A stretch of 55,402 nt of DNA from the IMG/VR virus record IMGVR_UViG_3300029448_000052, positions 1 through 55,402 of that record. The stretch is one strand, 5' to 3'. The translations under genes and the position numbers were made by a program. Below, in pieces: positions 1-55,402 of this stretch. Source of the DNA: a virus. Every line of letters begins with the position of its first letter. Position 1 is the stretch's first letter. The notes beneath the pieces were generated by a model. It did not search any database and was not told the origin of the DNA. It saw only the letters and a program-made list of their open reading frames with translations.

Positions 1-1
1 T

Positions 2-442
2 AACACCACAACTATAGTGCCTAGAATTGGCTATACTGGTTCATCTGTTGATAGTGTTAATAAGTCTGGTGAAGATTATGTAGCATGGGTATTTGCACAA
101 GTTGAAGGATTTAGTGCGATTGGTTCATTTATAGGAAATGGGGATGATAACGGAATATTTGTCTACACAGGCTTCAGACCAGCTTGGGTTATGATAAAAC
201 GTGTAGATGCTGCAAATGATTGGCACATAATGGATGACCATAGAAACCCTATCAATGTAATGGATGGTCTTTTGTTTGCTAACCTTACTAATGGTGAAAC
301 CTCTGACGCTGCATACAATCGTGACTTCTTGAGCAATGGATTCAAGATTAGAGGGTCAGAAGCATATGTAAATGCTAGTGGTGGAACATTTGTTTATATG
401 GCCTTTGCTCATAGCCCATTTAAATTTGCTAATGCCTTTTAG
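2..442 (+). CDS. Tail protein with DUF7483-like domain, C-terminal part
   Basis: The reading frame is open from the window edge to TAG at 440-442, so the true start lies outside; a GTG at 17 is only an internal codon. The visible ~146 residues contain the pattern GIFVYTGFRPAWVMIKR, then a WHIMDDHRNP stretch and the ending VNASGGTFVYMAFAHSPFK. This is typical of the repeated DUF7483-type beta domain at the C-terminus of marine phage tail or fibre proteins. The role is probably host contact or tail structure. It is followed 11 bases later by a tail-assembly-like gene. The family assignment is from memory of the pattern; the function is inferred. Confidence 0.7.
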   Translation, partial: NTTTIVPRIGYTGSSVDSVNKSGEDYVAWVFAQVEGFSAIGSFIGNGDDNGIFVYTGFRPAWVMIKRVDAANDWHIMDDHRNPINVMDGLLFANLTNGETSDAAYNRDFLSNGFKIRGSEAYVNASGGTFVYMAFAHSPFKFANAF

Positions 443-453
443 GAGAATATAAA

Positions 454-1023
454 ATGCCGTGGAAATATAATGGGGCAACCCTTAAAGTAGGACGAGAGTT
501 TACTGGTACGGATGGTACGCAGTATCCTAAAGTCTGGATGCGTTATAGCGATAGCCAGAAGTCTGCGATTGGTATTACATGGGAAGACCCACCAGCAAGT
601 GAAGCTGCATTTGATAACAGGTTTTATCTTGGCAGACAGGCTGATGGCACACTTATCCCTAAAAGCCTAACAGATGTTAACGAAGTGGATGCAGATGGTA
701 ATGCTATAAACGGTATTGATGGCAATCAAATTGTTACACTTGGCCTCAAATCTGTGTGGGTAGCACAAACAAAAAGAATAGCGGCAGGTAAACTTGCAGT
801 GCATGACTGGTACGTTACTCGCAATGCTGAAAAGTCTACAGCCATACCTAGTTCAGTCACTACATACAGGGATGCGGTTCGTACTAAATGTGCAGAGATA
901 GAGACAGCGTTGAATGGCGCAGCTAATCTCACAGCATTTATGGCTTTGTTTGAAAATGAAATGAACTCAGACGGTACAATAAAAACTATTGCTAAGATTA
1001 ACGACTGGCCTGATGAGATTTAA
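454..1023 (+). CDS. Tail fibre assembly/chaperone-like protein
   Basis: 189 residues starting at ATG after AGGAGAATATAAA, a good ribosome site. The N-terminus (MPWKYNGATLKVGREFTGTDG) has the short beta-strand pattern seen in small proteins encoded next to phage fibres. The C-terminal 60 residues are helical and resemble the DUF4376/tail-assembly-chaperone type of ending (SVTTYRDAVRTKC...FMALFENEM). Position right after a fibre-like gene supports a role in fibre folding or attachment. No catalytic motif is seen. It could equally be a minor virion protein. Confidence 0.5.
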   Translation: MPWKYNGATLKVGREFTGTDGTQYPKVWMRYSDSQKSAIGITWEDPPASEAAFDNRFYLGRQADGTLIPKSLTDVNEVDADGNAINGIDGNQIVTLGLKSVWVAQTKRIAAGKLAVHDWYVTRNAEKSTAIPSSVTTYRDAVRTKCAEIETALNGAANLTAFMALFENEMNSDGTIKTIAKINDWPDEI

Positions 1024-1034
1024 AGGAGAACTTC

Positions 1035-2921
1035 GTGCCTTTAACCAAGCTACAGTTTAGACCTGGAATCAACCGTGATATAACATCTTATTCAAACGAA
1101 GGTGGTTGGGTTGATTGCGACAAAGTGCGTTTTCGTCTTGGCTACCCTGAAGTTATTGGTGGTTGGGAGAAATATTCACAAAATACTTATATCGGCACGG
1201 CTAGAGGATTATTTAATTGGGTAGCTCTTGATGGCTCTGATTTTCTTGGGGTTGGTACAGAGTCTAAATACTATATTGAGCAAGGCCAAGCGTTTTACGA
1301 TATTACTCCTATAAGAGCTACTACCACTAACGGTATTACGTTTGCTGCGACTAATGGTTCTTCTGTAATTACTGCAACAGACTCTAGTCATGGCGCGGTG
1401 CAGGGGGATTTTGTTACTTTATCTGGCGCGGTATCTTTAGGTGGTCTTATAACAGCGGCAGTCTTAAACCAAGAGTATGAAATAGCCTCTGTCCCTACTG
1501 GAAATACCTACACTTTTACCGCTAAAGATACTACTGGTGCAACCGTAACAGCAAATGCCAGTGATAGTGGTAATGGTGGCGCAGGAGTTGATGGGGCGTA
1601 TCAGATAAATGCTGGCCTTAATACAGGTGTCGGAGGCAACGGTTGGGGTGCAGGAACTTGGGGCAGAGGTACATGGGGATCTGGAGCTACTATTAGTGTT
1701 ACAACATCTCTTAGAGTCTGGAGCCAAGATAACTTTGGCGAGGACTTGTTAATCAATGCTAGGGATGGCTCAATATTCTATTGGGATAAAAGTGATGGAG
1801 TCACATCTCGTGCAGTAGAAATAGGCACCGTGTCAGGTGCAGATGAAACACCTGTTATTGCAAAACAAATTATGGTTTCAGATGTTGATCGCCATGTAAT
1901 TGCATTTGGCACAAATCCAGTAGGAAGCACAACACAAGACCCTTTGCTTATACGTTTTTCCGACCAAGAATCTTTAACTGATTGGAATCCTAAAGCAACT
2001 AATACAGCAGGGGATTTGCGTATAGGTTCTGGCTCTGAGTTTGTAAAAGCCATTGAAACTAAACGTGAGATTATAATCTTTACAGATAGCTCTATACATT
2101 CTATGCAATTTATTGGGTCACCTTTTACATTTGGTATCCAGCCTCTAGCTTCTAATACCACTATCATGGGTCCTAATGCAGCGATTGCAGTAGAAGATGC
2201 AGTGTTTTGGATGGGTAGGCAGAACTTCTATCTATATGATGGTAAAACTCAACAGATGCCTTGCACAGTAAAAGAGCGTGTCTTTTTTGATTTTGATTAC
2301 GACCAAGCAGATAAAGTTTACGCTGCTGTAATTTCTGAATTTAGTGAAGTAATCTGGTTCTATTGTTCCGAAACAAATTCACTTGGCAACGGTGGTACAG
2401 GTGAGAACGACCGTTACGTTATTTTTAATTATGCAGAGAACACATGGTATTATGGAAATTTAGGGCGGTCGGCTTTTTTAGACAGAGGAATCCGCACTTT
2501 TCCCATAGGCTCAGAAGGTAATTACTTATATAACCATGAATCAGGGTACACGGACGATGGTTCTGCTATGACTTCTACAATAGAGTCTAGCCCAATTGAT
2601 ATGGGAGAAGGTGATCAATTTGCGTTTATACGCAGAGTTATACCTGATTTTACTTTTAATGGTTCTACAACTAATGACCCTACTGTAAATGTTACTTTAC
2701 AATCTAATAACTTTCCTGCTGGTAATTACTTACAGTCTGAGATTGCAAAAATAGATAGAACGGCTACTTCTACAACAGTGCCTTTTGAACAATACACAAA
2801 TAAAGCAGATATACGTTTAAGGGGCAGGGCTTTTTCAATTAAAGTAGATTGTTCTACTGCTGGGGTACGTTGGCGGTTAGGTAGTCCTCGTGTAGAAGTT
2901 AGAACAGATGGGAGGCGTTAA
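1035..2921 (+). CDS. P22 gp10-like tail accessory / DNA-stabilising protein
   Basis: 628 residues with a GTG start after AAAGGAGAACTTC. The N-terminus (PLTKLQFRPGINRDITSYSNEGGW...CDKVRFR...GYPEVIGGW) followed by RGLFNWVALDGSDFLGVGT is the usual opening of the gp10-type tail hub/stabilisation proteins of podoviruses. They sit under the portal and close the packaged head. Residues ~105-190 form a beta-rich inserted module (GSSVITATDSSHGAVQGDFVTLSGAV) common in marine phage tail proteins. A GNGWGAGTWGRGTWGSG segment follows near residues 198-215. Its stop codon overlaps the next start (TAATG). The virion role is well supported; the exact P22 equivalence is a family-level inference. Confidence 0.65.
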   Translation: MPLTKLQFRPGINRDITSYSNEGGWVDCDKVRFRLGYPEVIGGWEKYSQNTYIGTARGLFNWVALDGSDFLGVGTESKYYIEQGQAFYDITPIRATTTNGITFAATNGSSVITATDSSHGAVQGDFVTLSGAVSLGGLITAAVLNQEYEIASVPTGNTYTFTAKDTTGATVTANASDSGNGGAGVDGAYQINAGLNTGVGGNGWGAGTWGRGTWGSGATISVTTSLRVWSQDNFGEDLLINARDGSIFYWDKSDGVTSRAVEIGTVSGADETPVIAKQIMVSDVDRHVIAFGTNPVGSTTQDPLLIRFSDQESLTDWNPKATNTAGDLRIGSGSEFVKAIETKREIIIFTDSSIHSMQFIGSPFTFGIQPLASNTTIMGPNAAIAVEDAVFWMGRQNFYLYDGKTQQMPCTVKERVFFDFDYDQADKVYAAVISEFSEVIWFYCSETNSLGNGGTGENDRYVIFNYAENTWYYGNLGRSAFLDRGIRTFPIGSEGNYLYNHESGYTDDGSAMTSTIESSPIDMGEGDQFAFIRRVIPDFTFNGSTTNDPTVNVTLQSNNFPAGNYLQSEIAKIDRTATSTTVPFEQYTNKADIRLRGRAFSIKVDCSTAGVRWRLGSPRVEVRTDGRR

Positions 2922-3211
2922 TGGCTACTAATGTAACTCCTTTTCCAAGATTACCTACCCCACCCCAACAAATAGATACTCAATATTTAACTGATTTAGT
3001 AAGAGCATTAGAAATATTTCTACGTCAGGCACAAAACCCTCAGTTAAATTTTCAAGAAGTGCCTACTAGCGGCAATAATAATTTACTTCAACAAGGTGAT
3101 ATATATATTGCAGATGGCGGTTTTTTAAAAGTAATCGGTAAAACAGAGATTTTTAGTGGAAGTGTATCGGCAACTGGTGCGGTTGGTACTGTAACAATAT
3201 CAGTTTCATGA
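2921..3211 (+). CDS. Small tail-associated protein
   Basis: 96 residues, start overlapping the stop of the gp10-like gene, so translationally coupled. A helical N-terminus (TQYLTDLVRALEIFLRQAQNP) is followed by a short beta segment ending SVSATGAVGTVTISVS. The TGAVGTV motif recurs in two other tail genes of this window. This arrangement (gp10-like gene then a ~100-residue partner) is frequent in marine podoviruses. The exact role is unknown; a minor neck or tail protein is likely. Confidence 0.55.
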   Translation: MATNVTPFPRLPTPPQQIDTQYLTDLVRALEIFLRQAQNPQLNFQEVPTSGNNNLLQQGDIYIADGGFLKVIGKTEIFSGSVSATGAVGTVTISVS

Positions 3212-3298
3212 GGTTGCATACAGTTTGATTTCTGTTTATGATGCAAGTAGCTACTATCAGGTATAGCTCCCTGCATCTCGTTTTATAAGGAAAGTAAG

Positions 3299-4828
3299 AT
3301 GCAAGGTATAGCGGCACTCCCATACGAAGTTTATGAACTCCCAATGATTCCAGAAGGGGGTATTCAACAGTACGAGCAAGCCGCAGATATGTTGGCTGAG
3401 TTTGGGCGTAATGGTGATACTTACATTGTTCATGCCGCTGAAGGCGAAACAATGGTTCCAATGGAAGTATTGGATAATAACCCACGTCTTAAAAAGATGT
3501 TATTCACCCAAATGGAAGAAATGGGTATTGAACCAGACCGTTATATTGTTGGTAATGAGCTTAACAGTATTAACCCTGTAACTGGTCAGCCTGAGTTTTT
3601 CCTTAAAAAAGCATTTAGGAAACTTAAAAGAGGCGTTAAAAAAGCTGGTAAATCTATTGCTAAAGTCGCTAAAAAAGTAGCACCGATAATATTACCTATA
3701 GCAGCTCCTTTCTTATTACCAGCTATGCCGCTTGCTTTTGCTAGTGGTATCGGTAGTTTAGCTGGTGGGTTAATAGCTGGACAAGATTTTAGTACAGCAC
3801 TTAAAGGTGCTGTGATTACAGGTGGTTTAGCTGGCCTTGGTAATATGGCTTTTGGCGGCAGTGGAGGATTTGGTAGTGGTAAGTTTTTTGGTAGTTATGC
3901 AGACCCTACAGCGGGATTAGGCAACTTTAGTTTCAAACAAGCCTTTACCCCTGTAAATCCATTTAGTCAAGCAGGGCAAGCACAACTTGCAGCATTAAGA
4001 GCACAATCAGCCGCACAAAATGCTAGATTTCCAGTTTCTGAGCAAGCTCAACTAAAAGCATTAGGACAAGATGTTACCTATCCTGAAGGACAAAACTTTA
4101 GCCAAAAACTTGTTCAACCATCAGATAGTCTTGCTGATCCAAGTCCTTTTGCAAAAGGTGGGGCAGATACACCAATAACTGATTTACTCAAAACACCAGA
4201 ACCACCAAGCACTTATGATAAAGCTGTTGAGTTTTACCAACAAAATATTAGCCCAAGTGGTAGAGCAGCAAATCTTGATAATGCTAAAGTTTTAGCTGAT
4301 GCTAAACAGATTAAAGCACAAACGATCCTTCAACAAGAAGCATTAGGTATACCTGTTAATGAAGCTGAGATAGCAAAAGCAGCATTAGAAAAAGCCACTG
4401 TACAAAATACTCCTGGAGTAATATCGCAATATGCACCTGTTACTGCACTTGGCACAGCAGGAGCAGTTGCCGCTGATTATGCTACAGATGGTGCAATACT
4501 AGGTATATTTACAGATGATGATGATGATGGGTTAGATGATGATACAGGTATGACTATGGAAGAGTACAAATCAGCATACCCAGAAAAGTTTTTTGATCCA
4601 AATAAATTTTATGGCACTAACCCCTCTTATCAAGGGTTTGCAACAGTTGCTCAGGGTGGAGAAATTGTTGGTCCTGGAACACCAACCAGTGATTCTATAC
4701 CAGCTTTATTAAGTGATGGCGAGTTTGTCATGAATGCTGCTGCTGTCCGTGGCGCAGGGGGTGGTGATAGAAAAGAGGGTGCAAAGAAAATGTATGCTAT
4801 GATGCGCCAGTTTGAGGGGAGAGCGTAA
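3299..4828 (+). CDS. Putative internal virion / DNA ejection protein
   Basis: 509 residues, ATG after ATAAGGAAAG. Residues ~100-130 are strongly basic (LKRGVKKAGKSIAKVAKKVA). They are followed by a long hydrophobic Ala/Gly/Leu-rich stretch (~125-185) that could insert in a membrane. A run of Asp (DDDDDGLDDD, ~400) precedes the C-terminal motif GPGTPTSDSIPALLSDGEFVM, which is found in many phage ejection or tail-associated proteins. It opens a run of four large genes that occupy the place of the P22/T7 ejection proteins. No enzymatic motif is visible. Function is inferred from composition and position. Confidence 0.5.
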   Translation: MQGIAALPYEVYELPMIPEGGIQQYEQAADMLAEFGRNGDTYIVHAAEGETMVPMEVLDNNPRLKKMLFTQMEEMGIEPDRYIVGNELNSINPVTGQPEFFLKKAFRKLKRGVKKAGKSIAKVAKKVAPIILPIAAPFLLPAMPLAFASGIGSLAGGLIAGQDFSTALKGAVITGGLAGLGNMAFGGSGGFGSGKFFGSYADPTAGLGNFSFKQAFTPVNPFSQAGQAQLAALRAQSAAQNARFPVSEQAQLKALGQDVTYPEGQNFSQKLVQPSDSLADPSPFAKGGADTPITDLLKTPEPPSTYDKAVEFYQQNISPSGRAANLDNAKVLADAKQIKAQTILQQEALGIPVNEAEIAKAALEKATVQNTPGVISQYAPVTALGTAGAVAADYATDGAILGIFTDDDDDGLDDDTGMTMEEYKSAYPEKFFDPNKFYGTNPSYQGFATVAQGGEIVGPGTPTSDSIPALLSDGEFVMNAAAVRGAGGGDRKEGAKKMYAMMRQFEGRA

Positions 4829-5775
4829 TGGCAACAGAAACTATAATTACCAAAGAATCCCCTGAAGTAGAAGCCTATAAACTTGGTTTACTGGAGCAAG
4901 CTAAAAATTTAGTAGATGCCCCTCCTGCTGGTGGTTTACCAACTATACAACAGGCAGGTTTAGATCCATTACAAACTCAAGCAGCGGGGTTAGCTTCACA
5001 GGGTGTTGGTGCATTTCAACCTTTTTTAACTCAAGCTGGCTTAACTCAAGCAGCAGCAGGAACACAGTTTGGAGCAGGGCAACAAGCATTAACTGATGCA
5101 GCCACTCAATATGGTATGGGGGTAGGCGCACCTAGTCAGGCACAAATGAGTGCCTATATGAACCCTTATCAGCAAGCAGTGCAAGCTGAAATTACTCGTG
5201 CTTTTGACCAACAGAGATCACAAATGGGTCAGCAAGCAGCACAAGCTGGTGCATTTGGAGGGAGCCGTGCGGCTGTTCAACAAGCTGAAATAGGTCGTAA
5301 TGAAGCAGCAGCATTAGCCAAAGCACAAGCTGATAATTTTCTACAAGCACAAGCAGCCGCACAAAATGAACTTAATAGAGCATTACAGGCTGGTCAAGGT
5401 TTAACTCAAATTGGTCAAGTAGGTGGGGCATTAGGTAAAGGTATTGGTTCATTAGGTATGGAGCAAGCGGCTCTTGGTGAATTAGGCCAACAATTAAATT
5501 TACAAGATGTAAATATTTTAAGTCAGTTAGGCCAGATAGGACAAGCTCAATCACAAGCAGAACTTGAAGCTGCTAGACAAACACAAATGCAAAATATTTA
5601 TGAGCCTTATCAACGTCTTGGTTTTTACGGTGATATATTAGCTGGCGCACCAACTAGTCAACAACAAATTAGTCAAAGTGCAGCACCTAACCCTAGTTTA
5701 TTAAATCAAATTGTAGGCGGTGCAGCTACAGGAATAGGATTATATGGAGCAGGAAAAGGCACGGGGTTAATCTAA
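4828..5775 (+). CDS. Putative internal virion protein, Gln/Ala-rich
   Basis: 315 residues, start coupled to the previous stop (TAATG). It is extremely rich in Gln, Ala and Gly with long predicted helices (for example QQAAQAGAFGGSRAAVQQAE). The ending YEPYQRLGFYGDILAGAP is a hallmark of a small family of marine phage virion proteins placed between two larger ejection proteins. A short Gly-rich hydrophobic tail (residues ~295-312) could contact membrane. No catalytic residues are recognisable. By order it may correspond to the smallest of a three- or four-protein ejection set. Confidence 0.5.
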   Translation: MATETIITKESPEVEAYKLGLLEQAKNLVDAPPAGGLPTIQQAGLDPLQTQAAGLASQGVGAFQPFLTQAGLTQAAAGTQFGAGQQALTDAATQYGMGVGAPSQAQMSAYMNPYQQAVQAEITRAFDQQRSQMGQQAAQAGAFGGSRAAVQQAEIGRNEAAALAKAQADNFLQAQAAAQNELNRALQAGQGLTQIGQVGGALGKGIGSLGMEQAALGELGQQLNLQDVNILSQLGQIGQAQSQAELEAARQTQMQNIYEPYQRLGFYGDILAGAPTSQQQISQSAAPNPSLLNQIVGGAATGIGLYGAGKGTGLI

Positions 5776-8330
5776 TGAATGTATTGCAGAGAAAAATGTT
5801 TGCAAATGGGGGTATGGCACAAGCTCAACCACCTATGATGCAACAGCCAATGGCTCCACCGCCAATGGCTCCACCTACTTCAGTGGGTAAAGGTATTACC
5901 TCAGGGTTGGTTGATCCTGCACAAGAGCAAATGATCGCCGAACAAGGGTTTGCTGAGATGGCTGGTGGTATGCAGAATATGTTAAGTAATATAGATTCTG
6001 CAGGTTCTACTGAAGAAGTTATAAATGCAATGCGCGGTGATGAAGCAAGTTTGCAAGAAAGATACAGTGAGTTAGCTGATATTGTTGGCGAAGGAGATGC
6101 AAAGAAAACACCAGAATCAGTTCTGGCGTTAGTACAACCCACATTTACAATGATGGATCTTGTACAAGAAGAAGCTCCTGCTGGTGGTATAGCTGATGCA
6201 ATGCCAAAGGCAGGAGGTGGACTCCTCGCCGGAAATATAGATGCAGCCTCACCTGTGCAAGCTCCAGGAATGGGTGAGGCTATGGCACGTATGCAAGCTG
6301 GAGAAACTCCTGTTAAAGCTAAATTTGGTGGGTCACAAAACGATTTAATAGCTAGACCAGATATTCGCATACCCCCTAGAGTTACACAAAATATTCAACC
6401 TATAAGTATGAGTTTGCCTAACCTTGGGGGACAAGCCCTTCCTGGATTACAAAGTATGGATCAATCCAGAGTACAGCGATATGCTGGGGATTATATGGGT
6501 GCGATGAAACCATATTTAGACCAGCTAACAGGCGGTAGTGGTCCTGATGTGAAGCAAAGCATGGAAATATTAGAGCCATATATGCCTAAACAAAGATCGT
6601 CTGCTGAAGTGTTACAAGAATATCAAGATTTACTTGGCTCAGGAGATATGGATGCTGCTAAAACACAAGCCTATCTAGCTTTAGTACAAGCAGGTCAATC
6701 TATATCTGAGTCTGGGAAACCTTTATTGGGTGCAGCAATTGATGCTGCTGGGGAAGCCGCGCCAACATTAAGTAAGATAGCTTCTGAAAAAGCAGCACAA
6801 GATAGGGCAATTAAATTAGCTTCTAGACAAGAACAGGTGCAACGTGAAGATGCAATAAGATCTGCTCAATTAGGTGTAGCACAAAATGCTATAGCCAGAA
6901 CAGCAGGAGCTAGTGCAAGTATAGAAAATGCAATACTCAGCGCACAACAAAAAGCTATTGATTATGGGTTAAAAATGGAGGGTGATGCAGTAAAAGTTGT
7001 AAATGATACAGCTATTAGGAATTGGTCAGCCGCTAATCAGTATGGTGTAACAGCTACTGAAACATGGGGTAGATATAACGAAGCAACTAAAAAAGTTGAC
7101 ATTCTTGGTGTAAGGCGCACTGCTGATGGCGTTAAATATATTGATGATAATAATGGAACATTAGTAGATGTGCCAAAAGGTTACGCTCCATACAATAAAG
7201 ATGCATTTGCCGCTGCTCATGGCACAGGCGCAATAGATTTCTCTAAAGCTAAAAAAGTAAACTTACTTATACCTGATATTACAGTAACAGATGCTGAGGG
7301 TAATGTAACTGAAGCTAGAGGATCTAAATCTGGGTTTAACCAATTTGCTGGATTTTTTGTAGGTGGTAATTATTATTACTCCCCAACAGGAGATGTTAAA
7401 GATGCTGTTAAAGCACCTCAAGGATTTATTGAAGGTGCTGAAAAAGATGTGTTAGAAATTTCTCAACCTGATGGTGCTGGAAGAATTAAAGTTACAGTTA
7501 AAGCTGGTCCAAATGCTGGTGATAGCTTTATCTCTACTATCAATGGCAAAGTATTTCCTGGAGTAGCTTATGAGTTAGATCCAGCAGTAAGAGATGATTC
7601 TGGTGCATATCAATCAGGTAATCCTCTTGTAACTACTGTTCCAAATCCAGGGGTATCGGTTGATAGGATGTCAGCCGCTAGGGTAAATAGTTTACAAGAT
7701 AAAGTAATCGCACAAACTCAAGCTATCACAGCAGCTAATTCAGTTCTTTCTGCTATCGGTGATGCAGTTGGTCCTCTAAATACTGTTAAAGCATTTACTT
7801 CTAATTTTGTTGCTCCATTAGCACCAGACTTTATGTCTGGTGCTTTAGAGTTTTCTGCTACAGAAAGAGGTAGGAGAGAAATGGAGTTATTTGGTCGTAA
7901 CCTAGCTCGTGCTTTAGCTTTGTCTGATAGATATGCGGTAAGGGAACAAGAACTTATTGCTCAATTAAATGAAGATCCAGTAGGTTTCTTTAAGAACCCT
8001 GATATGTCTACTGTAAGATTCCAAGAACTTATGCGATATCTACAAAATGACCTTACATTTAATAGAGGTATTCTTGATGATAAAAATGAAATAGGGTTTT
8101 TAAATAGAGTGCCTACAGGCACAGCTAATGACCCAATTATATTTGAAGCTCCTGGACAGTTTGATTATTTAAGTATTACCGCACAGAATGCTGGTGGAGC
8201 TGATAAATTAAATGGTATGTTTATTAGGATGACAGCAGCAGAAGCACGTAGGCAAGGTATTGATCAAAACTTAATTCCAGCAAACGGATCAGACTTAATG
8301 CTAGAAATAGGTAAAGATATCAACTTCTAA
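5775..8330 (+). CDS. Putative large internal virion protein
   Basis: 851 residues, coupled to the preceding gene (TAATG). The N-terminal 60 residues are Met/Pro/Gln-rich (PPMMQQPMAPPPMAPP). A helical region (~230-400) with many Ala and Gln is followed by a more globular part (~400-650) and a helical end (~660-800). It lies between two other very large structural-type genes and has no known enzymatic motif. Interpretation as an ejected internal-head protein rests on size, order and composition only. Confidence 0.45.
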   Translation: MNVLQRKMFANGGMAQAQPPMMQQPMAPPPMAPPTSVGKGITSGLVDPAQEQMIAEQGFAEMAGGMQNMLSNIDSAGSTEEVINAMRGDEASLQERYSELADIVGEGDAKKTPESVLALVQPTFTMMDLVQEEAPAGGIADAMPKAGGGLLAGNIDAASPVQAPGMGEAMARMQAGETPVKAKFGGSQNDLIARPDIRIPPRVTQNIQPISMSLPNLGGQALPGLQSMDQSRVQRYAGDYMGAMKPYLDQLTGGSGPDVKQSMEILEPYMPKQRSSAEVLQEYQDLLGSGDMDAAKTQAYLALVQAGQSISESGKPLLGAAIDAAGEAAPTLSKIASEKAAQDRAIKLASRQEQVQREDAIRSAQLGVAQNAIARTAGASASIENAILSAQQKAIDYGLKMEGDAVKVVNDTAIRNWSAANQYGVTATETWGRYNEATKKVDILGVRRTADGVKYIDDNNGTLVDVPKGYAPYNKDAFAAAHGTGAIDFSKAKKVNLLIPDITVTDAEGNVTEARGSKSGFNQFAGFFVGGNYYYSPTGDVKDAVKAPQGFIEGAEKDVLEISQPDGAGRIKVTVKAGPNAGDSFISTINGKVFPGVAYELDPAVRDDSGAYQSGNPLVTTVPNPGVSVDRMSAARVNSLQDKVIAQTQAITAANSVLSAIGDAVGPLNTVKAFTSNFVAPLAPDFMSGALEFSATERGRREMELFGRNLARALALSDRYAVREQELIAQLNEDPVGFFKNPDMSTVRFQELMRYLQNDLTFNRGILDDKNEIGFLNRVPTGTANDPIIFEAPGQFDYLSITAQNAGGADKLNGMFIRMTAAEARRQGIDQNLIPANGSDLMLEIGKDINF

Positions 8331-8344
8331 GGATAGGGGCAAAT

Positions 8345-11300
8345 ATGGCGACTACAATAGGCGCACCCACACAGCAAGGACTTACTGATTATCAACAAGG
8401 GGGTGTTGTTAATCCTGCTGATCCACGAGTAAATGTACCTCCTGGAACTACTGCACCTATGGGTGAAGTCACAGCAACTACTGATATATTGCCTAGCCGT
8501 GTAACGGGTAAACGTGATGAAGGTGTTGCTGAAGATTACACTGGTTTAGATTTAGGATACATTGGTGATTTTGCTCGTGGTGCAAATGATCTAATACTTG
8601 CTTTACCTGATGCTGCTATCAATGCTGTGGCAGAAGGATTAGAAGCTGTAGGAATAGTAGAGCCTAATACAGTAGATAGGCGTTATTTAGCACGGATATT
8701 TAACAGTTCTGATTTTGAGAGCCAGAAAGTTATTATCCCATATTTATTGCATTACGGTACTGGTGAGTTTGGTGGGCAAGCAGATCAAGAAGGAACAGTT
8801 TCAAAAGTAGTTAGAGGTGCTGGTCAGGCTGCTATTGCTTCATTACCTATTGTTGGCATGCAAATGAGAGCTGCTGCTGCACCAACTATAGCTAGTTCAA
8901 CAGCCTTACAAACACCATCATCATCCACCACTACACAAAGAGTTGTAGAGGGTATGATAGCACCATTTAGAACAAGTCCTGGAACTGCTGCTGCTGTAGA
9001 AACTGGACTTGGCGCAGCTAGTGGAGCTGGTGCGGTTACTGAACAAGAATTATTTGGCACAAGTGGTATGGTCGGTGCATTAGCACCCATTCTCCCTGCT
9101 GCCGCAGCTAGTGCTTTAGGTAAAACTCCCGGAATAAACCTAGCTAAAAAAGGTTTTAATTGGACTAAATCTTTTGCTAAAGGTAAAATTGATGATACTA
9201 AAGTATTAACTGGTAAAGTAAAACCAGGAGAAGGAGCAGAGGGAGAAGCTGCATTAGCTAAATTAGGAAGTGAAGTCCAAGAAGCAGCCGCCACACCACA
9301 AGCACAAGTAAATCTACAAAAAGCGGCTGAAATAGAGGCTAAATTAAGTGGTTATGCAGATGAACCTATTACACTTAGCCCAGCAGAAGCTACGTTAGAT
9401 GCACCCTTACTAGCCACTCAAACTAGAATGGAAGGTACTGGTGATGCTGCATTTACTCGTGCAAATAATCAACGTAAGACAAATGTATTAACTGCTGCCC
9501 AAAGATTTATAGATGGTGACCTTACAGCAAGCCCTGTGGATGATGCACCAATGTTCGTTTATAATCAAGCTGAAGGTACATATGCCGCAACTGTTGGTAG
9601 AATAAATGCTGATAGTGATGAGTTAGCGGCTAATTGGAGTATAGTTACAGATGCCGATACAGGTGTCTATCCTACATTAGGTAGCCGTGCTGAAACAGGG
9701 GCTAATATAAGAAAAGCTATTGTAGATGCAGAACAAGCCGCAAAAGATGATGCTGCAAAATTAGCAGCTAAACTTAAAATAAATGATGCTGATCCAGTAG
9801 GTGATGCTAATACCACAGCAGCCGCTCAAACAGCGGTAAGAGATAGTCTTACAAGTAGGGCTGGTGAAGACGCAATCAGCTACCAAGGATTACCACCTTT
9901 AGTAAGAAAATTTGTTGAATTTAAATTCAAAGATAACAGGATGTCTTTCCAAGATTGGAAGTCTTTCCGTGATCAAGTAGGTAGTGCTATTGGTAAAGCA
10001 TCAGCGATTGGTGATAAGGCTTCAATCAGGCCTCTTGCCGTATTAAGCGATCAACTTGATAATATGGCTGCTTCGTATGGTAAAACAAATGAGAAATTTG
10101 ATGACTTCCGCATTATGTATGATGCTAATGTTGTTACCCCTTTTCAACGTAGTGGTGTAACCAGAGTTACTGCAAAAGGTCAAGGAAGTACAAAAGAAAG
10201 ACCACAATATTATGTAGCAGATGAAAAAGTAGCAGATGCTTTTTTACAAGATACAAATACAGCTAAACAATTTATGAAATTATTTGCTGATAAACCAGCC
10301 GATATGCGAGCTATGAAAAATGTAGTTCTTGATAAATTACGCACTACAGCTTTTAATCAAAGCAAAGGTATATTTGAGCCAGATAAAGTAAATAAATACA
10401 TAAATACTAATAGAGAAGTTCTTACTGAGCTTGGTATAGTTGATGATCTGTTAGATACAGAAACTATGTTACGTGAAATGGTAACACGTAACGCTGAGTT
10501 AGAGGTTCGTCGCAGAACTATCAATGGTAATTTACTCATGGGTTCTGTAGCAAGAGCAACAAAAAATGAAAGCCCTGATCAACTTTTCACAGAGGCTTTA
10601 CGTAACCCAGCTAAAATGAGAGAGCTGAGACAAGTAGCTTCACAAGCTACTGACGACCTTACAGAAGAAGAAGCTAGTCAGGCTTTCCGCGCTGCTATAA
10701 CTCAAAAAATGTTAGATAGAGCAAAAACAGCTTTAAGTGACCCCACTGCATTTAAACAGTGGATGGTTAGAAATGAAGAAGTTTTAGATGCAGCTTTTGA
10801 CAAAAGTCATGTAGATAATTTATATTTAATGGCCGATGCTGCGGAGCGTGTACTAATTACAGGAATTGGTAGAGGTAAAGGTATAACTGATGAAGATATA
10901 GTTACTCGGTTTACAGGTGCTTTAGGCACAACCCCTGCTGGTATATCAAACCGTTTTATAGCTGTGCAAGAAGGACGCCTTGGTTCTAAAGCTATGGTTG
11001 GCTATATACTTAGCCGCGCGATTAGGCAACAATCTGGTGTGCGTTCTGATGCCCTTTTCCGTGAGGCTATGTTTGACCCTAATATTGCTAAATTACTTAC
11101 CACAGAAGGTGGCGAGTCAGTTCCACCATTAGGTATAAGTGAGCCACTTAAACGTAGACTTAACGCCTTCTTATTTAATATAGGTGTAGATTATGGTGAT
11201 GGTATAACAGGTGAAGGTGCCAAAGAAACACTTATACTTGAGCCTAATATTACTGATCAGCCTATATTACAAACACCCCCACCAGTGCCAGATCCAGTGC

Positions 11301-11488
11301 CAGATCCAAAACCGTTTGTGTATCCTCCTACGCCAACTATACCAAATAGAACTTCTGCCACTCCCCCCTCTGCACCTCCGCTAAATACGGCACAGGTTGG
11401 TATTGAAACATTGTTCCCTAATGACCCCACTTCTATAGCGATTGCTAAACGCAGAGGTGCTAGTCAGGGAGTGATGGGTATAACCTAA
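8345..11488 (+). CDS. Very large putative internal virion / ejection protein
   Basis: 1047 residues, ATG after AAGGATAGGGGCAAAT. It is mostly alpha-helical and Ala-rich. A hydrophobic Ala-rich part (~160-260) is followed by a long helical domain (~300-900). The C-terminus is Pro-rich (QTPPPVPDPVPDPKPF) and ends with RGASQGVMGIT. The length matches the biggest injected proteins of podoviruses. I looked for a lytic transglycosylase signature and did not find one. Last and largest of the four-gene ejection-type block, it ends directly on the start of the membrane protein at 11488. Confidence 0.45.
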   Translation: MATTIGAPTQQGLTDYQQGGVVNPADPRVNVPPGTTAPMGEVTATTDILPSRVTGKRDEGVAEDYTGLDLGYIGDFARGANDLILALPDAAINAVAEGLEAVGIVEPNTVDRRYLARIFNSSDFESQKVIIPYLLHYGTGEFGGQADQEGTVSKVVRGAGQAAIASLPIVGMQMRAAAAPTIASSTALQTPSSSTTTQRVVEGMIAPFRTSPGTAAAVETGLGAASGAGAVTEQELFGTSGMVGALAPILPAAAASALGKTPGINLAKKGFNWTKSFAKGKIDDTKVLTGKVKPGEGAEGEAALAKLGSEVQEAAATPQAQVNLQKAAEIEAKLSGYADEPITLSPAEATLDAPLLATQTRMEGTGDAAFTRANNQRKTNVLTAAQRFIDGDLTASPVDDAPMFVYNQAEGTYAATVGRINADSDELAANWSIVTDADTGVYPTLGSRAETGANIRKAIVDAEQAAKDDAAKLAAKLKINDADPVGDANTTAAAQTAVRDSLTSRAGEDAISYQGLPPLVRKFVEFKFKDNRMSFQDWKSFRDQVGSAIGKASAIGDKASIRPLAVLSDQLDNMAASYGKTNEKFDDFRIMYDANVVTPFQRSGVTRVTAKGQGSTKERPQYYVADEKVADAFLQDTNTAKQFMKLFADKPADMRAMKNVVLDKLRTTAFNQSKGIFEPDKVNKYINTNREVLTELGIVDDLLDTETMLREMVTRNAELEVRRRTINGNLLMGSVARATKNESPDQLFTEALRNPAKMRELRQVASQATDDLTEEEASQAFRAAITQKMLDRAKTALSDPTAFKQWMVRNEEVLDAAFDKSHVDNLYLMADAAERVLITGIGRGKGITDEDIVTRFTGALGTTPAGISNRFIAVQEGRLGSKAMVGYILSRAIRQQSGVRSDALFREAMFDPNIAKLLTTEGGESVPPLGISEPLKRRLNAFLFNIGVDYGDGITGEGAKETLILEPNITDQPILQTPPPVPDPVPDPKPFVYPPTPTIPNRTSATPPSAPPLNTAQVGIETLFPNDPTSIAIAKRRGASQGVMGIT

Positions 11489-12051
11489 TGGAACCCATAT
11501 CCACAGCTTTAGCTGGTATCGCATTATTTAAAAGTGCCGTTGATGGTATTAAAGGTGCTATCGGCACAGCAAAAGATGTGGGTGAGATAGCTGGTTTTAT
11601 CGACCACCTTTTTGAAGGTGAGAAACAAGTACAGCAAAAACGTAACCAAAAATCAACTCAAACAGTTGGTGATCAATTTGGTATAAAATCAGTAGCACAA
11701 GAAATCATAGATGCAAAATTAGCTAAAGAACAAATGCAAGAGATAGCAACTATGGTAGATATGCGCTTTGGTCATGGAACATGGCGCAGTATTGTAGATG
11801 AAAGGGCTAAACGTATACGTGAAGCTAAAGAAGCTGAAGCATTAGCTCGTAGAGAAGCAGCTAGAAAACACAAAGAGTTACAAGAAAACATAAAACAAGC
11901 GATGATGATAATATCAGTTATCCTTGTAATGGTGGGATTTTTTGTAATCATGATAATTTGGGTTGCAAAAGCATCCTTAAATGATCCACTCTTTATACCC
12001 CTCAGCCAACACTCTGCTACTAATATCAATTTTACTTCGCAAAGCCTTTAA
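11488..12051 (+). CDS. Membrane-anchored protein with coiled coil, end of late cluster
   Basis: 187 residues, start overlapping the previous stop. Residues ~85-135 are charged and helical (AKRIREAKEAEALARREAARKHKE), followed by one strong membrane segment (~139-160, MMIISVILVMVGFFVIMIIWV). Small phage proteins of this kind are common after the ejection genes. The last 25 codons overlap the 3' end of the convergent helicase gene, so the final residues may be poorly constrained. It could be a virion or inner-membrane protein; no holin-type architecture is evident. Confidence 0.55.
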   Translation: MEPISTALAGIALFKSAVDGIKGAIGTAKDVGEIAGFIDHLFEGEKQVQQKRNQKSTQTVGDQFGIKSVAQEIIDAKLAKEQMQEIATMVDMRFGHGTWRSIVDERAKRIREAKEAEALARREAARKHKELQENIKQAMMIISVILVMVGFFVIMIIWVAKASLNDPLFIPLSQHSATNINFTSQSL

Positions 12052-13422
12052 TACTTTTTCATCTACTGTTTTTTCTGTAACAATATCTACATAGGTTACT
12101 TTATTAGTTTGTCCTATACGGTGTGCTCTATCTTCACTTTGCAACCTAACTTCAAGATCGTATCCATTACTGTAATATATGACTGTTTTAGCCTCAGTAA
12201 GAGTTAGACCATACCCACCTGTTCTTGGTTGTCCCACAAAAAATCGTAGAGGGTTAGCAGGGTCTTGGAAGCGTTCTACAATAATCTGGCGTTCCTCTGC
12301 TGGGGTAGCACCGTAGAATAATTCTACGCTATCCTCACCATATTCTTTGGCAAGAGCTTTTTGTATTATCTGTAGATCATGTGTAAAGTTACCCCATATA
12401 ATAACTTTACCATCTGTTTCTTCAAGAACAGACATTAGTTCAGGTAACTTATTACTTGGAACTTCAACCATTCTGCCATCTTCAAATTTAGCAAACCCAG
12501 AGCATACTTGTTGTAATCTAAGTATTTGAGTTAGCACAGTAGGCGCAGATATAAGCCCACCATCATCCCCTTCTACAATAGCAAGAGCCATAGTTTTCAT
12601 TTGCTCGTACAGTTTCTTTTGCTCGGTAGTGAGCTCTACTGTTCTGCGAGTGTAGACTTTATCTGGTAGATCTAAACAATCTTCTTTACGTACTCTGTAA
12701 CTGAAGGTTTCTATCATACCATTTAATTCATCTAAATTTTGGTACCCAACAATTTGGTTGAAGCTGTGCGCTCCCATTGTACGACGCATCATTTTAGCGT
12801 ACCTGTTTTGGAATGTCCAAAAGCTGCCTTGCCCAAGGATATAATGCTCTAAAAACTCACACTGAGTGTATAAATCAAGAGGCGATTTAGTTACTGGCGA
12901 ACCTGTAAGTATCCTACGATACGGCGCATTTTTACCTATTCTTATCAAGTTTTTAGTGCGTTGGGCTGTCCTACTTTTTATAGTAGTGCTTTCATCTACT
13001 GCAAGCATAGCCCTATGCGTAAGTAGAAATTTATCTGCTGCTTCTAAACCACGTTTAGTGCTAAGAGCTTCTACATTCATAAGGAATATTTGTAAGTCTT
13101 CAGTAACTTGCCTGAGTGTATCTAACTCTTTTCTTTTCTTTTGAGTTTGCTCAGGTGACCATGTAACAATGTTCATGTTTATATGGTCAGGCATATGGGT
13201 TGGTAATTCTTTACGTTCCCAGTTTCTATATACACCTTTAGGTGCAATAATTAGAGCACTATCAAGTTCACCTTTATCGTACAACATAGCTATTGTATCG
13301 ATAAGAACTTTAGATTTGCCTGTACCCATATCCATAAACAGAGCGTAATACGGTTTATTCCATGATTTTATTAAAGCCTCGAGCTGATGCTCATAGGGCT
13401 TATGCTTAAACTTGTACCTCAT
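11977..13422 (-). CDS. SNF2-type (SF2) DNA helicase/translocase
   Basis: 481 residues on the minus strand, ATG (complement of 13420-13422) after AGAGGAAGTT. Walker A is DMGTGKSK (residues 31-38). The DExx box appears as AVDESTTIKS, motif III as LTGSPV, and motif VI as SEDRAHRIGQTNKV, the SNF2/Rad54-type signature. Such phage helicases act in replication, recombination or branch processing, with ATP hydrolysis driving movement on DNA. It is the only convincing minus-strand gene. It overlaps the convergent gene at 11488-12051 by 75 bases and shares a divergent promoter region with the replication operon. Identification as a helicase is firm; the exact role is open. Confidence 0.88.
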   Translation of the reverse strand: MRYKFKHKPYEHQLEALIKSWNKPYYALFMDMGTGKSKVLIDTIAMLYDKGELDSALIIAPKGVYRNWERKELPTHMPDHINMNIVTWSPEQTQKKRKELDTLRQVTEDLQIFLMNVEALSTKRGLEAADKFLLTHRAMLAVDESTTIKSRTAQRTKNLIRIGKNAPYRRILTGSPVTKSPLDLYTQCEFLEHYILGQGSFWTFQNRYAKMMRRTMGAHSFNQIVGYQNLDELNGMIETFSYRVRKEDCLDLPDKVYTRRTVELTTEQKKLYEQMKTMALAIVEGDDGGLISAPTVLTQILRLQQVCSGFAKFEDGRMVEVPSNKLPELMSVLEETDGKVIIWGNFTHDLQIIQKALAKEYGEDSVELFYGATPAEERQIIVERFQDPANPLRFFVGQPRTGGYGLTLTEAKTVIYYSNGYDLEVRLQSEDRAHRIGQTNKVTYVDIVTEKTVDEKVLKALRSKIDISSRVLAEGYKEWII

Positions 13423-13450
13423 AACTTCCTCTTTCTACTGGAATATTTTT

Positions 13451-13479
13451 ATTCTACTGTTTTTACATATAGGGTGCAA
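13451..13479 (-). promoter_or_regulatory. Minus-strand sigma70-like promoter for the SNF2 helicase
   Basis: Read on the minus strand: TTGCAC (13479-13474), 17 bases, TAGAAT (13456-13451). Both hexamers are close to the sigma70 consensus and the spacing is ideal. It lies 28 bases upstream of the helicase ATG. Confidence 0.5.
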
Positions 13480-13499
13480 GTTTCATTTTATCCACTTTA

Positions 13500-13652
13500 C
13501 TATATAGGATGGAAACGACAACGAGTGAAAATTTGTTTTTTAACATTTTCCGATATCACCAAAAAATATATATAACTTTCTCTGTCCGCGCGATAATTTT
13601 TGAAAACTTTTTTGTTTTGTTTCAATGCGTTTTACCCCCTATTATAAAAAGT
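13500..13652 (+). promoter_or_regulatory. Promoter module A (GTCCGCGCGAT type), first of two copies
   Basis: Ordered boxes: CTATATAGGA (13500-13509), AAATTTGTTTTTTA (13529-13542), GTCCGCGCGAT (13584-13594), AATGCGTTTT (13624-13633) and CCTATTAT (13638-13645) followed by AAAGT (13648-13652). TTGTTT (13617-13622), 17 bases and TATTAT (13640-13645) form a sigma70-like promoter. The GC-rich box is centred about 63 bases upstream of the expected start, where class I activators bind. The same boxes recur at 31502-31710 with matching spacings. It is followed by a tandem GCGGATATA repeat (13653-13670). Confidence 0.6.
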
Positions 13653-13692
13653 GCGGATATAGCGGATATATTTGTTTTTTACCAGAGCAAAC

Positions 13693-13721
13693 TTGACAGG
13701 CATATTTTGCCAATATATGTT
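13693..13721 (+). promoter_or_regulatory. Strong sigma70-like promoter for the replication operon
   Basis: TTGACA (13693-13698), 17 bases, TATGTT (13716-13721). A perfect -35 hexamer at ideal spacing, 46 bases upstream of the first gene of the plus-strand replication cluster. Together with module A it gives this operon two start points. Confidence 0.65.
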
Positions 13722-13766
13722 AAACCTTAATAATAATGCGTAACCATGTGGAGAAAGGCATGAACA

Positions 13767-14096
13767 ATGACAGTATATATAACACAGGAGATGCGGGGTC
13801 GTGATATTACGGATGCCACAAGTTTCGGAGATATCGAAATATTACTTCCCGCAGGAGAGCAAGCCAGCTACTCTACTCAACCTACTATTAGAAAACTGGG
13901 TAGAAAGCTCGGCAAGTTTACCGACGAAGATTACTTACTTCTTGCAGGAGATCCCGCAGCTATTGCTTTAGCTGCCGCTGTAGCTGCTAGAGCTAATGGC
14001 GGTAGGTTTAAGATGTTGAAGTGGGATAGGCAAGAGGGTAAATACTTCCCTCTCATAGCAGACCTTAACTTTCGTCCAGGAGATAACGATGGTTGA
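13767..14096 (+). CDS. Conserved phage protein, first gene of replication operon
   Basis: 109 residues; ATG preceded by AGAAAGGC 7 bases upstream. The sequence is an alpha/beta mix (DATSFGDIEILLPAGEQ, then a helical FTDEDYLLLAGDPAAIALAAAVAARANGG) with no motif I can assign. It overlaps the next gene by 8 bases. Being first behind two promoters, it is likely expressed early and strongly. A role near the ssDNA-binding protein is possible but not shown. Confidence 0.6.
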   Translation: MTVYITQEMRGRDITDATSFGDIEILLPAGEQASYSTQPTIRKLGRKLGKFTDEDYLLLAGDPAAIALAAAVAARANGGRFKMLKWDRQEGKYFPLIADLNFRPGDNDG

Positions 14097-14640
14097 TTTT
14101 GAAAGTGTGGCAGCTAAACTCAGCACAATTGATGAGTCTGGTTTAAGCCAAGTAAGTAAACTGGCTCAGTTACAATTACAACTTGAGCAGCGTGTTTACG
14201 ATTTAGAAGCTGATCTGAAGCAAGCAAAAATAGATTTAAAACAAGTAGCCGAAGACCAACTTCCAGCAGCAATGGCTGAGCATAACGTAACTGAGTTTAA
14301 ACTAGCTGATGGTTCTAGTATTAGCGTGGCTAAATTCTATAGTGCAAGCATCCCAAAAGATAGATCGGATGAGGCGTTTACTTGGTTAGTGCAAAACGAC
14401 CACGGTGATTTAATTAAAAACCAAGTCGCTACTAATTTTGTACGTGGTCAAGAAGAGCAAGCTGAAAAGTTTGCAAGTGAGTTGGCTGGCCGAGGTATGC
14501 CTGTCAACACAAAAAAGTGGGTGGAACCTATGACTCTTAAGGCTTGGGTTAGGGAAAAAACCGAAGATGGAACAAACATACCACATGATTTGTTTGGTGT
14601 GTTTGTTGGTGAAAAATCTAAAATCACAAGGAGTAAGTAA
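14089..14640 (+). CDS. Conserved protein upstream of SSB, N-terminal coiled coil
   Basis: 183 residues, ATG after AGGAGATAACG. Residues ~15-65 form a heptad-rich helix (LAQLQLQLEQRVYDLEADLK). Residues ~75-180 look globular (ADGSSISVAKFYSASIPKDRSDEAFTWL) and end in a basic tail. It is directly coupled to the SSB-like gene (TAATG), which suggests a helper role at replicating DNA. I do not recognise the family and see no catalytic motif. Confidence 0.6.
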   Translation: MVDFESVAAKLSTIDESGLSQVSKLAQLQLQLEQRVYDLEADLKQAKIDLKQVAEDQLPAAMAEHNVTEFKLADGSSISVAKFYSASIPKDRSDEAFTWLVQNDHGDLIKNQVATNFVRGQEEQAEKFASELAGRGMPVNTKKWVEPMTLKAWVREKTEDGTNIPHDLFGVFVGEKSKITRSK

Positions 14641-15461
14641 TGAGTGAAGGAAAACAAGAAATAGTGCGCGGTGCGTTGGCTGCTAAGAGTAGCACTGATC
14701 TAGCTGTGGCGGCACAGTTTGAAGAGTATAGCAGTGCAGGATTCAGTGAGGTTACTGCTGAAGATTTATCTATACCTTTTATCAGGGTATTGGCACAGCT
14801 AAGTCCACAGGTAAATAAGCGTGATGGTGCCTATGTAGAAGGTGCCGAGGCAGGAATGCTTTTTAATACCGTTTTAAACGAAGTTTACGACGGTGTAGAG
14901 GGTATCCAAGTAGTGCCGTGCCATTATAACCGTAGATTCGTCGAGTGGAAGCCACGTGAGCAGGGTGGGGGTTATGTACAATCGTATGAAACTACCGATC
15001 CGATTGTAAATACTACAACTAAAAATGATGTAGGGCAGGATGTATTACCAGATGGTAATTTACTGAGTAATACAGCGCAGTTTTTTGTTCTATTGATGCA
15101 TCCTGAGTTAGGAGCGCAACGTGCTTTAATAACTATGTCTTCCACACAGTTGAAGAAGGCTAGAAAGTGGATGACACAAGCACAATCTATGACTGGTCAG
15201 GGTAAAAACGGTGTGTACACTCTGCCACTAATGTCACAGGTTTATAAGGTAGGTACAGTTCAAGAGCAGAATGATAAAGGTACATGGTTCGGGTTTGATA
15301 TTACTCGGGTGCGTGGCCTTGACCTTGCAAGCGAGGACGATAAACAACTGTTCGCTACTGCTCTACAGTTTGCAGAATCTATTAAAGCTGGTGATGTGCA
15401 AGTAAAAGAAGACAAATCCGCTAACACAGAAAAAGACGGTGACGACGACATACCGTTTTAG
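14640..15461 (+). CDS. Single-stranded DNA-binding protein (SSB-like, DDDIPF tail)
   Basis: 273 residues, start coupled to the previous gene. The decisive feature is the acidic C-terminus ending DGDDDIPF, the same tail as bacterial SSB, which recruits replication and repair partners. The body is beta-rich and larger than bacterial SSB, as in several phage SSB families. Neighbours are primase, helicase and polymerase genes. The assignment depends mainly on the tail and context; the OB fold is not directly visible. Confidence 0.65.
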   Translation: MSEGKQEIVRGALAAKSSTDLAVAAQFEEYSSAGFSEVTAEDLSIPFIRVLAQLSPQVNKRDGAYVEGAEAGMLFNTVLNEVYDGVEGIQVVPCHYNRRFVEWKPREQGGGYVQSYETTDPIVNTTTKNDVGQDVLPDGNLLSNTAQFFVLLMHPELGAQRALITMSSTQLKKARKWMTQAQSMTGQGKNGVYTLPLMSQVYKVGTVQEQNDKGTWFGFDITRVRGLDLASEDDKQLFATALQFAESIKAGDVQVKEDKSANTEKDGDDDIPF

Positions 15462-15572
15462 TTCAACGAGGGGGGTTGATCGCCCTTTCGTTGCGAGAGA
15501 GTAGTTGGCAAAGTTCCAGAAGAAGAGGGTTCACCCCTTCTACTCTCTCACCCTATTTAGCAGGAGGATACG
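15462..15572 (+). promoter_or_regulatory. Structured leader between SSB and primase genes
   Basis: A perfect 10-base inverted repeat GAGAGAGTAG (15495-15504) / CTACTCTCTC (15540-15549) encloses a smaller imperfect hairpin. A further dyad (AACGA...TCGTT) lies just upstream. The primase ribosome site AGGAGGA (15561-15567) follows the stem. It has no T run, so an RNA processing or mRNA stability element is more likely than a terminator. Confidence 0.45.
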
Positions 15573-17096
15573 ATGTCACTTGCACAAAGATTTTATGATT
15601 TATTTAAAGGCAGCGATATTGCTCACGGCACATATGTCGTAAAGAGCAGTCGTAGCACTGATGGCAAAAAGCAGGGTCAGGCTACAGTTTTGCGTGAGCC
15701 AACTACTGTAGATATGTGGGAAGAACATTTAAAAGGTGGCACAGGATTAGGCATAATACCTATCCGCAGTGATAACCTTTGCCAGTGGGGTGCAATAGAT
15801 ATAGACCAATATGATGTTAGCCATAAAGATTTAGTAACAGTATTAAAAGATAATAAGATACCAGCCGTTGTTGGTAGGACTAAATCAGGTGGAGCGCATA
15901 TCTGGGTATTTTTAACTGAGCCAATTGAAGCTGAAGATGTACAAAGGCGTATGACAGAATTAAGTGCGGCTCTTGGTTATTCGGGTAGTGAAATATTCCC
16001 CAAACAAACGACCATATTAAAAGACCGTGGTGATACAGGTAACTTCTTAAATATGCCTTATCATGGTGGTGATAATTCCACACGTTATGCTTTTAATAAT
16101 GAAGGTGAGGCATTGGGTGCAGAACAATTTTTAGATTACGCACAATCATTTATTCTTACACCAAATAAATTCTTAAAACTTGTTATGAGTTTTGGAACTA
16201 AAGATGGTGTGCTAGAAGAAGGTCCCCCATGTTTGCAGCACCTATGTAGTAAAGGATTTGGCGAAGGCTCACGTAACAATGCTTTATTTAATCTTGGTGT
16301 GTATGCACGAATGTTTGATGAAGAAAATTGGGAAGTGTTAGTTCAGCGATACAATATGGATTACTTACACCCACCCCTCAGTCATAATGAGGTAGGTGTG
16401 GTTATTCGCCAGCTTAAAAAGAAAGATTACTTTTATAAATGCGACGATCAGCCAATAAAGCCCTTCTGCGATAAAGAAATATGTAAGGGCAGGAAGTATG
16501 GTGTTGGTCCAACAGGTATAGGCAATGATATGTCTAGCCTTACAAAAATTGATGGTGACCCACCTATATGGATATTAGATGTAGATGGTGAACGGTTAGA
16601 GCTTTCCACTAATGGGTTAACTAGCCAAGCACAGTTTCAAAAAGAATGTGTTTCACAAATAAATAAATTCCCTGTAGTTGTAAACCAGAGGGCATGGCAG
16701 ACAAGAATACAACTGTTATTGGATAATTTAACTATTATAGAAGTGCCGCCCGATGCCACAATAAAGGGTGAGTTTGAAGATTTACTTCATGCCTTTTGCT
16801 GTGAGAGAGCTAAAGGTGAAGACCGTGAAGATATATTACAAGGTGTTGCTGTTTGGGTAGAGGGCAGGGTGTTTTTCCAAGTAAAAGATATTAAAAAGCA
16901 CTTGTCTGTAAATGATTTTACACATTACAGTTCTAATAAGATCACACTGCGATTACAGAATATAGAAGCAGAAAAGATGTTCTGGCGTGTGAGAAATAAA
17001 GGTGTACATGTTTGGTCGTTACCCCAAGAGTTTTTTCAAGGGGAGGATGTTGATATTCCACTGCCAGACTTACCAGTAGCAGATGGGATTATATAG
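15573..17096 (+). CDS. DNA primase, archaeo-eukaryotic type (TOTE-like AEP)
   Basis: 507 residues with a strong ribosome site (CAGGAGGATACG). The N-terminal ~200 residues carry the AEP catalytic pattern: GAIDID (D76, D78) as the metal-binding acidic pair, then KSGGAHIWVF (S105-H109) and SEIFPKQ. The opening FYDLFKGSDIAHG...GTGLGIIPIRSDN is typical of the TOTE-conflict-system AEP group. A Cys/His-rich middle (CLQHLC, residues ~217-222, then YKCDDQP...CDKEICKGRKYG, ~289-310) resembles a primase C-terminal metal-binding region. It would make primers on the template exposed by the helicases nearby. Its stop codon overlaps the next start. Confidence 0.8.
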   Translation: MSLAQRFYDLFKGSDIAHGTYVVKSSRSTDGKKQGQATVLREPTTVDMWEEHLKGGTGLGIIPIRSDNLCQWGAIDIDQYDVSHKDLVTVLKDNKIPAVVGRTKSGGAHIWVFLTEPIEAEDVQRRMTELSAALGYSGSEIFPKQTTILKDRGDTGNFLNMPYHGGDNSTRYAFNNEGEALGAEQFLDYAQSFILTPNKFLKLVMSFGTKDGVLEEGPPCLQHLCSKGFGEGSRNNALFNLGVYARMFDEENWEVLVQRYNMDYLHPPLSHNEVGVVIRQLKKKDYFYKCDDQPIKPFCDKEICKGRKYGVGPTGIGNDMSSLTKIDGDPPIWILDVDGERLELSTNGLTSQAQFQKECVSQINKFPVVVNQRAWQTRIQLLLDNLTIIEVPPDATIKGEFEDLLHAFCCERAKGEDREDILQGVAVWVEGRVFFQVKDIKKHLSVNDFTHYSSNKITLRLQNIEAEKMFWRVRNKGVHVWSLPQEFFQGEDVDIPLPDLPVADGII

Positions 17097-18613
17097 TGCA
17101 TATTGTACTCGGACCTCCAGGAACAGGTAAGACAACTAAGCTCTTGGATTTAGTTGAACAATACATGCAATCGGGAGTACCGCCAGACCGTATTGGTTAT
17201 TTTGCTTTTACTCGTAGGGCAGCAATAGAAGCTATAGATCGCGCTTGTATTAAGTTCAATTTAACAAAAAAAGAGTTACCGTACTTTCGCACCCTACATA
17301 GTTTAGCTTTTTTCATGTCAGGTATGAAACACTCACAAGTTATGACTGGTGAGAAATACCAAGAAGTTGCTGAATGGTTAAAAATAGGTAAGTTTTTTGG
17401 TGGAGGGGTAGTTGACCAAGGACCATACAAAGATTTCGGGTATGGTGATAAATTCCTTGAAATAATTAACGTATCTCGTATTTTGCGTCAACCATTACGC
17501 CAAGTTTATAATGAAAGTATTGTCCCCTTAAAAACAGATTGGGCAAGAGTAGAATATGTTAGCCGAGGATTGCAGCATTGGAAAAAAGCATACGGCTTAC
17601 AAGATTATGCGGGAATGTTAGAAACTTTTGTAGACCAAGAATTATGCCCACGATTAGAAGTAGTTTTTATTGATGAAGCACAAGATTTATCCCCCCTTCA
17701 GTGGGAGATGGTAAGATTACTAGAGCGAAATAGCCAGATGTGCTATGTCGCTGGAGATGACGACCAAGCCATTTTTCGTTATGCTGGAGCAGACGTAGAT
17801 CATTTTGTAGGACTCCAAGGAGAAGTCACCCTCTTGAATAAGTCCTATCGTATTCCCTCCTTGCACCATGCACTTAGTCACAAAGTTATAAAGCGCATCG
17901 TAGGAAGGCGGGACAAAATCTTTGAACCCAAAGAAGGTGATGGTGGTATGTTCTGGCATAGGCACTCCGAAGAAGTGGATTTAAGTTCGGGTGATTGGCT
18001 GTTACTTAGTCGCACTACTCGTGGCGCACAGCAAATAGAGGAAGAAGTACGCCGAAGAGGACACCTCTATATTTACAATGGTTCAACAAGTATAGATAGT
18101 AAAGTGTTAGAGGCAGTACGCTATTGGGAACATTTACGCGAAGGTAATCGTTTAAATGCAGAACAGGTCAAACTTGTTTACAAACACATGCTTTTGAATA
18201 CTCAGGTGGCTTATGGTTATAAGACTATGCCTGATGGTGATGATTCTAGTTTTTATAGCCTTGAAGAATTACAAAGGGATCATGGTTTAATGCACAGTCA
18301 GCCTTGGGATGTGGGGCTAGGTAAAATAAATGAACGTGATCGCACATATATAAAAGCCTGTTTACGTAAAGGTGAAAGCCTAACTGATACGCCACGTTTA
18401 CGAATATCTACTATTCACTCCTCCAAAGGAGCTCAAGCTACGAATGTTATGCTGTTGACTGATACTATGCGTAGACCCTACAGTATGTGGAGGAAAATAA
18501 ATAACCACGTAGAAGATGAAGCTAGGGTATTTTATGTAGGTTTAACAAGAGCTACAGATAACCTACATTTGATTCACCCGATGTTTAGTCAAGGATACGC
18601 TCTTCCCAGCTGA
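17096..18613 (+). CDS. UvrD/Rep-type SF1 DNA helicase
   Basis: 505 residues, GTG start sharing bases with the primase stop. Walker A is GPPGTGKTT (residues 6-14). GYFAFTRRAA is motif Ia, FIDEAQD (~195) is the DExx box, AGDDDQAIFRYAGAD is motif III, and ISTIHSSKGAQ with FYVGLTRATDNLHL are motifs V-VI of the UvrD/PcrA/Dda group. It is expected to move 3'-5' on ssDNA, unwinding at replication or recombination sites. Translational coupling with the primase suggests a primase-helicase partnership. It is shorter than cellular UvrD (~720), as usual for phage versions. Confidence 0.88.
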   Translation: MHIVLGPPGTGKTTKLLDLVEQYMQSGVPPDRIGYFAFTRRAAIEAIDRACIKFNLTKKELPYFRTLHSLAFFMSGMKHSQVMTGEKYQEVAEWLKIGKFFGGGVVDQGPYKDFGYGDKFLEIINVSRILRQPLRQVYNESIVPLKTDWARVEYVSRGLQHWKKAYGLQDYAGMLETFVDQELCPRLEVVFIDEAQDLSPLQWEMVRLLERNSQMCYVAGDDDQAIFRYAGADVDHFVGLQGEVTLLNKSYRIPSLHHALSHKVIKRIVGRRDKIFEPKEGDGGMFWHRHSEEVDLSSGDWLLLSRTTRGAQQIEEEVRRRGHLYIYNGSTSIDSKVLEAVRYWEHLREGNRLNAEQVKLVYKHMLLNTQVAYGYKTMPDGDDSSFYSLEELQRDHGLMHSQPWDVGLGKINERDRTYIKACLRKGESLTDTPRLRISTIHSSKGAQATNVMLLTDTMRRPYSMWRKINNHVEDEARVFYVGLTRATDNLHLIHPMFSQGYALPS

Positions 18614-18614
18614 A

Positions 18615-18636
18615 AACAAAAGAGTTATCATTTGTT
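18615..18636 (+). promoter_or_regulatory. AAAGAGTTATCATT box with flanking dyad, weak promoter member
   Basis: AAAGAGTTATCATT (18619-18632) is identical over all 14 bases to the box at 32829-32842, and sits inside the dyad AACAAA (18615-18620) / TTTGTT (18631-18636). The hexamer 34 bases after the box start is TTAGGT, a poor -10, unlike the other members. An AGAAAGGAG ribosome site follows at 18673. Confidence 0.4.
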
Positions 18637-18686
18637 ATGGCTTAGTGCATTGTTAGGTTGCTGGTAACAAACAGAAAGGAGCTGCC

Positions 18687-18947
18687 ATGCAAGTGAAGTA
18701 TTTTAATAAAGCGTCTCTACTTGATGCAAACAATGAAGCTATAATATCTGAGCGCAACCGTTCTTTGCGTAACGAAAGCATTGTTGATACTGAAGATGAC
18801 ACTTTATTCCCCATCGTTTTTAGTATGCCACATAACGATGTGGAAATGCGGGTTCAACTTATGCTTGACCCAACAACAAGGGTTTGGTTAGATATGCCTT
18901 TTAAGGCATATGAAGCCTTACCTTCAATAGAATATCCAACACAATAA
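18687..18947 (+). CDS. Small hypothetical protein
   Basis: 86 residues, ATG behind AGAAAGGAGCTGCC. An Asn/Glu/Arg-rich first half (LDANNEAIISERNRSLRNES) is followed by a beta-type half (FPIVFSMPHNDVEMRVQLML). No family recognised. It sits between the helicase and the DUF932 gene, behind an AAAGA-type box, and uses the start-associated ribosome site shared by many accessory genes here. Confidence 0.55.
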   Translation: MQVKYFNKASLLDANNEAIISERNRSLRNESIVDTEDDTLFPIVFSMPHNDVEMRVQLMLDPTTRVWLDMPFKAYEALPSIEYPTQ

Positions 18948-18971
18948 TACTCTAGAAAGGAGTAATTTATA

Positions 18972-20000
18972 ATGGCACATTTAGTTGAGACTATGGCGTA
19001 TGCAGGACAAGTCCCTTGGCACGGTTTAGGAACCGCTGTTGATGGTAATATGTCACCCCAAGAAATGCTGGTTGCGGCTGGTATTGATTGGACAGTTAGT
19101 AAGCGTCCTGCTTATACAGTTGACAAACCCAACTGTTGGAATATTATCGACCCAACTGGTGAGGCTGGTTTTATCCGCGCACCAGATAGCCACTTTCTTG
19201 TGCGGGATAGCGATAACAAAGTGCTTTCGCATTGTGGCGAGGGATATGTACCTTTTCAAAATGCTGAAGTTATGGACTTCTTTAAAAAGTTTACCGATGC
19301 AGGGCATATGACTATGGAAACTGCTGGCAGTTTGAAAGAAGGTAAAGATATATGGGGGTTAGCAAAGTTAACTGATAAGTTCAGCCTTAGTGGTGATGAT
19401 GAAGTTAAGGGTTACTTGCTTTTGAATAATAGCCACCAAGTAGGTAAAGCGATGACTATTATGTTCACACCTATTCGTGTTGTGTGTAACAATACTCTTA
19501 CACAGGCTATGAGTATGGAGGGCAACCGCTTCCGTGTATTACATTTGCAGATGTTCGATGAAGAAATACAGAAAGCCGCTGAAGAGGCTTTGGGTATTAG
19601 TGGTCAACAAATGACCAAGTTCAAAGAGCAGTCTGAGTTCTTGGCAAATAAACGTGCAAAAGAGTTTGATGTTGATAACTTTATTGCAGAGTTGTTCCAA
19701 CCCCACTTACTAATTGAGCGAGCCAAGGCTTCTATAAAAGATGACCTACCACCTCTGCGTGATGAGTTCAAACGTACTGCTGAACTTGTTGAAGAAGCAT
19801 TACACACGAGTCCTGGTGCGAGTATGAAGTCTGCCAAGGGTACTTGGTGGGGTGCGCTCAATGCAGTAACTTATGTTGTAGATCACCAAAAGCGTTCACA
19901 GGCTGAGGGTAATGCTTTGCATTCAGCTTGGTTTGGCTCTGGTGCTAATACTAAACGTAAAGCACTGACTAAGGCTTTGGAGTATGCCGAAGCTGCATAA
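18972..20000 (+). CDS. DUF932 family protein
   Basis: 342 residues, ATG after AGAAAGGAGTAATTTATA. The opening MAHLVETMAYAGQVPWHGLG followed by a VSKRPAY segment, then HFLVRDSDNKVL and MTIMFTPIRVVCNNTL, matches the DUF932 / phage-plasmid-like TIGR03299 family. Members are widespread on phages and plasmids. The function is unknown; a link to DNA metabolism or counter-defence has only been guessed from context. It is followed by a terminator-like hairpin. Confidence 0.75.
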   Translation: MAHLVETMAYAGQVPWHGLGTAVDGNMSPQEMLVAAGIDWTVSKRPAYTVDKPNCWNIIDPTGEAGFIRAPDSHFLVRDSDNKVLSHCGEGYVPFQNAEVMDFFKKFTDAGHMTMETAGSLKEGKDIWGLAKLTDKFSLSGDDEVKGYLLLNNSHQVGKAMTIMFTPIRVVCNNTLTQAMSMEGNRFRVLHLQMFDEEIQKAAEEALGISGQQMTKFKEQSEFLANKRAKEFDVDNFIAELFQPHLLIERAKASIKDDLPPLRDEFKRTAELVEEALHTSPGASMKSAKGTWWGALNAVTYVVDHQKRSQAEGNALHSAWFGSGANTKRKALTKALEYAEAA

Positions 20001-20022
20001 ATTGACAAAGTAGTTCTTGTCG

Positions 20023-20060
20023 TAGCATGGTTCGTTAAGTAAAATGAACCATGCTATTTT
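20023..20060 (+). terminator. Perfect hairpin with short T run after the DUF932 gene
   Basis: TAGCATGGTTC (20023-20033) pairs fully with GAACCATGCTA (20046-20056), loop 12 bases, followed by TTTT. Eleven paired bases and a short T tract make a weak intrinsic terminator or mRNA 3' end stabiliser. The next gene starts 21 bases downstream. Confidence 0.55.
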
Positions 20061-20080
20061 CCATAGAAAGGGAGATGTAA

Positions 20081-20698
20081 ATGTTCTATGCAATATGTGA
20101 AGGTTTTCCAGGAAGTTCTGGTCCAGCCTACATTGTTTATAAGTTTCCTACGCTAGAATCTATGAAGCCGTGTGAAGCTGTAAATGAATATAGTATTATT
20201 TACAATGGCGATTCGCATAGGCAGCTAATTGATTTCTGCTCTTTAGAAGAGCTAATTGAGATAGCTACCTGTTTGTGTATTGCGTTTACTGGCACGGAAG
20301 AAGTTAAATTTGTTTCTCTCCAACAAGCGGCTGACTATGTCCACTCAGTAGTGGTAAAGAAAGCTAAATTATGGAAACCCGAAAAGGAGTCTGATATGTC
20401 TACTGTTCATGTAGATCAATTTAATAATAAAGCACAGAAGCATGAAGCAGAGGTAAAAGAAACTAAAAAACCTCGCACTCGTTTTAGGAATGATGCTCGT
20501 ATCATTCTGTTAAAAGATACACCTACTGTGCGTGAAGGCACTAATCGTTTTCGTAATATGAAAGTTATTATGGAAAGTGCTACAGTTGGTGAAGCAATAG
20601 CTAAACTTCGCGCACTTACTCCTGCTCCAGGATCTGGGGTGGATATTAAGATAGCATGCGACGCAGGTGTTATAAAACTAGACTGGCAAGAGGAATAG
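20081..20698 (+). CDS. Hypothetical protein, possible internal start
   Basis: 205 residues, ATG after AGAAAGGGAGATGTAA. The first ~100 residues look globular. The last 100 begin at an internal ATG (20396) that has its own good ribosome site (AAAAGGAGTCTGAT). This half carries a basic stretch (KKPRTRFRNDARIILLKDTP) and a helical VGEAIAKLRALTPAPGSG segment. The C-terminal half could therefore also be made as a separate ~100-residue protein. No family recognised. It lies immediately upstream of the base-modification genes. Confidence 0.55.
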   Translation: MFYAICEGFPGSSGPAYIVYKFPTLESMKPCEAVNEYSIIYNGDSHRQLIDFCSLEELIEIATCLCIAFTGTEEVKFVSLQQAADYVHSVVVKKAKLWKPEKESDMSTVHVDQFNNKAQKHEAEVKETKKPRTRFRNDARIILLKDTPTVREGTNRFRNMKVIMESATVGEAIAKLRALTPAPGSGVDIKIACDAGVIKLDWQEE

Positions 20699-20700
20699 CT

Positions 20701-21597
20701 ATGTTACCCGAAGCTGTAGAAAGTTACTTCGGCTGGATAAATGAGCGGCACTCAATATATCAACGCAGATTATTGGGTGCGCCACCACCTTGGACTAATG
20801 ATTCTATCCTGCAAGAATATAAGTTTACAAACCCTTTCCGTGAAAACGATAGGGTAACTGTATGGATGCGTGATAAATGGACAAAGCCAAATGATAACCG
20901 CCCACATGGTGAGATGATATTTAACTGTTGTATGTTTCGTATGGTTGGCACAAGTGAGTTTGCTGAAGAACATGGGTGGGTGGAAGATTTTAACCCACAA
21001 AAAACCAAACACCTTATTGAGTCAAGACTTTCTCTTGGTAAAAGAACATTTACTGGTGCATATATAATCACTAACCAAGGACTCAAAGCACCAAAATCTG
21101 AGGTAGTAGTTGACCACTTCCTTACGCCAATCTGGGAAAATAAAGAAACGCTGGCGAAGATTGCCCAAAAAACGCAGTCGCTCCAAGCGTTACATGAAGC
21201 GATGGGTGCGTATAAAGGGTGGGGAGGAGGAGGTTTTATGTCATACGAGGTGGTTACCGACCTCAACTACACACCTGTACTGGACAAGGCAAAAGACCGT
21301 TTTACTTGGGCTAACGCAGGTCCGGGAGCTATACGAGGAATTAACCGTATCCTCGGAAGAGATTTAAAAAAGGGTATGACCCAGCCTACAGCTAATGAGA
21401 ATATGGTTAGATTATTAAAACATGCACCCTATCATGTTTTAGGACATATCCCACTTAAACAAATAGATATGCGTACTATTGAGCATAGCTTATGTGAGTG
21501 GGATAAATATGAGCGTGTAAGGTTAGGGCAAGGTAGACCAAGAAGTGTTTATCGCCCTACTTTATTAACAGATACACCAAAAGGAGCTGTAGAATGA
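20701..21597 (+). CDS. DNA base hypermodification protein (HMUDK_hel / alpha-GPT-PPlase family)
   Basis: 298 residues from ATG at 20701, chosen because GAGGAATAGCT lies just upstream (an in-frame start at 20656 has none). The pattern FGWINERHSIYQRRLLGAPPPW...DSILQEYKFTNPFRENDRVTVWM, later GGFMSYEVVTDLNYTPVL and WANAGPGAIRGINRILGR, matches the phage family first predicted as alpha-glutamyl/putrescinyl-thymine pyrophosphorylase and later linked to 5-hydroxymethyl-dU DNA kinases. It is an all-helical fold related to DNA glycosylases. No P-loop is present, so the kinase half of fused versions is absent. The next gene, a glycosyltransferase, overlaps its stop. A role in modified thymine formation is strongly suggested; the reaction itself is inferred. 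Confidence 0.7.
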   Translation: MLPEAVESYFGWINERHSIYQRRLLGAPPPWTNDSILQEYKFTNPFRENDRVTVWMRDKWTKPNDNRPHGEMIFNCCMFRMVGTSEFAEEHGWVEDFNPQKTKHLIESRLSLGKRTFTGAYIITNQGLKAPKSEVVVDHFLTPIWENKETLAKIAQKTQSLQALHEAMGAYKGWGGGGFMSYEVVTDLNYTPVLDKAKDRFTWANAGPGAIRGINRILGRDLKKGMTQPTANENMVRLLKHAPYHVLGHIPLKQIDMRTIEHSLCEWDKYERVRLGQGRPRSVYRPTLLTDTPKGAVE

Positions 21598-22868
21598 AGT
21601 TTCTAATGACAATGTTTCAAATACAAGATTACGGTGGAATCATTAACCATGCTGAGTATCTTGCTAAAGGTTTAAAAGAGTTAGGCCATGAAGTTGATTT
21701 TACTATGCTCGTGCCTAAACATAAAGTAGCCGCTAAAAGTCCCCCACCAAAAAACTTTGACCAATATCGTAAGGTTGGCACAGGATATCTACACCATCAA
21801 GCTAGGGGGTGGGCTGGTTTACCTAAGATCCCTTATCTTTCTAAATACCAAAGGGATTTGTTTAAACAGAAGTGTAGCAAGTATGATGCTGTTTTATGGC
21901 ATATCCCTGTACCCACCATGAGTAAGGAAAATAAAGGTATTACCGATTGGTTAGATTTGTATGACCACGGTACTAAAAACATAGCTATCATACATGATGG
22001 CAATTTGCCTGAGTTATACCCACACCTAATCCATGTACGCGAGATGTTCCATTCTGCTGTATGTGTACATGAGTCAGCTATGATTTCTGGTAGTATGTTA
22101 CCCATACCCCGCAAGCTGATAGTAAATCCGTTTGATGTTGGTATGGCAGATGGTTGGACTGACTTTGAAAAACGTGATGGTTTTGCAGCGGTGCAAGTTT
22201 TTAAAGCATGGAAACGTGTAGATACTTTAGTCCGCGCGATTAGATACATGACCCACAAAGAACAAAAGCTAATCGGTGGTGAAGGTATAGAATACAGATA
22301 CATGACAAGCCGTGATAAATGTAAGCCTAAATATTTTGACGAGCTAGGCGAACGCATTTGGGATAGAGCCAAGCGTTATGGTATGGAGCATTTAGGAACT
22401 GTGCCAAATGATAAAGTGTTTGAAATACTAAAACAGGTAAAGCTACAGATTGACCCGAGCTACAGTAAAAAGTATTCTAATTTTGGCGCACATTTTAATA
22501 GGACAACAGTAGAAGCAATACTCTGTGGTGCTGTGCCTGTGGCTACTGATTGGGGTATGCGGGATAGTGAAATATTTAAAGCAGGACAAAACTATATACA
22601 AATCCCAGCAGAGTGTGAACCGTTTAAGTTTGCTGACATTATAGATAATGCCATACATGATAAAGATCAATGGCTTCGTATAAAAGAAAACAATCTAAAA
22701 TTACTAGAGTTGTTTGATATGCGTAATGTAGCTCAAAGCTATGTTGATCTGGTAAACAATACACAAGAACTACTTATCGGCACTCCAGATGCTAAAGCCA
22801 TGCAAAAATGCCATAAAAACCTAGAGTTCTTCGGTATTAGCTCTTCAGACACTGCTCGAGTGGTTTAG
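21594..22868 (+). CDS. GT-B type glycosyltransferase, probably DNA-base modifying
   Basis: 424 residues, ATGA overlap with the preceding gene. The N-terminal Rossmann half has the typical sequence YGGIINHAEYLAKGLKELGH. The C-terminal half has AAVQVFKAWKRVDTLVRAI and the nucleotide-sugar binding motif NRTTVEAILCGAVPVATDWG (residues ~302-321), as in GT4-like enzymes. Phages use such enzymes on DNA bases or on cell envelope sugars. Here it is translationally coupled to a base-hypermodification protein and followed by a thymidylate-synthase homologue. A sugar on hydroxymethyl-uracil is therefore the most economical reading. The acceptor is an inference. Confidence 0.72.
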   Translation: MKFLMTMFQIQDYGGIINHAEYLAKGLKELGHEVDFTMLVPKHKVAAKSPPPKNFDQYRKVGTGYLHHQARGWAGLPKIPYLSKYQRDLFKQKCSKYDAVLWHIPVPTMSKENKGITDWLDLYDHGTKNIAIIHDGNLPELYPHLIHVREMFHSAVCVHESAMISGSMLPIPRKLIVNPFDVGMADGWTDFEKRDGFAAVQVFKAWKRVDTLVRAIRYMTHKEQKLIGGEGIEYRYMTSRDKCKPKYFDELGERIWDRAKRYGMEHLGTVPNDKVFEILKQVKLQIDPSYSKKYSNFGAHFNRTTVEAILCGAVPVATDWGMRDSEIFKAGQNYIQIPAECEPFKFADIIDNAIHDKDQWLRIKENNLKLLELFDMRNVAQSYVDLVNNTQELLIGTPDAKAMQKCHKNLEFFGISSSDTARVV

Positions 22869-22927
22869 TATTGTTTAGGCCACACACCTACTACCCCTAA
22901 CCTTTAACCACGTCGAGGAGGCGTTGT

Positions 22928-23905
22928 ATGCAGTCAATTTATGCAAGAGGAGTAAGCGAAGCTCTGTTTTTAGGTCAACAAGCCTTATTTTCGTCAGGTA
23001 AGGAAGTAAACACCCGAAATGGTTTAGCACTTGAGTTTCCTACCCCTGTTATGACAACTTATACCCATAGCAGGGAACGAGTTTTGTTTTACCCAGAACG
23101 TGATGCTAACCCTTATTTCCATTTAATGGAAAGTTTATGGATGTTAGCAGGACGAAATGATGTGCCTTGGATTTTAGGTTTTAACGGTCGCATGAATACA
23201 TATAGTGATGATGGTAAAACTTTCCACGGTGCTTATGGTTACAGATGGAGGGAATGGTTTGGTAAAGATCAGTTAAAGATTATTCTGTTTAGATTAGGCA
23301 CTTACCATAACGACCGTAGAGCTGTTTTAGGAATATGGGATCCTCACCAAGATTTAGTTGAAACTAATGATGGGAAAGATTACCCCTGTAATACCCAGAT
23401 ATATTTTTGGGAGCGTAAGGGTGAACTAAATATGACTGTAACTAACCGCAGTAATGATATGATCTGGGGTGCGTATGGTGCTAATGCTGTTCACATGTCT
23501 GTGCTGTTAGAGTATATGGCTGGGATGCTTGGATATGTTGTAGGCACATATTATCAATTTAGTAATAATCTTCATGCATATACAGATGTCTTAGAAAAGT
23601 TAGAAGGTATGCAAGCAGATTATGAACCTTACCTTACATTAGGTGATGATGGGTTGAGTTATAACCCACCAGCTTTAATTGATGATCCTGATACATTTGA
23701 CCAAGAGCTACAAAAATGGTTTTTAGATGAAGCAAGAGTGACTTACAATAATAGTTATTTAGGATCTACTTGTGGAAATATGCGTAAGTCATGGAGATTC
23801 TGGAAAAATAAAAGTTACGATAATGCTTTTCATTGTGCCAATGCAATAGAAGATCGTGCATGGCGTAGAGCCTGTGTGGATTGGTTGCAAAGGAGAATTA
23901 AGTGA
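22928..23905 (+). CDS. Thymidylate-synthase family enzyme (dUMP methylase or hydroxymethylase)
   Basis: 325 residues, ATG after GAGGAGGCGTT. Phosphate-binding DRRAVLGIW (R130-R131) and catalytic YPCNTQI (C154) are spaced as R126-R127/C146 in E. coli TS. NRSNDMIWGAYGANAVH follows with D177 and G181 in register, and NLHAYTD matches the H-x-Y site. GAYGYRWREWFG corresponds to the YGxxWR region. The residue aligned without gaps to dUMP-recognising Asn177 is Ala185, with Asn one position later, so substrate handling may differ. The product could be dTMP or 5-hydroxymethyl-dUMP; context favours the latter. Its stop overlaps the next start (GTGA). Confidence 0.78.
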   Translation: MQSIYARGVSEALFLGQQALFSSGKEVNTRNGLALEFPTPVMTTYTHSRERVLFYPERDANPYFHLMESLWMLAGRNDVPWILGFNGRMNTYSDDGKTFHGAYGYRWREWFGKDQLKIILFRLGTYHNDRRAVLGIWDPHQDLVETNDGKDYPCNTQIYFWERKGELNMTVTNRSNDMIWGAYGANAVHMSVLLEYMAGMLGYVVGTYYQFSNNLHAYTDVLEKLEGMQADYEPYLTLGDDGLSYNPPALIDDPDTFDQELQKWFLDEARVTYNNSYLGSTCGNMRKSWRFWKNKSYDNAFHCANAIEDRAWRRACVDWLQRRIK

Positions 23906-24261
23906 ATAGGGAAAAATATGAGGATTACATGAAGCGTAAATTAAAAGAAGAAGAAGTAAGCTCTGTTATTAAACAGGTTGGTAAGCTCAGTGTTTTAGAC
24001 CATGTTAAGTTGGAAGAAGCTGAACAATCTTATGGTGATAGTTGGAAGCAGCGCGGTGGTGTTGGTGCTTTTATGATGTTAGCTCGTAAATGGGATAGGC
24101 TTGAAAAACAAGTCACAGAACATAATTATGATGTGTTTAAAGCTATACAAGAAGATAACAGGCAGGAAGGTATAATAGATGATATACGTGATCTGCGTAG
24201 GTATTTATTTCTTGTAGAAGCGGAGATGATTTTACGCGGCAATGTCAGAAAACAAAAGTAA
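23902..24261 (+). CDS. Nmad1 (DUF1599)/MazG-like small protein
   Basis: 119 residues, GTG start overlapping the TS-like stop. It is helical, with the core YGDSWKQRGGVGAFMMLARKWDRLE followed by a segment ending IIDDIRDLRRYLFLVEAEM. The YGDSW...RKWDRLE...DIRDLRxY pattern resembles the nucleotide-modification-associated domain 1 group and, more distantly, MazG-like all-alpha nucleotide pyrophosphohydrolases, which use Asp/Glu helices to bind metal. It may hydrolyse an unwanted nucleotide (for example dTTP or dUTP) in the modified-base pathway. The family call is moderate; the activity is inferred. Confidence 0.5.
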   Translation: MNREKYEDYMKRKLKEEEVSSVIKQVGKLSVLDHVKLEEAEQSYGDSWKQRGGVGAFMMLARKWDRLEKQVTEHNYDVFKAIQEDNRQEGIIDDIRDLRRYLFLVEAEMILRGNVRKQK

Positions 24262-24418
24262 TTTAGATAAAGAAGTATTAGCCGAGTGCGAGTGCGGAAG
24301 AGAAACGAAGATTGTTACTTTCCGTAATCTTAAAAATAGATGGCCGATATGCAGTAAGTGCAAAAGGCCGATGAAAGTAAAAGGTAATGCAATACCCATT
24401 ATTTCAACCACCGACTGA
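24242..24418 (+). CDS. 58-residue zinc-ribbon protein
   Basis: ATG at 24242 to TGA at 24416, overlapping the previous gene by 20 bases and the polymerase start by 32. The product has a CEC pair (residues 16-18) and CSKC (37-40), a compact four-cysteine zinc ribbon, with basic residues between (RNLKNRWPI). Very short phage zinc ribbons of this type are common near replication genes. They may bind nucleic acid or bridge proteins. The tight overlap on both sides supports real translation; the role is unknown. Confidence 0.55.
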   Translation: MSENKSNLDKEVLAECECGRETKIVTFRNLKNRWPICSKCKRPMKVKGNAIPIISTTD

Positions 24419-26315
24419 GTGGGTTATGCCTGATGGCTACCCCGATATTTCTAGTGCTAAAGAAGTTGCTATTGATTTAGAAACACGCGATCCTAACCTT
24501 ACGACGATGGGAAGTGGCTGGCCTAGAAAAGATGGTCACATTATTGGGATAGCTGTGGCAACAGAAGGTGACCAATGGTACTTCCCCATCAGGCACGAGA
24601 TTGGTCCTAACTTTGATGTAAAAAGAACTTTAGGATGGTTAGCAGATGTTTGTAAAATTGATAGGACTTACGTTTTTCATAATGCTCCTTACGATGTCGG
24701 CTGGATGCTCGCAGAAGGTGTGCGTGTACAAGGAAAAATCATTGACACAATGGTCGTTGCGCCACTGTTAGATGAAAACAGATTCAGTTATGCTTTAAAT
24801 GCTATTGGTAGAGATTACCTGCAAGAGCGTAAAAGTGAAGTTGAGTTAAGGGAAGCAGCCGAGGCTTTTGGCGTAAATGCTAAAAGTGAGATGTATAAAC
24901 TTCCTGCTCATCATGTGGGAAAATATGCTGAACAAGATGCTGCGTTAACATTGAAACTCTGGCAGCATTTTAAAACACTAATAATAAAAGAAGATATTAA
25001 AGATATCTTTGAACTTGAAATCAATGTTCTTAAAACAATTATACCAATGCGCGAGCGTGGTGTCAGGGTTGATTTAGATAAATGTGAGCGTATAAAGAAA
25101 GAGTTGCTACAAAAAGAACAACAACTGTTAGGGTTGATAAAAAGACAAACAGGGGTAGAAGTAGAGATATGGGCGGCTGAAAGTGTATCTAAGGCTTTTG
25201 ATGCGTTAGACCTACCTTACAGTAAAACAGAAAAGACTGGTGCTCCTAGTTTTACTAAAGGGTTCTTAAGTAATCACCCTCACGAAGTCCCACAAATGAT
25301 TGTACAAGCTAGAGAATATCAAAAAGCACGTAGCACATTTGTAGATACTATACTTAAACACCAAATAAACGGACGTATACATGCTGAGCTGCACCCTTTA
25401 CGTAATGATGGGGGAGGCACGGTTACTGGTAGATTTAGCTATAGCAACCCTAATCTTCAACAAATACCAGCAAGGCATGGCGAAATAGGTCCAATGATAC
25501 GCAGTTTGTTTATACCAGAACAAGACTGTTTATGGGGCGCATTCGATTACTCCAGCCAAGAACCACGTATTGTTGTGCATTATGCTAAACTCATGGGCTT
25601 CAGAGGGGCTTCTGACTTTGCTGAACAATACAATGCTGACCCACGTACAGATTTCCACCAAATGGCGGCTGATATTGTGGGTGTCCCGCGTAAACAGGCA
25701 AAAGATATCAACCTTGGTTTATTCTATGGGATGGGTAGTAAAAAGTTAGCAGCGAGCCTTGGTTTAGAGTTTGAAGATGCTCAAGAACTGTTCGCCACAT
25801 ACCATGATAAAGTACCCTTTGTGCGTGAGCTTAGTGATTATAGCACTAATCGAGCTAACTCTCGTGGTGTTATCCGCACATTATTAGGGCGTAGGTGTAG
25901 ATTCGATAAATGGGAGCCTAATAAGTATGGGACTTGGAAGCCTATGACTTACCAAGAAGCCTACGCAGAACATGGTCCTGGAATCAAAAGAGCGTTTACA
26001 TACAAAGCTCTTAATAAACTCATACAAGGCAGCGCGGCAGATCAAACAAAAGCAGCGATGGTTGCTCTAGCTGATGAAGGCATACTACCCATGATTCAAG
26101 TACATGATGAGCTGGATGTATCTGTTGAGTCAGAAGAACAAGCAAAAAAGATAACTGAAATAATGCAAGATTGTGTTAAATTAGAAGTCCCTTCTATAGT
26201 GGATGCTGAGTTTGGTCCAAACTGGGGGGAAGCAAAACAAACTTTCACGGAAAAACCGTGGGTAAGAGGATTAAAAGATGGCAGCACAGAAATGCAGCAT
26301 AACATCACAAATTAA
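24387..26315 (+). CDS. Family A DNA polymerase with 3'-5' exonuclease domain
   Basis: 642 residues. Exonuclease: AIDLETRDP (D30, E32), HNAPYDVGWM and YAEQDAAL (Exo I-III), so proofreading should be intact; no 5'-3' exonuclease domain. Polymerase motif A is FDYSSQEPRIV. Motif B is RKQAKDINLGLFYGMG, with Leu at the position of E. coli Pol I Phe762. Motif C is QVHDELDVS. This is the replicative polymerase, working with the primase, helicases and SSB encoded upstream. Leu at the 762 position is a known natural variant of marine viral PolA, thought to change speed and discrimination. The next gene overlaps its end by 38 bases. Confidence 0.93.
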   Translation: MQYPLFQPPTEWVMPDGYPDISSAKEVAIDLETRDPNLTTMGSGWPRKDGHIIGIAVATEGDQWYFPIRHEIGPNFDVKRTLGWLADVCKIDRTYVFHNAPYDVGWMLAEGVRVQGKIIDTMVVAPLLDENRFSYALNAIGRDYLQERKSEVELREAAEAFGVNAKSEMYKLPAHHVGKYAEQDAALTLKLWQHFKTLIIKEDIKDIFELEINVLKTIIPMRERGVRVDLDKCERIKKELLQKEQQLLGLIKRQTGVEVEIWAAESVSKAFDALDLPYSKTEKTGAPSFTKGFLSNHPHEVPQMIVQAREYQKARSTFVDTILKHQINGRIHAELHPLRNDGGGTVTGRFSYSNPNLQQIPARHGEIGPMIRSLFIPEQDCLWGAFDYSSQEPRIVVHYAKLMGFRGASDFAEQYNADPRTDFHQMAADIVGVPRKQAKDINLGLFYGMGSKKLAASLGLEFEDAQELFATYHDKVPFVRELSDYSTNRANSRGVIRTLLGRRCRFDKWEPNKYGTWKPMTYQEAYAEHGPGIKRAFTYKALNKLIQGSAADQTKAAMVALADEGILPMIQVHDELDVSVESEEQAKKITEIMQDCVKLEVPSIVDAEFGPNWGEAKQTFTEKPWVRGLKDGSTEMQHNITN

Positions 26316-26811
26316 AACACTCACAACGGTCTGGGATGCCCAGTTTTTACTGAGGTACCACACTGTTGCGAATCAATCAGAAAGGCAAACCGTGGGAGCA
26401 CATTCATATGCAGTAAGTGTTTTGATAGATCAATTATGGCCTGATAGCACTAAACAACTGATAATGGCGGCACTATACCATGATGTGCCAGAAATAATTT
26501 TAGGTGATATTCCAGCTACAGCTAAATGGGCTTATCCAGAAATACAACAAGCCTTTGAAAAAGCTGAGAAAAAAGTATTTGATGACCTTGGTTTAATATT
26601 TGTACTTACCCCAGAAGAAAAATCACGACTCAAAATGGCAGATATGCTTGAGTTAGTTTTATATACTCATCGTCACTCACAGGGCAGTGATCAAATGAAA
26701 ATGATCATGCACTCAGGTATAAATTATTTATATGAAAAGTTTTCTTCACAAAAAGATTTTCAACCAATAAAAAAGGTTTTAGCTCACTACAATCTAGGAG
26801 GTGTACCGTGA
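26278..26811 (+). CDS. HD-domain nucleotidase (YfbR-like)
   Basis: 177 residues, ATG after AGAGGATTAAAAG, inside the end of the polymerase gene. HD metal site: H42 (VGAHSYAV), H68-D69 (ALYHDVPEIILGDIP) with E72 and D77, and a later KMADMLEL aspartate. This is the layout of YfbR-type 5'-deoxynucleotidases and related phage HD phosphohydrolases. It would remove phosphate(s) from deoxynucleotides. In phages with altered bases such enzymes can deplete the normal nucleotide. Next to PolA and the TS homologue, a role in excluding dTMP/dTTP or balancing pools is plausible but not shown. Confidence 0.75.
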   Translation: MAAQKCSITSQIKTLTTVWDAQFLLRYHTVANQSERQTVGAHSYAVSVLIDQLWPDSTKQLIMAALYHDVPEIILGDIPATAKWAYPEIQQAFEKAEKKVFDDLGLIFVLTPEEKSRLKMADMLELVLYTHRHSQGSDQMKMIMHSGINYLYEKFSSQKDFQPIKKVLAHYNLGGVP

Positions 26812-27092
26812 ACTGCATCAAGTGTGGGAAAAAAAGTAAAGTTTATAACAGCCGACCTCATCAAAACACTATTAAAAGACATAGAAAGTGTTTGAAGTGT
26901 GGTCATAAATACGCCACATTAGAAGTTATATTTATTGTAGAAGAGTTACCTAAACCTAAACCAAAACCAACTAAATTGAAATTAGTTAAAAAACCTGTAA
27001 GAAAACAAAAAATGAAATTTGAAGACCTAGATCTAGCAAGCATGACAGATGAAGAGATAGAAATAGCTATATCTAGTGGTAATTATCTATAA
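26808..27092 (+). CDS. NrdR-like zinc-ribbon protein without ATP cone
   Basis: 94 residues, GTG start overlapping the previous stop. The first ~40 residues (CIKCGKKSKVYNSRP...RHRKCLKCGHKYATLE) follow the zinc ribbon of the ribonucleotide-reductase repressor NrdR, with CxxC twice and the SR...RRxCxxCGxxxTT-like spacing. The ATP-cone half of NrdR (~100 residues) is missing and replaced by a Lys/Pro-rich linker and an acidic end (MTDEEIEIAISSG). No reductase gene is visible. It may bind DNA at host or phage promoters; this is inferred. Confidence 0.6.
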   Translation: MNCIKCGKKSKVYNSRPHQNTIKRHRKCLKCGHKYATLEVIFIVEELPKPKPKPTKLKLVKKPVRKQKMKFEDLDLASMTDEEIEIAISSGNYL

Positions 27093-27139
27093 GAGCAAAA
27101 AAGAACAGTCTTTGTTGCGCTATTATTGTAAAAATAAGT

Positions 27140-27637
27140 ATGAATATATTTATCATTGACTGGAACCACACGATCTGCGCTCAATGGCATTGCGATAAGC
27201 ATGTTGTAAAAATGCCACTTGAGACTACCCAAATGCTCAGCACTGTACACCATAGGCATAGTAATGATGGACCATACTTACCTGTTCATCAAAAACACCC
27301 TTGCACATTATGGGCTGGTCAAACAGTAGAAAACTACCGATGGCTTTGGCAGTTGGGTATCGCATTATGCAAAGAATATACTTATCGGTTTGATAAGACA
27401 CATGCTTGTGAGCGTATTCTTGCAATGTTACGCTGTCCACCAGTAGAATTGACTGCGAGGGGGTTTACAAAACCAGCTCAGGCAATGCCCGATGAGTATA
27501 AGCATTCTGACACGATAATTGCATACCAAGATTATTATATAAACGAAAAAGCGAGGATATGCTCATGGCGCAAAAGACCAATACCGCCCTTCATGGAAGA
27601 GATAATGTCATCCCCTTCATACCGAGAGACAGGTTAA
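27140..27637 (+). CDS. Conserved phage protein, His/Cys-rich (CAQWHCDKHVVKM family)
   Basis: 165 residues. A conserved N-terminal block CAQWHCDKHVVKMPLETTQML is followed by HHRH, HPCTLW, WLWQLGIALCKEYTYRF and AMPDEYK, then YQDYYINEKARICSWRKRPIP. I recognise this as a recurrent phage family, common in T4-like and marine phages, but recall no proven function. The clustered His and Cys suggest a metal site or catalytic centre. It overlaps the next ORF by ~70 bases. An AAAGAACAGTCTTT box lies upstream (27100) but without a clear -10. Confidence 0.6.
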   Translation: MNIFIIDWNHTICAQWHCDKHVVKMPLETTQMLSTVHHRHSNDGPYLPVHQKHPCTLWAGQTVENYRWLWQLGIALCKEYTYRFDKTHACERILAMLRCPPVELTARGFTKPAQAMPDEYKHSDTIIAYQDYYINEKARICSWRKRPIPPFMEEIMSSPSYRETG

Positions 27638-27810
27638 CCCATCATAGAGGAGAGAGCCAAATTGTCACAGAACATGAAGTAGAAATTCTACTCTGCTCGC
27701 TCTGTGGCTCCAAATCTTTCCACCTCATATCTGGTATGGATGGACAGATAGGATGCGGAGAGTGCGGATATCTAGTTGGAGCTAAATGGACATCTAATAC
27801 AGAAGAGTAA
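27565..27810 (+). CDS. Small zinc-ribbon protein
   Basis: 81 residues from ATG at 27565, placed 9 bases after GAGGA. A polar N-terminus with NVIPFIPRDRL leads to a C-terminal ribbon CSLCGSKSFHLI...IGCGECGYLV with two CxxC pairs. It is probably a nucleic-acid or protein-binding mini domain. It ends the long replication operon and starts inside the preceding gene in another frame. Confidence 0.55.
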   Translation: MAQKTNTALHGRDNVIPFIPRDRLTHHRGESQIVTEHEVEILLCSLCGSKSFHLISGMDGQIGCGECGYLVGAKWTSNTEE

Positions 27811-27821
27811 AGAAGATGCGT

Positions 27822-27861
27822 AAAGAGTTGTTTTTGATAATCTTTTTAGGCATAGTATAAT
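27822..27861 (+). promoter_or_regulatory. AAAGA-box promoter of the 27951 gene
   Basis: Box AAAGAGTTGTTTTT (27822-27835), then -35-like TTGATA (27834-27839), 16 bases, TATAAT (27856-27861). The box begins 34 bases before the -10, the same distance as at 32276, 32829 and 33484. Confidence 0.65.
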
Positions 27862-27864
27862 TAT

Positions 27865-27913
27865 AAGTATGGCGGCCTTCTCCATTTTCACATATCTCTC
27901 GGCCGTCATACTT
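27865..27913 (+). promoter_or_regulatory. 5' leader hairpin, possible attenuator
   Basis: AAGTATGGCGGCC (27865-27877) pairs with GGCCGTCATACTT (27901-27913) over 13 positions with one G-U pair, and TTTTT follows at 27917-27921. It begins within a few bases of the predicted transcription start, so the RNA would start with a stem resembling an intrinsic terminator. It could act as an attenuator or as 5' end protection. Confidence 0.55.
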
Positions 27914-27950
27914 ATGTTTTTGTAACAGTTGTCATAGAAAGGACAATGTC

Positions 27951-28196
27951 ATGCAGATCAAAAAACAATTACTCCACACTTATCACATCCTTGATGATGA
28001 AGGTATCGTGATGGAAACTCACACACATGAGGATAAAGCTAAATTGTATCGGTTAGTCCAAGATATTCAAAACCAAACTCATTGGACATATGTGTATGCA
28101 GGGCGTCAATATCATGCAACACATTGGGATCAACCTAATGATGAAGCTCGCGAACTGTTACTTAAATTGCGCGATGCCGAGGTTGTTTACGCTTGA
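27951..28196 (+). CDS. Small hypothetical accessory protein
   Basis: 81 residues, ATG after AGAAAGGACAATGTC. The sequence is mixed alpha/beta, His- and Tyr-rich (QLLHTYHILDDEGIVMETHTHED, then WTYVYAGRQYHATHW). No family recognised. It has its own promoter and leader hairpin, which suggests independent control. Confidence 0.6.
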   Translation: MQIKKQLLHTYHILDDEGIVMETHTHEDKAKLYRLVQDIQNQTHWTYVYAGRQYHATHWDQPNDEARELLLKLRDAEVVYA

Positions 28197-28209
28197 TACA
28201 ACAAGATAT

Positions 28210-28250
28210 TATAGGTATGGTCTATCAATAAGTCCATACCTATATTTAAA
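28210..28250 (+). terminator. Hairpin between two accessory genes
   Basis: TATAGGTATGG (28210-28220) pairs perfectly with CCATACCTATA (28234-28244), followed by TTTAAA. An 11-base stem with an A/T tail is compatible with a weak terminator or processing site ahead of the AGAAAGGAG-led next gene. Confidence 0.45.
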
Positions 28251-28287
28251 AATGTAGTTAAACAACGCTCGTAGAAAGGAGCATGAT

Positions 28288-28668
28288 ATGCAAACTATTG
28301 ATTTATCTGGGTTTACTGGTACTACTGATAAGTATGTCCATCGCCTACCAATGACCCCCGACCTGTTACTTACGGAGGGAGTTAAATACTTTGCCGAAGA
28401 AGCTGGAGCTTACTGGCTTATGGATATTGTGGCTACTGAGTTTGTTCCTAAACTCAGTGACGAAGATTATATTATCTTTATCCAAGTAACTGTTGATAGC
28501 GATAATGGTGCTGTTATTATAGGTAGCGATGGTGATAAGGGTGATGGTCCAAGAATACTGCATACTCGCACTATTCAGTTTACTGACCTACCCACTAACT
28601 CTACTTTCAATTTTATATTGATGGTAGACTACCAAGGTAATACGCTGATGTTACCGAGTGAGTACTAA
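28288..28668 (+). CDS. DUF6876-like protein
   Basis: 126 residues, ATG after AGAAAGGAGCATGAT. The arrangement FTGTTDKYVHR, LLTEGVKYFAEEAGAYWLMDIVA and then IQFTDLPTNSTFNFILM matches the DUF6876 family as I remember it. It is a small single-domain protein common on phages and plasmids with no known function. It overlaps the next ORF slightly. Confidence 0.6.
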   Translation: MQTIDLSGFTGTTDKYVHRLPMTPDLLLTEGVKYFAEEAGAYWLMDIVATEFVPKLSDEDYIIFIQVTVDSDNGAVIIGSDGDKGDGPRILHTRTIQFTDLPTNSTFNFILMVDYQGNTLMLPSEY

Positions 28669-28669
28669 A

Positions 28670-28882
28670 ATGGTTATCGGTGGTTACTCCATGGAAGATA
28701 AGCAGTTTAACGGTGAGCGTTGTATCACCGTTAAACAGCATGAGTCTGGGTGGTCTTTCTTTTTGCAAGGTGAGGCCGCACAGGATTTTTGTCGTGAATG
28801 GGAAATTTTTAAGTTGACCACGTGTGGTCTTAGCTTTGAAGATTTCTTATACGAAAACGACTATAACCTTTGGCTCCAGTAG
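28670..28882 (+). CDS. Small hypothetical protein
   Basis: About 70 residues, assuming ATG at 28670; GTG 28658 and ATG 28691 are alternatives and no ribosome site is decisive. Aromatic- and acid-rich (GWSFFLQGEAAQDFCREWEIF...FEDFLYENDYNLWL). No family recognised. It lies in a tightly packed row of accessory genes. Confidence 0.5.
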   Translation: MVIGGYSMEDKQFNGERCITVKQHESGWSFFLQGEAAQDFCREWEIFKLTTCGLSFEDFLYENDYNLWLQ

Positions 28883-28892
28883 GAGGTGCAGT

Positions 28893-29162
28893 ATGTACTC
28901 AGCTCAGGTTTATTATAAATCGCGTGAGGGGCATTCTCTCACGCCTATATATCCTAAAATAGGATTGTTAGAAACTTATCTACATTATACTGGTTTAGTT
29001 GATAATGTTGATGACATCAAAGAAATTGTAATCTTAAAAGGTGGGCGTCGCAAGATGCCCACTATCCACGGTTATTATGACTGGGTTAAAGGTAAACTCA
29101 AATTAGATAAGAGTAAGCCAGTTATGATCCATAACATTTTGTATGGATTAGGCAATGAATGA
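28893..29162 (+). CDS. Small hypothetical protein
   Basis: 89 residues from ATG 28893, which has a perfect AGGAGG 6 bases upstream. A longer frame extends to 28824 but would overlap the previous gene. The sequence (YSAQVYYKSREGHSLTPIYPKIG, MPTIHGYYDWVKGKLKLDKSKP) looks like a compact beta-rich domain. Function unknown. The following gene starts inside its last codons. Confidence 0.6.
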   Translation: MYSAQVYYKSREGHSLTPIYPKIGLLETYLHYTGLVDNVDDIKEIVILKGGRRKMPTIHGYYDWVKGKLKLDKSKPVMIHNILYGLGNE

Positions 29163-29319
29163 AGTCCTTACTATTGCCTACGATTTAAAGCATCAGGTAG
29201 AATGTCTGCCTGATGCTTTATCGCGTTGCTCTAAAGTTGATAAGTACAATACTGATTTAACAATGTTAGAGCGCATTGAAACAATAATAAAAGTTCTTGA
29301 AAGGGGGAGTAATGGGTAA
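29155..29319 (+). CDS. 54-residue hypothetical protein
   Basis: ATG at 29155 to TAA at 29317, overlapping the previous gene by 8 bases and the next by 8. The product (MNEVLTIAYDLKHQ...LERIETIIKVLERG) is helical with a C-terminal amphipathic helix. Fitting both neighbours by short overlaps supports it as a real gene. Function unknown. Confidence 0.5.
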   Translation: MNEVLTIAYDLKHQVECLPDALSRCSKVDKYNTDLTMLERIETIIKVLERGSNG

Positions 29320-29530
29320 AGTAAAAGAGTTGTGGATGGTATCTCTTGAAAAGTTGCAAGAAGATTATTGCGAGGCTAATATTACTGAAGAAGAATTTAG
29401 ACGTAGTATGGGTAGCCTTGGAGTAGACTGTATAGATATTGATTGTTATATAATTGAAGCAAAACTATTGAGGGCGGTTAATGAATCATTTAAACCGTTT
29501 CTAAATAAAAATGCCAAACCTGAGATGTGA
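29312..29530 (+). CDS. Small helical hypothetical protein
   Basis: 72 residues from ATG 29312, 6 bases after AAGGGGGAG, preferred over an upstream in-frame TTG. Largely helical and acidic (LEKLQEDYCEANITEEEFRRSMGS) with a Cys-containing DCIDIDCYIIEA strand. No family recognised. It overlaps the next zinc-finger ORF by 20 bases. Confidence 0.55.
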   Translation: MGKVKELWMVSLEKLQEDYCEANITEEEFRRSMGSLGVDCIDIDCYIIEAKLLRAVNESFKPFLNKNAKPEM

Positions 29531-29717
29531 TACATGTGGTAATAAAGTAGAAGTCAATGAAGAAGGGCTTCTATTTTGTTCTCGTTGTTGGTTAAATGAA
29601 TATATCAAGCTCTCTAGAAAGGAGACAAGATCTTATGGAACTCACAGATCTAATACCAGACTTGGTTACAATCTTTGTTCTACTCGTAGCATTTTTGTAG
29701 GTGCGGAAGATGCCTGA
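29511..29717 (+). CDS. Small zinc-finger protein
   Basis: 68 residues. The N-terminus has two CxxC pairs (CDTCGNKV and FCSRCW), a compact zinc knuckle. The C-terminal 30 residues lack obvious structure and are encoded over a second, better-placed mini gene (29635-29700). The functional part may end near residue 40. Role unknown. Confidence 0.45.
   Translation: MPNLRCDTCGNKVEVNEEGLLFCSRCWLNEYIKLSRKETRSYGTHRSNTRLGYNLCSTRSIFVGAEDA
29635..29700 (+). CDS. 21-residue membrane microprotein
   Basis: ATG at 29635 lies 10 bases after the start-associated AGAAAGGAG, and TAG ends at 29700. The product is an acidic N-terminus (MELTDLIPD) followed by LVTIFVLLVAFL, a single hydrophobic helix. It lies in a different frame inside the zinc-finger ORF. 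The ribosome site shared with many real genes here is the main support. Function unknown. Confidence 0.4.
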   Translation: MELTDLIPDLVTIFVLLVAFL

Positions 29718-29952
29718 CCTTGTACCTGTTGGGGATGATATAACCCATATCCCTTGCCCTCAATGTGGGGGTGAGGGGCATGTTGAATATGAGCGTTCTA
29801 TTGTTGATCACGAGCGCGGTGGATATTTAGAGGGTTACTACGATGATTGTGAAGAATGTGGAGGATTTGGCGAAGTAGAGATTGATCCTGACCGCGATTG
29901 TATTGTTGATGAATATGGTAATCTGTACTGGAAAGATGAGCCGAAGTTCTAA
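29710..29952 (+). CDS. DnaJ-type zinc-finger mini protein
   Basis: 80 residues from ATG 29710 (GTG 29701 is an in-frame alternative). CPQCGGEGHVEYE and CEECGGFGEVE are two CxxCxGxG-type motifs, the zinc-binding repeats of the DnaJ central domain, with an acidic linker and tail. A stand-alone pair of these repeats may bind unfolded protein or a replication partner. The HMO-2011 polymerase carries part of this domain, whereas here it is a separate gene. Confidence 0.6.
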   Translation: MPDLVPVGDDITHIPCPQCGGEGHVEYERSIVDHERGGYLEGYYDDCEECGGFGEVEIDPDRDCIVDEYGNLYWKDEPKF

Positions 29953-30066
29953 GATAAAATAAAATGTGCCAAGAGTGCAATCTGGCATAAAACTGTGTTA
30001 CTATAATAATAGGCGAGGGGCAGTCTCTTGTCTACCACTTACAACCACTCAAGAAAGGAGTAGGTT

Positions 30067-30534
30067 ATGACTGAGAAAGTTGAAGCTAATGGTGTTGTAT
30101 CTAGTATGTCTGGTGCTGCTACTGCTGTGCCTGAAGATAGCGAGGTAGGTGCTGTATGTACAGACATTGCTGCGCGTGATGAGTTTGACCCTACTAAGCA
30201 TGTTTTACATGAGCAGATTCAAGCACAAGCCCAGCGTATGAGTGATGTGCGCTCTAGGTTTGAGAACCTTGGTGCTGATATGCAACATATCATGACTCTG
30301 CTTTATGGTTTGCAAGAAGAGGTAAAAGCTCTACGCATAGGCCAAGAGAATATGACGGCGGCTGGTAAAACAGTTGATGATGTGTATGTGCGTATAATTG
30401 AAGTTGAAGCCAAAGTTGAAGAGCTGTTTGACTCAACCATTAGCACTAATGATTACGACCCTGATGAGTGGGTGCGTGAAAGTGATATTGGCGACCGTGT
30501 ACGTGAGCTACGCTTTAATGTAGAGGTTGAGTAA
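30067..30534 (+). CDS. Coiled-coil hypothetical protein
   Basis: 155 residues, ATG after AGAAAGGAGTAGGTT. The first 45 residues are Ala/Val/acid-rich. Residues ~45-125 form long helices (ALRIGQENMTAAGKTVDDVYVRIIEVEAKVEELF) typical of a dimeric coiled coil, and the end is acidic. Upstream, TATAAT at 30002-30007 may be a -10. It is coupled to the next gene (TAATG). No family recognised. Confidence 0.55.
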   Translation: MTEKVEANGVVSSMSGAATAVPEDSEVGAVCTDIAARDEFDPTKHVLHEQIQAQAQRMSDVRSRFENLGADMQHIMTLLYGLQEEVKALRIGQENMTAAGKTVDDVYVRIIEVEAKVEELFDSTISTNDYDPDEWVRESDIGDRVRELRFNVEVE

Positions 30535-30809
30535 TGACACGCTACGCTGATGTGCGGAGTGCGGTGACGTACTTTCTCACACTTGATAAGCACCAGCATC
30601 ATCTTGAAAGAGGTGATCAGGCAAATTATGGGGATGACCGCGTAAGCGGTCACCTCTCCTATACCCTAGCTACTATCTGTTTCCGCAGTCCTGAAGCTAG
30701 GTCTATATTAGAAAGTATGATAGCTACCAAAGCCAGAGAGGTAGCAATAGCCGAAGAAAGGACTAAGAAAAATGGCCGATCCAGAAAACTACAAATCGAT
30801 ATCGCTTGA
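30534..30809 (+). CDS. Small hypothetical protein
   Basis: 91 residues, start overlapping the previous stop. Helical, with HQHHLERGDQANYGDDRVSGHLSYTLATICF and a basic C-terminus (EERTKKNGRSRKLQ) that overlaps the start of the regulator gene by 38 bases. No family recognised. Confidence 0.55.
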   Translation: MTRYADVRSAVTYFLTLDKHQHHLERGDQANYGDDRVSGHLSYTLATICFRSPEARSILESMIATKAREVAIAEERTKKNGRSRKLQIDIA

Positions 30810-31248
30810 CCTTGATACCTATAGCCTGTTGAAAACTGTGGCAGAAGCTGAGTGCCGCAGTATCGGTATGCAAGTACGTTGGATGATTAAACAGGGGATG
30901 GTAAATCCACCGAGTCCTAATGTAACTGCGATGCCTACTGCCTCTGCGACTGTTAAAGCAGTAATCAAACCGCGTGGTAAAATCTTTACTAATAGTGGGA
31001 CTGCACAAATTTTGATGCGGTTTTACGAGACTAATGCTACTCTATCCGTCGCCGATTTCCAGGATATTGGTGTAGAAGATGTGTACAAAACCTTAGTCAA
31101 TATTGAACAAAAAGGCGAGCTACGCAGAATAAGTCATGGTAAACCTGGACTCTGGCATATTACTCCAAGTGGAGTAGCTAAAGCTCGTGAAATTATCAGG
31201 CGTCGTAATGAAGAAGATACTTGTAAGCAAGTATTCAAAACAGGGTGA
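30772..31248 (+). CDS. Putative transcription regulator: ribbon-helix-helix plus winged helix
   Basis: 158 residues, ATG after GAAAGGACTAAGAAA. Residues ~7-42 (YKSISLDLDTYSLLKTVAEAE...QVRWMIKQ) read as an Arc/CopG-like ribbon-helix-helix, where the first strand would contact DNA and dimerise. Residues ~72-145 (FYETNATLSVADFQDI...VYKTLVNIEQKGELRRISHGKPGLWHITPSGVAKAREII) look like a winged helix with a marR-like wing. Two DNA-binding modules in one small protein, directly before promoter module B, make it a candidate phage regulator. The target is unknown. Confidence 0.55.
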   Translation: MADPENYKSISLDLDTYSLLKTVAEAECRSIGMQVRWMIKQGMVNPPSPNVTAMPTASATVKAVIKPRGKIFTNSGTAQILMRFYETNATLSVADFQDIGVEDVYKTLVNIEQKGELRRISHGKPGLWHITPSGVAKAREIIRRRNEEDTCKQVFKTG

Positions 31249-31340
31249 GGTTCCGTACCTCCGTTAAATTTAGTATGGTATTTCTTGATAAATGTGGTAC
31301 TGTATCATACTCATGATAAGTTCCTCCCTTATGAGAACCT

Positions 31341-31372
31341 ACCCCCAATCAGCAATGGTTGGGGGTCTTTTT
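31341..31372 (+). terminator. Intrinsic terminator after the regulator gene
   Basis: ACCCCCAATC (31341-31350) pairs with GGTTGGGGGT (31357-31366, one T-G pair), loop 6 bases, followed by CTTTTT. A classical rho-independent terminator that closes the 27951-31248 accessory cluster. Confidence 0.85.
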
Positions 31373-31740
31373 ACCTATAAATATGGTTTATGACCCAAAA
31401 AAGAGGCCGCTCAGACGCCGCTCGACTGTCTCTAATGTAGTGGGTAGTAGGGTAGGTACCCCTAAAATAATGACTAATTACCAAGGTTTCTGATTAGTTT
31501 GCTATATAGGAGGTAAATGCGGATAGGAGTAAATTTGTTTTTTATGATTTGATAATATACAATATCTCACTATACACATATATTCAATGAGTTAGCATAT
31601 GAATTACGAAGATTGATCCAATATCTCAGTAAAGTATTTCCGTCCGCGCGATCTCATTTGTGATAAATTTGAATTTAACATAATTCGTTTTTAGACCTAT
31701 TATGCAAAGTACCCCATCAGGTACGAGAGAGAGGAATCAA
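31373..31740 (+). promoter_or_regulatory. Non-coding control region before TerS
   Basis: About 370 bases without a convincing gene. It holds a GGTAGGTACC dyad (near 31450), promoter module B (31502-31710), two CAATATCTCA repeats (31560-31569, 31619-31628), and the TerS ribosome site GAGAGAGG. Confidence 0.5.
31502..31710 (+). promoter_or_regulatory. Promoter module B (GTCCGCGCGAT type), second copy
   Basis: Boxes: CTATATAGGA (31502-31511), AAATTTGTTTTTTA (31531-31544, offset 29 as in copy A), GTCCGCGCGAT (31642-31652), AATTCGTTTT (31682-31691, offset 40 as in A), CCTATTAT (31696-31703, offset 54 as in A) and AAAGT. TTAACA (31675-31680), 17 bases, TATTAT (31698-31703) is a good sigma70-like promoter. 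Between the two halves this copy is 56 bases longer than A, roughly the spacing of the duplicated CAATATCTCA. Confidence 0.65.
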
Positions 31741-32277
31741 ATGGCTTTAGCAAAAGCAACTCATAAGCCCACGCTTGATGTCGTCGCAAATCCACGCAAA
31801 GAAAAATCCATCACCCCTAAACAAGAAGAATTTGCACGACTTTATGTTTGTGAGGATATTTCACAAACGGAGGCGGCTGTCCGTGCTGGATATTCTGTGA
31901 AATCAGCCCATGCTATTGCCTCCCAATTATTAAATGGACAAAGGTATCCCCATGTAGTAGAGAGGATCCGTGAGTTAAAGCAAGAGTTAGCTCGTAAGTA
32001 TGAGGTCAGTTTTGAGGGTCATGTCAAAAAACTTGCTGAGATCCGTGATGCTGCGATGACAGGAGGAAATTTTGCTGCTGCCGTTGCCGCTGAAAAATCA
32101 CGAGGCCAAGCCGCAGGGATCTATATTGATCGTAAAGAAATCTTGCATGGTAAAATTGATCAGATGAGTCGTGATGAAGTTATGCGAGAAATAAAAAGGA
32201 TACAAGAGGAGTTCCCCGCATTAGCAGTTGTTACTGAGGGTAATATAATGATTGATCATGATGAGGGTGACAATTAA
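31741..32277 (+). CDS. terS: Terminase small subunit
   Basis: 178 residues from ATG 31741, 7 bases after GAGAGAGGA; an upstream in-frame ATG at 31702 lies in the promoter and is not chosen. The N-terminal basic arm is followed by SITPKQEEFARLYVCEDISQTEAAVRAGYSVKSAH (residues ~22-56), the helix-turn-helix DNA-recognition domain of the Terminase_2 small-subunit family. A coiled helical region (VERIRELKQELARKYEV) that makes the oligomer comes next. It would bind the packaging start on phage DNA and feed it to TerL. TerL is unusually far away (4.1 kb), separated by accessory genes. Confidence 0.82.
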   Translation: MALAKATHKPTLDVVANPRKEKSITPKQEEFARLYVCEDISQTEAAVRAGYSVKSAHAIASQLLNGQRYPHVVERIRELKQELARKYEVSFEGHVKKLAEIRDAAMTGGNFAAAVAAEKSRGQAAGIYIDRKEILHGKIDQMSRDEVMREIKRIQEEFPALAVVTEGNIMIDHDEGDN

Positions 32278-32315
32278 AGACTTATCATTGTAAGTCACCT
32301 ATGGCACTATATAAT
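32276..32315 (+). promoter_or_regulatory. AAAGA-box promoter of the 32348 gene
   Basis: Box AAAGACTTATCATT (32276-32289), TTGTAA (32288-32293), 16 bases, TATAAT (32310-32315). Box-to-hexamer distance is 34. The box overlaps the TerS stop codon. Confidence 0.65.
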
Positions 32316-32347
32316 TGTAGCAACAGTCATAGAAAGGACACGTTACG

Positions 32348-32620
32348 ATGAACTACTTTAAACAAACTAACGACGCCGTATTAGACGGCTGGGTTGACTA
32401 TCACGCAATACAGCCAACACACCTTGAGGTCAATGATGACAAGGTGCTATGTTGCCTTGACGATTTGAGGCAAATAACTATTGTTGGTTTTGAGCACCAA
32501 ACGCACGTCATTATTACCAATACCAATAATGATGACGATAAGGTTACTTGCGAGTACTCAACAATAGTTGCTGAGGACACACACCTGTTTGACCTTAAAA
32601 GGTTTTTGCGTGACTACTAA
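32348..32620 (+). CDS. Small hypothetical accessory protein
   Basis: 90 residues, ATG after AGAAAGGACACGTTACG. Beta-rich and acidic (HLEVNDDKVLCCLDDLRQITIVGFEHQTHVIITNTNNDDDKVTCEY) with a short C-terminal helix. No family recognised. It has its own AAAGA-box promoter and overlaps the next gene by 11 bases. Confidence 0.55.
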   Translation: MNYFKQTNDAVLDGWVDYHAIQPTHLEVNDDKVLCCLDDLRQITIVGFEHQTHVIITNTNNDDDKVTCEYSTIVAEDTHLFDLKRFLRDY

Positions 32621-32813
32621 GCCAAAAAAGTTAGGACGTCCTAAGGGGTCAGCCCAGTATACGGACGTCCCAACTATGGTGCATATTGGTGGACGCGAGA
32701 CGCTCCAAAATTTGCACGCTATCCGTGAGGTGTTAGAGGAACAGACAGGTATGGAGGTCACCTACCCTAATGTCGTTAACTACCTTATCAACTTTTACCT
32801 CAAAGAACGGTGA
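32610..32813 (+). CDS. Small DNA-binding protein, AT-hook-like plus RHH-like
   Basis: 67 residues from GTG 32610 (a longer TTG-started frame from 32568 overlaps the previous gene). The N-terminus TTKPKKLGRPKGS contains the GRP core of an AT-hook. The rest (PTMVHIGGRETLQNLHAIREVLEEQTGMEVTYPNVVNYLINFYL) resembles a ribbon-helix-helix strand plus two helices. It probably binds DNA as a dimer and may regulate local promoters. Start codon uncertain. Confidence 0.5.
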   Translation: MTTKPKKLGRPKGSAQYTDVPTMVHIGGRETLQNLHAIREVLEEQTGMEVTYPNVVNYLINFYLKER

Positions 32814-32819
32814 TACAAC

Positions 32820-32868
32820 GGGACAGTAAAAGAGTTATCATTTACTGTCCCTTAGTTTACTTTATAAT
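32820..32868 (+). promoter_or_regulatory. AAAGA-box promoter with perfect dyad, before the 32898 gene
   Basis: Box AAAGAGTTATCATT (32829-32842), TTTACT (32841-32846), 16 bases, TATAAT (32863-32868). GGGACAGTAAA (32820-32830) and TTTACTGTCCC (32841-32851) form a perfect 11-base dyad around the box. It could serve as an operator, and in RNA from the previous gene as a transcript end. Confidence 0.7.
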
Positions 32869-32897
32869 TATAGCAACACTCACAGAAAGGAGCCGCT

Positions 32898-33113
32898 ATG
32901 ATTAAACCAAAAGCTGAAACCTATGAGTTCAATGATGGTAGATCTCAAACCATATTGGACTTTTCCCGCGTCAATGAAGCATGGCTCGTGTGGCGTCAGG
33001 ATCCCGGAAGTCAGGGTAATGTAAAAATCCACCCTAGTTATGATGAGGCCAAGCGCGATTACGATAACCGCGTTGATGCCATACAAATGATGGAGGCACA
33101 CAATGCTGCATGA
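32898..33113 (+). CDS. Small hypothetical accessory protein
   Basis: 71 residues, ATG after AGAAAGGAGCCGCT. The N-terminus is beta-like (AETYEFNDGRSQTILDFSRVNEAWLVWRQ); the end is helical (YDEAKRDYDNRVDAIQMMEAH). No family recognised. The next gene starts within its last codons. Confidence 0.55.
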   Translation: MIKPKAETYEFNDGRSQTILDFSRVNEAWLVWRQDPGSQGNVKIHPSYDEAKRDYDNRVDAIQMMEAHNAA

Positions 33114-33291
33114 GTGGACAAAAAAGCTAGGTCAGCAACACTGGTCTATCCCTGGATCTCACACTGGTACTCTTTGTGGGATGCCGATGCTCGGTAACAA
33201 TTATGCAAAGCATATAGATGAGGAAGACAAAACACCTTGTCCGCAGTGTGCTCATCAAGCGCAGTTGTATCGGTTAGATGAGTCAGCTTGA
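33103..33291 (+). CDS. Small Cys-containing hypothetical protein
   Basis: 62 residues overlapping both neighbours by 11-14 bases. HWSIPGSHTGTLCGMPMLGNN then TPCPQCAHQ: three cysteines and several histidines suggest a small metal site. No family recognised. Confidence 0.5.
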   Translation: MLHEWTKKLGQQHWSIPGSHTGTLCGMPMLGNNYAKHIDEEDKTPCPQCAHQAQLYRLDESA

Positions 33292-33478
33292 TTACATAGT
33301 ACAGGATACCCAGACGGGCAAAAAGTTCGTCTGGGATTTACGTCGTGTACTGAGAAAAGTTAATGCTGATAGATCAACGTGGCAGCATGAGCAAAAGTAT
33401 AACAAGACCGACTGGACAGAAGGATGGAACCAGTGGGTTGATGGTTATAGGATAGTCGGTTTTATCCGTAACAAATGA
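33278..33478 (+). CDS. Small basic hypothetical protein
   Basis: 66 residues starting within the previous gene. Basic and Trp-rich (KKFVWDLRRVLRKVNADRSTWQHEQ, WTEGWNQWVDGYRIVGF). No family recognised. It ends directly before the promoter at 33484. Confidence 0.5.
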   Translation: MSQLDYIVQDTQTGKKFVWDLRRVLRKVNADRSTWQHEQKYNKTDWTEGWNQWVDGYRIVGFIRNK

Positions 33479-33483
33479 TAACA

Positions 33484-33523
33484 AAAGAAGTGTCTTCTAT
33501 TATCTGTAGTGCTACTTTATAAT
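33484..33523 (+). promoter_or_regulatory. AAAGA-box promoter of the 33561 gene
   Basis: Box AAAGAAGTGTCTTC (33484-33497) and TATAAT (33518-33523), start-to-start distance 34. The box is the most divergent of the family and is itself a partial palindrome (AAGA...TCTT). Confidence 0.6.
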
Positions 33524-33560
33524 TGTAAAGGCAACAATGCTCGTAGAAAGGAGCTGACTA

Positions 33561-33770
33561 ATGCAACCAGGATTTTTCAATATTGAGGTTTATCATGCCG
33601 CCAGTGATGACTGGCTGTATGAGGGTGGTTTCAAAGATGAGCAAATGGCTCATGAATATGCTGAGGCCGTTCTCTACGACCACCATGTCCGCATTACGCG
33701 TGATGGTGTTAGTGTCTGCTCGGCAAGGCCGTTAACTCGGCTAGAAAAACAACAACTCGGTTTGCGATAG
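33561..33770 (+). CDS. Small hypothetical accessory protein
   Basis: 69 residues, ATG after AGAAAGGAGCTGACTA. FNIEVYHAASDDWLYEGGFKDEQMAHEYAEAVLYDHHVRITRDG reads as a compact beta-alpha-beta fold. No family recognised. It is followed by another AGAAAGGAG-led gene 14 bases later. Confidence 0.55.
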   Translation: MQPGFFNIEVYHAASDDWLYEGGFKDEQMAHEYAEAVLYDHHVRITRDGVSVCSARPLTRLEKQQLGLR

Positions 33771-33784
33771 AAAGGAGCAGACTA

Positions 33785-34090
33785 ATGATACAGTATGTAG
33801 ATATGAATGATGATGGTAATATGGTGGTTACTAATGAAGACCCCAGTCGCCTCATGTTGTTAACGACTTTGTGGTATACGGAGACCACTATGGTTGATGG
33901 CACTCCGTTTACACCTAACCCTGATGTATACATGGTATCCTGGACAGATGAGTTAAGGCAACGTGCCGAGTTAGCAGGTCGTATCAATGCTCATAATGAG
34001 TGGGCAAGGGAGCAGGAGGGTAGACCAGTTGTCAAGTTTGCCAAGCAACAAGTCGTGCTTATCACGCCTACCACAACGGAGCTGGTGTGA
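33785..34090 (+). CDS. Small hypothetical accessory protein
   Basis: 101 residues, ATG after AGAAAGGAGCAGACTA. A beta-type first half (IQYVDMNDDGNMVVTNEDPSRLMLLTTLWYTETTMVDGTPF) is followed by a helix (ELRQRAELAGRINAHNEWAREQEG) and a short strand. No family recognised. Its stop overlaps a membrane microprotein start (TGATG). Confidence 0.55.
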   Translation: MIQYVDMNDDGNMVVTNEDPSRLMLLTTLWYTETTMVDGTPFTPNPDVYMVSWTDELRQRAELAGRINAHNEWAREQEGRPVVKFAKQQVVLITPTTTELV

Positions 34091-34179
34091 TGGATGGCAC
34101 GTTAATCTTTTTAATAGTCTGCGATGCAGTGCTTTTGATAGCAATCGGTTTCAAAGTAAAGGAGGAAATGAGTGAGTAA
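34090..34179 (+). CDS. 29-residue membrane microprotein
   Basis: ATG 34090 overlaps the preceding stop; TAA at 34177. The product MDGTLIFLIVCDAVLLIAIG followed by FKVKEEMSE is a single membrane helix with a charged cytoplasmic tail. It overlaps the nuclease gene start by 8 bases. Tight coupling on both sides supports translation. Function unknown; an inner-membrane regulator or lysis helper is conceivable. Confidence 0.45.
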   Translation: MDGTLIFLIVCDAVLLIAIGFKVKEEMSE

Positions 34180-34612
34180 ACCAGAGTCCACGTTGTGGAA
34201 AAATCTGCGTGAGGGAACCAAAGATCTAGGCGTGTTTTGGACACGTCTAGAGTCTTGGTCTAGTCCTGGAGTACCTGACCTGCATGGCATCTTAGATGGT
34301 CATGCTTTTTGGCTTGAACTTAAAGTCCATAGGTTAAACTCGTTAAATAAAATTGCGCTGCGTCCTCACCAAATTGCTTGGCAGATAAGATATAGCAGAT
34401 ATTCTGGAAACGTCTGGAACTTGGTTGGTCATCCTTCCTCCCGAACTATAAATATATTTCGTGGTGCGAGAGCCATGGAGCTGACAGAAAAGAGGACAAA
34501 AGATGATCCCTTGATACCTGACTGGAGTTCGGGGATTCCTTACGATTGGACGGGTGCCATCAATCATATTCTATCATCATCTCGTCCCATCATAAAGGAG
34601 GAAGAGCTCTAG
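34172..34612 (+). CDS. VRR-NUC / PD-(D/E)XK-type nuclease
   Basis: 146 residues, GTG start 6 bases after AAAGGAGGA. SSPGVPDLHGILDGHAFWLELKV gives the PD-(D/E)XK core: P35-D36, then E49-x-K51. LRPHQIAWQIRY follows in the place of the Q motif of VRR-NUC proteins. Phage members of this fold are Holliday-junction or structure-specific endonucleases. It could process DNA branches for packaging, as it lies between the two terminase genes. The active site is visible; substrate inferred. Confidence 0.68.
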   Translation: MSKPESTLWKNLREGTKDLGVFWTRLESWSSPGVPDLHGILDGHAFWLELKVHRLNSLNKIALRPHQIAWQIRYSRYSGNVWNLVGHPSSRTINIFRGARAMELTEKRTKDDPLIPDWSSGIPYDWTGAINHILSSSRPIIKEEEL

Positions 34613-34759
34613 TTTCGTCATCAATTATCCTCGGTCTAAAGTCAAATCATCAATCTTCCTCAATCATTTTCCATTGACGATTTACGAGGATTCGCGAGGT
34701 ACGATCTCTTGACGATGATTGATGATGACAATAATATTTAATGATATTTAATGATAATT
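34613..34759. repeat. AT-rich region with ATCATCAAT / ATTGATGAT boxes
   Basis: ATCATCAATCTTCCTC (34646-34661), a related CATCAATTATCCTC just after the nuclease stop, and the inverted form ATTGATGAT (34718-34726) lie within about 110 bases, followed by a very A/T-rich stretch. GACGATTTACGAGGATT (34676-34692) is a second conserved word. Both words recur before the paralogue at 35665. Possible iteron-like or duplication remnants. Confidence 0.45.
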
Positions 34760-34819
34760 AAAGACTTGTCAATAAAACTCGGCCATGCTATTCTAACATC
34801 ATAAGCAATGGTGCTTATG
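34760..34819 (+). promoter_or_regulatory. AAAGA-box promoter and leader hairpin of the 34844 gene
   Basis: Box AAAGACTTGTCAAT (34760-34773); the hexamer 34 bases from its start is TAACAT (34794-34799). An alternative reading is TTGTCA (34766-34771), 17 bases, TATTCT (34789-34794). A hairpin CATAAGCA (34800-34807) / TGCTTATG (34812-34819) follows in the leader. Confidence 0.5.
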
Positions 34820-34843
34820 GAGATGTCGTAGAAAGGACATGTC

Positions 34844-35260
34844 ATGACTGTAAAAACTGCTAAAAAATCAACTGCTAAAACTGTCGTTAAATCTGCTGAG
34901 TTAGTGGTCACTGATAAAGAAATCACCTATCCAGAAATCTGGGCATTTATCCAGGAGCATGCTGGTGGCAATGAGGCTAACGTCAAAATTGTGCCTCTTG
35001 ACAATGTTGACTTGGCAAGCGCAACGCCTGTCCCGTTTGGCTATGGTGGCAAGACAGGAGGCGTTCGTCAGGTTATACAAGATTGGATGCTTAAAGGTGT
35101 TGATGGTGATTTGTCGCTAAAAGCCTCTCTTAATAAAGCGGCACCATTAGGACACTCGCGTAAAAAGCCTGTCTGCTTACATGCTTTGATGCATGGGGGA
35201 TACAGCCCGTCCAGCAAATACTGGATGACACCATTCGTCAAACTTGTAGTCCAAGGCTAA
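34844..35260 (+). CDS. Lys-tailed accessory protein, paralogue 1 of 2
   Basis: 138 residues, ATG after AGAAAGGACATGTC. A basic N-terminal tail (TVKTAKKSTAKTVVKS) precedes a domain with ITYPEIWAFIQEHAGGN, VPFGYGGKTGGVRQ and PLGHSRKKPVCLHALMHGGYSPSSKYW. The same three blocks occur in the gene at 35665, so this is a tandem duplicate pair. No known family recognised. Own promoter, leader hairpin and terminator make it a self-contained expression cassette. Confidence 0.65.
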   Translation: MTVKTAKKSTAKTVVKSAELVVTDKEITYPEIWAFIQEHAGGNEANVKIVPLDNVDLASATPVPFGYGGKTGGVRQVIQDWMLKGVDGDLSLKASLNKAAPLGHSRKKPVCLHALMHGGYSPSSKYWMTPFVKLVVQG

Positions 35261-35267
35261 CATAGAG

Positions 35268-35293
35268 GGGGACGTCGGTTGGCGTCCCCTTTT
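35268..35293 (+). terminator. Intrinsic terminator after paralogue 1
   Basis: GGGGACG (35268-35274) pairs with CGTCCCC (35283-35289), loop 8 bases, followed by TTTT. A clear short GC stem plus T run. Confidence 0.75.
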
Positions 35294-35504
35294 ACCGAGG
35301 AACCATGCTTGAGGAAGAGGGATGATGATTCCCTTTGCCCGAGGAAGACTTCCTATATAGGCATTAGTCTATATATATCATGTCATCATCAATCTTTCTC
35401 TAATAAGTTTTGATGAGTTTTGAGGATTTAACATTTTAAAATGAGCATGGTCACGAAAACTCAACTGCTACACTTTGTAAAAAACAAATAGCAAAGGGTT
35501 AAAA
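35294..35504. repeat. Intergenic segment with duplicated words
   Basis: ATCATCAATCTTTCTC (35385-35400) differs by one base from 34646-34661. GATGAGTTTTGAGGATT (35412-35428) matches 12 of 17 bases of 34676-34692. Both sit at similar offsets upstream of the second paralogue, consistent with duplication of gene plus flank. No gene seen here. Confidence 0.5.
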
Positions 35505-35564
35505 ATGTGGTTGTTAATTTTTGCACTAATAGTGCTGGGTTTTTATGGCCTACTAAAAAAGTAA
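35505..35564 (+). CDS. 19-residue membrane microprotein
   Basis: ATG 35505 to TAA 35562, 6 bases after AAAGGG. The product MWLLIFALIVLGFYGLLKK is one hydrophobic helix with a basic end, ideal for the inner membrane. It lies alone between the two paralogues. Such short frames can arise by chance, so the call rests on composition plus ribosome site. Confidence 0.35.
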   Translation: MWLLIFALIVLGFYGLLKK

Positions 35565-35583
35565 AAATAAATAAAAATAAGTA

Positions 35584-35611
35584 TTGTGCGCGACGCTAAA
35601 GTGTGCATAAT
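35584..35611 (+). promoter_or_regulatory. Promoter-like pair before paralogue 2
   Basis: TTGTGC (35584-35589), 16 bases, CATAAT (35606-35611), the same 16-base spacing as the AAAGA-box promoters, but the box itself is not recognisable. A GTAGCC/GGCTAC hairpin follows in the leader, then GTAGAAAGGG before the start. Confidence 0.4.
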
Positions 35612-35664
35612 AAAAATTGTAGCCGCTACTGGCTACCGCATTTAACCGTAGAAAGGGTTTATAA

Positions 35665-36112
35665 AATGCAAAACACTACTAAAGGCAAGGCAGCCAAAAA
35701 TGCCACTACTACTACAGCCGTTGTACCTGTAGCCCCTACATTGCAGCATACTGGCAATGAGCTAACCTATGCTTGCCTATGGGCGTTTATTAACGGCCAA
35801 GCTGGCGGCAATTTGCACAATGTGCAGGTAGTGCCACTTAGCAATGTTAAGTTAAACGACGCACAGCCAGTACCCTTTGGTTTTAATGGTAAAGCTGGCG
35901 GTGTGCGGCACCAAATACAAACTTGGTTGTTAAACGGTGTTAAAGGTAATAACAGCCTAGCCGCAATACTGGCGGCAGCTAAACCGCTAGGCCATAGCAG
36001 CAAAAAGCCTATTTGTTTACTTGCCATGTTAAATGGCGGCTACAGCCCTAGCAGTGCAGTATGGGGTACTGGCTACGTTAAACTGGTAGTGCAGCCCCAG
36101 CCTACCAAATAA
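35665..36112 (+). CDS. Lys-tailed accessory protein, paralogue 2 of 2
   Basis: 148 residues from ATG 35665, behind GTAGAAAGGGTTTATAAA; the frame is open upstream but without a ribosome site. N-terminal tail with Lys, Ala and Thr, then LTYACLWAFINGQAGGN, VPFGFNGKAGGVRH and PLGHSSKKPICLLAMLNGGYSPSSAVW, matching the gene at 34844. Codon choice differs visibly: GGC, GCC and AGC are frequent here and rarer in the paralogue, suggesting a separate origin before both ended up in tandem. Function unknown. Confidence 0.65.
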
Positions 36113-36120
36113 CCCAGCGT

Positions 36121-36178
36121 TGGGGGTACTAGGGTACCCCCAGCCACTAACACCGCCCAGCTTGGGCGGTGTTTTTTT
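36121..36178 (+). terminator. Twin hairpins: GGGGGTAC stem and strong terminator
   Basis: First stem TGGGGGTAC (36121-36129) / GTACCCCCA (36134-36142), perfect with a 4-base loop. Second stem ACACCGCCCA (36150-36159) / TGGGCGGTGT (36163-36172), 3-base loop, then TTTTTT. The second is a textbook intrinsic terminator. Confidence 0.85.
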
Positions 36179-36395
36179 GTACCCCCGCGAGACCGTCCCC
36201 TTGGCTATAGCTCGGTCTGTAGCCATGTTTTGGACAAATCGTGTGGTCATAAAAAAGTTTTTGGATATTGACTTTTACTCGATCAAAAGCCGAGACCGCT
36301 ACCCCCCTTTACTGTAGAATCGTCATAGGTTCATTGCCCTAGAAAAATTTTCGATATATTTATAATATATTCGCATTATTGAGGAACCATGGATA
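36179..36395 (+). promoter_or_regulatory. Non-coding region before TerL with CGAGACCG repeats
   Basis: CGAGACCG occurs at 36188-36195 and 36291-36298, with its inverse CGGTCT at 36213-36218. A CTTTT/AAAAG hairpin (36272-36289) and a lone -10-like TAGAAT (36315-36320) without a fitting -35 follow. GAGGAACC (36380-36387) is the TerL ribosome site. A late promoter needing an activator, or a packaging-related site, is possible. Confidence 0.4.
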
Positions 36396-37859
36396 ATGGA
36401 CATTCAGTTTGTACCAGAAGAGCAATTAAAGAAGTACGCCCATTTATTAGACCGCGCTAAAGAGATTACCCAAGCAGAGGCCAGCCAGCAGGATTTTATG
36501 GAGTATACGCAAACTGTTTGGCCTGAATTTATAAATGGACGCCACCATAAAATAATGGCAGAGAAGTTTAACCGTATAGCTAATGGAGATTTAAAGCGGT
36601 TAATTGTAAATATGCCACCGCGTCATACTAAAAGTGAGTTTGGCAGTTATTTATTACCTAGTTGGTTGATGGGTAAAAACCCCCGATTAAAGATAATGCA
36701 GACAACGCATACGGCAGAGTTAGCATTTAGATTTGGCCGAAAGGTGCGTAATTTAATGAACTCTACAGAGTATACTAGGGTTTTTCCTGGAGTAGAGTTA
36801 CGTGCGGATAGCCAAGCGGCAGGGCGTTGGGAGACAAGTAAGGGTGGAGAATATTTTGCGGCGGGAGTTGGTGGTGCGGTTACAGGGCGTGGTGCTGATT
36901 TATTGATTATTGATGACCCACATAGTGAGCAAGATGCTTTAAGCCCTACAGCATTAGAGCATGCTTATGAGTGGTATACATCTGGTCCGCGCCAGCGTTT
37001 ACAACCAGGAGGTGCGATTGTCATTATTATGACGCGTTGGGCAGATAATGATTTAACAGGCAAATTGATAAAGCAACAGGGTAGAGATATACTGGCAGAT
37101 AAATGGGAAGTGGTTGAGTTCCCAGCGTTAATGCCAGATAGTGAAGAACCCCTTTGGCCTGAGTTTTGGAAAAAGGAAGATTTGTTAAGTGTTAAGGGTA
37201 GTTTGTCAGTTGGTAAGTGGGAGGCGCAATGGCAGCAAAACCCTACTGGCGATATGGCAGCTATACTTAAACGTGAGTGGTGGAATGTGTGGAAAAAAGA
37301 TGATATACCACCATTAGAGTATGTAATGCAGAGTTATGATACAGCATACAGTAAAAAAGAGAGTGCGGATTTTAGTGCTATAACAACGTGGGGTGTTTTT
37401 TATCCAGAGGATGGAGGACCAGCAAACATTATTCTGTGTGATGCAAAACGTGGTAGGTGGGACTTTCCTGATTTAAGGAGGCGAGCACTTGAGGAGTATA
37501 AATACTGGGAGCCAGAATGTGTACTAATTGAGGCAAAAGCCAGTGGTATGCCGCTTACTCAGGAGTTACGCAATATGGGTATACCTGTGATGAATTATAC
37601 ACCTAGCAGGGGTAATGATAAATTTACAAGAGTAAACTCTATTGCGCCATTGTTTGAAAGTGGTTTAGTATGGTCGCCAGATACTCGTTGGGCAGAAGAA
37701 GTTGTAGAAGAGTGTGCAGCGTTTCCCGCAGGGGAGCATGATGATTATGTTGATACAGTTACCCAAGCTCTACGTAGATTTAGAGAAGGCGGTTTTATTC
37801 AGCACCCCGAAGATTATGAGGATGATGAAGCTGTCCCTGTACAAAGGATATATTACTAA
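36396..37859 (+). CDS. terL: Terminase large subunit
   Basis: 487 residues. ATPase: Walker A-like NMPPRHTKSEF (residues 72-82) and Walker B LLIIDDPHSEQD (169-180), with IIMTRWADNDLTG as the coupling motif. Nuclease: SYDTAYSKKESADFSA (~312), CVLIEAKASG and the final HDDYVDTVTQAL aspartates of the RNase H-like fold. It cuts concatemeric DNA and drives it into the head through the portal. The stop overlaps the portal start (TAATG), and the order TerL-portal is standard. A 36389 ATG in another frame just upstream is ignored. Confidence 0.95.
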   Translation: MDIQFVPEEQLKKYAHLLDRAKEITQAEASQQDFMEYTQTVWPEFINGRHHKIMAEKFNRIANGDLKRLIVNMPPRHTKSEFGSYLLPSWLMGKNPRLKIMQTTHTAELAFRFGRKVRNLMNSTEYTRVFPGVELRADSQAAGRWETSKGGEYFAAGVGGAVTGRGADLLIIDDPHSEQDALSPTALEHAYEWYTSGPRQRLQPGGAIVIIMTRWADNDLTGKLIKQQGRDILADKWEVVEFPALMPDSEEPLWPEFWKKEDLLSVKGSLSVGKWEAQWQQNPTGDMAAILKREWWNVWKKDDIPPLEYVMQSYDTAYSKKESADFSAITTWGVFYPEDGGPANIILCDAKRGRWDFPDLRRRALEEYKYWEPECVLIEAKASGMPLTQELRNMGIPVMNYTPSRGNDKFTRVNSIAPLFESGLVWSPDTRWAEEVVEECAAFPAGEHDDYVDTVTQALRRFREGGFIQHPEDYEDDEAVPVQRIYY

Positions 37860-40237
37860 TGGCAATTAACCCACGTCCCAGCAATATTGACCGCAGTTTA
37901 TTACAAGCCCCTAATGATACATTTAGTGCATTAGAAGATAATTTGCTTGACCAAGAGTTAGAAGTTTTAACAGAAGAGGCCAGTGAAGATGGTGGGGCAG
38001 AAGTTATTTTTGGTGAGGATGACCAGCCATTAGGTGAAGAGCCAGCTAACTTTTACGATAATATAGCAGAATTTTTAAGTGAAGATACACTTGGTAAAGT
38101 ATCTAGCTATGTTATGGAGAGTGTTGATGATGATAAAACCAGCCGTGATGAGTGGGTAGAAACATATACAAAAGGTTTAGAATTATTGGGATTAAAGTAT
38201 GAATCCCGCACAGAACCTTTTGATGGTGCTACAGGTGTAATCCACCCGATATTAAATGAAGCTGTAACACAGTTTCAGGCTGGTGCTTATAAAGAGATGT
38301 TACCTAGCACTGGTCCAGTAAAGGGTAATATTATTGGTGAGCCTACCCCAGAAATAGAAGCACAGGCTAAACGTGTACAAGATTACATGAATTATCAGAT
38401 TATGTATGAAATGGAAGAGTATGAGCCTGAATATGATCAGATGCTCTATTACCTTGGACTCTCTGGTAGTGCGTTTAAAAAAGTTTACCGTGATGATGTG
38501 CTTGGTAGACCAGTAAGTAAGTTTGTACCAGCCGAAGATGTAGTTGCACCGTATACGGCAACTGATCTAGCTTCAGCAGAACGTATTACACATATCTTAA
38601 AAATGTCTAAAAATGAGTTACGTAAGCTACAAGTAACTGGTTTTTACCGTGATATGGATATACCCAAGGGTGAAAACACTCAATCAGATGATGTAAAAGA
38701 GGCTTATAACGAAATTGAAGGCAGAGAACCTGCTGGAGATAGTGAAGAAGTTATTTTATATGAGTGCCATTGTTATTTAGACCTTGAAGAATATCCAGAT
38801 ATGGGTCAAGATGGTGAAGAAACAGGTATAAAACTACCTTATATAGCTACAATTAGTTCAGATAATGAAGAAGTATTATCTATACGGCGAAATTATCTGC
38901 AAGATGACCCTATGAAGAAGAAAATTGGTCATTTTGTGCAATATAAATTTACTCCTGGACTTGGTTTTTATGGTTTTGGCCTGATTCATTTACTTGGTAA
39001 TTTATCTCGCACAGCTACAGCTAATTTACGGCAGTTAATTGACTCTGGGACATTGAGTAATATGCCAGCAGGGTTTAAAGCTCGTGGTTTACGTATAGCA
39101 GATGAGCAAACACCACTACATCCAGGAGAATTTAGGGATATTGATATTCCTGGAGGTGATATACGCACCAGTTTGATGTCTTTACCGTATAAAGAGCCCT
39201 CTGCTACGTTATTTCAGTTAATGGGTTTTGTAATTGAATCAGCACAACGGTTTATTGGTACTACAGATATTGGTGTAGGTGATGGCAGACAAGAAATGCC
39301 AGTGGGTACAACTATTGCTTTACTTGAGCGTGGTGCAAAAATTATTAGTGCAGTCCATAAAAGGATGCATGCGAGTTTAAAACAAGAATTAAAAATGTTG
39401 GGGCGGTTATTTGCAGAAGACCCAACCCCTTATCCTTATAATGTAAAAGCTGATGCACAAATAAAAGCTACAGATTTTGATGCAAGGGTAGATATAATCC
39501 CAGTAAGTGACCCAAATATATTTAGTATGTCACAAAGGGTGGTTTTAGCTCAAGAACAATTAAAATTAGCTACTGCTGCCCCTGAGATGCATAATTTAAG
39601 AGAAGCATACCGCAGAGTTTATGAAGCATTAGGTGTAAATAATGTTGAGCAAATTTTAAAACCAGAGCCGCAACCCCAACAAATGGATCCAGCGGCAGAA
39701 AACCAGTTTGCTAGTCAAGCGGCTGGTGGTCAGGGTAAAATGCAAGCCTTCCCAGACCAAGACCATGATGCTCATATTTCTGTGCATTTAGCTTACATGC
39801 AAAGTAGAGTAGCACAAATGCAGCCCCCTATATTGCTCACATTAGAAAAACATATTTATGAGCATATTGGTATGAAGGCGATGGTGCAGTTCCAGCAACA
39901 AATGCAGCAAGATCCTAATATGCAGCAAATGCCCCCTGAGGCTCAAGCTGCTCAGATTGCTAAAGTACAAGCACAATTGATGGCTGAGTATCAACAGCAA
40001 CAACCGCCAGCACCACCTAGTGATCCGTTAGTTGATATAAAGAAACAAGAACTTGCATTACGTGAGCAAGAAATGAAAATGGATCAACAATTAGACCAAC
40101 AAAAGTTACAAGTTGATACACAGAGTAAACAAGAAAATGCTGATATCGCCCGTGAGCGTATAGCTTCTACTGAAGATATAGCTAATATGCGAGCACAAAT
40201 TGCTTTACAAAGACAACAGCAAAATAGGGGTGGGTAA
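37859..40237 (+). CDS. Portal protein, P22 gp1-like
   Basis: 792 residues, coupled to TerL. FDGATGVIHPILNEAVTQFQAGAYKEMLP, then AKRVQDYMNYQI and YYLGLSGSAFKKVYRD, correspond to the clip/wing region of podovirus portals. DIGVGDGRQEMPVGTTIALLERGAK follows in the crown-proximal part. The C-terminal ~150 residues are a Gln-rich helix (QQQPPAPPSDPL...QEMKMDQQLDQQ), like the long barrel of P22 portal. It forms the dodecameric DNA gate at one vertex. Confidence 0.85.
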   Translation: MAINPRPSNIDRSLLQAPNDTFSALEDNLLDQELEVLTEEASEDGGAEVIFGEDDQPLGEEPANFYDNIAEFLSEDTLGKVSSYVMESVDDDKTSRDEWVETYTKGLELLGLKYESRTEPFDGATGVIHPILNEAVTQFQAGAYKEMLPSTGPVKGNIIGEPTPEIEAQAKRVQDYMNYQIMYEMEEYEPEYDQMLYYLGLSGSAFKKVYRDDVLGRPVSKFVPAEDVVAPYTATDLASAERITHILKMSKNELRKLQVTGFYRDMDIPKGENTQSDDVKEAYNEIEGREPAGDSEEVILYECHCYLDLEEYPDMGQDGEETGIKLPYIATISSDNEEVLSIRRNYLQDDPMKKKIGHFVQYKFTPGLGFYGFGLIHLLGNLSRTATANLRQLIDSGTLSNMPAGFKARGLRIADEQTPLHPGEFRDIDIPGGDIRTSLMSLPYKEPSATLFQLMGFVIESAQRFIGTTDIGVGDGRQEMPVGTTIALLERGAKIISAVHKRMHASLKQELKMLGRLFAEDPTPYPYNVKADAQIKATDFDARVDIIPVSDPNIFSMSQRVVLAQEQLKLATAAPEMHNLREAYRRVYEALGVNNVEQILKPEPQPQQMDPAAENQFASQAAGGQGKMQAFPDQDHDAHISVHLAYMQSRVAQMQPPILLTLEKHIYEHIGMKAMVQFQQQMQQDPNMQQMPPEAQAAQIAKVQAQLMAEYQQQQPPAPPSDPLVDIKKQELALREQEMKMDQQLDQQKLQVDTQSKQENADIARERIASTEDIANMRAQIALQRQQQNRGG

Positions 40238-41415
40238 TGCCAGAACCCGGAATGGGAGCCGCCGCAGGCTCTAAAGATTTTGGTCCATCAGGTAAATCAG
40301 GTTCTAAAAGTGGGGGTGGTCAAGACCGTTCGGGTATGAAAGATACCCAAGATAGGTATCGTGCTGAAAAAGCAGAGGCAAAAGAACAAGAGAACCAATT
40401 TGTTTCTAAGATTGATTCAGTAGTTAAAAGTGCAATATCGCAAGGTATAAATCCTTACTCGGACACTTTTAAAAATGTTTTGTCTGCTAGAATGATGAGT
40501 GGACAATTTGGTGATATCTCAGGTTTTCTAGGACCTACTTTTGGAGATCTTAAAGGTAGTAAGAAAAGTAAAACAAAAGGCGGTATTCCACAAACTGACG
40601 AAGTTCAACAATTTATATCTAAATACGCTCCCTCTACTGGGGATAAAATAAAACAAGCATTAGGTCTTACTGATTTAAAGAAAACTATAACTCCAGGACA
40701 AAAAACTCCTTTAGGTGGGCTTCCAGGACTTTTAAGTTTAACTGATATTCCTGGAAAACTCGGTGTTGGGCTGGCTAACCAACTCGCAGGGTTTTTAAAT
40801 ATAGGTGTGAATCCTGTAGATGCCGCAGTAGCAAAACAAATAGCAGCTTCTAATAAAGCCCTAGCAAAAGCTCCTGCTCCTGAAAAGCCAGTCACAAGTG
40901 TGGATATACAAAAATATACAGGTCGCCCTGATGATGCTGCTAAACAGCGCACTCCACAAGTAGGTGAAATTTTCAGTGCGGGTGGTCAAAAATACATAGC
41001 TGGTGTTAATGGTCCGATTGCATTATCGGGTGTGCCAGAACAAGAAGTTCAAACAGCGCAGCCTTTAGCTGCCGAAGGAACTTTAAGAACCCCAGATGAT
41101 ATGTATGGAATGTTGACACAGCAATTAGCACAACCCTTATCTCCCTATGGTACAGATTATGGTTTAACAGGTGCGCCTCCTGCTAATCCTTCAGGTGTAC
41201 AAAATGTAAATGTTTTTAGTGATGCTGTAAAAAATATTACAGATGGTGTTAAAAGTATTCCTGGAGGTTATCAAATAGGTGATAAACAATATACAGGCAC
41301 ATATGAAGAAAACCCTAGCGCAAGAACATACTCAACCACAGCAAAAGAGTATGTAAAGCCGTTTTCAAAAGAAATGTTGTTACAAGGTATTTCTACCCTT
41401 AACCCTTTTAATTAG
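40237..41415 (+). CDS. Virion-associated hypothetical protein
   Basis: 392 residues, start coupled to the portal stop. A Gly/Ser/Lys-rich N-terminus (~1-50), then mixed regions rich in Pro, Gly and Ala with little predicted structure, ending VKPFSKEMLLQGISTLNPFN. It sits at the place where podoviruses may have a scaffold or protease, but no protease motif (for example S-x-x-K) is evident and another gene looks more like the scaffold. Function unknown. Confidence 0.5.
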   Translation: MPEPGMGAAAGSKDFGPSGKSGSKSGGGQDRSGMKDTQDRYRAEKAEAKEQENQFVSKIDSVVKSAISQGINPYSDTFKNVLSARMMSGQFGDISGFLGPTFGDLKGSKKSKTKGGIPQTDEVQQFISKYAPSTGDKIKQALGLTDLKKTITPGQKTPLGGLPGLLSLTDIPGKLGVGLANQLAGFLNIGVNPVDAAVAKQIAASNKALAKAPAPEKPVTSVDIQKYTGRPDDAAKQRTPQVGEIFSAGGQKYIAGVNGPIALSGVPEQEVQTAQPLAAEGTLRTPDDMYGMLTQQLAQPLSPYGTDYGLTGAPPANPSGVQNVNVFSDAVKNITDGVKSIPGGYQIGDKQYTGTYEENPSARTYSTTAKEYVKPFSKEMLLQGISTLNPFN

Positions 41416-41424
41416 GAGAAAAAA

Positions 41425-41739
41425 ATGTCAAGTAAAGATAGGGTTGGTCAATTAAAAGATCAATTACAAGATGCTAAAGAAAAAGGTGATGATGATAAAG
41501 TTTTGCAAATTGAAACAGAACTTTTTCAAATGAGGGATAAAAAAGCTGATGGCGGTTTCCCTGATTTAACAGGTGATGGTAAAGTCACCCGCAAAGATGT
41601 CCTTAAAGGCCGTGGTGTAAAGTTAGCCAGTGGTGGTGAGGCTGTGTTAGATGCTACTACTGATATAAATCCTAATGGTGGTATTTCCCGTGGTGGCGGC
41701 GCAGCTTTAAGAGGCACTAAATTTATAGGTATACGTTAG
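41425..41739 (+). CDS. Small protein with dockerin/EF-hand-like calcium loop
   Basis: 104 residues, ATG after AGGAGAAAAAA. The first 35 residues form a helical hairpin (VGQLKDQLQDAKEKGDDDKVLQIETELF). FPDLTGDGKVTRKDVLKGRG (residues ~49-68) has the D-x-D/T-x-D-G spacing of a calcium loop followed by a helix, as in dockerins. The ending is Gly-rich. This family is frequent near portals of marine phages; role unknown. Confidence 0.55.
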   Translation: MSSKDRVGQLKDQLQDAKEKGDDDKVLQIETELFQMRDKKADGGFPDLTGDGKVTRKDVLKGRGVKLASGGEAVLDATTDINPNGGISRGGGAALRGTKFIGIR

Positions 41740-41742
41740 CCT

Positions 41743-42057
41743 ATGGCGCAAAAGAAACTCCAAAAAGAGTCTAAGTTTGCCGAGTATGATGAAGACGGTG
41801 ATGGCGTCGTTAGCGATGATGAGTTATCACATGTAAAAGCTATAAAAGAAACAGAAACAGAGTTAAGAAAGAATTTAGCTCAATTACGCATGGCACGTTA
41901 TACTTTAATATCTATGGGGGTTTTTACAGTAGCTATGTTTTTTATCCCTTTAGATAGGGTTAAGGCTTTATCAGATATATCAAACTTGTTCTATATATCT
42001 GGAGCGGGTATCGTCGGTGCGTTTATGGGGACATCTGCTTGGATGAATAGGAAGTAA
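41743..42057 (+). CDS. EF-hand membrane protein
   Basis: 104 residues. FAEYDEDGDGVVSDDELSHV (residues ~12-31) is a canonical EF-hand loop DxDxDG...E. Two membrane segments follow (~52-70, LISMGVFTVAMFFIPL; ~80-98, LFYISGAGIVGAFMGTSAW). Calcium-sensing combined with two membrane passes, close to the lysis genes, suggests a holin-related or envelope-sensing role. The motif is clear, the role inferred. Confidence 0.6.
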   Translation: MAQKKLQKESKFAEYDEDGDGVVSDDELSHVKAIKETETELRKNLAQLRMARYTLISMGVFTVAMFFIPLDRVKALSDISNLFYISGAGIVGAFMGTSAWMNRK

Positions 42058-42067
42058 AGGGAAAAAA

Positions 42068-42274
42068 ATGGAAGCGATACTTTTACTTGGCGCATTAGCT
42101 TATGGAATGCACCACTATCACCAATATGAAAATCAACAAGATACCACTATAGATGTCGGCCAGAAAGTTGTCTTCAACGAGGGCTTAGAAGAAATCGACT
42201 GGTCAAAAGCCGGTAACTTTAGGGTGTCGAGCACTAAAAACGATGTTCAATGGGTGGTTATTTCTGATGGATGA
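42068..42274 (+). CDS. Small membrane-associated protein
   Basis: 68 residues. Hydrophobic N-terminus (MEAILLLGALAYGMHHY) as a signal anchor, then a polar beta-type domain (VGQKVVFNEGLEEIDWSKAGNFRV). One of several small membrane genes in front of the lysin. No family recognised. Confidence 0.55.
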   Translation: MEAILLLGALAYGMHHYHQYENQQDTTIDVGQKVVFNEGLEEIDWSKAGNFRVSSTKNDVQWVVISDG

Positions 42275-42479
42275 AGAAAAGAAAAAGCCAATATCGTTAG
42301 CTGTTGGGGAGAACAGCTTTGAACTGGTCCTCCGCATATTAGGTAATGAGTTTATAGCTATACGGATAGGTTCTACTAATTTCAGCGGTAAGTTGATAGC
42401 CGGAGGAGTTTTGCTCCTGTTTTTCACGTTTATGCTTATGGAGGTGTTTGGTCTGTCACGTATAATGGGTGTTGAATAG
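42267..42479 (+). CDS. Single-pass membrane protein
   Basis: 70 residues from ATG 42267, which overlaps the preceding stop; a longer frame from 42243 is less likely. Polar N-terminal half, then a membrane segment KLIAGGVLLLFFTFMLMEVFGL (~46-65). Coupled to the next gene (TAGTG). Part of a five-gene membrane cluster before endolysin. Confidence 0.5.
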   Translation: MDEEKKKPISLAVGENSFELVLRILGNEFIAIRIGSTNFSGKLIAGGVLLLFFTFMLMEVFGLSRIMGVE

Positions 42480-42874
42480 TGGCCACTAAGTTAAGCGAAA
42501 ACACAGAGTTATCTATGCCAATCCGCAATTTGATTGCGATGGTGGTTGGCGCAGCAGTAGCAACGTGGGCATATTTTGGAGTTATTGAAAGGCTCAATAC
42601 GCTTGAAAATAAATTTATTATTGTCCAGACGGATTTGGGTCAAAACACAGAGTTTCGTATCAAATGGCCTAGAGGTGAGATGGGCAGTTTGCCAGCCGAT
42701 TCAGAACAGTTTATGATGATAGAGCATTTGGCTAGTGAGTTAGAAAAGCTGGCTGAAAACATAGAAAGCGGTAACGCTCCACATGATCAGCAACAAAAGC
42801 TGGTTTTAGAGTTTTATGATAGGCGGCTTACTAAGATAGAGGACAACATAGAAAAGCTGACGAACAATGATTGA
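42479..42874 (+). CDS. Membrane-anchored coiled-coil protein
   Basis: 131 residues, GTG start overlapping the previous stop. One membrane segment (NLIAMVVGAAVATWAYFGVI, ~17-36) is followed by polar heptads (FMMIEHLASELEKLAENIESG, KLVLEFYDRRLTKIEDNIEKL). The layout, one N-terminal helix and a long periplasmic or cytoplasmic coil, recalls i-spanins or holin partners, but no spanin pair is proven. Overlaps the next gene by 8 bases. Confidence 0.5.
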   Translation: MATKLSENTELSMPIRNLIAMVVGAAVATWAYFGVIERLNTLENKFIIVQTDLGQNTEFRIKWPRGEMGSLPADSEQFMMIEHLASELEKLAENIESGNAPHDQQQKLVLEFYDRRLTKIEDNIEKLTNND

Positions 42875-43076
42875 AGTTACCTTTGTTTTACTATTGATGA
42901 TTGGCGATGAAAAAGTAGAATATACGCCGTATGAAAACTTGTCTCAATGTTTGACCGTGCGCCGTAAAATCAAGCGTAATACTGGACATACAATTGATTT
43001 TGATAAAAGGTGGGCATGTAAGCAGTTGAAGGTAAAAATTGAGGCAGGCGAAATAATGGAGATTATTGAGCAATGA
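42867..43076 (+). CDS. Small secreted or membrane protein
   Basis: 69 residues. Short hydrophobic N-terminus (MIEVTFVLLLMIG), then a polar domain with two cysteines (LSQCLTVRRKIK...RWACKQLKV), which could form a disulphide in the periplasm. Overlaps the holin-like gene by 4 bases. No family recognised. Confidence 0.45.
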   Translation: MIEVTFVLLLMIGDEKVEYTPYENLSQCLTVRRKIKRNTGHTIDFDKRWACKQLKVKIEAGEIMEIIEQ

Positions 43077-43450
43077 TACAAGCACTTATAGGTCCAATAG
43101 CTAATCTGGCTGGTTCTTTTATGGAATCAAAAATAGAGCAAACAAAGGCTAAAGGCAGAGTTGCACAAGCTAAAGCAGAAGCTGAAGCAGAAGTTATGAA
43201 AGTAGCTGCCACTCACGAAGCTGGCTGGGAAAAAATTATGGCTCAGTCTAGTGACAATAGCTGGAAAGATGAAGCGTGGACTATACTATTTATCGTCATA
43301 ATAGCCATGTGCTTTATACCATACACCCAGCCCTATGTTGAAAATGGATTTGCTGCTTTATCGAGAACACCAGAATGGTTTCAATGGGCAATGTATGCTT
43401 CAATAGGAGCTAGTTTTGGAATTAGAGGTATAAAAGGATTTAAAAAATGA
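43073..43450 (+). CDS. Holin, GTA-type three-segment family
   Basis: 125 residues. IGPIANLAGSFMESKIEQTKAKGRVAQAKAEAEAE, then SGDNSWKDEAWTILF-type core (here SSDNSWKDEAWTILFIVII), MCFIPYTQPYVENGFAAL and a final hydrophobic FQWAMYASIGASFGIRGIKGF. This is the pattern of the 3TM holin family first described in gene-transfer agents (PF11351-like). It would form holes in the inner membrane at lysis. Two genes upstream of the lysin, which supports the call. Confidence 0.75.
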   Translation: MIQALIGPIANLAGSFMESKIEQTKAKGRVAQAKAEAEAEVMKVAATHEAGWEKIMAQSSDNSWKDEAWTILFIVIIAMCFIPYTQPYVENGFAALSRTPEWFQWAMYASIGASFGIRGIKGFKK

Positions 43451-43599
43451 GCTTGTATGAAAACATCCATAAAAGAAGAAAAAGTGGCAAGCCTATGAGA
43501 AAACCGGGACAAAAAGGCGCACCGAGTGCTGCTGATTTCAAAGCAGCAGCTAGAACTGCTAGGAAACGTGGTGGTAGTGCGAAAAAAGGTAAAAAATGA
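43447..43599 (+). CDS. 50-residue basic protein
   Basis: ATG 43447 (overlapping the holin stop) to TGA 43597, overlapping the lysin start. MSLYENIHKRRKSGKPMRKPGQ then GAPSAADFKAAARTARKRGG: a highly basic mini protein that I recognise as recurrent in marine phage lysis or structural regions. It may be a minor virion or DNA-binding peptide. Function unknown; coupling on both sides supports translation. Confidence 0.6.
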   Translation: MSLYENIHKRRKSGKPMRKPGQKGAPSAADFKAAARTARKRGGSAKKGKK

Positions 43600-44048
43600 A
43601 TAAAGATAAATTACGCGAAGAGATCGCAGAAGATGAAGGTTGTAAGTACGAGGTGTATCTCGATCATCTTGGGCTTCCGACTTGTGGTATAGGCCATCTC
43701 ATTACAGAAATTGACGAAGAGCATGGCAAAACTGTTGGCACTGTTGTTGAGCAAGAGCGTGTTAAACAGTTATTTGCTCTTGATATGGCTGTCACTGTTG
43801 AGGAGTGCCGAGTGCTGTATGATGATTTCGATGATCTGCCCGAAGAATGCCAACATATTATTGCAAATATGATGTTCAATATGGGCAGACCTAGACTGAG
43901 TAAATTCAAAGGCATGAGGGCTGGTGTTGATGCTCGTGATTGGAACGTCGCAGCAGATGAGATGGTTGATTCTCGCTGGTATACTCAAGTTCCAAATAGA
44001 GCCAGAAGACTTGTAGAACGTATGAGGGCGTTATCAGAAAATGAATGA
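43596..44048 (+). CDS. Endolysin, T4-type lysozyme (GH24)
   Basis: 150 residues. EDEGCKYEVYLDHLGLPTCGIGH carries the T4 lysozyme catalytic triad with identical spacing: E14, D23, T29 (E11, D20, T26 in T4). The rest is helical, with NMMFNMGRPRLSKFKGM and WYTQVPNRARRLVERM typical of the family. It hydrolyses the MurNAc-GlcNAc bond of peptidoglycan. No signal peptide or membrane anchor, so export depends on the holin upstream. Overlaps both neighbours slightly. Confidence 0.9.
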   Translation: MNKDKLREEIAEDEGCKYEVYLDHLGLPTCGIGHLITEIDEEHGKTVGTVVEQERVKQLFALDMAVTVEECRVLYDDFDDLPEECQHIIANMMFNMGRPRLSKFKGMRAGVDARDWNVAADEMVDSRWYTQVPNRARRLVERMRALSENE

Positions 44049-44238
44049 CCTTTACATTTACGAGAATATGCTTAAGATAATTCGCGAACGGTCAAAATCA
44101 GTTCAAGAAAGCATTTTATATGGTGCTGTAGCTGATTTTGCTGCCTTCAAGGAACTCCGAGCTAAACTTGGAGAGCTTGCACAAACTGAACAGGATTTAA
44201 AAACCCTGCTAGATAAGGTATCAAAAACAGATGGCTAA
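44041..44238 (+). CDS. Small helical protein
   Basis: 65 residues, overlapping the lysin end by 8 bases and the cochaperonin start by 8. Helical throughout (YENMLKIIRERSKSVQESILYG, ELRAKLGELAQTEQDLKTLLDKV), suggestive of a coiled-coil dimer. Proteins of this size and pattern occur before structural genes in marine podoviruses. Function unknown. Confidence 0.55.
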   Translation: MNDLYIYENMLKIIRERSKSVQESILYGAVADFAAFKELRAKLGELAQTEQDLKTLLDKVSKTDG

Positions 44239-44668
44239 GACATTACTCGTCCCAGATTACATTGTTAAACAAAAAGAAAAAGAAAAACAAACCGACCCTG
44301 AAGTACCCTCTCTTGAAAAGTTACCAAAACCTACTGGTTGGCGTATACTGATACTACCCTTTAAAGGTAAAAAACAAACAGAAGGTGGGATATTATTACC
44401 TGACCAAGCTATTGAGCGTGAGGCTCTGGCTACTGTTTGTGGGTATGTTCTTAAAATCGGACCTCTTGCTTATCAAGACCCTAACAAATTTGGCAACCCC
44501 GAAGACCCTAGCAAAAACTGGGAACCGTGGTGTAAAGAGGGTGATTGGGTGATTTTTGGCAGATATGCTGGGAGTCGTTTTAAAATTGATGGTGGTGAAG
44601 TGCGTCTTTTAAATGACGATGAGATTTTAGCTACAATCAATAATCCAGAAGATATTCTGCACATTTAA
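44231..44668 (+). CDS. GroES-like cochaperonin
   Basis: 145 residues. KPTGWRILILPFKGKKQTEGGILLPDQAIEREA (residues ~32-65) includes the GroES mobile-loop position (QTEGGILLP, equivalent to the host GroES loop that docks on GroEL). GDWVIFGRYAGSRFKIDGGEVRLLNDDEILA is the closing beta barrel. An N-terminal extension of ~30 polar residues and an insert with FGNPEDPSKNW are phage features. Like T4 gp31 it could adapt host GroEL for capsid folding. Position just before scaffold and capsid genes fits. Confidence 0.75.
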   Translation: MAKTLLVPDYIVKQKEKEKQTDPEVPSLEKLPKPTGWRILILPFKGKKQTEGGILLPDQAIEREALATVCGYVLKIGPLAYQDPNKFGNPEDPSKNWEPWCKEGDWVIFGRYAGSRFKIDGGEVRLLNDDEILATINNPEDILHI

Positions 44669-44682
44669 CCATGGAGTGATTC

Positions 44683-45588
44683 ATGCCTGAGAAGAAACAA
44701 GAAGAGTTGTTTGAAGAATCTGATAACCTCGAAATAGAGGTAGAAGAAGATAACGAAGCAGAAAGTGAAGAGGTTGTTACTGAAGAAAATCAACCTAAAG
44801 AGCAAACTGCAGATTCCTCGGAAGACGAGCTAGAAAATTATAGCGAGGGTGTTCAAAAAAGGATTAGTAAGCTCACAGCTAAAATGCGTGAGGCTGAAAG
44901 GCGTGAAAAAGCCGCTACAGAGTATGCTCAAGCTGTTCAAAAACAATTACAAGAAAGTAATCAAAAAAGCACTGCTTTAGATGATTCTTTTGTAAGTGAG
45001 TTTGAAACAAGGGTTACTTATCAAGAAGAGTCTTTACGTAACAAATTAAAAGAAGCTATTGATCGTGGTGACGTTGACAAACAAGTAGAGGCACAAGCTG
45101 CTTTAGCTAAGTTAGCACAAGATAATGAACGATTAGCTTATGTCAAAAAACAAAAAGAACATATTGCTAAACAAGTTGAACAAGTTCAAGCAGCCCCACA
45201 ACAAGTACCTCAACAACAAGCACCTGCTCAGCCAGATCCTAAAGCCTCTGCTTGGGCAGAGCGTAATTCTTGGTTTGGCTCAGATGAGCCTATGACGCTT
45301 ACTGCATTTAGTATCCATAAAAAACTTGTGGAAGAAGAGGGTTACGATCCTACAAGTGATGATTATTATGGAGAACTTGATAATCGTATTAGGAGAGATT
45401 TTCCTCATAAATTTGAGAGTAAAACTAATAAAAGCTCTGGTCCTGCGGTTGCAGGAGCAAATAGGGGTGGCAAAACTTCTGGGAAAAAATCTGTGAAGTT
45501 AAGTCAATCTCAAGTTGCAATAGCGAAAAAACTTGGTATAACTAATGAACAGTATGCGAAACAACTACTCGCATTACAAAATTCGTGA
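44683..45588 (+). CDS. Scaffolding-like protein
   Basis: 301 residues. A very acidic N-terminus (~1-60, EESDNLEIEVEEDNEAESEE), a central long coil (~60-170), a Gln/Pro-rich linker, then a folded C-terminal part (~195-300) with WFGSDEPMTLTAFSIHKKLVEEEGYDP and a basic end. Size, acidity and place between cochaperonin and capsid genes match phage internal scaffold proteins that guide procapsid assembly and leave the head. Inferred from composition and synteny. Confidence 0.65.
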   Translation: MPEKKQEELFEESDNLEIEVEEDNEAESEEVVTEENQPKEQTADSSEDELENYSEGVQKRISKLTAKMREAERREKAATEYAQAVQKQLQESNQKSTALDDSFVSEFETRVTYQEESLRNKLKEAIDRGDVDKQVEAQAALAKLAQDNERLAYVKKQKEHIAKQVEQVQAAPQQVPQQQAPAQPDPKASAWAERNSWFGSDEPMTLTAFSIHKKLVEEEGYDPTSDDYYGELDNRIRRDFPHKFESKTNKSSGPAVAGANRGGKTSGKKSVKLSQSQVAIAKKLGITNEQYAKQLLALQNS

Positions 45589-45598
45589 GGATGTCAGT

Positions 45599-46054
45599 AT
45601 GACCGATAGAAGCCCACGCACTGCCCAGTCTAGGGAAAAAGCCAGCCGCACTAAACCGTGGCAACCACCGTCTCAGTTAGACGCTCCAGATCCTCCAGAG
45701 GGATTTGTTCATCGTTGGATTCGTGAGTCAATCATGGGTGTCGATGATAAGAAAAACCTGTCTGCTCGCCTCCGCGAAGGCTTTGAATTAGTTCGCGCTG
45801 ATGAGTACCCTGATTTTGAAGCACCTACAGTCCAGGATGGAAAACATGCTGGCGTGATTGGTGTGGGAGGTCTAGTACTCGCAAGGTTCCCAAAAGAGAC
45901 CAGAAATGAACGCAACACTTATTTCCGCAATGCAACGCGGGATCAAATGACTGCGGTTGATAATGATCTTATGCGGGAGCAGCATCCATCTATGCCTATT
46001 AGTAAACCTGATAGGCAATCTCGTGTAACTTTCGGTAGTAATAATACCGAATAA
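45599..46054 (+). CDS. Head-region hypothetical protein
   Basis: 151 residues from ATG 45599, 7 bases after GAGG; the frame is open upstream but lies within the scaffold gene. A Pro/basic N-terminus (RSPRTAQSREKASRTKPWQPPSQLD) then FVHRWIRESIMGVDDKKNLSARLREGFELVRADEYPDF and GLVLARFPKETRNERNTYF. This family is regularly found just before the capsid gene in marine podoviruses. Role unknown, maybe head assembly. Confidence 0.55.
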   Translation: MTDRSPRTAQSREKASRTKPWQPPSQLDAPDPPEGFVHRWIRESIMGVDDKKNLSARLREGFELVRADEYPDFEAPTVQDGKHAGVIGVGGLVLARFPKETRNERNTYFRNATRDQMTAVDNDLMREQHPSMPISKPDRQSRVTFGSNNTE

Positions 46055-46073
46055 TTGTTAGGAGACTAAAATC

Positions 46074-46688
46074 ATGGCAAACACTGATTCGCCTTTTGGT
46101 TTGCGTCCTCATAACAAACTAGGGTCAAACGCTAATTCCATGGGTTTGACGCCTTACAAAGTACAAATCGCGGGTGTAGCAGGTTCATCATCTTCAATTT
46201 TTCAAGGTGATATGGTGATACCTCTCTCTAACGGTCTTGTGGATGTAAGCGCGGCAGACGGTGGTTCAGTGGCGATTCTAGGTGTTATGGCAGGGTGTGA
46301 GTATACTGCACTCGACGGTACGCCGACTTTCTCACCAAACTATCCCGGAACTTCTTCTTTGAAGTCAGGCACAGAAGCAACTGTGTTCGTATACGATGAT
46401 CCTCATCAAGTATACGAGTGTCAAGCTGATGCAAGTTTAACTAATCTTGCAACTGCAACTGCTTTGATTCATTCGAATGCAGAAGGCACTGGATTTGGTT
46501 CTGAAACAGCAAATGGTATCTCAAGTGGAGAAATTTCGGTTTCTACTGCTGGTGCTACTACTACAACGGATAATTTCCGTATTGTTGGAATCAAAGATGT
46601 TCCCGGAATAGATTATGCTTCTGCAGGAGTTGTACTCCTCGTGAAGTTAAATCTTCCTCTCCATACTTCAACCACTGGTATAGCATAA
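46074..46688 (+). CDS. Putative head decoration protein
   Basis: 204 residues, ATG after TAGGAGACTAAAATC. Beta-rich and Gly/Ser/Thr-rich (FQGDMVIPLSNGLVDVSAADGG, VFVYDDPHQVYECQAD, IVGIKDVPGIDYASAG). Directly upstream of the major capsid gene with a 12-base gap. Composition and place suggest a capsid-surface or minor head protein; no motif proves it. Confidence 0.55.
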   Translation: MANTDSPFGLRPHNKLGSNANSMGLTPYKVQIAGVAGSSSSIFQGDMVIPLSNGLVDVSAADGGSVAILGVMAGCEYTALDGTPTFSPNYPGTSSLKSGTEATVFVYDDPHQVYECQADASLTNLATATALIHSNAEGTGFGSETANGISSGEISVSTAGATTTTDNFRIVGIKDVPGIDYASAGVVLLVKLNLPLHTSTTGIA

Positions 46689-46700
46689 GGAGAAAATGAT

Positions 46701-47609
46701 ATGGCTATTGCAAGATCCCAACTCCTTAAAGAGCTAGAGCCAGGACTAAACGCCCTGTTCGGCATGGAGTATGACCGCTACGAGAACCAACATACTGAAA
46801 TCTTTGAAACTGAATCTTCGGATCGGGCTTTTGAAGAAGAGGTAATGTTGTCAGGATTTGGAGCCGCACCTGTAAAGGGTGAGGGTCAGGCAGTTTCATT
46901 TGATACTGCAAACGAATCATTCACTGCTCGTTACACACACGAAACAATCGCGCTTGCTTTTGCGATTACTGAAGAGGCTGTAGAGGATAATCTTTATGAC
47001 CGCTTGAGTTCTCGTTATACTCGTGCATTGGCTCGTTCAATGTCTAACACAAAGCAAGTGAAAGCTGCTTCTGTTCTCAACAATGCGTTCGATAGCGGCT
47101 TTGCTATCGGCGATGGTAAAGAGTTGTGTGCTACTGACCACCCGACTAACGGTGGTGGTACTTTCCGCAACGAACTCAGCACTGCTGCTGACCTGAACGA
47201 AACATCTTTGGAGCAGTCACTAATTGACATTGCAGCCTTCATTGATGAGCGTGGGTTGAAAATTGCTGTGCAAGGTCGCAAGTTGATCATTCCTTCTTCA
47301 CTACAATTTGTAGCTGAAAGATTGATGGCTTCCAACCTACGCCCAGCGACAGCAGACAATGATGTCAACGCTATGAGAAATATGGGTATGTTGCCTGAGG
47401 GTTATGTTGTTAACAACTTCCTCACAGATACAGACGCATTTTTCATCAAAACGGATGCACCTAACGGCTTCAAGCATTTTGAGCGAGCAGCTATTAGGAC
47501 TTCTATGGAAGGCGATTTTGACACAGGTAACGTGCGTTACAAAGCTCGTGAGCGTTATAGCTTTGGAGTTTCTGACCCACGTTGTGTGTTTGGTTCTCCT
47601 GGAGCTTAA
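46701..47609 (+). CDS. Major capsid protein
   Basis: 302 residues, ATG after AAGGAGAAAATGAT. The N-terminal segment EPGLNALFGMEYDRYENQHTEIF, then FAITEEAVEDNLYDRLSSRYTRALARSMSNTKQ (the long spine helix) and KARERYSFGVSDPRCVFGSPGA at the end follow the Mu/HK97-fold capsid pattern used by many marine phages. Followed by an intrinsic terminator, as expected for the most abundant structural gene. Confidence 0.82.
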   Translation: MAIARSQLLKELEPGLNALFGMEYDRYENQHTEIFETESSDRAFEEEVMLSGFGAAPVKGEGQAVSFDTANESFTARYTHETIALAFAITEEAVEDNLYDRLSSRYTRALARSMSNTKQVKAASVLNNAFDSGFAIGDGKELCATDHPTNGGGTFRNELSTAADLNETSLEQSLIDIAAFIDERGLKIAVQGRKLIIPSSLQFVAERLMASNLRPATADNDVNAMRNMGMLPEGYVVNNFLTDTDAFFIKTDAPNGFKHFERAAIRTSMEGDFDTGNVRYKARERYSFGVSDPRCVFGSPGA

Positions 47610-47623
47610 CTTAAAGCACAATG

Positions 47624-47654
47624 AAAAGAGCGGCTTGCGAGCCGCTCTTTTTTT
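47624..47654 (+). terminator. Strong intrinsic terminator after the capsid gene
   Basis: AAAAGAGCGGCT (47624-47635) pairs with AGCCGCTCTTTT (47640-47651), loop TGCG, T run to 47654. The best terminator in the window besides that at 36150; it may set capsid mRNA levels. Confidence 0.9.
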
Positions 47655-47722
47655 GTATATAGTTTTTACACTTCCTGACAGTCGCATTGTGTGGCTGACA
47701 TTAGCCAAGACAGGAGACTTAA

Positions 47723-48706
47723 ATGGCTACTACTACTTTTAACGGTGCAGTCCGCTCCGAAAACGGATTTAAACAAATCACTAAAAATGCCACTACTGGT
47801 GCGATTACAGAAAACTATTCTGTAAGTTCAACAGGTCAAGTTACAGCAGCAGCTTCTACCACAATTTTTCAGTACAACTACATTACTTGTCCACCTCCAA
47901 TGACAGCGATGTTATCAAATAGTGCTGTTGGTGTTTTAGGTGATGGCGATAAATTTGGCATGATTTTTATAGGTCCTCAAGGCCAGATGTATCCCGCAGC
48001 TTGTGTTGCAGTAGGGGCATTTACCGCTGGAGGCACAGCTCCTATGCTTGATGGAACCGTGCCAGCAACTGATACGGCAACCACACATGCTGGTTTAAAC
48101 CTTTGTATGGATGGCGAGACAGCCGACAATGTAGGTTTGCAAATGATTTGTGGTGGTAATCCTCAAGGCACAGGTCCTCATACTTTTACAGTGGGTACTC
48201 ATTCAGGTGCTATTGATGCAACTTTCCAAGCTGCTGATTACACAGACTTTGATTGTATTGTAGTTGGTTTCAGAAAAACAGAGGAGTTTGCAACTGGGTT
48301 CAATGCTGCTGTAGCTGCGGCAACAGCAGGTGATTTAGTTTACACTGATGTTGTTGCTTTTGGAGCACAAGGTGACACTAATATTGAAATCCAAACTGAC
48401 TTAAATAACTCAGGCACTTCCACATCTACAGATTGTGGCGCATCAGTTCCAGTTGATACCCAGAACTTACGGTTGAAAGTTAATCTTTCTTCTGCTGGTG
48501 TGGTAACTTATGAGTTGGTTGTAAACCAAATAGCAGGTGCAGGAACTTTAGCTGCCCCAGCGTCAACAGCCGCTTTCACCTTTGATGATGGCGATGTTCT
48601 TGTCCCATATCTGGCTATCCTTAAAAATGGCACAGCAGTGGATGAAATCTTCCTAAAAGATATCACAGTCACTCGTACTCCTGGAGATTCTTTCGAGAGA
48701 CTATAA
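47723..48706 (+). CDS. Virion structural protein
   Basis: 327 residues, ATG after CAGGAGACTTAA. Beta-rich, Gly/Ala/Thr-rich throughout (STTIFQYNYITCPPPMTAML, FGMIFIGPQGQMYPAACVAVGAFTAGG, DGDVLVPYLAILKNGTAVDEIFLKDITV). There is no catalytic motif. Immediately after the capsid gene, it may be a head-fibre or decoration protein. Family not recognised with certainty. Confidence 0.55.
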   Translation: MATTTFNGAVRSENGFKQITKNATTGAITENYSVSSTGQVTAAASTTIFQYNYITCPPPMTAMLSNSAVGVLGDGDKFGMIFIGPQGQMYPAACVAVGAFTAGGTAPMLDGTVPATDTATTHAGLNLCMDGETADNVGLQMICGGNPQGTGPHTFTVGTHSGAIDATFQAADYTDFDCIVVGFRKTEEFATGFNAAVAAATAGDLVYTDVVAFGAQGDTNIEIQTDLNNSGTSTSTDCGASVPVDTQNLRLKVNLSSAGVVTYELVVNQIAGAGTLAAPASTAAFTFDDGDVLVPYLAILKNGTAVDEIFLKDITVTRTPGDSFERL

Positions 48707-48752
48707 TTAACAGAGAGGGGGAAACCCCTCTCCTTTCTTGAAGGAGATTGAT

Positions 48753-49355
48753 ATGGCAGGTTCAGACGTAAAAGTTCAATTAATCAGCGATGAAGTCGCT
48801 GCAGATGATGATTTTATTGTTACAGCAGCCCGACCCAATACAGGGGCAACATTAGCAAACACTGCTTTTGCTTCTGGAGGTGCGAGGCTTCTCGGTGTCA
48901 CCACAACTGGCACTGGTGATAACGCCAAAACTAACACTATTGTTGGTACAGATGTTTTTGATAATGCGCTAACAGAAATCATAACTTCAACAGGGTCAGC
49001 CGAACAGGTTGATGGAACGAAGTTTTTTAAAACAATAACTTCCATTACAAGTTCTGCTCAATTTGCAGCAAACATTAAAATCGGCTCCCTCGCTACCGCT
49101 GCTCAGGCTGTTGGTGGTGGTGCAAGAGTTAGACTCAGGGGGTATTCAATAGTATCTGGTGGATCTGCAGGTATTATTGAGTTTATAGATGGGACACCAG
49201 AAAGTGGTACTGTTTTGTTTAAAGCAAGAACTATCGGAACAGATAATACTACTTTAGATAATACTATCCCCGATGAGGGTATCTTGTTTAAAAGTGGGTT
49301 ATCTATCAGGTATACTGTAGGCACTATTGATATGATGAATATCTTCCATGGCTAG
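48753..49355 (+). CDS. Virion structural protein
   Basis: 200 residues from ATG 48753 behind AAGGAGATTGAT, preferred over an upstream TTG. Beta-rich with IVTAARPNTGATLANTAFASGGARLLGVTTTG and a C-terminal VLFKARTIGTDNTTLDNTIPDEGILFKSGL-type repeat of strands. Probably a capsid-surface or tail-tube-like protein. The following gene starts in its last codons. Confidence 0.5.
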   Translation: MAGSDVKVQLISDEVAADDDFIVTAARPNTGATLANTAFASGGARLLGVTTTGTGDNAKTNTIVGTDVFDNALTEIITSTGSAEQVDGTKFFKTITSITSSAQFAANIKIGSLATAAQAVGGGARVRLRGYSIVSGGSAGIIEFIDGTPESGTVLFKARTIGTDNTTLDNTIPDEGILFKSGLSIRYTVGTIDMMNIFHG

Positions 49356-49632
49356 TACAAAAGATGTAAAAAGAACCCCTTCGGGTAAAATATCATACCG
49401 AGGGGAGACTTTTCCTGGATTTAATAAACCAAAGCGCACTCCTGGAGCTAAGAAAAAATCAGCAGTGTTAGCTAAAAAAGGTGACCAAATAAAGTTAGTT
49501 CGTTTTGGTGACCCCAACATGAGTATTAAAAAGGATATACCAGCAAGGCGTAAATCTTTTAGAGCGCGTCATAACTGCGCTAGTGCTAAAGATAAATTTA
49601 GTGCGCGATATTGGTCATGTAAGGCTTGGTAA
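49348..49632 (+). CDS. Conserved basic phage protein
   Basis: 94 residues with Lys/Arg content near one quarter. KDVKRTPSGKISYRGETFPGFNKPKRTPGAKKKS, LVRFGDPNMSIKKDIPARRKSFRARHNC then FSARYWSCKAW: highly conserved in marine phages as I remember it, with two closing cysteines. First of several small basic genes. Function unknown; DNA or RNA binding inside the virion is possible. Confidence 0.6.
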   Translation: MASTKDVKRTPSGKISYRGETFPGFNKPKRTPGAKKKSAVLAKKGDQIKLVRFGDPNMSIKKDIPARRKSFRARHNCASAKDKFSARYWSCKAW

Positions 49633-49790
49633 TGAAAGCAGATGATGTATTAAAGTTGTTAGAAAAACACGAGGCAGATTGCAGTGCGCGATATGCCCAA
49701 ATACAAAAACAACTTGACAAATTAGATATGAGGTTATGGGGTATAGCCGTTTTAATCATAGCGGCTGCTGCAATCCCGAGGTTGTTGTAA
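49632..49790 (+). CDS. 52-residue membrane protein
   Basis: ATG 49632 (overlapping the previous stop) to TAA 49788. Helical polar half (DDVLKLLEKHEADCSARYAQIQKQLDKLD) and a C-terminal membrane segment LWGIAVLIIAAAAIPRLL. Tight coupling on both sides supports it. Role unknown; may anchor a complex at the inner membrane. Confidence 0.55.
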   Translation: MKADDVLKLLEKHEADCSARYAQIQKQLDKLDMRLWGIAVLIIAAAAIPRLL

Positions 49791-50074
49791 TGGCTATGAA
49801 CAGAAGTAATATGGCGCAACAAATAAAGAAAGCTCCTGCCAGCCGAAAGAAAAAGAAGAAAAAACCAAAAGTGCCAGCTAAGTATTTAGCTGGTCTTAGC
49901 TCTGCTGATAGGGCTAAAAAGAAAAAAGAGATAGAACGTAATAGGAAAAAATCACCAAAGGATCCCTCTGCTTATGTTTTCCCAAGTGATTTTGATAAGC
50001 GCGGTAAAAGAAGAAAAACCAAAGAATCCGTGCATACTAAAAAATTTAAAAAAATGTTTGGTTCTAAAACGTGA
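49790..50074 (+). CDS. Lysine-rich mini protein
   Basis: 94 residues from ATG 49790 (TAATG coupling). Contains a run KKAPASRKKKKKKPKVPAKYLAGLSSADRAKKKKEIERNRKK and ends KKFKKMFGSKT. The PAKYLAGLSSADRAKKKKEIERN segment is a recurring element in phage and giant-virus mini proteins. Suggests nucleic-acid condensation or a packaged basic peptide. Function unknown. Confidence 0.55.
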   Translation: MAMNRSNMAQQIKKAPASRKKKKKKPKVPAKYLAGLSSADRAKKKKEIERNRKKSPKDPSAYVFPSDFDKRGKRRKTKESVHTKKFKKMFGSKT

Positions 50075-50358
50075 CAAAAGAAAAAGATCCAAAAAAAGGC
50101 ACAGGTAAAAAACCTAAAGGTTCTGGTAGGAGGTTATACACAGATGAAAATCCAAAAGATACTGTCGGGATTAAATTCGCGACTCCAGCAGATGCAAGAG
50201 CGACTGTTGCAAGAGTTAAAAAAATTAAAAAACCTTTTGCTAGGAAAATCCAAATCCTCACCGTCGGTGAACAAAGAGCCAAAGTTATGGGTAAAACCAA
50301 AGTCGTCAAAATCTTTAAAGACGGGAAAGAAAGTCTCCGCAACGAAAGGAAAAAGTGA
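50071..50358 (+). CDS. DUF5872-like basic protein
   Basis: 95 residues, GTG start in the end of the previous gene. KKGTGKKPKGSGRRLYTDENPKDTVGIKFATPADARATVARVKK followed by KPFARKIQILTVGEQRAKVMGK matches the DUF5872 family as I recall it. It is a small basic protein found in large phages and giant viruses. Function unknown. Confidence 0.55.
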   Translation: MTKEKDPKKGTGKKPKGSGRRLYTDENPKDTVGIKFATPADARATVARVKKIKKPFARKIQILTVGEQRAKVMGKTKVVKIFKDGKESLRNERKK

Positions 50359-50633
50359 TGGCACTAAGCGCAGCAACAAAAAAGTCTCTAGCAAAAAAAG
50401 CGGAAGCAGCCCGAAAAAAAGGTAAAAAAGTTTCGGCTGGTCAGTTAGCTAGAGTATATAATAAAGGATTAGCTGCGTATAGAACAGGACACCGTCCTGG
50501 AACATCACCAAATCAATGGGCTATGGCACGAGTTAACAGTGTGTTGACAGGAGGCAAAGCTGCCAAGGTAGATGCTCATATATTTGGTAAAGGGAAGAAA
50601 CCAAAAAAGAAGGAAGATAAAAAGAAAACATGA
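50358..50633 (+). CDS. DUF5824-like basic protein
   Basis: 91 residues from ATG 50358 (GTG 50355 is an alternative). VSAGQLARVYNKGLAAYRTGHRPGTSPNQWAMARVNSVLTGGKAAKVDAHIF resembles the DUF5824-type core, with basic ends (RKKGKKVS, KKPKKKEDKKKT). Same size class and basicity as the three genes upstream. Function unknown. Confidence 0.55.
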   Translation: MALSAATKKSLAKKAEAARKKGKKVSAGQLARVYNKGLAAYRTGHRPGTSPNQWAMARVNSVLTGGKAAKVDAHIFGKGKKPKKKEDKKKT

Positions 50634-51334
50634 GTTTTTTACAAAGTAACATACCGTATTTCAAATGTTGGGTAAGAAGAGAATATACATGCAATCATGA
50701 AAACCACCATGGAGAGTTTTTACATGCTATGGCTATAGCGGTAACAACGATGCCAAATAGGTGTTTAAGTTTTCAAGTTATATTTACAGGTTGTGAAGCA
50801 GAAATGAATGATGAGGCAAATGTACATGGTGGAGCTATGTGGGCAAGGATGCCTATAACTGCTTTAGTAGGTGATACGCCTTTTGATGAATGGGCAGAGC
50901 CTATGCCTGTGCATTCAGCTCAGCCTTGGGATTGTATGTCTCATACACATTCTGTTTATGTTTTAAACAGAGCTACGCCATGCCCTTGGATGGCAAAAAT
51001 AAATGGAGAGTTTTTCCCTGCTAAATATTATTTTACTGTAGACTATACAGATAGTGAAATAGCAGATGACCCAGCCCAACATAAACAAAGCCATGTGTTA
51101 GAGCTGCTAGATGCTGGTCGATGGACTGGTAATATTGTGGCTTTGCCTAACAATCGTGTCCGTGTCACGCACCCAGCATGGTTTGAAACTGGTGAAGGCG
51201 CACCAGATTTTAAACCGTCTCAACACATACACTATTCAAAGTCTGATTTAGACTATACAATGGATGTAAATCAGATATTCGACAATCTTTATGCTGAAGA
51301 GGAAGAAGATAATGGCAATGAAGAAAAAGGGTAA
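50630..51334 (+). CDS. Conserved structural-region protein
   Basis: 234 residues, starting in the last codon of the previous gene. FKCWVRREYTCNHENHHGEFLHAMAIAVTTMPNRCLSFQVIF, VHGGAMWARMPITALV, and HSVYVLNRATPCPWMAKINGEFFPAKY: a well-conserved mixed fold with many aromatic residues. I recognise it as recurrent in marine phage head-tail regions but not by function. Acidic C-terminus. Confidence 0.55.
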   Translation: MSFLQSNIPYFKCWVRREYTCNHENHHGEFLHAMAIAVTTMPNRCLSFQVIFTGCEAEMNDEANVHGGAMWARMPITALVGDTPFDEWAEPMPVHSAQPWDCMSHTHSVYVLNRATPCPWMAKINGEFFPAKYYFTVDYTDSEIADDPAQHKQSHVLELLDAGRWTGNIVALPNNRVRVTHPAWFETGEGAPDFKPSQHIHYSKSDLDYTMDVNQIFDNLYAEEEEDNGNEEKG

Positions 51335-51521
51335 TGCTAAAGGCGGCAAGCGCATGATGAAGTCTAAAGGCGGTGCTATGGGCGGTAAAAAGCGCATGAT
51401 GAAGTCTAAAGGCGGTGCTATGGGTGGCAAGCGCATGATGAAGTCTAAAGGTGGTGCTATGGGTGGCAAGCGCAAAATGATGTCAGGTGGTGGTGCTATG
51501 ATTAAAGGTCCTTATAGCTAG
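51312..51521 (+). CDS. Lys/Gly/Met repeat protein
   Basis: 69 residues from ATG 51312, 6 bases after GAGGAAGAA. Three near-identical units of KRMMKSKGGAMGG give a highly basic, Met-rich repeat peptide, ending MIKGPYS. It is made from a tandem DNA repeat. Comparable repeat peptides occur in other marine phages. May bind nucleic acid or line the virion. Overlaps the previous gene by 23 bases. Confidence 0.55.
   Translation: MAMKKKGNAKGGKRMMKSKGGAMGGKKRMMKSKGGAMGGKRMMKSKGGAMGGKRKMMSGGGAMIKGPYS
51351..51497 (+). repeat. Tandem coding repeat, about 39-42 base units
   Basis: Units begin CGCATGATGAAGTCTAAAGG at 51351, 51393 and 51432, each ending in GGTGCTATGGGYGG; a fourth degenerate unit starts near 51471. 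Copies differ by only a few bases, indicating recent expansion by slippage or unequal exchange. Confidence 0.7.
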
Positions 51522-52208
51522 ATGGCTGTTTCAGGTTCAAATGATTTTGAGCTAGATGTAGCTGATTATGTTGAAGAGGCTTTTGAGCGTTGTGGCTTAG
51601 AGGTTCGTACAGGATATGACCTTAGAACAGCCACACGCTCGTTAAACCTTATGTTAGCTGATTGGGCTAACAGAGGTTTAAATCGTTGGACTATGACGCA
51701 AACTTCACAAAGTATAACGGCTGGCACACCTAATTATAATCTTGGTGCAGATACAATTGATATATTGAGTGCTGTTATAAGAACAGGTAGTGGTACAACT
51801 CAATCAGATATATCTTTAAGTAGAATAAGTAGAGATGCTTATTTAAGTATTACTAATAAAAACAGTACAGGCAGACCAACACAATTTTATGTTGATAGAC
51901 AAATCAACCCGATAGTAAAATTGTGGCCTACCCCTGATAGTGTTGATACATATACACTTGTTTTTGATAGATTAGTAAGAATGGATGATGCTGATAATTC
52001 AATTAACACTCTAGATGTACCTTTTAGATTTTATCCTTGTTTAGCGGCAGGGTTAGCCTACTACATAGCTTTGAAAAAAGCTCCTGATAGGATACAGATA
52101 TTAAAAGCTGTGTATGAAGAAGAGTTTGAAAGAGCAGCTTCCGAAGACCGTGATAGAGCTACATTAAGTCTAACTCCGAGTAGAGATTACTATACGTTTA
52201 TATCATGA
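51522..52208 (+). CDS. P22 gp4-like head-tail adaptor
   Basis: 228 residues, ATG directly after the previous stop. ELDVADYVEEAFERCGLEVRTGYDLRTATRSLNLMLADWANRG, then LWTMTQTSQSITAGTPNYNL-type segment and YVDRQINPIVKLWPTPDSVDTYTLVFD, ending with helical LAAGLAYYIALKKAPDRI and EEFERAASEDRDR. This helical-plus-beta layout is characteristic of gp4-type adaptors that bind the portal and connect the tail. No enzymatic motif is needed. Confidence 0.65.
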   Translation: MAVSGSNDFELDVADYVEEAFERCGLEVRTGYDLRTATRSLNLMLADWANRGLNRWTMTQTSQSITAGTPNYNLGADTIDILSAVIRTGSGTTQSDISLSRISRDAYLSITNKNSTGRPTQFYVDRQINPIVKLWPTPDSVDTYTLVFDRLVRMDDADNSINTLDVPFRFYPCLAAGLAYYIALKKAPDRIQILKAVYEEEFERAASEDRDRATLSLTPSRDYYTFIS

Positions 52209-52939
52209 GATATGCTTCTGGTAAAAGGTCTTTAGCTATATGTGATCGGTGTGGTCAAAGATACCGTTACTTAAAATTACGTAAAGAATGGACTGGTTTA
52301 AAAACATGTCCTGATTGTTTTGAACCAAAACACCCACAATTAGAACCGAGTAAAGTTCCTTTTGAGCCACAGGTTTTGCATGAGCCTAGACCAGATATTA
52401 AAGAAGTATCTGGTGTTACTGTTTCTTTTCCTGTGACCAACTCAGATACTTATGCTTTAGAACCACAGCTCCCTGTTTTACAGGTTTCAGTAGGCACGGT
52501 AACTTTGGGTGGAGATGTAGTTACCCCAGTTACCTCAACTATTACAGGTGTATCTAGCACAGGGTCTATAGGCACTGTTACAGCCTCTGGTACAGGTCTT
52601 TTGATTGCTGCAACTTACACTGTCACTGTTGCCAATCCAGGAGCGGGGAATAGGTATTATCTTAATAGCTCATTACAACTTACGGTGAACCTAACTGAAG
52701 GATCAACTTATAGATTTGATCAAAGTGATTCTTCTAATTCAGGCCACCCTCTTAGATTTTCTACAACGTCTAATGGAACACACAGTGGTGGATCAGAGTA
52801 CACCACAGGAGTATCAACAAATGGCACTCCTGGATCATCGGGTGCATATACTCAAATAACAGTAGCTTCTGGCGCACCGACGTTGTATTACTATTGTACA
52901 AATCATAGTGCTATGGGCGGTCAGGCGAACACACCATGA
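52205..52939 (+). CDS. Tail protein with zinc ribbon and cupredoxin-like domain
   Basis: 244 residues, overlapping the previous stop. N-terminal ribbon CDRCGQRYRYL...KTCPDCF (residues ~13-39), a linker with repeats of GTVTLGG/GSIGTVTASGTG, and a C-terminal beta domain. That domain has STYRFDQSDSSNSGHPLRFS and LYYYCTNHSAMGG, placing His, Cys, His and Met as in type 1 copper sites of cupredoxins. It probably sits at the virion neck or tail. A metal-binding role is inferred from the residue pattern. Confidence 0.6.
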   Translation: MRYASGKRSLAICDRCGQRYRYLKLRKEWTGLKTCPDCFEPKHPQLEPSKVPFEPQVLHEPRPDIKEVSGVTVSFPVTNSDTYALEPQLPVLQVSVGTVTLGGDVVTPVTSTITGVSSTGSIGTVTASGTGLLIAATYTVTVANPGAGNRYYLNSSLQLTVNLTEGSTYRFDQSDSSNSGHPLRFSTTSNGTHSGGSEYTTGVSTNGTPGSSGAYTQITVASGAPTLYYYCTNHSAMGGQANTP

Positions 52940-53790
52940 GCTATACATACACAGAATTAAAATCATCAATACAAGATTACACTGATAATAATGAATCTAG
53001 TTTTGTTTCTAATTTAGATAGATTCATAAAATCTGCAGAGCAACGCATTTTTTCTACTGTGGATTTAGAGTATTTTCGTAAAAATGTATCAGGATCAATG
53101 ACAGCTAGTAATCAATTTATGGCTGTACCAACTGATTATCTAGCTTCTTTTAGCATGTCTATAGAGAGTTCTAGCTCAAAAATCTTTTTACTGCAAAAAG
53201 ATGTAAACTTCTTACAGGAAGCTCACCCTAATTCTAGTACAACAGGAATACCTAAATACTATGCTGTGTATGATATAAACAATTTTATAATTGCTCCTAC
53301 ACCTAATGATAGTTTTTCTACAGAGCTTCATTATTATTATCGTCCTACTAGTTTAGCATCCAGCACTTTTAATTTAACTGTTAATAGTGTTTCTGGGACG
53401 TTTGCAGCAGGAGAAACTATAACAGGCGGTACGAGTGGTGAAACTACTTCTATAATCTCTGTTACTTCCACCACTGTTTTTGTTGTGGGTATACCTACTG
53501 GTTCTTTCACTGTTGGAGAAACAGTGACAGGTGGAACAAGCGGAGCTACAGGTGTTGTAGTATCTACTTCTGCAGACACCACTTTAACGTGGGTCAGTGA
53601 AAATGCACCAAATGCTTTATTATATGGCAGCTTATTTGAGGCATATACCTATATGAAGGGCGAAAAAGATATATTAGATTTGTACAATGGTAGATTTATA
53701 GAGGCAATAAGTCGAATTAAAGATTTAGCAGAAGCCCGTGAAAACTCGGATGCTTATAGAGTAGGGTTACCAACTAGAGCAAGGTCATGA
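52936..53790 (+). CDS. Neck/tail adaptor protein with inserted repeat domain
   Basis: 284 residues, overlapping the previous stop. Helical N-terminus (YTELKSSIQDYTDNNESSFVSNLDRFIKSAEQRIFSTVDLEYFRKN) and C-terminus (LYGSLFEAYTYMKGEKDILDLYNGRF), the pattern of podovirus adaptor proteins. Between them (~145-220) lie two copies of a beta module (GTFAAGETITGGTSGETTS and GSFTVGETVTGGTSGATGV) that usual family members lack. Confidence 0.6.
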   Translation: MSYTYTELKSSIQDYTDNNESSFVSNLDRFIKSAEQRIFSTVDLEYFRKNVSGSMTASNQFMAVPTDYLASFSMSIESSSSKIFLLQKDVNFLQEAHPNSSTTGIPKYYAVYDINNFIIAPTPNDSFSTELHYYYRPTSLASSTFNLTVNSVSGTFAAGETITGGTSGETTSIISVTSTTVFVVGIPTGSFTVGETVTGGTSGATGVVVSTSADTTLTWVSENAPNALLYGSLFEAYTYMKGEKDILDLYNGRFIEAISRIKDLAEARENSDAYRVGLPTRARS

Positions 53791-54464
53791 AAATAGCCAT
53801 AGTAGGCCTCGGTGGTAGTTATGCTGATTACATTTCTGCCAGAGTTGCGTCACAAGAATTTGATGAAGTATGGGGTATAAATTGTATAGGAGCAATAATA
53901 CACGTTGATAAGACGTTTATGATGGATCCTGTTTCTAGATTTTTAGATACAGAAAATGCTGGTACACAAACAGGTGTAGCTAGAAATTTTTTAAAAAATA
54001 ACAAAAAACCTATCATTACTTGCCAACTTGATAAACGTATAAAACAGTTAGAGCTATTCCCTTTAAAAGAAGTCGCAACAGAACTTGGTTTTTGTTATTT
54101 TAATAATACTGTCGCTTATGCGGTAGCTTATGCTATATGGGCAAAAGCCACTCAGATTTGTTTGTACGGTATTGATTATACTTACAAAAATGTGAGTATG
54201 GCAGAATCAGGTAGAGCATGTGTTGAGTTTTGGTGTGCGATAGCTGCTAGTAAGGGTATTAAACTTGAAGTAGCCCACAGATCTACTTTATTAGATACCA
54301 ATGTTCCAGATAACGAAAAACTATATGGATATCATCGTTTAGATGATCCTTTAGTACAAACTGTAAAAGATGGGGGACTGGTTATAACAAGACAGTCTGA
54401 GGTAGAACCGCCAGAGCCAGTGGAAAACAACCCCATTATTTTTGGGAGACATGATAATGTTTGA
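53787..54464 (+). CDS. Rossmann-like conserved phage protein
   Basis: 225 residues, overlapping the previous stop. MKIAIVGLGGSYADYISARV opens with a beta-alpha-beta glycine loop (GxGGS). EVWGINCIG, YAIWAKATQICLYGIDYTYKN and a later helical region form a compact alpha/beta fold. This family sits among tail genes in many marine phages and looks like a nucleotide or sugar binding protein. Its role in virion or envelope modification is unknown. Confidence 0.55.
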   Translation: MKIAIVGLGGSYADYISARVASQEFDEVWGINCIGAIIHVDKTFMMDPVSRFLDTENAGTQTGVARNFLKNNKKPIITCQLDKRIKQLELFPLKEVATELGFCYFNNTVAYAVAYAIWAKATQICLYGIDYTYKNVSMAESGRACVEFWCAIAASKGIKLEVAHRSTLLDTNVPDNEKLYGYHRLDDPLVQTVKDGGLVITRQSEVEPPEPVENNPIIFGRHDNV

Positions 54465-54744
54465 TTTAAATGTAGGAAGTGTGGGGGCTGTTAATATAGT
54501 GACCTCTGAAAACGGTGGTTTATCTAATGATCAAATAGCAGAAATGTTGGCTAGTAAACTTATTTATATCTCTGATGATGCTCCAGAACCTATACGTTTA
54601 CAAGCTGAGGCTTTTAGAGATAAAGTAAGGAATCTAGCGCAATACTATATAGAGTTGGCTAGAAAAGAAGAACGTGCTAGTATTTGCTCCAAGGTCCGTG
54701 AGGCTGGACAAATGGAACTAGCAAACGCTATTGGGAGACTGTAA
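54457..54744 (+). CDS. Small tail-region helical protein
   Basis: 95 residues from ATG 54457, 8 bases after GGGAG; ATG 54451 is too close to it. A short beta start (FDLNVGSVGAVNIVTSENGG) and a long helical part (SNDQIAEMLASKLIYI, RLQAEAFRDKVRNLAQYYIELARKEERAS). Coupled to the next gene (TAATG). Family recurrent in marine phages; role unknown. Confidence 0.5.
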   Translation: MFDLNVGSVGAVNIVTSENGGLSNDQIAEMLASKLIYISDDAPEPIRLQAEAFRDKVRNLAQYYIELARKEERASICSKVREAGQMELANAIGRL

Positions 54745-55196
54745 TGGCAATCGCACAAGCAATGTGTACAGCATTTAAACAAGAGTTGATGCTAGGGACA
54801 CACAATTTCGCAACAAATGGTAATGCTTTTAAGTTGGCACTTTATGCAGAGGGTGGTGGTGGCAAGTCTAGCACTACAGCTACTCTTGGTGCAGCAACGA
54901 CAGCTTATACTACCACAGGGGAAGTTGCTAACAGCGGGTCTTACACGGCTGGTGGTGGCACTCTTACTAAAGTAGCTCCAACTACTTCTGGCACGACAGC
55001 GTTAACAGATTTTGCTGACATTAGTTTTACAACAGCTACTATTACTGCAATGGGTGCGTTGATATACAATGATACCAACAGTGATAAAGCTGTAGCTGTA
55101 TTGGACTTTAGTTCTAATAAAACATCTACTTCTGGGACATTTACGATTCAATTTCCTACAGCAGATGCGAGTAATGCTATTATACGAATAGCCTGA
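54744..55196 (+). CDS. Virion structural protein
   Basis: 150 residues, start overlapping the previous stop. QAMCTAFKQELMLGTHNF, then KLALYAEG and a Thr/Gly/Ala-rich beta region ending FTIQFPTADASNAIIRIA. This short structural type frequently precedes fibre-like genes in marine phages. Role in the tail or head surface is inferred. Confidence 0.55.
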   Translation: MAIAQAMCTAFKQELMLGTHNFATNGNAFKLALYAEGGGGKSSTTATLGAATTAYTTTGEVANSGSYTAGGGTLTKVAPTTSGTTALTDFADISFTTATITAMGALIYNDTNSDKAVAVLDFSSNKTSTSGTFTIQFPTADASNAIIRIA

Positions 55197-55207
55197 TGAG
55201 GTAGCTT

Positions 55208-55402
55208 ATGTCTTTAACAGGATGGGGTAGAGGTACTTGGGGTGAGGGTGCGTGGAACCAAAGTGTTCCACTTGCTGTAACAGGAGTTGTTGGAACTACT
55301 TCTCTAGGGTCTGTTACGGTACAGAACATATTGGAAATTCCTGTAACGGGGGTTGCTGCAACTGGAGCGGTTGGAACTGTTAGCGTATCAGGTACAGCGG
55401 CT
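55208..55402 (+). CDS. Repeat-rich tail or fibre protein, N-terminal fragment
   Basis: ATG 55208 after TGAGGTAGCTT; open for 65 codons to the window end, so truncated. It begins MSLTGWGRGTWGEGAWNQS and continues into beta repeats of the type VTGVVGTTSLGSVTV and VTGVAATGAVGTVSV. GW-GxGTWG also appears in the gp10-like gene and TGAVGTV in the gene at 2921, a shared tail module. Length of the full protein is unknown. Confidence 0.6.
   Translation, partial: MSLTGWGRGTWGEGAWNQSVPLAVTGVVGTTSLGSVTVQNILEIPVTGVAATGAVGTVSVSGTAA

Follow-up and report, generated by a model that had tools for sequence, protein, structure and literature searches.

Thymine modification cassettes have been described in several groups of phages. 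In pelagiphages of the HTVC023P type, a thymidylate synthase (TS) gene and an aGPT-PPlase1 gene are reported beside PolA, sometimes accompanied by a 5'-deoxynucleotidase and a putative glucosyltransferase (PMC9599517, mSystems 2022). M6 and YuA phages contain bases derived from 5-hydroxymethyl-dU (5-hmdU) (PMC6449724), and the cassette of M6, YuA and PaMx11 has HMUDK_hel and TS homologue genes just before PolA, together with an HD gene. Sugar on a phage-DNA thymine derivative is known from Bacillus phage SP-15, where a glucosylated dihydroxypentyluracil carries glucose plus other groups (PMC5977210). The glycosyltransferases AGT of phage T4 and TAGT are known for DNA containing 5-hmC, and in ctUhy936 (Caudoviricetes sp., MW202897) a TAGT-type enzyme adjoins a pyrimidine hydroxymethylase homologue and an HD gene, with no HMUDK_hel in the 11.4 kb examined.

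We analyzed the IMG/VR record IMGVR_UViG_3300029448_000052 of an uncultured marine phage (55,402 bases, hereafter the window) and confirmed the gene group at 20701-24418, in the gene order originally predicted. The features of the locus are:

20701-21597, plus strand: HMUDK_hel / aGPT-PPlase clade 1 protein, 298 aa (PF18723, 1.4e-50)
21594-22868, plus strand: GT-B (GT4-like) glycosyltransferase (GT), 424 aa, occupying the exchangeable slot (PF00534, 4.8e-8)
22928-23905, plus strand: TS homologue, predicted dUMP 5-hydroxymethylase, 325 aa (PF00303, 1.7e-18; PHROG 5131, 2.3e-102)
23902-24261, plus strand: conserved 119-aa protein with the YGDSWKQRGGVGAFMMLARKWDR motif, homologue of Pam3_54 (strong conservation)
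24242-24418, plus strand: 58-aa CxC/CxxC zinc-ribbon-like ORF (sequence motif)
24387-26315, plus strand: PolA, family A DNA polymerase, the conserved right-hand neighbor (PF00476, 2.5e-61)
26278-26811, plus strand: candidate HD-domain YfbR-like 5'-deoxynucleotidase (PF12917, 4.7e-11; PHROG 7076, dATP triphosphohydrolase, 1.4e-17)

The profile matches uphold the first three gene assignments of the original prediction. The predicted ordered and overlapping arrangement holds for the order, for the ATGA overlap of HMUDK_hel with GT and for the GTGA overlap of the TS homologue with the 119-aa ORF, but a 59-base gap separates GT from the TS homologue. Each of the four genes HMUDK_hel, GT, TS homologue and 119-aa ORF has a purine-rich ribosome-binding site upstream of its start. 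Position 24418 does not end the locus as had been proposed; it belongs to the separate zinc-ribbon-like ORF, which overlaps the start of PolA, and the gene set runs beyond PolA to the HD gene. That this ORF, which has no Pfam match above the cut-off, is part of the cassette is doubtful. At 55.4 kb the record is perhaps incomplete, whereas several relatives are 60-63 kb.

The M6-type core (dUMP hydroxymethylase homologue, HMUDK_hel, PolA and HD gene) is present in the window. M6 also has the kinase PF18748, ADDT (PF18724), PLP and radical SAM enzymes and Nmad5, all of which the window lacks, and the window GT stands at the position of M6 Nmad5. With the HTVC023P-type pelagiphages, both being marine podoviruses, the locus shares TS and aGPT-PPlase1 near PolA and a PolA match, whereas the transferase reported there is of the HMC-glucosyltransferase type and that of the window is of the GT4 type. 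A thymine-modification cassette is therefore not a new category, since TS, aGPT-PPlase1 and a glucosyltransferase near PolA had been reported; the accessible portions of that report describe no single exchangeable slot, gene-for-gene swap, hydroxymethylase residues or tested kinase absence (PMC9599517). SP-15, which encodes Thy1 flavin-dependent TS homologues and a cluster of ten genes related to the synthesis of cell-wall polymers, has no layout in common with the window (PMC5977210).

The HMUDK_hel product matches PF18723 with 172.7 bits (cut-off 25) over profile positions 3-276 of 281 and is 33-38% identical to the M6, PaMx11 and Sonora orthologues (33-35% for the M6/YuA/PaMx11 cassettes). 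Its structure model (pLDDT 90.9) retrieved from BFVD the proteins of phiRSL1 (8.4e-13), phiW-14 (E=3.8e-11) and SP10 (E=1.3e-8) as well as an ADDT protein (9.8e-5). It has the fold of aGPT-PPlase1 proteins from these hypermodified-thymine phages. PDB matches of the model are weak and are led by HhH DNA glycosylases, and the model suggests that HMUDK_hel is probably an HhH-type helical protein acting on DNA. The link to ADDT comes from the fold search and from hmmscan, in which HMUDK_hel ORFs match PF18724 at 4e-4 to 7e-3; hhalign with four ADDT sequences gave no information. At 637 aa, the SP10 entry (named 5-hmdU DNA kinase) is longer than the window protein, which has 298 aa and is without the kinase part. 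The presence of HMUDK_hel alone is not informative on a kinase, because the protein is separate in M6, PaMx11, Sonora and Pam3, appears fused to a kinase in some phages only and is retained in phages that have none.

Hydroxymethylase and TS are hard to distinguish from sequence, as noted in work on phiW-14 (PMC5977210). A signature has been described in which Asp, three residues upstream of the catalytic Cys, replaces the Leu of TS (PMC6400193). The window protein has Asp151 at this position relative to the nucleophile Cys154 (D151-Y-P-C154) and the uracil-type Asn186; the signature residues are invariant in 23 of 23 aligned homologues and were found in 74 of 76 survey proteins. Asn186 aligns with the Asn of TS, where dCMP/CMP hydroxymethylases such as MilA have Asp, and Asn occupies the base-recognition position in every aligned homologue and every divergent one checked. 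The Ser/Thr found two residues before the active-site Tyr in dCMP enzymes is Gly here (Gly101-Ala-Tyr103), as in the M6 and ViI homologues, and this feature may therefore apply to dCMP enzymes only. The best PDB match is the CMP hydroxymethylase MilA (1.7e-14), ahead of the best true TS (7.5e-10), and identity to the M6/YuA orthologues is 44-45% (43-45% with PaMx11 included). Because Asp precedes the catalytic Cys at C-3 and the recognition residue is a uracil-type Asn, the protein is most likely a dUMP hydroxymethylase.

For the GT, the structure model (pLDDT 88.9) has a GT-B fold. Its best PDB matches are the small-molecule GT4 enzymes BshA, HepE and PimA, and T4 AGT ranks behind them (1y8z, 1y6g and 1xv5; TMq 0.59-0.62) at about 12% sequence identity; 1y8z and 1y6g (TMq 0.59-0.61) are AGT bound to HMU-containing DNA. 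A tblastn search with the GT in 50,697 phage records gave no match. All 52 relatives on viral contigs lie beside TS and/or HMUDK_hel in searches that started from GT, independently of HMUDK_hel. TS is within reach of 50 of them and the remaining two have HMUDK_hel. The association holds down to 30% GT identity and is kept in three loci with the different order GT-HEL-TS (L145-L147). No sugar-nucleotide enzymes were recognized in the 55,402-base window. We predict that the GT glycosylates 5-hmdU.

The order HMUDK_hel-[slot]-TS-NM1-PolA-HD was found in 74 loci with a complete region, and because the same order recurs in all of these it is more than chance. A local neighborhood survey of these loci gave the slot contents as GT (28 loci), TAGT plus radical SAM (27), a second GT-B-like family (13), the unknown family c46 (4) and empty (2); counts from a separate PF00534 scan, which missed the window's own GT, were discarded. 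In the two loci with an empty slot, a GT homologue lies some 6 kb upstream. TAGT, a recognized nucleobase GT family absent from the window (9.5e-16 in the slot of sister phages), matches PHROG 842, 'beta-glucosyl-HMC-alpha-glucosyltransferase'. Family c46 is called unknown rather than GT because hhalign with GT gave nothing and neither Pfam nor PHROG matched. The slot between HMUDK_hel and TS holds two to three unrelated glycosyltransferase types, cleanly exchanged, which appears to be new. An example is the pair L018 and L020, which have 96.6% nucleotide identity through the last base of HMUDK_hel, followed by different slot genes and, beyond these, 91.8% identity; L020 has an additional cytidylyltransferase/cupin gene after PolA. 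Close relatives have replaced just the sugar-adding gene by another one, and this suggests a switch of the DNA's chemical coat through a single-cassette swap.

The absence of a P-loop kinase partner, also predicted, was borne out within the 55,402 bases. The 5-hmdU DNA kinase profile PF18748 had no match in 45 records (the window and 44 related ones), while all six kinase-bearing control phages (M6, PaMx11, Sonora, Pam3, AIIMS-Plu-RaNi and ViI) matched, and apart from UvrD helicase no kinase-like protein in the window has a Walker-A-like motif. A separate ADDT gene was found neither in the window nor in related records of up to 69 kb; the weak ADDT hits that were checked fall inside HMUDK_hel ORFs. 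A 'simpler or different' chemistry agrees with the kinase and ADDT families not being found, but 'simpler' goes beyond that result.

We propose, with a probability of roughly 0.72, that the locus represents a glycosyltransferase branch of thymidine hypermodification in phages, one that has no kinase and in which 5-hmdU is glycosylated directly. The earlier suggestion that thymine is replaced or decorated by way of 5-hmdU is supported by the TS signature, Asn186 and the M6/YuA/PaMx11 orthology, and that the decoration is a sugar is probable, given the AGT-like GT fold and TAGT in the slot. The TS homologue, as its residues and orthology strongly support, would convert dUMP, methylene-THF and water to 5-hydroxymethyl-dUMP. 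Host kinases, our assumed source, would make 5-hmdUTP, the HD nucleotidase could remove a competing dNMP such as dTMP, and the neighboring PolA would incorporate 5-hmdUTP instead of dTTP. Fold, gene order and slot exchange suggest that the GT then acts on 5-hmdU within the DNA, by flipping or binding it, and passes a sugar from a nucleotide-sugar of the host to the hydroxymethyl oxygen, so that no phosphorylated intermediate, kinase or amino-acid transferase would be needed. HMUDK_hel, which as a member of the aGPT-PPlase/ADDT superfamily would act on DNA, may serve a step that all hmdU phages share; it might recognize or present the base, or convert hmdU that is left over. Virion DNA would be protected from host nucleases by a decoration changeable through exchange of the slot gene. 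More tentatively, and with slightly less than an even chance, marine phages of this kinase-free branch may retain the same 5-hmdU core (HMUDK_hel, dUMP hydroxymethylase, PolA and HD nucleotidase) and switch the sugar coat by exchange of one GT cassette, in some cases together with a gene that makes the matching donor. This would imply several glycosylated thymines that are new to chemistry, and a kinase-independent function of HMUDK_hel in a family named after the kinase. If true, abundant marine phages would carry glycosylated thymine with a sugar exchangeable without altering the rest of the genome, a move resembling antigenic variation but made in DNA chemistry. The new DNA bases and DNA glycosyltransferases that are predicted could be of use for labelling.

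Several other explanations bear on the same evidence. An unlikely one is that 5-hmdU is made but the decoration is not a simple glycoside, either because accessory enzymes build a larger moiety, as the glucose plus other groups of SP-15 thymine would illustrate (PMC5977210), or because the GT acts on the free nucleotide before incorporation. In relatives, radical SAM/SPASM genes do accompany TAGT, c24 and a divergent GT (L023, L163 and L144), and c24 also occurs with an FkbM methyltransferase and with cytidylyltransferase/cupin; the slot of the window, however, holds GT alone with none of these accessories nearby, and the GT model is like a DNA glycosyltransferase, though compatible with a nucleotide acceptor. 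Ordinary nucleotide metabolism, with a TS homologue that supplies dTMP, a GT that modifies a protein or host surface glycan and an adjacency that reflects the replication module, could be argued from the frequency of phage TS matches (1,818 records) and from GT4 acceptors being mostly non-DNA. We consider it improbable in view of the C-3 Asp, of HMUDK_hel throughout the group, of different GT families sharing one slot and of the GT family staying with TS across large divergence; the pelagiphage study likewise contrasts TS genes without aGPT-PPlase1 (PMC9599517).

The fold similarity to T4 AGT, the PHROG 842 match of TAGT and the CMP hydroxymethylase as top PDB match of the TS homologue could all be read as a cytosine branch, in which dCMP is hydroxymethylated and 5-hmC is the base that receives the sugar from the GT, as in T4. 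Against this very improbable reading, the cytosine-type Asp is replaced by Asn in all the homologues considered, the orthologues come from phages that modify thymine, and HMUDK_hel is a component of hmdU systems; cytosine hydroxymethylation was rejected on Asn186. Least probable of all is a kinase-dependent hypermodification of the M6 type, whose kinase and transferase would come from the host, from a very divergent gene or from a missing genome end. HMUDK_hel is named after that kinase, its best-conserved residues are common to the M6 type and the record may be a genome fragment, but apart from HMUDK_hel itself the window and related records gave no match to the kinase or to ADDT, and the six controls were positive.

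Of the remaining genes, the 119-aa ORF had been labelled Nmad1/MazG-like. This label was rejected, as the ORF has no match to any Pfam family and none of the 26 family members matches the Nmad1 or MazG Pfam profiles, although HMMER may miss very remote kinship. Its sole homologue of any length in phage records is Pam3_54, annotated 'nucleotide modification'. A Z-genome (2-aminoadenine) was considered as the HD gene beside PolA matches the dATP triphosphohydrolase PHROG; it was set aside because no adenylosuccinate-synthetase-like gene was recognized among the translated ORFs of the window and because the HD gene also follows TS in the thymine cassettes of M6, PaMx11 and Pam3. PolA has nucleotide matches of 63-68% to HTVC023P and HTVC027P, and the order primase-helicase-PolA is common to the window and HTVC023P.

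The gene set and order HMUDK_hel, glycosyltransferase (GT), thymidylate-synthase (TS) homologue, 119-aa gene and PolA, which the original prediction had read from the 55,402 bases of this IMG/VR virus record, was borne out, Pfam and PHROG matches including the anticipated one of the first gene to PF18723. The ATGA and GTGA gene overlaps are both present, and purine-rich ribosome-binding sites lie upstream of all four starts (HMUDK_hel, GT, TS homologue and 119-aa gene).

20701-21597, HMUDK_hel (PF18723, E=1.4e-50)
21594-22868, GT (PF00534, 4.8e-8)
22928-23905, TS homologue (PF00303, 1.7e-18; PHROG 5131, 2.3e-102)
23902-24261, 119-aa protein, between the TS homologue and PolA
ending at 24418, separate 58-aa ORF overlapping PolA
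26278-26811, HD-domain YfbR-like gene, after PolA

The Nmad1/MazG label given to the 119-aa protein finds no support, a Pfam model of that kind being matched by 0 of 26 orthologues, and position 24418, taken as the locus end, is the end of the 58-aa ORF. PolA shares 63-68% nucleotide identity with HTVC023P and HTVC027P, both Pelagibacter phages, and HTVC023P has primase, helicase and PolA in the same order as the window.

The best solved relative of the TS homologue is the CMP hydroxymethylase MilA (1.7e-14), with true thymidylate synthases at 7.5e-10. TS and hydroxymethylases are hard to tell apart from sequence (PMC5977210). For T4 dCMP hydroxymethylase the signature is Asp in the third position ahead of the catalytic Cys, where TS has Leu, and Asp179 is named as what decides between dCMP and dUMP (PMC6400193). 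The window protein has the hydroxymethylase signature (Asp151/Cys154); its base-recognition residue is Asn186, which agrees with the Asn of TS and not with the Asp of MilA. This combination recurs in 23/23 aligned homologues, in 74/76 survey proteins and in those divergent homologues that were examined. Where the dCMP-enzyme signature has Ser, the window protein, M6 and ViI have Gly. Orthologues (43-45%) occur in M6, YuA and PaMx11, and M6 DNA contains a base derived from 5-hmdU (PMC6449724). The TS homologue is thus probably a dUMP hydroxymethylase.

The GT model (pLDDT 88.9) has a GT-B fold. Its top PDB matches are the GT4 enzymes BshA, HepE and PimA, followed by T4 alpha-glucosyltransferase with hydroxymethyluracil DNA at equal TM-scores (0.59-0.62). 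A relative of the GT was found in none of 50,697 deposited phage records and at 52 loci in viral contigs. A TS gene is in reach of GT in 50 of these and HMUDK_hel accompanies the other two, down to 30-43% GT identity; three loci (L145-L147) have the order GT-HMUDK_hel-TS. Because the survey started from the GT side, this association is independent of the HMUDK_hel-based locus choice.

The proposed absence of a P-loop kinase held up. The 5-hmdU DNA kinase profile PF18748 was positive in each of six kinase-bearing phages used as controls (M6, PaMx11, Sonora, Pam3, AIIMS-Plu-RaNi and ViI) and matched neither the window nor any of 44 related records, some of which span 60-69 kb. In M6 the amino acid:DNA transferase (ADDT, PF18724) was also detected; those weak ADDT matches that were traced fell inside HMUDK_hel ORFs. 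As the window record is possibly a fragment, a genome end may be absent from it.

Most likely, dUMP is hydroxymethylated, a step well supported by residues and orthology; 5-hmdU would then be incorporated into DNA, and a sugar would pass straight from a host sugar nucleotide to its hydroxymethyl oxygen, so that no phosphorylation would be needed. In HTVC023P-type pelagiphages TS and aGPT-PPlase1 adjoin PolA, with occasional deoxynucleotidase and glucosyltransferase genes, according to PMC9599517, and this locus category is therefore already known. This analysis adds the slot exchange described below, the hydroxymethylase residue evidence and the controlled kinase absence, none of which we found in the passages of that paper that were read.

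Searched against BFVD, the HMUDK_hel model (pLDDT 90.9) matched phiW-14 (3.8e-11), SP10 (1.3e-8) and, more weakly, an ADDT protein (9.8e-5); an endonuclease III ranked 19th. Nothing in the PDB was significant, HhH DNA glycosylases leading (best E=0.39, probability 0.54). The ADDT profile matches the C-terminal half of HMUDK_hel relatives (4e-4 to 7e-3), modelled residues 161-188 (helix-GWGGGGF-helix) look like a helix-hairpin-helix, and the best-conserved residues are common to kinase-bearing and kinase-less phages. We therefore read HMUDK_hel as a putative DNA-acting protein serving all 5-hmdU systems.

Across 74 loci with a complete region, window included, the order HMUDK_hel-[slot]-TS-119-aa gene-PolA-HD is nearly constant and the slot content varies. 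Counted as loci, not independent events (some come from near-identical contigs), the slot holds a window-type GT in 28, a TET-associated glycosyltransferase (TAGT; PF20691, 9.5e-16) and, after it, a radical SAM/SPASM protein in 27, the c24 family in 13 and the c46 family in four. It is empty in two, where a GT homologue lies ~6 kb upstream. We class c24 as a probable GT-B enzyme from a weak full-length alignment with the window GT (hhalign E=5e-4, probability 30%). The c46 proteins (332-338 aa; L089, L092, L093 and L094, e.g. L089:8889-9905) had no match in Pfam, PHROG or PDB. On the PolA tree slot type has to change at least seven times, the possible minimum being four. The clearest exchange is between L018 and L020, which share 96.6% nucleotide identity up to the last base of HMUDK_hel, carry GT and c24, respectively, and from a point ahead of TS are again 91.8% identical.

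L020 and L021, c24 loci otherwise near-identical to L018, also have a cytidylyltransferase and mannose-6-phosphate-isomerase-type cupin gene (L020:13304-14128) inserted between PolA and HD, whose product may make the matching sugar donor. The radical SAM/SPASM protein that usually pairs with TAGT is also found beside c24 and beside a divergent GT (L163:4922, L165:4907, L144:7811), and therefore moves between GT types. An FkbM-type methyltransferase accompanies c24 in several loci (L029:10950-11597, L061:9988-10728, L066, L067, L068 and L070), where an O-methylated sugar is possible.

A DUF932 gene (18972-20000) and the gene at 20081-20698 lie upstream of HMUDK_hel in most relatives, and 27140-27637 (PHROG 624 'DNA binding protein', 1.5e-59; weak Pyr_excise match) is likewise kept near the locus in most. 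Elsewhere, the neighbouring paralogous ORFs 34844-35260 (no Pfam match) and 35603-36112 have a common C-terminal GGYSPSS...YVKLVVQ region. The largest minus-strand gene, 11977-13422, encodes an SNF2-type helicase (PF00176, 1.4e-23) in a genome otherwise almost wholly plus-strand.
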